Source: an uncultured Eubacteriales bacterium
GTDB taxonomy: Bacteria > Bacillota > Clostridia > Oscillospirales > CAG-272
NCBI GenBank assembly: GCA_934500855.1
Contig: CAKSUH010000032.1
Location: forward strand, 1-10,798
Reading direction: 5' to 3'
Length of the DNA stretch: 10,798 bases
The notes under the pieces were generated by a model. The model ran no database searches, was not told the DNA's origin, and saw only the letters and a program-made list of their open reading frames with translations. Below, piece after piece: positions 1 through 10,798 of the stretch; within the stretch, counting starts at the first letter, position 1; each line of letters opens with the position of its first letter. A program made the translations under genes and the position numbers.

Positions 1-2
1 CG

Positions 3-662
3 GCAAGAGCATGCAACGATGTCATTTCGCGGCTGCGCCGCATCGGCAAGGAATATGATGTTTTGGATGAGTATGCCAAAGACAAATGTGTTGAGTTATT
101 GGAAAAGTTTACATATACCGCCCAAAACAGGAGAAACGGGGAAGAACCAAAAGTTGATATTATAATTGATGGTGATTACTGTTCCGGAATAAATTCATTA
201 AAAAGCGCACTGAATCATTTTGTCGACTTTTTGAATGATATTCATTATTGCGCGGTTGTTAAGCAAAGCGCAACACATACCTTTTTCTACGGAACATTAC
301 AGGATTTCAATAAAAACATCGGACCGAGATGCAGAAACGAAGTACAGTTGATTTGTAAATCTGAGCGGGAATTACAAGGTGGGGTATGTGAATATTGTGG
401 CAAACAAAATTGTGTCCTTGATTCAGCTCATGTTGTAGAACGCCCCGTTATCATTAAATCAATCCTAAAGAGATATGAAAAAAAGCCTGATTACTATGAG
501 GTCGATCTTGATGATTTTTTTACCTCTTTCAAAAAAGCACATATGCCAATTCGAGATAATATATTTTTCTTATGCAAGGAATGCCACAATAATTTGGACA
601 AGAAGAAAACCATTACAATTGATGATATAAAAAGAAAGCGAAAGGACTGTGCGATGAATTAA
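3..662 (+). CDS. HNH endonuclease-type protein, 5' end outside window
   Basis: The frame is open from the left edge of the window (codons from position 3) to TAA at 660-662. The real start is therefore upstream, and an internal TTG at 63 need not be used. The N-terminal part (about positions 3-245) is helical and ends in LKSALNHFVDFLN, like the core-binding helices of recombinases. The same pattern occurs in the next gene. The C-terminal half is cysteine/histidine rich: CEYCG, then DSAHVV about eight residues on, and later RDN...LCKECHNNLD. This is the Cys-Cys/His/Asn/His layout of zinc-supported HNH nucleases. Such proteins serve as restriction enzymes, McrA-like nucleases or element-borne nucleases. 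A restriction role is possible, but no methyltransferase is visible here. The gene is AT-rich compared with the core genes. The HNH assignment is fairly sure; the biological role is open. Confidence 0.7.
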   Translation, partial: ARACNDVISRLRRIGKEYDVLDEYAKDKCVELLEKFTYTAQNRRNGEEPKVDIIIDGDYCSGINSLKSALNHFVDFLNDIHYCAVVKQSATHTFFYGTLQDFNKNIGPRCRNEVQLICKSERELQGGVCEYCGKQNCVLDSAHVVERPVIIKSILKRYEKKPDYYEVDLDDFFTSFKKAHMPIRDNIFFLCKECHNNLDKKKTITIDDIKRKRKDCAMN

Positions 663-745
663 TCTCCTTGTTTCAAGGGATAATGGTTTTCCGGTATATA
701 TGGTATCAGGATAAATGTATTAAAACAAATTGAAAAGGAATGTAC

Positions 746-1021
746 ATGATGCGGGACCAATTTAAGAAATATTTAATTCAAAAAGGATATAAAGAAAAGA
801 CAGAATCCGGGAAGCCCAGCACTGTAGAGGATTACTGCAAGCGGATTGATTTTGTCTGTGATGTGGAGCACTGCTCATGGGACCAATTGGCACACAATAT
901 TGATGAAGTGGTGTATCGGTATGATATTGGCGGTAGTCAAGAAGATATTGGAAATCGCTCTCACCGTGCTGTAATCAATGCTTTGAAACGATTTCAAGAG
1001 TACTGTCGCCTGCTCCCATAA
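746..1021 (+). CDS. Small helical protein of unknown function, paralogous to N-terminus of upstream HNH protein
   Basis: About 91 residues, soluble, no membrane segment. Three ATG codons lie close together (740, 746, 749). AAGGA at 735-739 abuts the first but sits 6 nt before the second and 9 nt before the third, so 746 or 749 is preferred. The sequence contains a DYCKRIDFV segment, a GGSQEDIGNRSH stretch, and ends in AVINALKRFQEYC. This resembles the spacing of DVISRLRRI and LKSALNHFVDFL in the upstream protein, so both probably carry the same helical domain, here standing alone without a nuclease part. It lies 83 nt downstream of the HNH gene on the same strand and is followed by a strong terminator. 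I recognise it only as a type of small protein found in clostridial accessory DNA. A DNA-binding or accessory role beside the nuclease is a guess. Confidence 0.65.
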   Translation: MMRDQFKKYLIQKGYKEKTESGKPSTVEDYCKRIDFVCDVEHCSWDQLAHNIDEVVYRYDIGGSQEDIGNRSHRAVINALKRFQEYCRLLP

Positions 1022-1037
1022 CATAGTAATAAAAGTG

Positions 1038-1080
1038 GCTGTTGCAATCGTTCATTCCGAACTGATTGCAACAGCTTTTT
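1038..1080 (+). terminator. Rho-independent terminator after the small helical gene
   Basis: A perfect 12-bp stem (1038-1049 with 1064-1075, arm GCTGTTGCAATC) encloses a 14-nt loop and is followed directly by five T (1076-1080). It starts 16 nt after the stop codon at 1021 and most likely ends the HNH/small-gene transcript. The recombinase remnant downstream has no visible promoter of its own. Confidence 0.85.
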
Positions 1081-1131
1081 ATTTCAAAATACCTGCTTTC
1101 TTTTTTTCGTTTTTTTGGATTGCCTTTATCA

Positions 1132-1539
1132 CTCCGCTTGTATCATAATAATGCGACTGGAAAGGTTTCCGATGAATGGTTTATGGAATTGTCCCATGAA
1201 TATGACACGGAACGGGAAACGCTCAAGCAGAGAATCAGTATGTTGCAGGAGCAACTTCGTGAAAGGGATCGGAAGCAAATCGGACAGGAAACTTTTGTAA
1301 AAGCAATCCGGAAATTTATGGAGATGAAAACACTGACCGGACCACTGCTCAATGAACTGATTGAAAAGACAGAGGTCTCCAAGGTGGCGGGAAGCGGGCG
1401 AAATCGGACGCAGAGAATAAAAATCTGCTATCGTTTTATTGGTTACTTGGAATTGCCAATTGATTTTCTTGATGCCCCTTATTCCGCAGAAACACGGCAG
1501 GGCGTAGAGATCACCTATCTGACTTCTGCTACAGCATAA
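1132..1539 (+). pseudogene. C-terminal remnant of a large serine recombinase (DUF4368 type)
   Basis: The recognisable part starts near LRLYHNNATGKVSDEWFM and runs through a long coiled coil (about residues 20-65 of the stump). It then reaches a tail containing LLNELIEKTEV and IKICYRFIGYLELP. Together these match the extreme C-terminus of TnpX/Tn4451-like large serine recombinases, whose last part is the DUF4368 domain. Intact members have roughly 500 or more residues with an N-terminal catalytic resolvase domain. Neither that domain nor the zinc-ribbon recombinase domain is present, so the stump cannot recombine DNA. The open frame extends back to 1066, but those codons fall inside the terminator of the preceding gene and do not look homologous. 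A deletion joint therefore probably lies at about 1081-1132. The intact enzyme would have integrated or excised the element. Confidence 0.75.
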
Positions 1540-1562
1540 AAAAGGCTTCCCGCCAAATGAGC

Positions 1563-1602
1563 AAAAAAGAGTAGAGATAACAAAAATCCGTTATCTCTAC
1601 TC
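1563..1602 (-). terminator. Rho-independent terminator of tRNA-Leu
   Basis: A perfect 13-bp inverted repeat (1569-1581 with 1590-1602, GAGTAGAGATAAC) with an 8-nt loop. Read on the minus strand it is followed by six T (plus-strand A at 1563-1568). It begins 4 nt past the CCA end of the tRNA. Confidence 0.88.
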
Positions 1603-1606
1603 GAAA

Positions 1607-1694
1607 TGGTGCGGGCAAGAGGACTTGAACCTCCATGAAATTGCTTTCACTAGAACCTGAATCTAGCGCGTCTGCCAATTCCGCCATGCCCGCA
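1607..1694 (-). tRNA. tRNA-Leu (anticodon CAG)
   Basis: An 88-nt gene including encoded CCA (minus-strand end at 1607-1609). The acceptor TGCGGGC pairs fully with GCCCGCA. The anticodon arm CTAGA / TTCAGGT / TCTAG places CAG at plus positions 1659-1657. The long variable arm is that of a class II tRNA. It reads the leucine codon CUG. It has its own promoter upstream (1754-1782) and a terminator directly behind, so it is a single-gene unit. Confidence 0.97.
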
Positions 1695-1753
1695 TATGTA
1701 TGATTGAGTCAACTGACCGTTTTAACACGGACGCCGTTGCATCAAACGAATAT

Positions 1754-1782
1754 ATTATATCAGCTTTTGCCCGATTTGTCAA
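1754..1782 (-). promoter_or_regulatory. Sigma-A-type promoter of tRNA-Leu
   Basis: On the minus strand there is an exact TTGACA (plus 1777-1782) and an exact TATAAT (plus 1754-1759) separated by exactly 17 nt, about 60 nt before the mature tRNA 5' end. This is a full consensus vegetative promoter, as expected for a stable RNA gene. Confidence 0.92.
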
Positions 1783-2216
1783 GGGGGTTTTTGAAATTTC
1801 TTTTGCTTTCCGCTGATTTTTTTCAAAAGCCCGAGCGGAGACGGTCAGCTTCCGCGCTCATAGTTCCGGTTTTTAGGACAAAACGGCTCGAAATCAATGG
1901 CAATCCGTGCCGACTGCGGAGCGCTATCATGATGCAAGCCGCTTTCCAACCGATGTGCGGGGACGCCTCATTTTCATGGATGCGGATAGAGGGAAGGGGC
2001 AGAAAAAATTCTTGTGGTCGATCTTGCGTCGACGGCGGCGGAAAAATGCAGAATGGTAGGGGGATTCCGACCTTTTTGCGCGCTCTGCGCGGCTCAAACG
2101 GTCGCAGGAAGGAAATTGGACAGGCGAAATAAGGCGGAAAAACGCGACTTTTTGTCCGATTGGGCGTATCAGCGAAAAAAATCTTGCTTTTCAACAAACT
2201 TTTTTTCAAAAAACTC
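1783..2216. other. Intergenic region between divergent tRNA units, no gene recognised
   Basis: Several open frames cross this stretch on both strands. They run into tRNA sequence, lack convincing ribosome sites and have compositions of no known family, so I call none of them. The last 40 nt are A/T-tract rich and may act as an UP-element for the tRNA-Glu promoter. Nothing else is recognised. Confidence 0.6.
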
Positions 2217-2245
2217 TTGCATTTTCCAAGAAAATGTGCTATACT
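2217..2245 (+). promoter_or_regulatory. Promoter of the tRNA-Glu/tRNA-Ala unit
   Basis: TTGCAT at 2217-2222 and TATACT at 2240-2245 with a 17-nt spacer, placed 19 nt before the tRNA-Glu 5' end. T- and A-tracts lie just upstream. Each box differs from consensus at a single position or two, consistent with a strong vegetative promoter. Confidence 0.85.
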
Positions 2246-2264
2246 ATACGGGTCAGCAAATGTT

Positions 2265-2339
2265 GGCCCCTTAGTCAAACGGTCAAGACGTCGCCCTCTC
2301 ACGGCGAAGATATGGGTTCGATTCCCGTAGGGGTCACCA
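2265..2339 (+). tRNA. tRNA-Glu (anticodon CTC)
   Basis: A 75-nt gene with encoded CCA. The acceptor GGCCCCT pairs with AGGGGTC (one G-U). The anticodon stem TCGCC/GGCGA encloses CTCTCAC, placing CTC at 2298-2300. The T arm has the GGTTCGATTCC core. It reads GAG. It is first in a two-tRNA transcript. Confidence 0.97.
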
Positions 2340-2393
2340 ACACTTTGAATTGCTGTAGCTGTAAATGAAACCGTGCAAACGATTTTCCTTTTT

Positions 2394-2469
2394 GGGCCAT
2401 TAGCTCAGCTGGGAGAGCGCCAGGTTCGCAATCTGGAGGTCAGGGGTTCGATCCCCCTATGGTCCACCA
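2394..2469 (+). tRNA. tRNA-Ala (anticodon CGC)
   Basis: A 76-nt gene with encoded CCA. The acceptor GGGCCAT / ATGGTCC includes the G3-U70 wobble pair that marks alanine tRNAs. The anticodon loop TTCGCAA gives CGC at 2427-2429, reading GCG. It lies 54 nt after tRNA-Glu without a promoter between, so the two are co-transcribed. Confidence 0.97.
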
Positions 2470-2477
2470 CATAAAGC

Positions 2478-2506
2478 TTCCCGATGTCAAAGCATCGGGG
2501 ATTTTT
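2478..2506 (+). terminator. Rho-independent terminator of the tRNA-Glu/Ala unit
   Basis: Stem CCCGATG (2480-2486) with CATCGGG (2493-2499), extendable by a T-G and a T-A pair, with a 6-nt loop and then five T at 2502-2506. It starts 8 nt past the tRNA-Ala CCA. Confidence 0.87.
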
Positions 2507-2653
2507 CGTTTGCTGATGATGCGCGAGTTGCTTCCTTTACCGATGATTCGCGCCCTGACCGGATTGCTTTATCCGTTGCAGCACTGCCTGCTGTCATCAA
2601 GCAATCGTTTCGGACAGAAACAACCACCGACAATCAAACAAACTGATATCAAC

Positions 2654-2730
2654 CAGACCAAGGCAACACCGCACAGAGGTTCCGACGGTGCAAAAGGCTC
2701 CGACGGAACCCGCAAGGTGTTGCCTGTCTG
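2654..2730 (+). promoter_or_regulatory. Long interrupted hairpin in leader of the 40-codon peptide gene
   Basis: Nested pairings form one arm: CAGAC (2654-2658) with GTCTG (2726-2730); A2661-T2725 plus GGCAACACC (2662-2670) with GGTGTTGCC (2716-2724); GGTTCCG (2678-2684) with CGGAACC (2704-2710); and possibly CGG (2686-2688) with CCG (2700-2702). The structure ends 7 nt before the GGAGG of the following gene. Two smaller hairpins (2521-2553 and 2560-2575) precede it. It matches no riboswitch class that I can recall. A cis-regulatory RNA, an attenuator or a DNA repeat are all possible. Confidence 0.5.
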
Positions 2731-2753
2731 TATTTTCGGAGGATTTTGACTTT

Positions 2754-2876
2754 ATGGAGACCGCGCATTCCGCAACCCGTTTTTATGTTGCCCCCGTAGC
2801 CGATGTGGTCGGGGAGACCTCGGATTTTATGACCTCATCCCTCAGCCTGCAGAATATTCAGGGCGAATGGGACTGA
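2754..2876 (+). CDS. Small 40-residue peptide, unknown function
   Basis: ATG at 2754 follows GGAGG (2738-2742) at 11 nt, slightly long but clear. The peptide starts METAHSATRFYVAP, continues ADVVGETSDFMTSS and ends in an acidic GEWD. It has no membrane segment or signal peptide. The Y-x-x-P-x-x-x-V-V pattern followed by a Ser/Thr-rich middle resembles short peptides of unknown function that I associate with gut Clostridia; this is recollection of a pattern, not a family match. It lies 66 nt before the surface-protein gene on the same strand, and both have good ribosome sites, so they are probably co-transcribed. An upstream in-frame ATG (2688) falls inside the hairpin and is unlikely to be used. 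Precursor peptide, leader peptide or small regulator all remain possible. Confidence 0.5.
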   Translation: METAHSATRFYVAPVADVVGETSDFMTSSLSLQNIQGEWD

Positions 2877-2942
2877 TTTTCCCGTTCTGAGCGCAAACAG
2901 ACCCCGGGAACAGAGAATAGGAAAAAGGAGACGGAAAAGAAC

Positions 2943-4031
2943 ATGAGAATGAACCTGACGAAACAGACTCCGAAACACCTCGCGAAACAAAAAATGACCC
3001 CCGGATTTTTCGGGAAGCTCCTGTCTATGGTCGGATTGCTGAGCCTGCTGCTCGGCTGCGTAAGCCTGCCCGCCCTCGGAGCGGCGGAAACAACGCCCTC
3101 CGTGCGGATTGAACACCATAACCTTGCCTTCGGAAACGAGGTGTACCTGCTCTATGCCGTCAAAACCGAGGGGGTCGGAAAGACCGACAAGCCCTTTATG
3201 GAATTTCGCGTTGAAAACGAGGATCTGTCCTCTCCCGATGCGGTTTGTCGGGAGTTCGAGTACCGCCCGCTGGATGAGGGAGATACGGAACCCTACTATA
3301 TCTTTGCCTTTACAAAACTGAACGCCGCGCAGATGGCGGATACGGTCTACGCCCGCGCGGGTGTGACGGTGGACGGCGTGACCTACTACAGCGAAACGGA
3401 CGCCTACAGCATCTGCGAGTATGCGGCAGGGAAGTTGGGATTGATGCGCGAAAAAACCGCAACCGAGGACCAAGCTCTGCGCGAACTGTTGCAGTCCATG
3501 TTGGAATACGGAAGCATGGCGCAGAAGTATCTGAAGTATCGGACTGACTGCCTTGCAACGGAATACTGCCTGACCTTCGGAGAGGATGAAACGCCGACGG
3601 CAGGGATTCGGTACGAAACGAAAGCAGACGGGACGGCGGAAGCGGTCGGATACGATGGGACCGAGGGAAGAGTGGTCATTGCAAGGACGGATCCCGAAAC
3701 GGGCTTGCGGGTGACCTCGATCAGAGCGAAAGCCTTTATGGGAAACAAAACCATCACGGAGGTAGTGATTCCGGAGACGGTGGAAACGATCGGAGACGAG
3801 GCGTTCAAGGGATGCTCGAACCTGAAGAAAGTATCGCTTCCCGCGTCCCTGACCAAACTCGGGCGGTTATCTCTCCCGGACGGAGACCAACTGGAACAGC
3901 TTTACTATGCGGGTACGGTGAATCAACTGGAAACGCTTATGGCAAACAGCAAAGGCTGGGCGATGACTTATCAGTACTACTTTGTATGCGGCGACGGTGA
4001 AGAGTACAGACATTATTCTCCCGAGTTTTGA
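2943..4031 (+). CDS. Secreted BspA-type leucine-rich-repeat surface protein
   Basis: 362 residues. AGGAG (2926-2930) precedes ATG 2943; a second ATG at 2949 is an alternative start. A basic N-terminus is followed by a hydrophobic core (about 22-38) ending LLGC at 36-39. This would serve as a lipobox with Cys39 lipidated, although an ALGA signal-peptidase-I-type site lies just behind at 44-47. Residues about 53-210 form a domain I have seen in exported proteins of gut Clostridia, with the signature YAVK..., ADTVYARA, VTYYSETDAYSICEYA and a MLEYGSMAQKYLKY helix. Residues 257-307 are two BspA/LRR_5 repeats (AFMGNKTITEVVIPETV, IGDEAFKGCSNLKKVSLP). The end has the YYAGT...W...Y.F.CGDG motif that often closes such LRR stretches. 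The likely role is adhesion or carbohydrate/protein binding at the cell surface. No sortase signal, S-layer or dockerin module is present. Confidence 0.85.
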   Translation: MRMNLTKQTPKHLAKQKMTPGFFGKLLSMVGLLSLLLGCVSLPALGAAETTPSVRIEHHNLAFGNEVYLLYAVKTEGVGKTDKPFMEFRVENEDLSSPDAVCREFEYRPLDEGDTEPYYIFAFTKLNAAQMADTVYARAGVTVDGVTYYSETDAYSICEYAAGKLGLMREKTATEDQALRELLQSMLEYGSMAQKYLKYRTDCLATEYCLTFGEDETPTAGIRYETKADGTAEAVGYDGTEGRVVIARTDPETGLRVTSIRAKAFMGNKTITEVVIPETVETIGDEAFKGCSNLKKVSLPASLTKLGRLSLPDGDQLEQLYYAGTVNQLETLMANSKGWAMTYQYYFVCGDGEEYRHYSPEF

Positions 4032-4062
4032 TGAACGGCGCGGGGATTTCAAAGCAAATCCG

Positions 4063-4099
4063 ACAGCGGCACTCAATCGAACGGATTGGGTGCCGCTGT
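4063..4099 (+). terminator. Terminator-like hairpin after the surface-protein gene
   Basis: A 16-bp stem (4063-4078 with 4084-4099, starting ACAGCGGCAC) with one T-G wobble and a 5-nt loop, 31 nt after the stop codon. No clear T-run follows (only ATCTGTATATAT), so it is an imperfect intrinsic terminator or a transcript-stabilising hairpin. Confidence 0.65.
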
Positions 4100-4170
4100 A
4101 TCTGTATATATCCGATCAGGCAAAGGACGCTCCCGAACGCGCTGTGACAGTGGGCGGTTCGGATATGCGA

Positions 4171-4227
4171 AACGCCCGAAGCAAGCTGTAAATCTGCAAA
4201 ACTGCAAATCTGCATTCTTCGGGCGTT
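4171..4227. repeat. 11-bp inverted repeat enclosing four tandem 8-mers
   Basis: The arms AACGCCCGAAG (4171-4181) and CTTCGGGCGTT (4217-4227) are exact complements. The loop contains four consecutive 8-nt units starting at 4186, 4194, 4202 and 4210: CTGTAAAT, CTGCAAAA, CTGCAAAT, CTGCATTC. The element lies between convergent transcripts (surface protein on plus, HPr-like operon on minus). On the minus strand the stem is followed by TTTCGCAT, so a weak terminator function is possible. Confidence 0.6.
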
Positions 4228-4285
4228 GGGGGGTCCGGCATCGGCGGAGTTCCTGTCCTCGGAAACGCCGACGCGGGCTTTGGGA

Positions 4286-4528
4286 TTACTCCTCTTCGTG
4301 CGGGTCGGAGTCGTCGACGATGTAGTCCTTAATCAAACGGTAAATTTCGTTTTCGGATTCGCAGAACACCTGGTTCCACTCCATGGTGTACATGGCTCCC
4401 AGAAGAGACTTTCCGTTGACGGTGAAGTTTTCCCCATCGGTCAGGGTGATCTTTCCGGCGTTCTTGCTTGCCATCTTGACAAAGTTGTTGACATCGCTCA
4501 TGGTATCAAGTCTGATTCTGTATCTCAT
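4286..4528 (-). CDS. HPr-like protein lacking the phosphorylatable histidine
   Basis: 80 residues. The sequence follows the HPr fold pattern: MSDVNNFVKMASK (first helix region), then GKITLTDG, then GKSLLGAM (39-46), and an acidic C-terminus. In PTS HPr the first helix is preceded by a GxHARPA loop with the catalytic His15; here that loop reads LDTMSDV and has no histidine. The segment around Ser41 (KSLLGAM) matches the HPr-kinase Ser46 region. The protein is thus probably not a sugar-phosphate carrier but a regulatory relative, in the sense of Crh, although not Crh itself. Its ATG (4526-4528) overlaps the Nudix stop TGA (4525-4527) as ATGA, with a GGA-rich ribosome site some 8 nt upstream, so translation is probably coupled. 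It is the last gene of the minus-strand operon. Confidence 0.75.
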   Translation of the reverse strand: MRYRIRLDTMSDVNNFVKMASKNAGKITLTDGENFTVNGKSLLGAMYTMEWNQVFCESENEIYRLIKDYIVDDSDPHEEE

Positions 4529-5145
4529 TTTTTCTTCCTTTCTTGCGGGTCCCCATGACCGTTCAGTTTCGGCTTGCGGTTCCCGTCTTTGCTTTTTTCT
4601 TTTCCGTAAACAGTTTTCGGAGCAATGGCGCGAGTATTTTCGGCGCTCTCCATACGATCATTTTCATCTGCCGCACCTCCCTTTTTGCAGTTGGTTTCTG
4701 CTAAAGGATATGCTGTGCGGCGTTTTTTTGTGCTCAGGACCCGCAGGGCGGCGCGCAGGATCCGTCGGTCGTTTTCGTGCGTCAGGACTTTTTCCGCTTC
4801 ATCCAGCGGAATCCATTCCACTTCGGCGATTTCGCCCTCTTGCGGATGGGTTTCGGTCTGCTTGGTTTCCGTGAGGAAATAGACAACCTCTTTCTTGACC
4901 CCCGGCATCGGGCAATAGTGCACGGTCCGTCGGAAACCGCAGGTAGGGGAGAGGCGGATCCGTACCGCCGTTTCCTCCATAACTTCGCGCATGGCGGTCA
5001 TGGTTTCCGTTTCTCCCTTTTCCATGTGACCCTTCGGAAAGGAGCGGTGCCCGCCTGCTTTATGACGGATCATCAGAATATACGGTTTTCCGTCTTTCGG
5101 GTCGCGCCGTATGACCAGCGCCCCGCAGGATTTTTCATGCTTCAT
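4525..5145 (-). CDS. Nudix hydrolase, Ap4A-hydrolase-like, with an unusual 3' extension
   Basis: 206 residues as read. AAAGGA (plus 5153-5158) lies 7 nt before ATG 5145. The Nudix box spans 39-61 (G39, E45, R53-E54, E57-E58), with Ala60 in place of the usual Gly. The preceding KSCGALV and HRSFPKGHMEKGE match bis(5'-nucleosyl)-tetraphosphatase-type enzymes, which cleave dinucleoside polyphosphates using Mg2+ bound by the box glutamates. Members have about 135-150 residues, and the fold here should end near residue 138. The remaining 65 or so residues are hydrophilic, low in complexity and overlap the spoVM-like gene. An A7 run (plus 4723-4729) sits at codons 139-141. A -1 shift there stops after about 160 codons at TGA 4666-4664, overlapping the spoVM-like ATG. 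The tail is therefore of doubtful function. The Nudix call itself is sure; the substrate is inferred. Confidence 0.88.
   Translation of the reverse strand: MKHEKSCGALVIRRDPKDGKPYILMIRHKAGGHRSFPKGHMEKGETETMTAMREVMEETAVRIRLSPTCGFRRTVHYCPMPGVKKEVVYFLTETKQTETHPQEGEIAEVEWIPLDEAEKVLTHENDRRILRAALRVLSTKKRRTAYPLAETNCKKGGAADENDRMESAENTRAIAPKTVYGKEKSKDGNRKPKLNGHGDPQERKKK
4563..4667 (-). CDS. spoVM: SpoVM-like spore-coat-assembly mini-protein, nested in the Nudix 3' tail
   Basis: A 34-codon frame: ATG at 4667-4665, TGA at 4565-4563. A near-perfect ribosome site GGGAGG (plus 4676-4681) lies 8 nt before the ATG. The peptide begins MKMIVWRAPKILAPLLRKLF. Aligned without gaps to Bacillus SpoVM (26 residues, beginning MKFYTIKLPKFLGGIVRAML as I remember it), Met1, Lys2, Pro9, Lys10, Leu12 and Arg17 are identical, and the basic residue 7 and hydrophobic positions 15, 16 and 19 are conserved in kind. 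Known SpoVM is an amphipathic helix that recognises the curved forespore membrane and anchors SpoIVA; Pro9 matters for that. Here the helix is followed by a basic tail of about 14 residues. The gene is entirely inside the Nudix frame and is followed 34 nt later by the HPr-like start. Length makes any homology call uncertain, but start, spacing and residue pattern agree. Confidence 0.75.
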   Translation of the reverse strand: MKMIVWRAPKILAPLLRKLFTEKKKAKTGTASRN

Positions 5146-5205
5146 GACGCGTTCCTTTGGTGGGATGTTTGGAAGGGAGAGGAAAGACCTTGGAGGCGCA
5201 GGGAG

Positions 5206-5274
5206 ACCCCTTTCGGAGGGGTGCTCAACGCGGCAAAGCCGCTATTGACAAGATTTTGCGTTGCAAAATCTGTC
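5206..5274 (-). repeat. Row of three hairpins in the Nudix operon leader
   Basis: Three back-to-back inverted repeats: ACCCCT/AGGGGT (5206-5211, 5217-5222), GCGGC/GCCGC (5230-5234, 5238-5242), and AGATTTTGC/GCAAAATCT (5251-5259, 5263-5271) extended by GAC/GTC with one bulged A. They lie downstream of the minus-strand promoter at 5469-5498, hence in the transcribed leader. This serial-hairpin look suggests a dispersed intergenic repeat or a structured leader. There is no coding sense. Confidence 0.55.
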
Positions 5275-5306
5275 ACCTACCCTCCAAACCTCCCTGACCC
5301 TCCCCG

Positions 5307-5388
5307 AACTTCCCTGCACGGCAACCGCCGATTCGGTTTGTGGGGATTTCCCGCGTTCTTGAAACGGCGGTTGCTGTACAGGGAAGTT
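5307..5388 (-). repeat. 24-bp near-perfect inverted repeat in the Nudix operon leader
   Basis: Arms 5307-5330 (AACTTCCCTG...) and 5365-5388 pair at 22 of 24 positions, plus one G-U wobble and one C-A mismatch. The spacer is 34 nt. Next to it, at 5280-5305, the minus strand carries four runs of at least three G (5302-5305, 5298-5300, 5292-5294, 5280-5282). The differing bases show that the arms are diverging copies. It could be a small non-autonomous repeat or a strong leader hairpin. Confidence 0.65.
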
Positions 5389-5468
5389 TCGGTCGTTTGG
5401 GAGGTGGGCTTTTCATGGTGCGGCTTCGCACTTGATTGGCGGGCGGAATCTCGGCACTCATGTAATGG

Positions 5469-5498
5469 ATTGTACAGTCGGTAATAAGTAACATTCAA
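5469..5498 (-). promoter_or_regulatory. Promoter of the Nudix / spoVM-like / HPr-like operon
   Basis: On the minus strand TTGAAT (plus 5493-5498) and TACAAT (plus 5469-5474) are separated by 18 nt. Transcription would begin near 5462 and give a leader of about 317 nt before the Nudix ATG. A vegetative promoter is what the sequence shows. A sporulation-specific sigma site was not evident, which is of note because SpoVM is made in the mother cell in Bacillus. Confidence 0.6.
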
Positions 5499-5576
5499 CC
5501 GAAGCGGAACGACCCGCGTGTCTTTCCGCCCCGATCATCAACTAACCTGAACCATTTCTATCCGGTAGCGGAGAGA

Positions 5577-5617
5577 AACGGCATGCCGTTGTCCAAATCC
5601 CGCTGGACGGGATTTGG
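5577..5617. repeat. Palindrome plus hairpin between infB terminator and Nudix promoter
   Basis: AACGGCATGCCGTT (5577-5590) is a perfect 14-bp palindrome. Three nt further, CCAAATCCCG (5593-5602) and CGGGATTTGG (5608-5617) form a perfect 10-bp hairpin with a 5-nt loop. There is no T-run on either side, so these are not simple terminators. The function is unknown. Confidence 0.55.
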
Positions 5618-5719
5618 CTCGGAGCAGCCGGAATTCGTAGCACGGAATATGGCTACACAAAAGTTTGTACCACATAAAGACAGATTCAAAAAAACAATTT
5701 GGGTAAAGTTCTTGGGTCA

Positions 5720-5767
5720 AGGGGCTTCTTTCAAGAAGCCCCTGCAGGGTTCGGGACAGAGTCCCGA
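5720..5767 (-). terminator. Double hairpin ending the nusA-infB operon
   Basis: On the minus strand, 7 nt after the infB stop, lies TCGGGAC/GTCCCGA (5751-5757, 5761-5767). A second stem AGGGGCTTCT/AGAAGCCCCT (5720-5729, 5734-5743) follows. Neither has an immediate T-run; a T7 tract comes only about 30 nt later. The pair probably ends or stabilises the operon transcript. Confidence 0.65.
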
Positions 5768-5774
5768 GGTCTTT

Positions 5775-8700
5775 TTACACCTGAATCTGCTCCATGATAT
5801 ACGCTTCGAGAATGTCGCCAACCTTGATGTCGTTGAACTTTTCAACGCCGACGCCGCACTCGTATCCGGAGGCGACCTCTTTCACATCATCCTTGAAGCG
5901 GCGGAGAGAGGACACTTTATCCTCAAAAATCACAACGCTGTCGCGCAGAACGCGGATCTGGGACTGGCGGGTAATCTTGCCGTCCTGCACATAGCAACCC
6001 GCAATGGTACCGACATTCGGCACATGGATTGTCTGCCGAACCTCGGCGTGACCGAGCAGGACTTCTTTGAACTTCGGCGCGAGCATTCCCTTCATTGCGG
6101 CTTCGATTTCGCCGATGCAATCGTAGATAACGCGGTAGGTGCGGATATCGACCTTCTGGCGTTCTGCGGAATCCAGCGCGGTCTTGTCGGGACGGACATT
6201 GAAGCCGACGATAATGGCATCGGAAGCCGCCGCAAGCGTGACATCGCCTTCGGTGATGCCGCCCGCCGCCGCATGAATGACATGGACCTTCACCTCATCG
6301 CAGGAGAGCTTTTCAAGCGACTGCTTGACTGCCTCTGCCGAGCCGCCCACATCCGCCTTGACGATGATGTTGAGCGTCTTGACGCCTTCGGAAATCTGTG
6401 CGAACAGATCGTTCAGATTTGCGCGTGCGTTTGCCTTGAACACATCTTCCTTTGCCTGTGCGCGCCGCTGATCTGCCAGCGTCCGCGCCATTCTTTCGTC
6501 CTCGACCGCCTGAAATTCGTCGCCGGAGGAGGGGACTTCGGCAAGACCTGTGATCTCCACGGGAACCGACGGACCCGCATCCTTGAGCATTTTGCCCGTG
6601 TGATCCATCATCGACCGTACACGACCGACTGCCGTTCCCGCAATGATGATGTCGCCGCCGTGAAGCGTACCGTTCTGAACCAGCACCGTTGCAACGGGAC
6701 CTTTGCCCTTGTCGAGTTTCGCTTCGATAACGATACCCTTTGCGCGACGGTTCGGGTTGGCTTTCAGCTCCTTCATGTCGGCAACCAGCAGAACGCTTTC
6801 GAGCAGGTCGTCGATCCCTTCGTGCTTCAGCGCCGAGACGGGAACGCAGATGACATCTCCGCCCCATTCCTCGGGAACCAGACCGTACTTGGTCAGCTCG
6901 GTTTTGATGGCGTCGGGGTTGGCACCCGGCTTATCCATTTTGTTGATTGCAACGACAATGTCGATGCCCGCCGCCTTTGCGTGGTTGATTGCCTCAACGG
7001 TCTGCGGCATCACGCCGTCATCCGCCGCAACGACAAGGATTGCGATATCGGTCGCCATCGCGCCTCTTGCACGCATGGCGGTAAAGGCTTCGTGTCCCGG
7101 GGTGTCAAGGAAGGTGATTTCTCTGCCCTTGACCTTGACGCGGTAAGCGCCGATGTGCTGGGTGATACCGCCCGCTTCTCCGGAGGTCACATGCGTGTTG
7201 CGGATGGCGTCCAGAATGGAGGTCTTTCCGTGGTCGACATGACCCATGACGCAGACAACAGGCGCGCGGGGAACCAGCTGTTCCTCGGAATCCTGTGCTT
7301 CGTCGAACAGGCGGTCCTCGATGCTGACCACCACTTCATGCGTTGCTTCCACACCGAATTCGTCCGCTACTAACGCGGCAGTGTCGAAGTCGATGCTCTG
7401 GTTGACCGTAACCATCATGCCCATCATGAAAAGTTTCTTCACAACCTCGCCTGCCGTGACCATCAGCTTGGAAGCAAGCTGGCTGACAAGAATCTCGTCG
7501 GGCAACTCGATGGAGGTCGGGCGCTTGATGATGGGGGACTGCATCTGCGACGGGCGCTTGCCGCCTCTGGCATTCTTGCCGAATGCCTGTTTGCCGCCCG
7601 TGCGTCCGAAGGAACCCTTACCCTGCGGTCCCGACTGCTGCTGAGGCGCTTTTTTGACCTGCTGTTTGCCGCCGCGCAGGTTGCTCTGCTCACGGTCGGA
7701 AACAAAGGTGTCCAGCTTCTCATCGTATTTGGAAAGGTCGACATTGCCTTCGGTTCCTCTCGTGTTGACCACGCGGGGACCCTTCAGCGTGCCGTCCGGA
7801 TTGACATTTGTCGAAGCGCCGCGCACGATCGGCTGTGCCTTGAAGGTTTCGCGCGGTCCGCTCGGAACGAAATCGCCCTTGTCGCCGCCGAACCGTCCGC
7901 CGCGGTTGCCGTTCTTGTTTCCGCCGCGGTTGCCGCCGTTGCCGCCGAAGTTGCCCGTCGGTCTCTGACCGCCGAAGGAACCGCTGCCGAAGCCGCTGCC
8001 GCCCGTCGGTCTCTGCCCTCCGAAGGAGCCGTTTCCGCCGAAGGAACCGCTCGTCGGTCTCTGACCGTAGGTTCCGCCCGCGGGTCTCTGACCATAGGTG
8101 CCGGAAGCGTTGCCGTTTCCTGCGCCGAAGCCGCCCGTGCGACCCTGCTGTGCACCGTAAGCGCCGGTCTGCGGACGGGGCTGATAGCCGCCGCTCTGAC
8201 CGTTCTGTCTGGAGGGTGCGGAAGAATAGGGCCGTGCGCCGGTCTGTGCGCCGCCTGCGGGACGGTTTGCACCGTAGCCTGCGGCGGGAGTCTGTGTCGG
8301 TCTCTGCATCGGGGTTCCGTTCTGCGGACGGATTCCCGAATTGCCCGCAACGGATGCGGGACGCTGTGCGGAGGGAGCGGCGGGAGTCTGCGAAGGAGCC
8401 TGCGCGGCGGGCTTTGCCGTCTCTGCCTGCTTCGGCGCGGCGGTCGGTGCGGTTTTGGGCGCATCCGCCTTGGCGGGAGCAACAGGAGCCGCAGGAGCCG
8501 GAGCCGCGGAAGCTGCCGGCTTTGCCTGCACGGCGGGTTTCTTTGCCGCCTCGGGAGCCGACTCTGCCTTCGGTTTTGCTTCGGCTTTTGCCTTCACCTC
8601 GGGCTTTGTTTCGGGCTTTGCCTCGGATTTCGGCTCCGCTTTGACGGGGGTCGCTTCGGGAGCGGACTCCGCCTTCGGCTTTGCCTCCTCTTTCTTCTTT

Positions 8701-8936
8701 GCGGGCTTCTTTTTGGACGGAATATAGGACTTTCCTTCCAGATAGTTGCCGATGTCGCTGATCTGATGCTCGCCCGTCAGCGAATCGAACAGGATGTCAA
8801 ATTCCGCCGGTTCGAGCGATTTCTGAACCGCGACCTCCTTTCCTCGCTTTGCGAGCATATCGCAAAGGTCCTTGCTTTTCAGTCCGAGGTCCTTCGCCAG
8901 CTTGTTGATTTTGAACTGTGTTTTGTTATCAGCCAT
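5775..8936 (-). CDS. infB: Translation initiation factor IF-2
   Basis: 1053 residues. IF2 is the GTPase that places initiator fMet-tRNA on the 30S subunit and promotes 50S joining. The start chosen is ATG 8936-8934, giving [18 protein letters not shown] behind AGGAGG (plus 8941-8946) at 4 nt; 15 further codons upstream are open but have no ribosome site. Domains: N-terminal IF2N helix bundle (1 to about 55); Ala/Pro/Lys/Glu-rich linker (about 60-200); Gly/Gln/Arg/Pro/Ser-rich linker with [13 protein letters not shown] repeats (about 200-360); second IF2N domain (about 470-530). The G domain has G1 GHVDHGKT 565-572, G3 DTPGHE 611-616, G4 NKMD 665-668 and a G5-like VSALK. Beta-barrel and C-terminal fMet-tRNA-binding domains follow. 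It begins 37 nt after ylxQ and is the last gene of the operon. Its length exceeds the B. subtilis protein (about 716) mainly through the linker. Confidence 0.98.
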
Positions 8937-8973
8937 ATTTCCTCCTGATTCGCATCTGCCGCAGACAGATGCG

Positions 8974-9321
8974 TCACGCATTGTGATTCTCGTTCCGTGT
9001 GCCCGGTGAATCCAGTGTACGCTTCACCAGTCGGCACAGATTTTCGTCGGTGATTGCGACCGCCGCAAGTCTGCCGCTTTGTCCGACCGCCCGCGCAAGC
9101 GTTTCGCCGTCCTGCGCGATGCGGACCGTCGGTACGCCGTAGTAGCGGCATTTGTCCTCCAGCCGCTTGTCGGTTGCCGGGGAATTGTCGGCGGCAAGGA
9201 CCGTGAGCATCGGCTTATGCCTGCCCGCCAGCGCCTCGCAGATCATCGGAGTCCCGCAGACCAGCGCCCGCGCCTTGGCGCAAAGTCCCAGCGCGCCGAG
9301 CGTGCGGTCAGGCGTTCCCAT
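8974..9321 (-). CDS. ylxQ: L7Ae-family ribosomal protein YlxQ
   Basis: 115 residues if ATG 9321-9319 is used. This start lies inside the ylxR 3' end (14-nt overlap) with GGGAG about 10 nt before it. The longer open frame to 9510 is antisense-like filler over ylxR and is rejected. The pattern [20 protein letters not shown], then [27 protein letters not shown] and [13 protein letters not shown] covers the whole L7Ae/L30e fold. This family binds kink-turn RNA; B. subtilis YlxQ has been described as a K-turn binder of otherwise unclear role. Its place between ylxR and infB is standard for Firmicutes. Confidence 0.9.
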
Positions 9322-9589
9322 TGTCGTCAATCTCCCGCGCCATCTCTTCATAAACCGCATCGGGGATCGTGCATTCCAGCACGCGGTCGATCCGATGGCT
9401 TTTTGCGGCTTTGCGCAGGCAGGCGGCGTTTTTGCAAAGATACGCGCCGCGCCCGTTTTTTCTGCCGGTAAAGTCGAGAGAAACCGTCCCTTCGGGACTT
9501 CTGACCACACGGATCAGCTCACTCTTCGGCTTATGTTCATTGCACCCCATGCACTGCCGCACGGGGATTTTCTTTGCTTTCTTTTCCAT
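9308..9589 (-). CDS. ylxR: YlxR (RnpM) family RNA-binding protein
   Basis: 93 residues, the usual length for DUF448. Signature: RQCMGC with Cys13 and Cys16, ELIRVVRSPEG, D-x-TGRKNGRGAYLC (GRGAY 46-50, Cys52) and Cys57, then KAAKSHRIDRVLE. B. subtilis YlxR has been reported to bind RNase P RNA and was renamed RnpM; other work describes nucleoid or transcription effects. It starts 15 nt after nusA. The bases before the ATG (CCCTCCCCTGCCCT on the minus strand) contain no Shine-Dalgarno sequence, so translation is probably coupled to nusA. Confidence 0.93.
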   Translation of the reverse strand: MEKKAKKIPVRQCMGCNEHKPKSELIRVVRSPEGTVSLDFTGRKNGRGAYLCKNAACLRKAAKSHRIDRVLECTIPDAVYEEMAREIDDNGNA

Positions 9590-9604
9590 AGGGCAGGGGA
9601 GGGC

Positions 9605-10657
9605 TTATCCCTCGTCCGCTTCGTCGTCGCCGTCGTCCGCTTTGATGTCGATCTTGCATCCCGTCAGGCGTGCCGCGAGGCGTGCGTTCTGTCCTTCCTT
9701 GCCGATTGCCAGCGAGAGCTGGTCCGGTTCGACCCGAACGCGGCAGGAGCGTTCTCCCGTCATGGTGACCGATTGGACCGCTGCGGGAGCCAATGCCGCC
9801 GCAACATATTCCTCGGGCTGTTCGGAGTACTTCACGATGTCCACCTTTTCGCCGCGCAATTCATCCACGATTGCCGAGATACGCGAGCCGTGGCTTCCGA
9901 TGCAGGCGCCCACGGGGTCGACATCGGGATCGCGCGACATCACCGCGATCTTGGTTCTGGAGCCTGCTTCCCGCGCAACGCCCTTGACCATTACGATGCC
10001 GTCGGCGATTTCGGGAATTTCCAACTCGAACATTCTGCGGACCAGACCCGAATGCGCCCGCGACAGGGTGACGATCGGTCCGCGGCTTTCCTTGTTGACC
10101 TCAAGCACATAGACTTTGATTTTGTCGCCGACATGAAAGATTTCGCCGGGAATCTGCTCGCTGCGCAGAAGCACTGCGCGACCCGTGTCGGTTTCAAGCA
10201 GAATGTTGCCGGTTTCGGAATCCATTTTGCTGACCGTTGCGGTGATGATTTCCTCGTGCTTGTTCTCGTATGCTTCCTGCTGAATCCGGCGTTCTCCCTC
10301 GCGGATGCCCTGAATGATGACCGATTTCGCGGCGGCGGCGCTGAGGCGGCGGAAGTTCTTCGGCTTAACCTCGGTTTCCACAACCGAGCCGATCGTGTAC
10401 TTCTTTGCGTGCGCTCTTGCGTCCTCAAGCGAGATCTGGGTTTCGGGATTCTCCACGGTTTCCACGACCTCTTTCTGCTGGTAGACCCGCACATCCTTTT
10501 TCACGGGGTCAATCAGCACACGGACATTGGTGTTGTTTCCGTATTCCTTTTTGTAGGCGGAAATCAGTGCCGCTTCAATCTTTTCGATCATGTACTCCGC
10601 GGGAATTCCTTTTTCTTTTTCCAACAGCTCCAGCGCGGTAAAAAGCTCTGCGTTCAT
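9605..10657 (-). CDS. nusA: Transcription termination/antitermination factor NusA
   Basis: 350 residues, typical of the short Firmicute form without the C-terminal acidic repeats of E. coli. It has the RNA-polymerase-binding N-terminal domain (1 to about 125, MNAELFTALELLEKEKGIP), an S1 domain (about 135-200), KH1 with GSHG at 254-257 and KH2 with GKEG at 319-322, then a short acidic tail. It binds elongating RNA polymerase and nascent RNA and modulates pausing, intrinsic termination and antitermination. ATG 10657-10655 is 33 nt past the rimP stop. AGGA lies about 12 nt upstream, a loose spacing. It is followed closely by ylxR. Confidence 0.97.
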   Translation of the reverse strand: MNAELFTALELLEKEKGIPAEYMIEKIEAALISAYKKEYGNNTNVRVLIDPVKKDVRVYQQKEVVETVENPETQISLEDARAHAKKYTIGSVVETEVKPKNFRRLSAAAAKSVIIQGIREGERRIQQEAYENKHEEIITATVSKMDSETGNILLETDTGRAVLLRSEQIPGEIFHVGDKIKVYVLEVNKESRGPIVTLSRAHSGLVRRMFELEIPEIADGIVMVKGVAREAGSRTKIAVMSRDPDVDPVGACIGSHGSRISAIVDELRGEKVDIVKYSEQPEEYVAAALAPAAVQSVTMTGERSCRVRVEPDQLSLAIGKEGQNARLAARLTGCKIDIKADDGDDEADEG

Positions 10658-10690
10658 TCTTCTGTACTATCCTTTCCGGTCATAATTTCA

Positions 10691-10798
10691 TCATTCTCGG
10701 GAATCGGCACCGAAATCATACACGGTGCGGACCGACGCAACCTTTTCCTTCGGGAACGCGACTCGCTCCCCGTCCGGATCGGCGTCAAGCAGGATCGC
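10691..10798 (-). CDS. rimP: Ribosome maturation factor RimP, C-terminal end only
   Basis: The last 35 codons before the right edge: a segment reading AILLDADPDGERVAFPKEKV, then ASVRTVYDF, ending in a double stop (TGA TGA at 10693-10688). This fits the C-terminal SH3-like barrel of RimP, needed for 30S subunit maturation. Its place directly before nusA is the expected operon order. The rest of the gene is outside the window. Confidence 0.85.
   Translation of the reverse strand, partial: AILLDADPDGERVAFPKEKVASVRTVYDFGADSRE

Follow-up and report, generated by a model that had tools for sequence, protein, structure and literature searches.

Gene content of the locus

The minus strand of the window, the whole 10,798-nucleotide stretch of DNA analysed here, carries YlxR- and L7Ae-type ORFs (Pfam), infB, a Nudix gene, a small nested ORF, and an HPr-like gene, in that order and headed by an ORF that we take, by reading, to be nusA-like. 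The infB gene (IF-2; 5775..8981, minus; TIGR00487, 832 bits) precedes the Nudix gene and is read in the same direction. The Nudix ORF (4525-5145, minus) encodes 206 aa and falls into two parts: a Nudix hydrolase core of residues 1-135 (4741..5145, minus; Pfam PF00293) that is shared with relatives, and an extension of residues 136-206 plus the stop codon (4525..4740, minus) that is absent from the Nudix genes of the readable relatives in the genus. The HPr-like gene follows at 4286..4528 on the minus strand, where its ATG overlaps the Nudix stop; its Pfam PTS-HPr match of 14.4 bits is below the 23-bit cut-off. Its product presumably lacks the usual His15 motif and keeps a Ser46-like stretch (NGKSLLGAM), and could possibly be a Crh-like regulator.

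The small ORF lies entirely within the Nudix ORF and out of frame to it, at 4563..4667 on the minus strand. It comprises 34 codons and a TGA stop, encodes the peptide MKMIVWRAPKILAPLLRKLFTEKKKAKTGTASRN, and has a GGGAGG ribosome-binding site (4676..4681, minus) 8 nt 5' of its ATG. A preliminary description of this DNA had proposed that this frame is a spoVM-like gene masked by the longer Nudix frame, and the frame, its ribosome site, and the masking are all confirmed here. The Nudix extension covers the small gene in its entirety, together with its ribosome site and a promoter box, and ends at the HPr-like ATG.

Similarity to SpoVM

The gap-free match to B. subtilis SpoVM in the preliminary description was reproduced against a reference sequence identical to PDB 2mvh_A: M1, K2, P9, K10, L12, and R17 are identical, as is K25. 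In an anchored, ungapped BLOSUM62 comparison of residues 2-24, the peptide scores 22, more than any other of the window's 559 start codons gives; the runner-up, a chance frame, has 21, and 19 of 100,000 shuffles of the peptide reach 22. The NCBIfam model SpoVM_broad aligns peptide residues 1-25 with model positions 1-25 of 26 at 15.7 bits (E 0.011), about half of the curated 31-bit cut-off, which is an annotation threshold and not a biological trait. Because the pairwise and model scores are marginal, the SpoVM call, taken alone, would be only a lead, and it is the conservation of the frame in relatives that takes it far beyond chance. Pfam gave no family for the peptide.

Like B. subtilis SpoVM (26 aa; PDB 2mvh, 2mvj; NCBIfam NF033436, NF011327), the peptide is the product of a short gene and an amphipathic basic helix, with a similar hydrophobic moment over residues 1-24 (0.41 for the window peptide vs 0.40). 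Unlike B. subtilis SpoVM, it has 34 aa with a Lys-rich tail, carries Trp6 for Ile6 and Pro14 for Gly14, and is encoded by a gene nested in a Nudix frame. With C. difficile SpoVM it shares a clostridial host and Pro9; that protein is nearly dispensable, going by the title of PMC5607322.

Conservation in the genus and selection on the frame

Searching GTDB genomes with the Nudix protein gave 120 relatives, from which 80 loci were kept and 27 of those 80 looked at. In the seven closest (L001-L007), the Nudix gene stops 3-24 codons past the match, and between it and the HPr-like gene lies a free-standing ORF that resembles the nested one; no such ORF was seen by eye at that place in the next loci (L008-L020). 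The genus of G003 comprises 35 genomes, 29 of them with a Nudix match, giving 30 loci that include those of G001-G007. The small ORF is present as a separate gene in 29 of 29 readable Nudix loci of this genus, the count being 29 because the 30th locus, L168, ends just past the Nudix match. Its start lies 51-313 nt past the Nudix stop in all 29 loci, and only in the window is it inside the Nudix gene, 143 nt before the end of the Nudix stop. The HPr-like gene lies downstream in the same order in 27 of 30 genus loci. An A/G-rich stretch can be seen by eye 5' of the start in all 29 relatives; the start codon is GTG in L142, L154, and L159, and TTG in L163 and L170. Since the search pattern demanded Lys2, one basic residue, a Pro, and a Leu at set places, the conservation of these residues within the genus was partly selected for.

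Two of the checks named in the preliminary description, conservation of the frame in relatives and synonymous-site constraint, came out in favour of the small gene. For codons 2-20, compared in 435 pairs from 30 sequences, the spoVM frame has a pN/pS of 0.33, the Nudix frame one of 2.28, and the third frame one of 0.86; pS is 0.75, with synonymous differences close to saturation. The spoVM-like frame is under purifying selection.

Comparison across the family

Profile A1 has 15 members, including the genes of 14 relatives' genomes, and gives one strong match in each of these 14 genomes (E <= 1.5e-12). Because the profile contains those 14 genes, the strong matches arise by construction, and the actual result is the lack of a second one: a second clear spoVM elsewhere, which would have spoken against the proposal, was sought, and none better than E 0.01 was found in the 14 genomes, possibly incomplete as they are. 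A1 had no match in the PDB at E <= 10; B. subtilis SpoVM is present there, so A1 fails to reach it. None of the 14 genomes reaches the curated SpoVM cut-off. Among 37 aligned members, the window included, 19 match the SpoVM model at E <= 0.1 (best E 6.2e-6), and the sister-clade locus L085 scores 24.7 bits. At E <= 10, 6 of 14 control genomes match as well, with only B. subtilis over the cut-off, so weak matches at that loose threshold mean little. Our reading is that the curated SpoVM model fails to span this branch.

K2, P9, L12, and P14 never vary in the 37-member alignment, and L16 and F20 hardly do. Lys2 and Pro9 (each 37/37) are also part of the genus search pattern. The accessible text of PMC5607322 gives Pro9 as the only completely conserved residue among the aligned SpoVM proteins of Bacilli and Clostridia (legend to its Fig. 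1), and reports that in B. subtilis K2A blocks cortex formation and Ile6 is needed for SpoIVA binding. Position 6 is Trp in the window and in 27 of 29 genus loci. Pro14 forms a second invariant proline (37/37) at a position where B. subtilis has Gly. The sister-clade genes (G008-G014; L085-L090, L092) align gap-free with the window and share K2, P9, L12, P14, L16, and F20; unlike the window, they encode peptides of 25-27 aa with Met or Val at position 6, and have no visible Nudix overlap.

Genomic place

The thiN neighbourhood is usual for spoVM, not defining. In B. subtilis we take the gene to lie in the thiN-rpmB neighbourhood, and the preliminary description was right to place the window's gene outside it: in the window and 29 relatives, the small ORF follows the Nudix gene or its core. 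Five of seven genus genomes have thiN, and no SpoVM-like ORF was seen beside it, with loci L109 and L111 cut by a contig end. The sister genomes differ, since thiN and rsgA lie within 3 kb of the spoVM-like gene at five of seven loci (L085, L086, L087, L089, L092); at L088 and L090, no thiN was present in the 3 kb read. Near all seven sister loci is an ORF that we take, by reading, to be asparagine-synthase-like. More widely, 187 of 196 sampled family genomes match the profile at E <= 1, a threshold loose enough to let in chance matches. The best 30 family loci include 18 with thiN or rsgA nearby, 4 that follow a Nudix gene, all of the same genus, and 8 with none of the neighbour genes looked for. 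As the sister and wider-family loci are mostly beside thiN or rsgA, the position after the Nudix gene looks derived, and the one near thiN ancestral.

A putative mother-cell promoter

Upstream of the small gene lies a candidate -10 box for a mother-cell sigma factor of the sigE/sigK type, CATATCCT (4705..4712, minus). Every one of the 30 loci, from the window and 29 relatives, has the motif CATANNNT 36-64 nt 5' of the spoVM-like start. In 2000 Markov simulations, 2.0 loci had it on average and never more than 8, and random stretches taken from these loci averaged 1.2. The motif was first spotted by eye in eight of the 30 (the window and the G001-G007 loci), leaving the other 22 as an independent test. 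The -10 consensus is gCATATACT; 16 bases further 5' lies a G(A/C)A(A/C)(C/A) element, which in the window is the -35-like GCACA (4729..4733, minus). In the column profile of the 30 loci, positions -21 to -17 from the -10 box read G in 21/30, A/C in 25/30, A in 22/30, A/C in 30/30, and C/A in 23/30. The -10 box also occurs at two of four spoIVA genes of the genus, and CATANNNT is upstream of the spoVM-like gene in only four of seven sister loci. From the -10 box in all 30 loci, a mother-cell sigma promoter is predicted for the spoVM-like gene.

In C. difficile, the available text of PMC3789822 describes -10 sequences of sigE and sigK as very similar and their -35 sequences as ATA (sigE) vs AC (sigK), while sigE control of spoVM is reported in the text available from PMC5607322. 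The -35-like element here looks more like the sigK-type AC, and we leave sigE vs sigK undecided.

The lengthened Nudix gene

Other readable loci of the genus end the Nudix gene before spoVM, and the matches of the seven nearest Nudix loci stop at residues 134-148; the Nudix tail is thus itself a derived extension. A search with the tail found four protein clusters that carry it. A search with the whole Nudix protein gave 897 matches at E <= 1e-40, and among the best 120 of these, 14 clusters (P0003-P0016) have 190-249 aa and cover 87-100% of the query, while the other 106 have 140-167 aa and cover 65-75%; no intermediate lengths occur among these 120. The extended proteins are 66-99% identical to that of the window, and P0016 has an N-terminus that looks chimeric. 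Recurrence in 14 clusters makes an error in the window unlikely, and indicates that the extension belongs to one lineage.

The other tails bear on whether they, too, overlap a spoVM. If each position may hold any residue found there in alignment A3 (window excluded), 13 of 14 tails remain compatible, as judged from the proteins, with SpoVM residues 1-20 in the other frame; as many as 13 of their 21 tail residues differ from the window. Under a null of random change from the window, the probability of this is 0.002-0.022 for single tails with 9-13 changes, or 0.03-0.12 if seven key residues only are counted; as the 14 tails are related and the window serves as a stand-in ancestor, these probabilities are dependent and must not be multiplied. 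With P0003-P0006 only, the test is weak (null 0.13-0.18 for 5-6 differences), and P0004 and P0006 are identical over the tested stretch. The incompatible tail is P0014, at Leu12, where its Asp-Arg allows Ile or Thr as read from the genetic code. P0004 permits no Met at codon 1, though a GTG start is possible, as used in three of the genus loci named above. We infer from these protein tails that the spoVM overlap extends to the other 14 clusters.

Conservation along the extension is uneven. Relative to the window, P0004 and P0005 keep 124/135 and 121/135 residues of the Nudix core, 12/13 each over the -10 box and ribosome site, 18/21 and 16/21 over the SpoVM start and first 20 codons, 6/10 and 4/10 over the SpoVM C-tail, 7/7 each at residues 190-196, and 0/10 and 6/10 of the last ten Nudix residues. 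GC3 is 0.45 in the tail vs 0.67 in the core, and the low tail value fits a passive overprint.

Three further details of the tails deserve mention. Nudix residues 190-196, RKPKLNG (4558-4578, minus), at the end of spoVM, are identical in the window, P0003, P0004, P0005, and P0007, an identity explained neither by the variable SpoVM C-tail nor by any recognised signal. The tails of P0010, P0013, and P0016 end like HEIPHQTGHHE, which resembles the start of the HPr-like gene in another frame, and in these clusters the overlap may reach into the HPr-like gene as well. An A AAA AAA heptamer lies in the Nudix frame at 4723-4729 (minus), just 5' of the spoVM promoter box, where a slip would make the Nudix frame terminate close to the spoVM start; we considered this seven-A run as a slippery site for -1 frameshifting and dropped it, as several other tails have residues there that are incompatible with such a run.

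Sporulation genes in relatives

The preliminary description took the gene to imply that the organism makes spores. The core genes it pointed to, spo0A, a sigE-like gene, and spoIVA, are present in relatives; for the organism of the window itself, spore formation is suggested by way of those relatives. Spo0A is over its cut-off in 14 of 14 relatives and, among 14 controls, in B. subtilis only. The Sigma-E model matches in all 14 relatives with none over the cut-off (best 304-333 bits vs 348.6), and in 10 of 14 controls with one over. SpoIVA matches in 12 of 14 relatives, 11 of them over the cut-off, and in no control but B. subtilis; within the window's genus it was found in five of seven genomes, one of them (G002) partial, and the search found none in G001 and G004. 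The Sigma-K model matches in seven of seven genus genomes, all below the cut-off, as is B. subtilis. The best Sigma-K match in G004 and G005 is the same gene as the Sigma-E match, while a separate gene scores better with the Sigma-K model in G001, G003, G006, and G007, and in pieces in G002.

Interpretation and alternatives

We consider it highly probable, at roughly 92%, that the window ORF is a diverged spoVM that was relocated in this genus and that, in one lineage, a lengthened Nudix gene has overprinted. Support for the spoVM-like reading comes from conservation throughout the genus and from the lack of a second strong SpoVM-like match in relatives. By homology with known SpoVM, the product would be a small amphipathic peptide of the membrane, one that labels the surface of the forespore and brings in SpoIVA so that coat formation can begin; its expression, membrane binding, and SpoIVA recruitment are predictions. 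In the genus at large, the gene sits between the Nudix and HPr-like genes, downstream of infB, and has a mother-cell type promoter box and a ribosome site of its own. In the lineage of the window, loss of its stop would then have let the Nudix frame run on, out of frame with spoVM, through the promoter box, the ribosome site, and all of spoVM as far as the HPr-like ATG. When the cell sporulates, the internal promoter would give a transcript that begins within the Nudix tail, and SpoVM would be made from its own start.

Three other accounts of the locus can be weighed against this one. The weak pairwise similarity, with a rival frame at 21 vs 22, and a model score below the curated cut-off are what one would expect if the ORF were a chance out-of-frame reading of the Nudix tail that merely resembles SpoVM, but 29 of 29 readable relatives have it as a separate gene with a ribosome site and promoter box, under purifying selection, and this conservation already refutes a chance frame, to which we give virtually no weight. 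A real mother-cell membrane peptide with a different role, whether derived from SpoVM and put to another job or an unrelated amphipathic peptide of the same pattern, would account for the Trp6 and Pro14 found where B. subtilis has Ile6 and Gly14, for the low model score, and for a -35 element closer to the sigK AC than to the sigE ATA (as given in the available text of PMC3789822). Against it, none of the 14 genomes has a second strong SpoVM-like match, and the sister gene L085, at 24.7 bits, adjoins thiN and rsgA and aligns gap-free, all of which makes a different role improbable. The overlap itself would disappear if the Nudix read-through were an assembly or homopolymer error at the seven A residues (4729-4723), since a run shorter or longer by one A would cut the Nudix protein from 206 to 147 or 160 aa, and the Nudix genes of 29 readable relatives do end early. 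However, 14 other protein clusters carry the same extension, and several of their tails (RTKNHR, RTKSRT, RTSASR) exclude a seven-A run, so that an error of this kind is very improbable.

Returning to the overprinted spoVM, it is conceivable, if rather unlikely, that the overlap is a working switch, in which vegetative Nudix translation blocks spoVM and the mother-cell promoter frees it. Ribosomes on vegetative infB-operon transcripts would cross the spoVM ribosome site and keep SpoVM off, and a short mother-cell transcript, free of Nudix translation, would allow SpoVM to be made only there. The extension may also couple Nudix translation to the HPr-like start.

The available text of PMC3533761 describes SpoVM as rarely recognised in annotation and, for several clostridia, missed by standard searches; the value of 70 listed for spoVM in its Table 2 is taken to mean missed ORFs. 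We found no literature on SpoVM in Ruminococcaceae or Oscillospiraceae in a search whose scope left aside preprints outside PMC and most subscription papers, and titles and abstract openings on nested or overlapping genes in sporulation and on small proteins held no spoVM case. The genus described here is a gut lineage carrying SpoVM versions that score below the curated model's cut-off and lie at a different place. The overlap lineage offers a natural case of a developmental gene and its promoter box wholly inside a neighbour's new tail, and its non-overlapping relatives can serve as controls, which opens the origin of the overlap to study. Alignment A3 also supplies a profile that can help to assess which uncultured Clostridia might form spores.

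Other features of the window

The gap between infB and the Nudix gene (5146-5774) is 629 nt in the window vs 34-226 nt in the relatives measured. It has no Rfam match and no repeat of at least 30 bases, and its ORFs, of at most 73 aa, are on the minus strand only. At 1-1700, a weak HNH-like ORF and a DUF4368 ORF adjoin a tRNA-Leu (1607-1693); DUF4368 is, we assume, linked to recombinases, and this region is possibly the remnant of an integrated element. The plus strand at 2943-4031 encodes a protein that begins with a signal-like stretch and contains a leucine-rich repeat of BspA type (PF13306).
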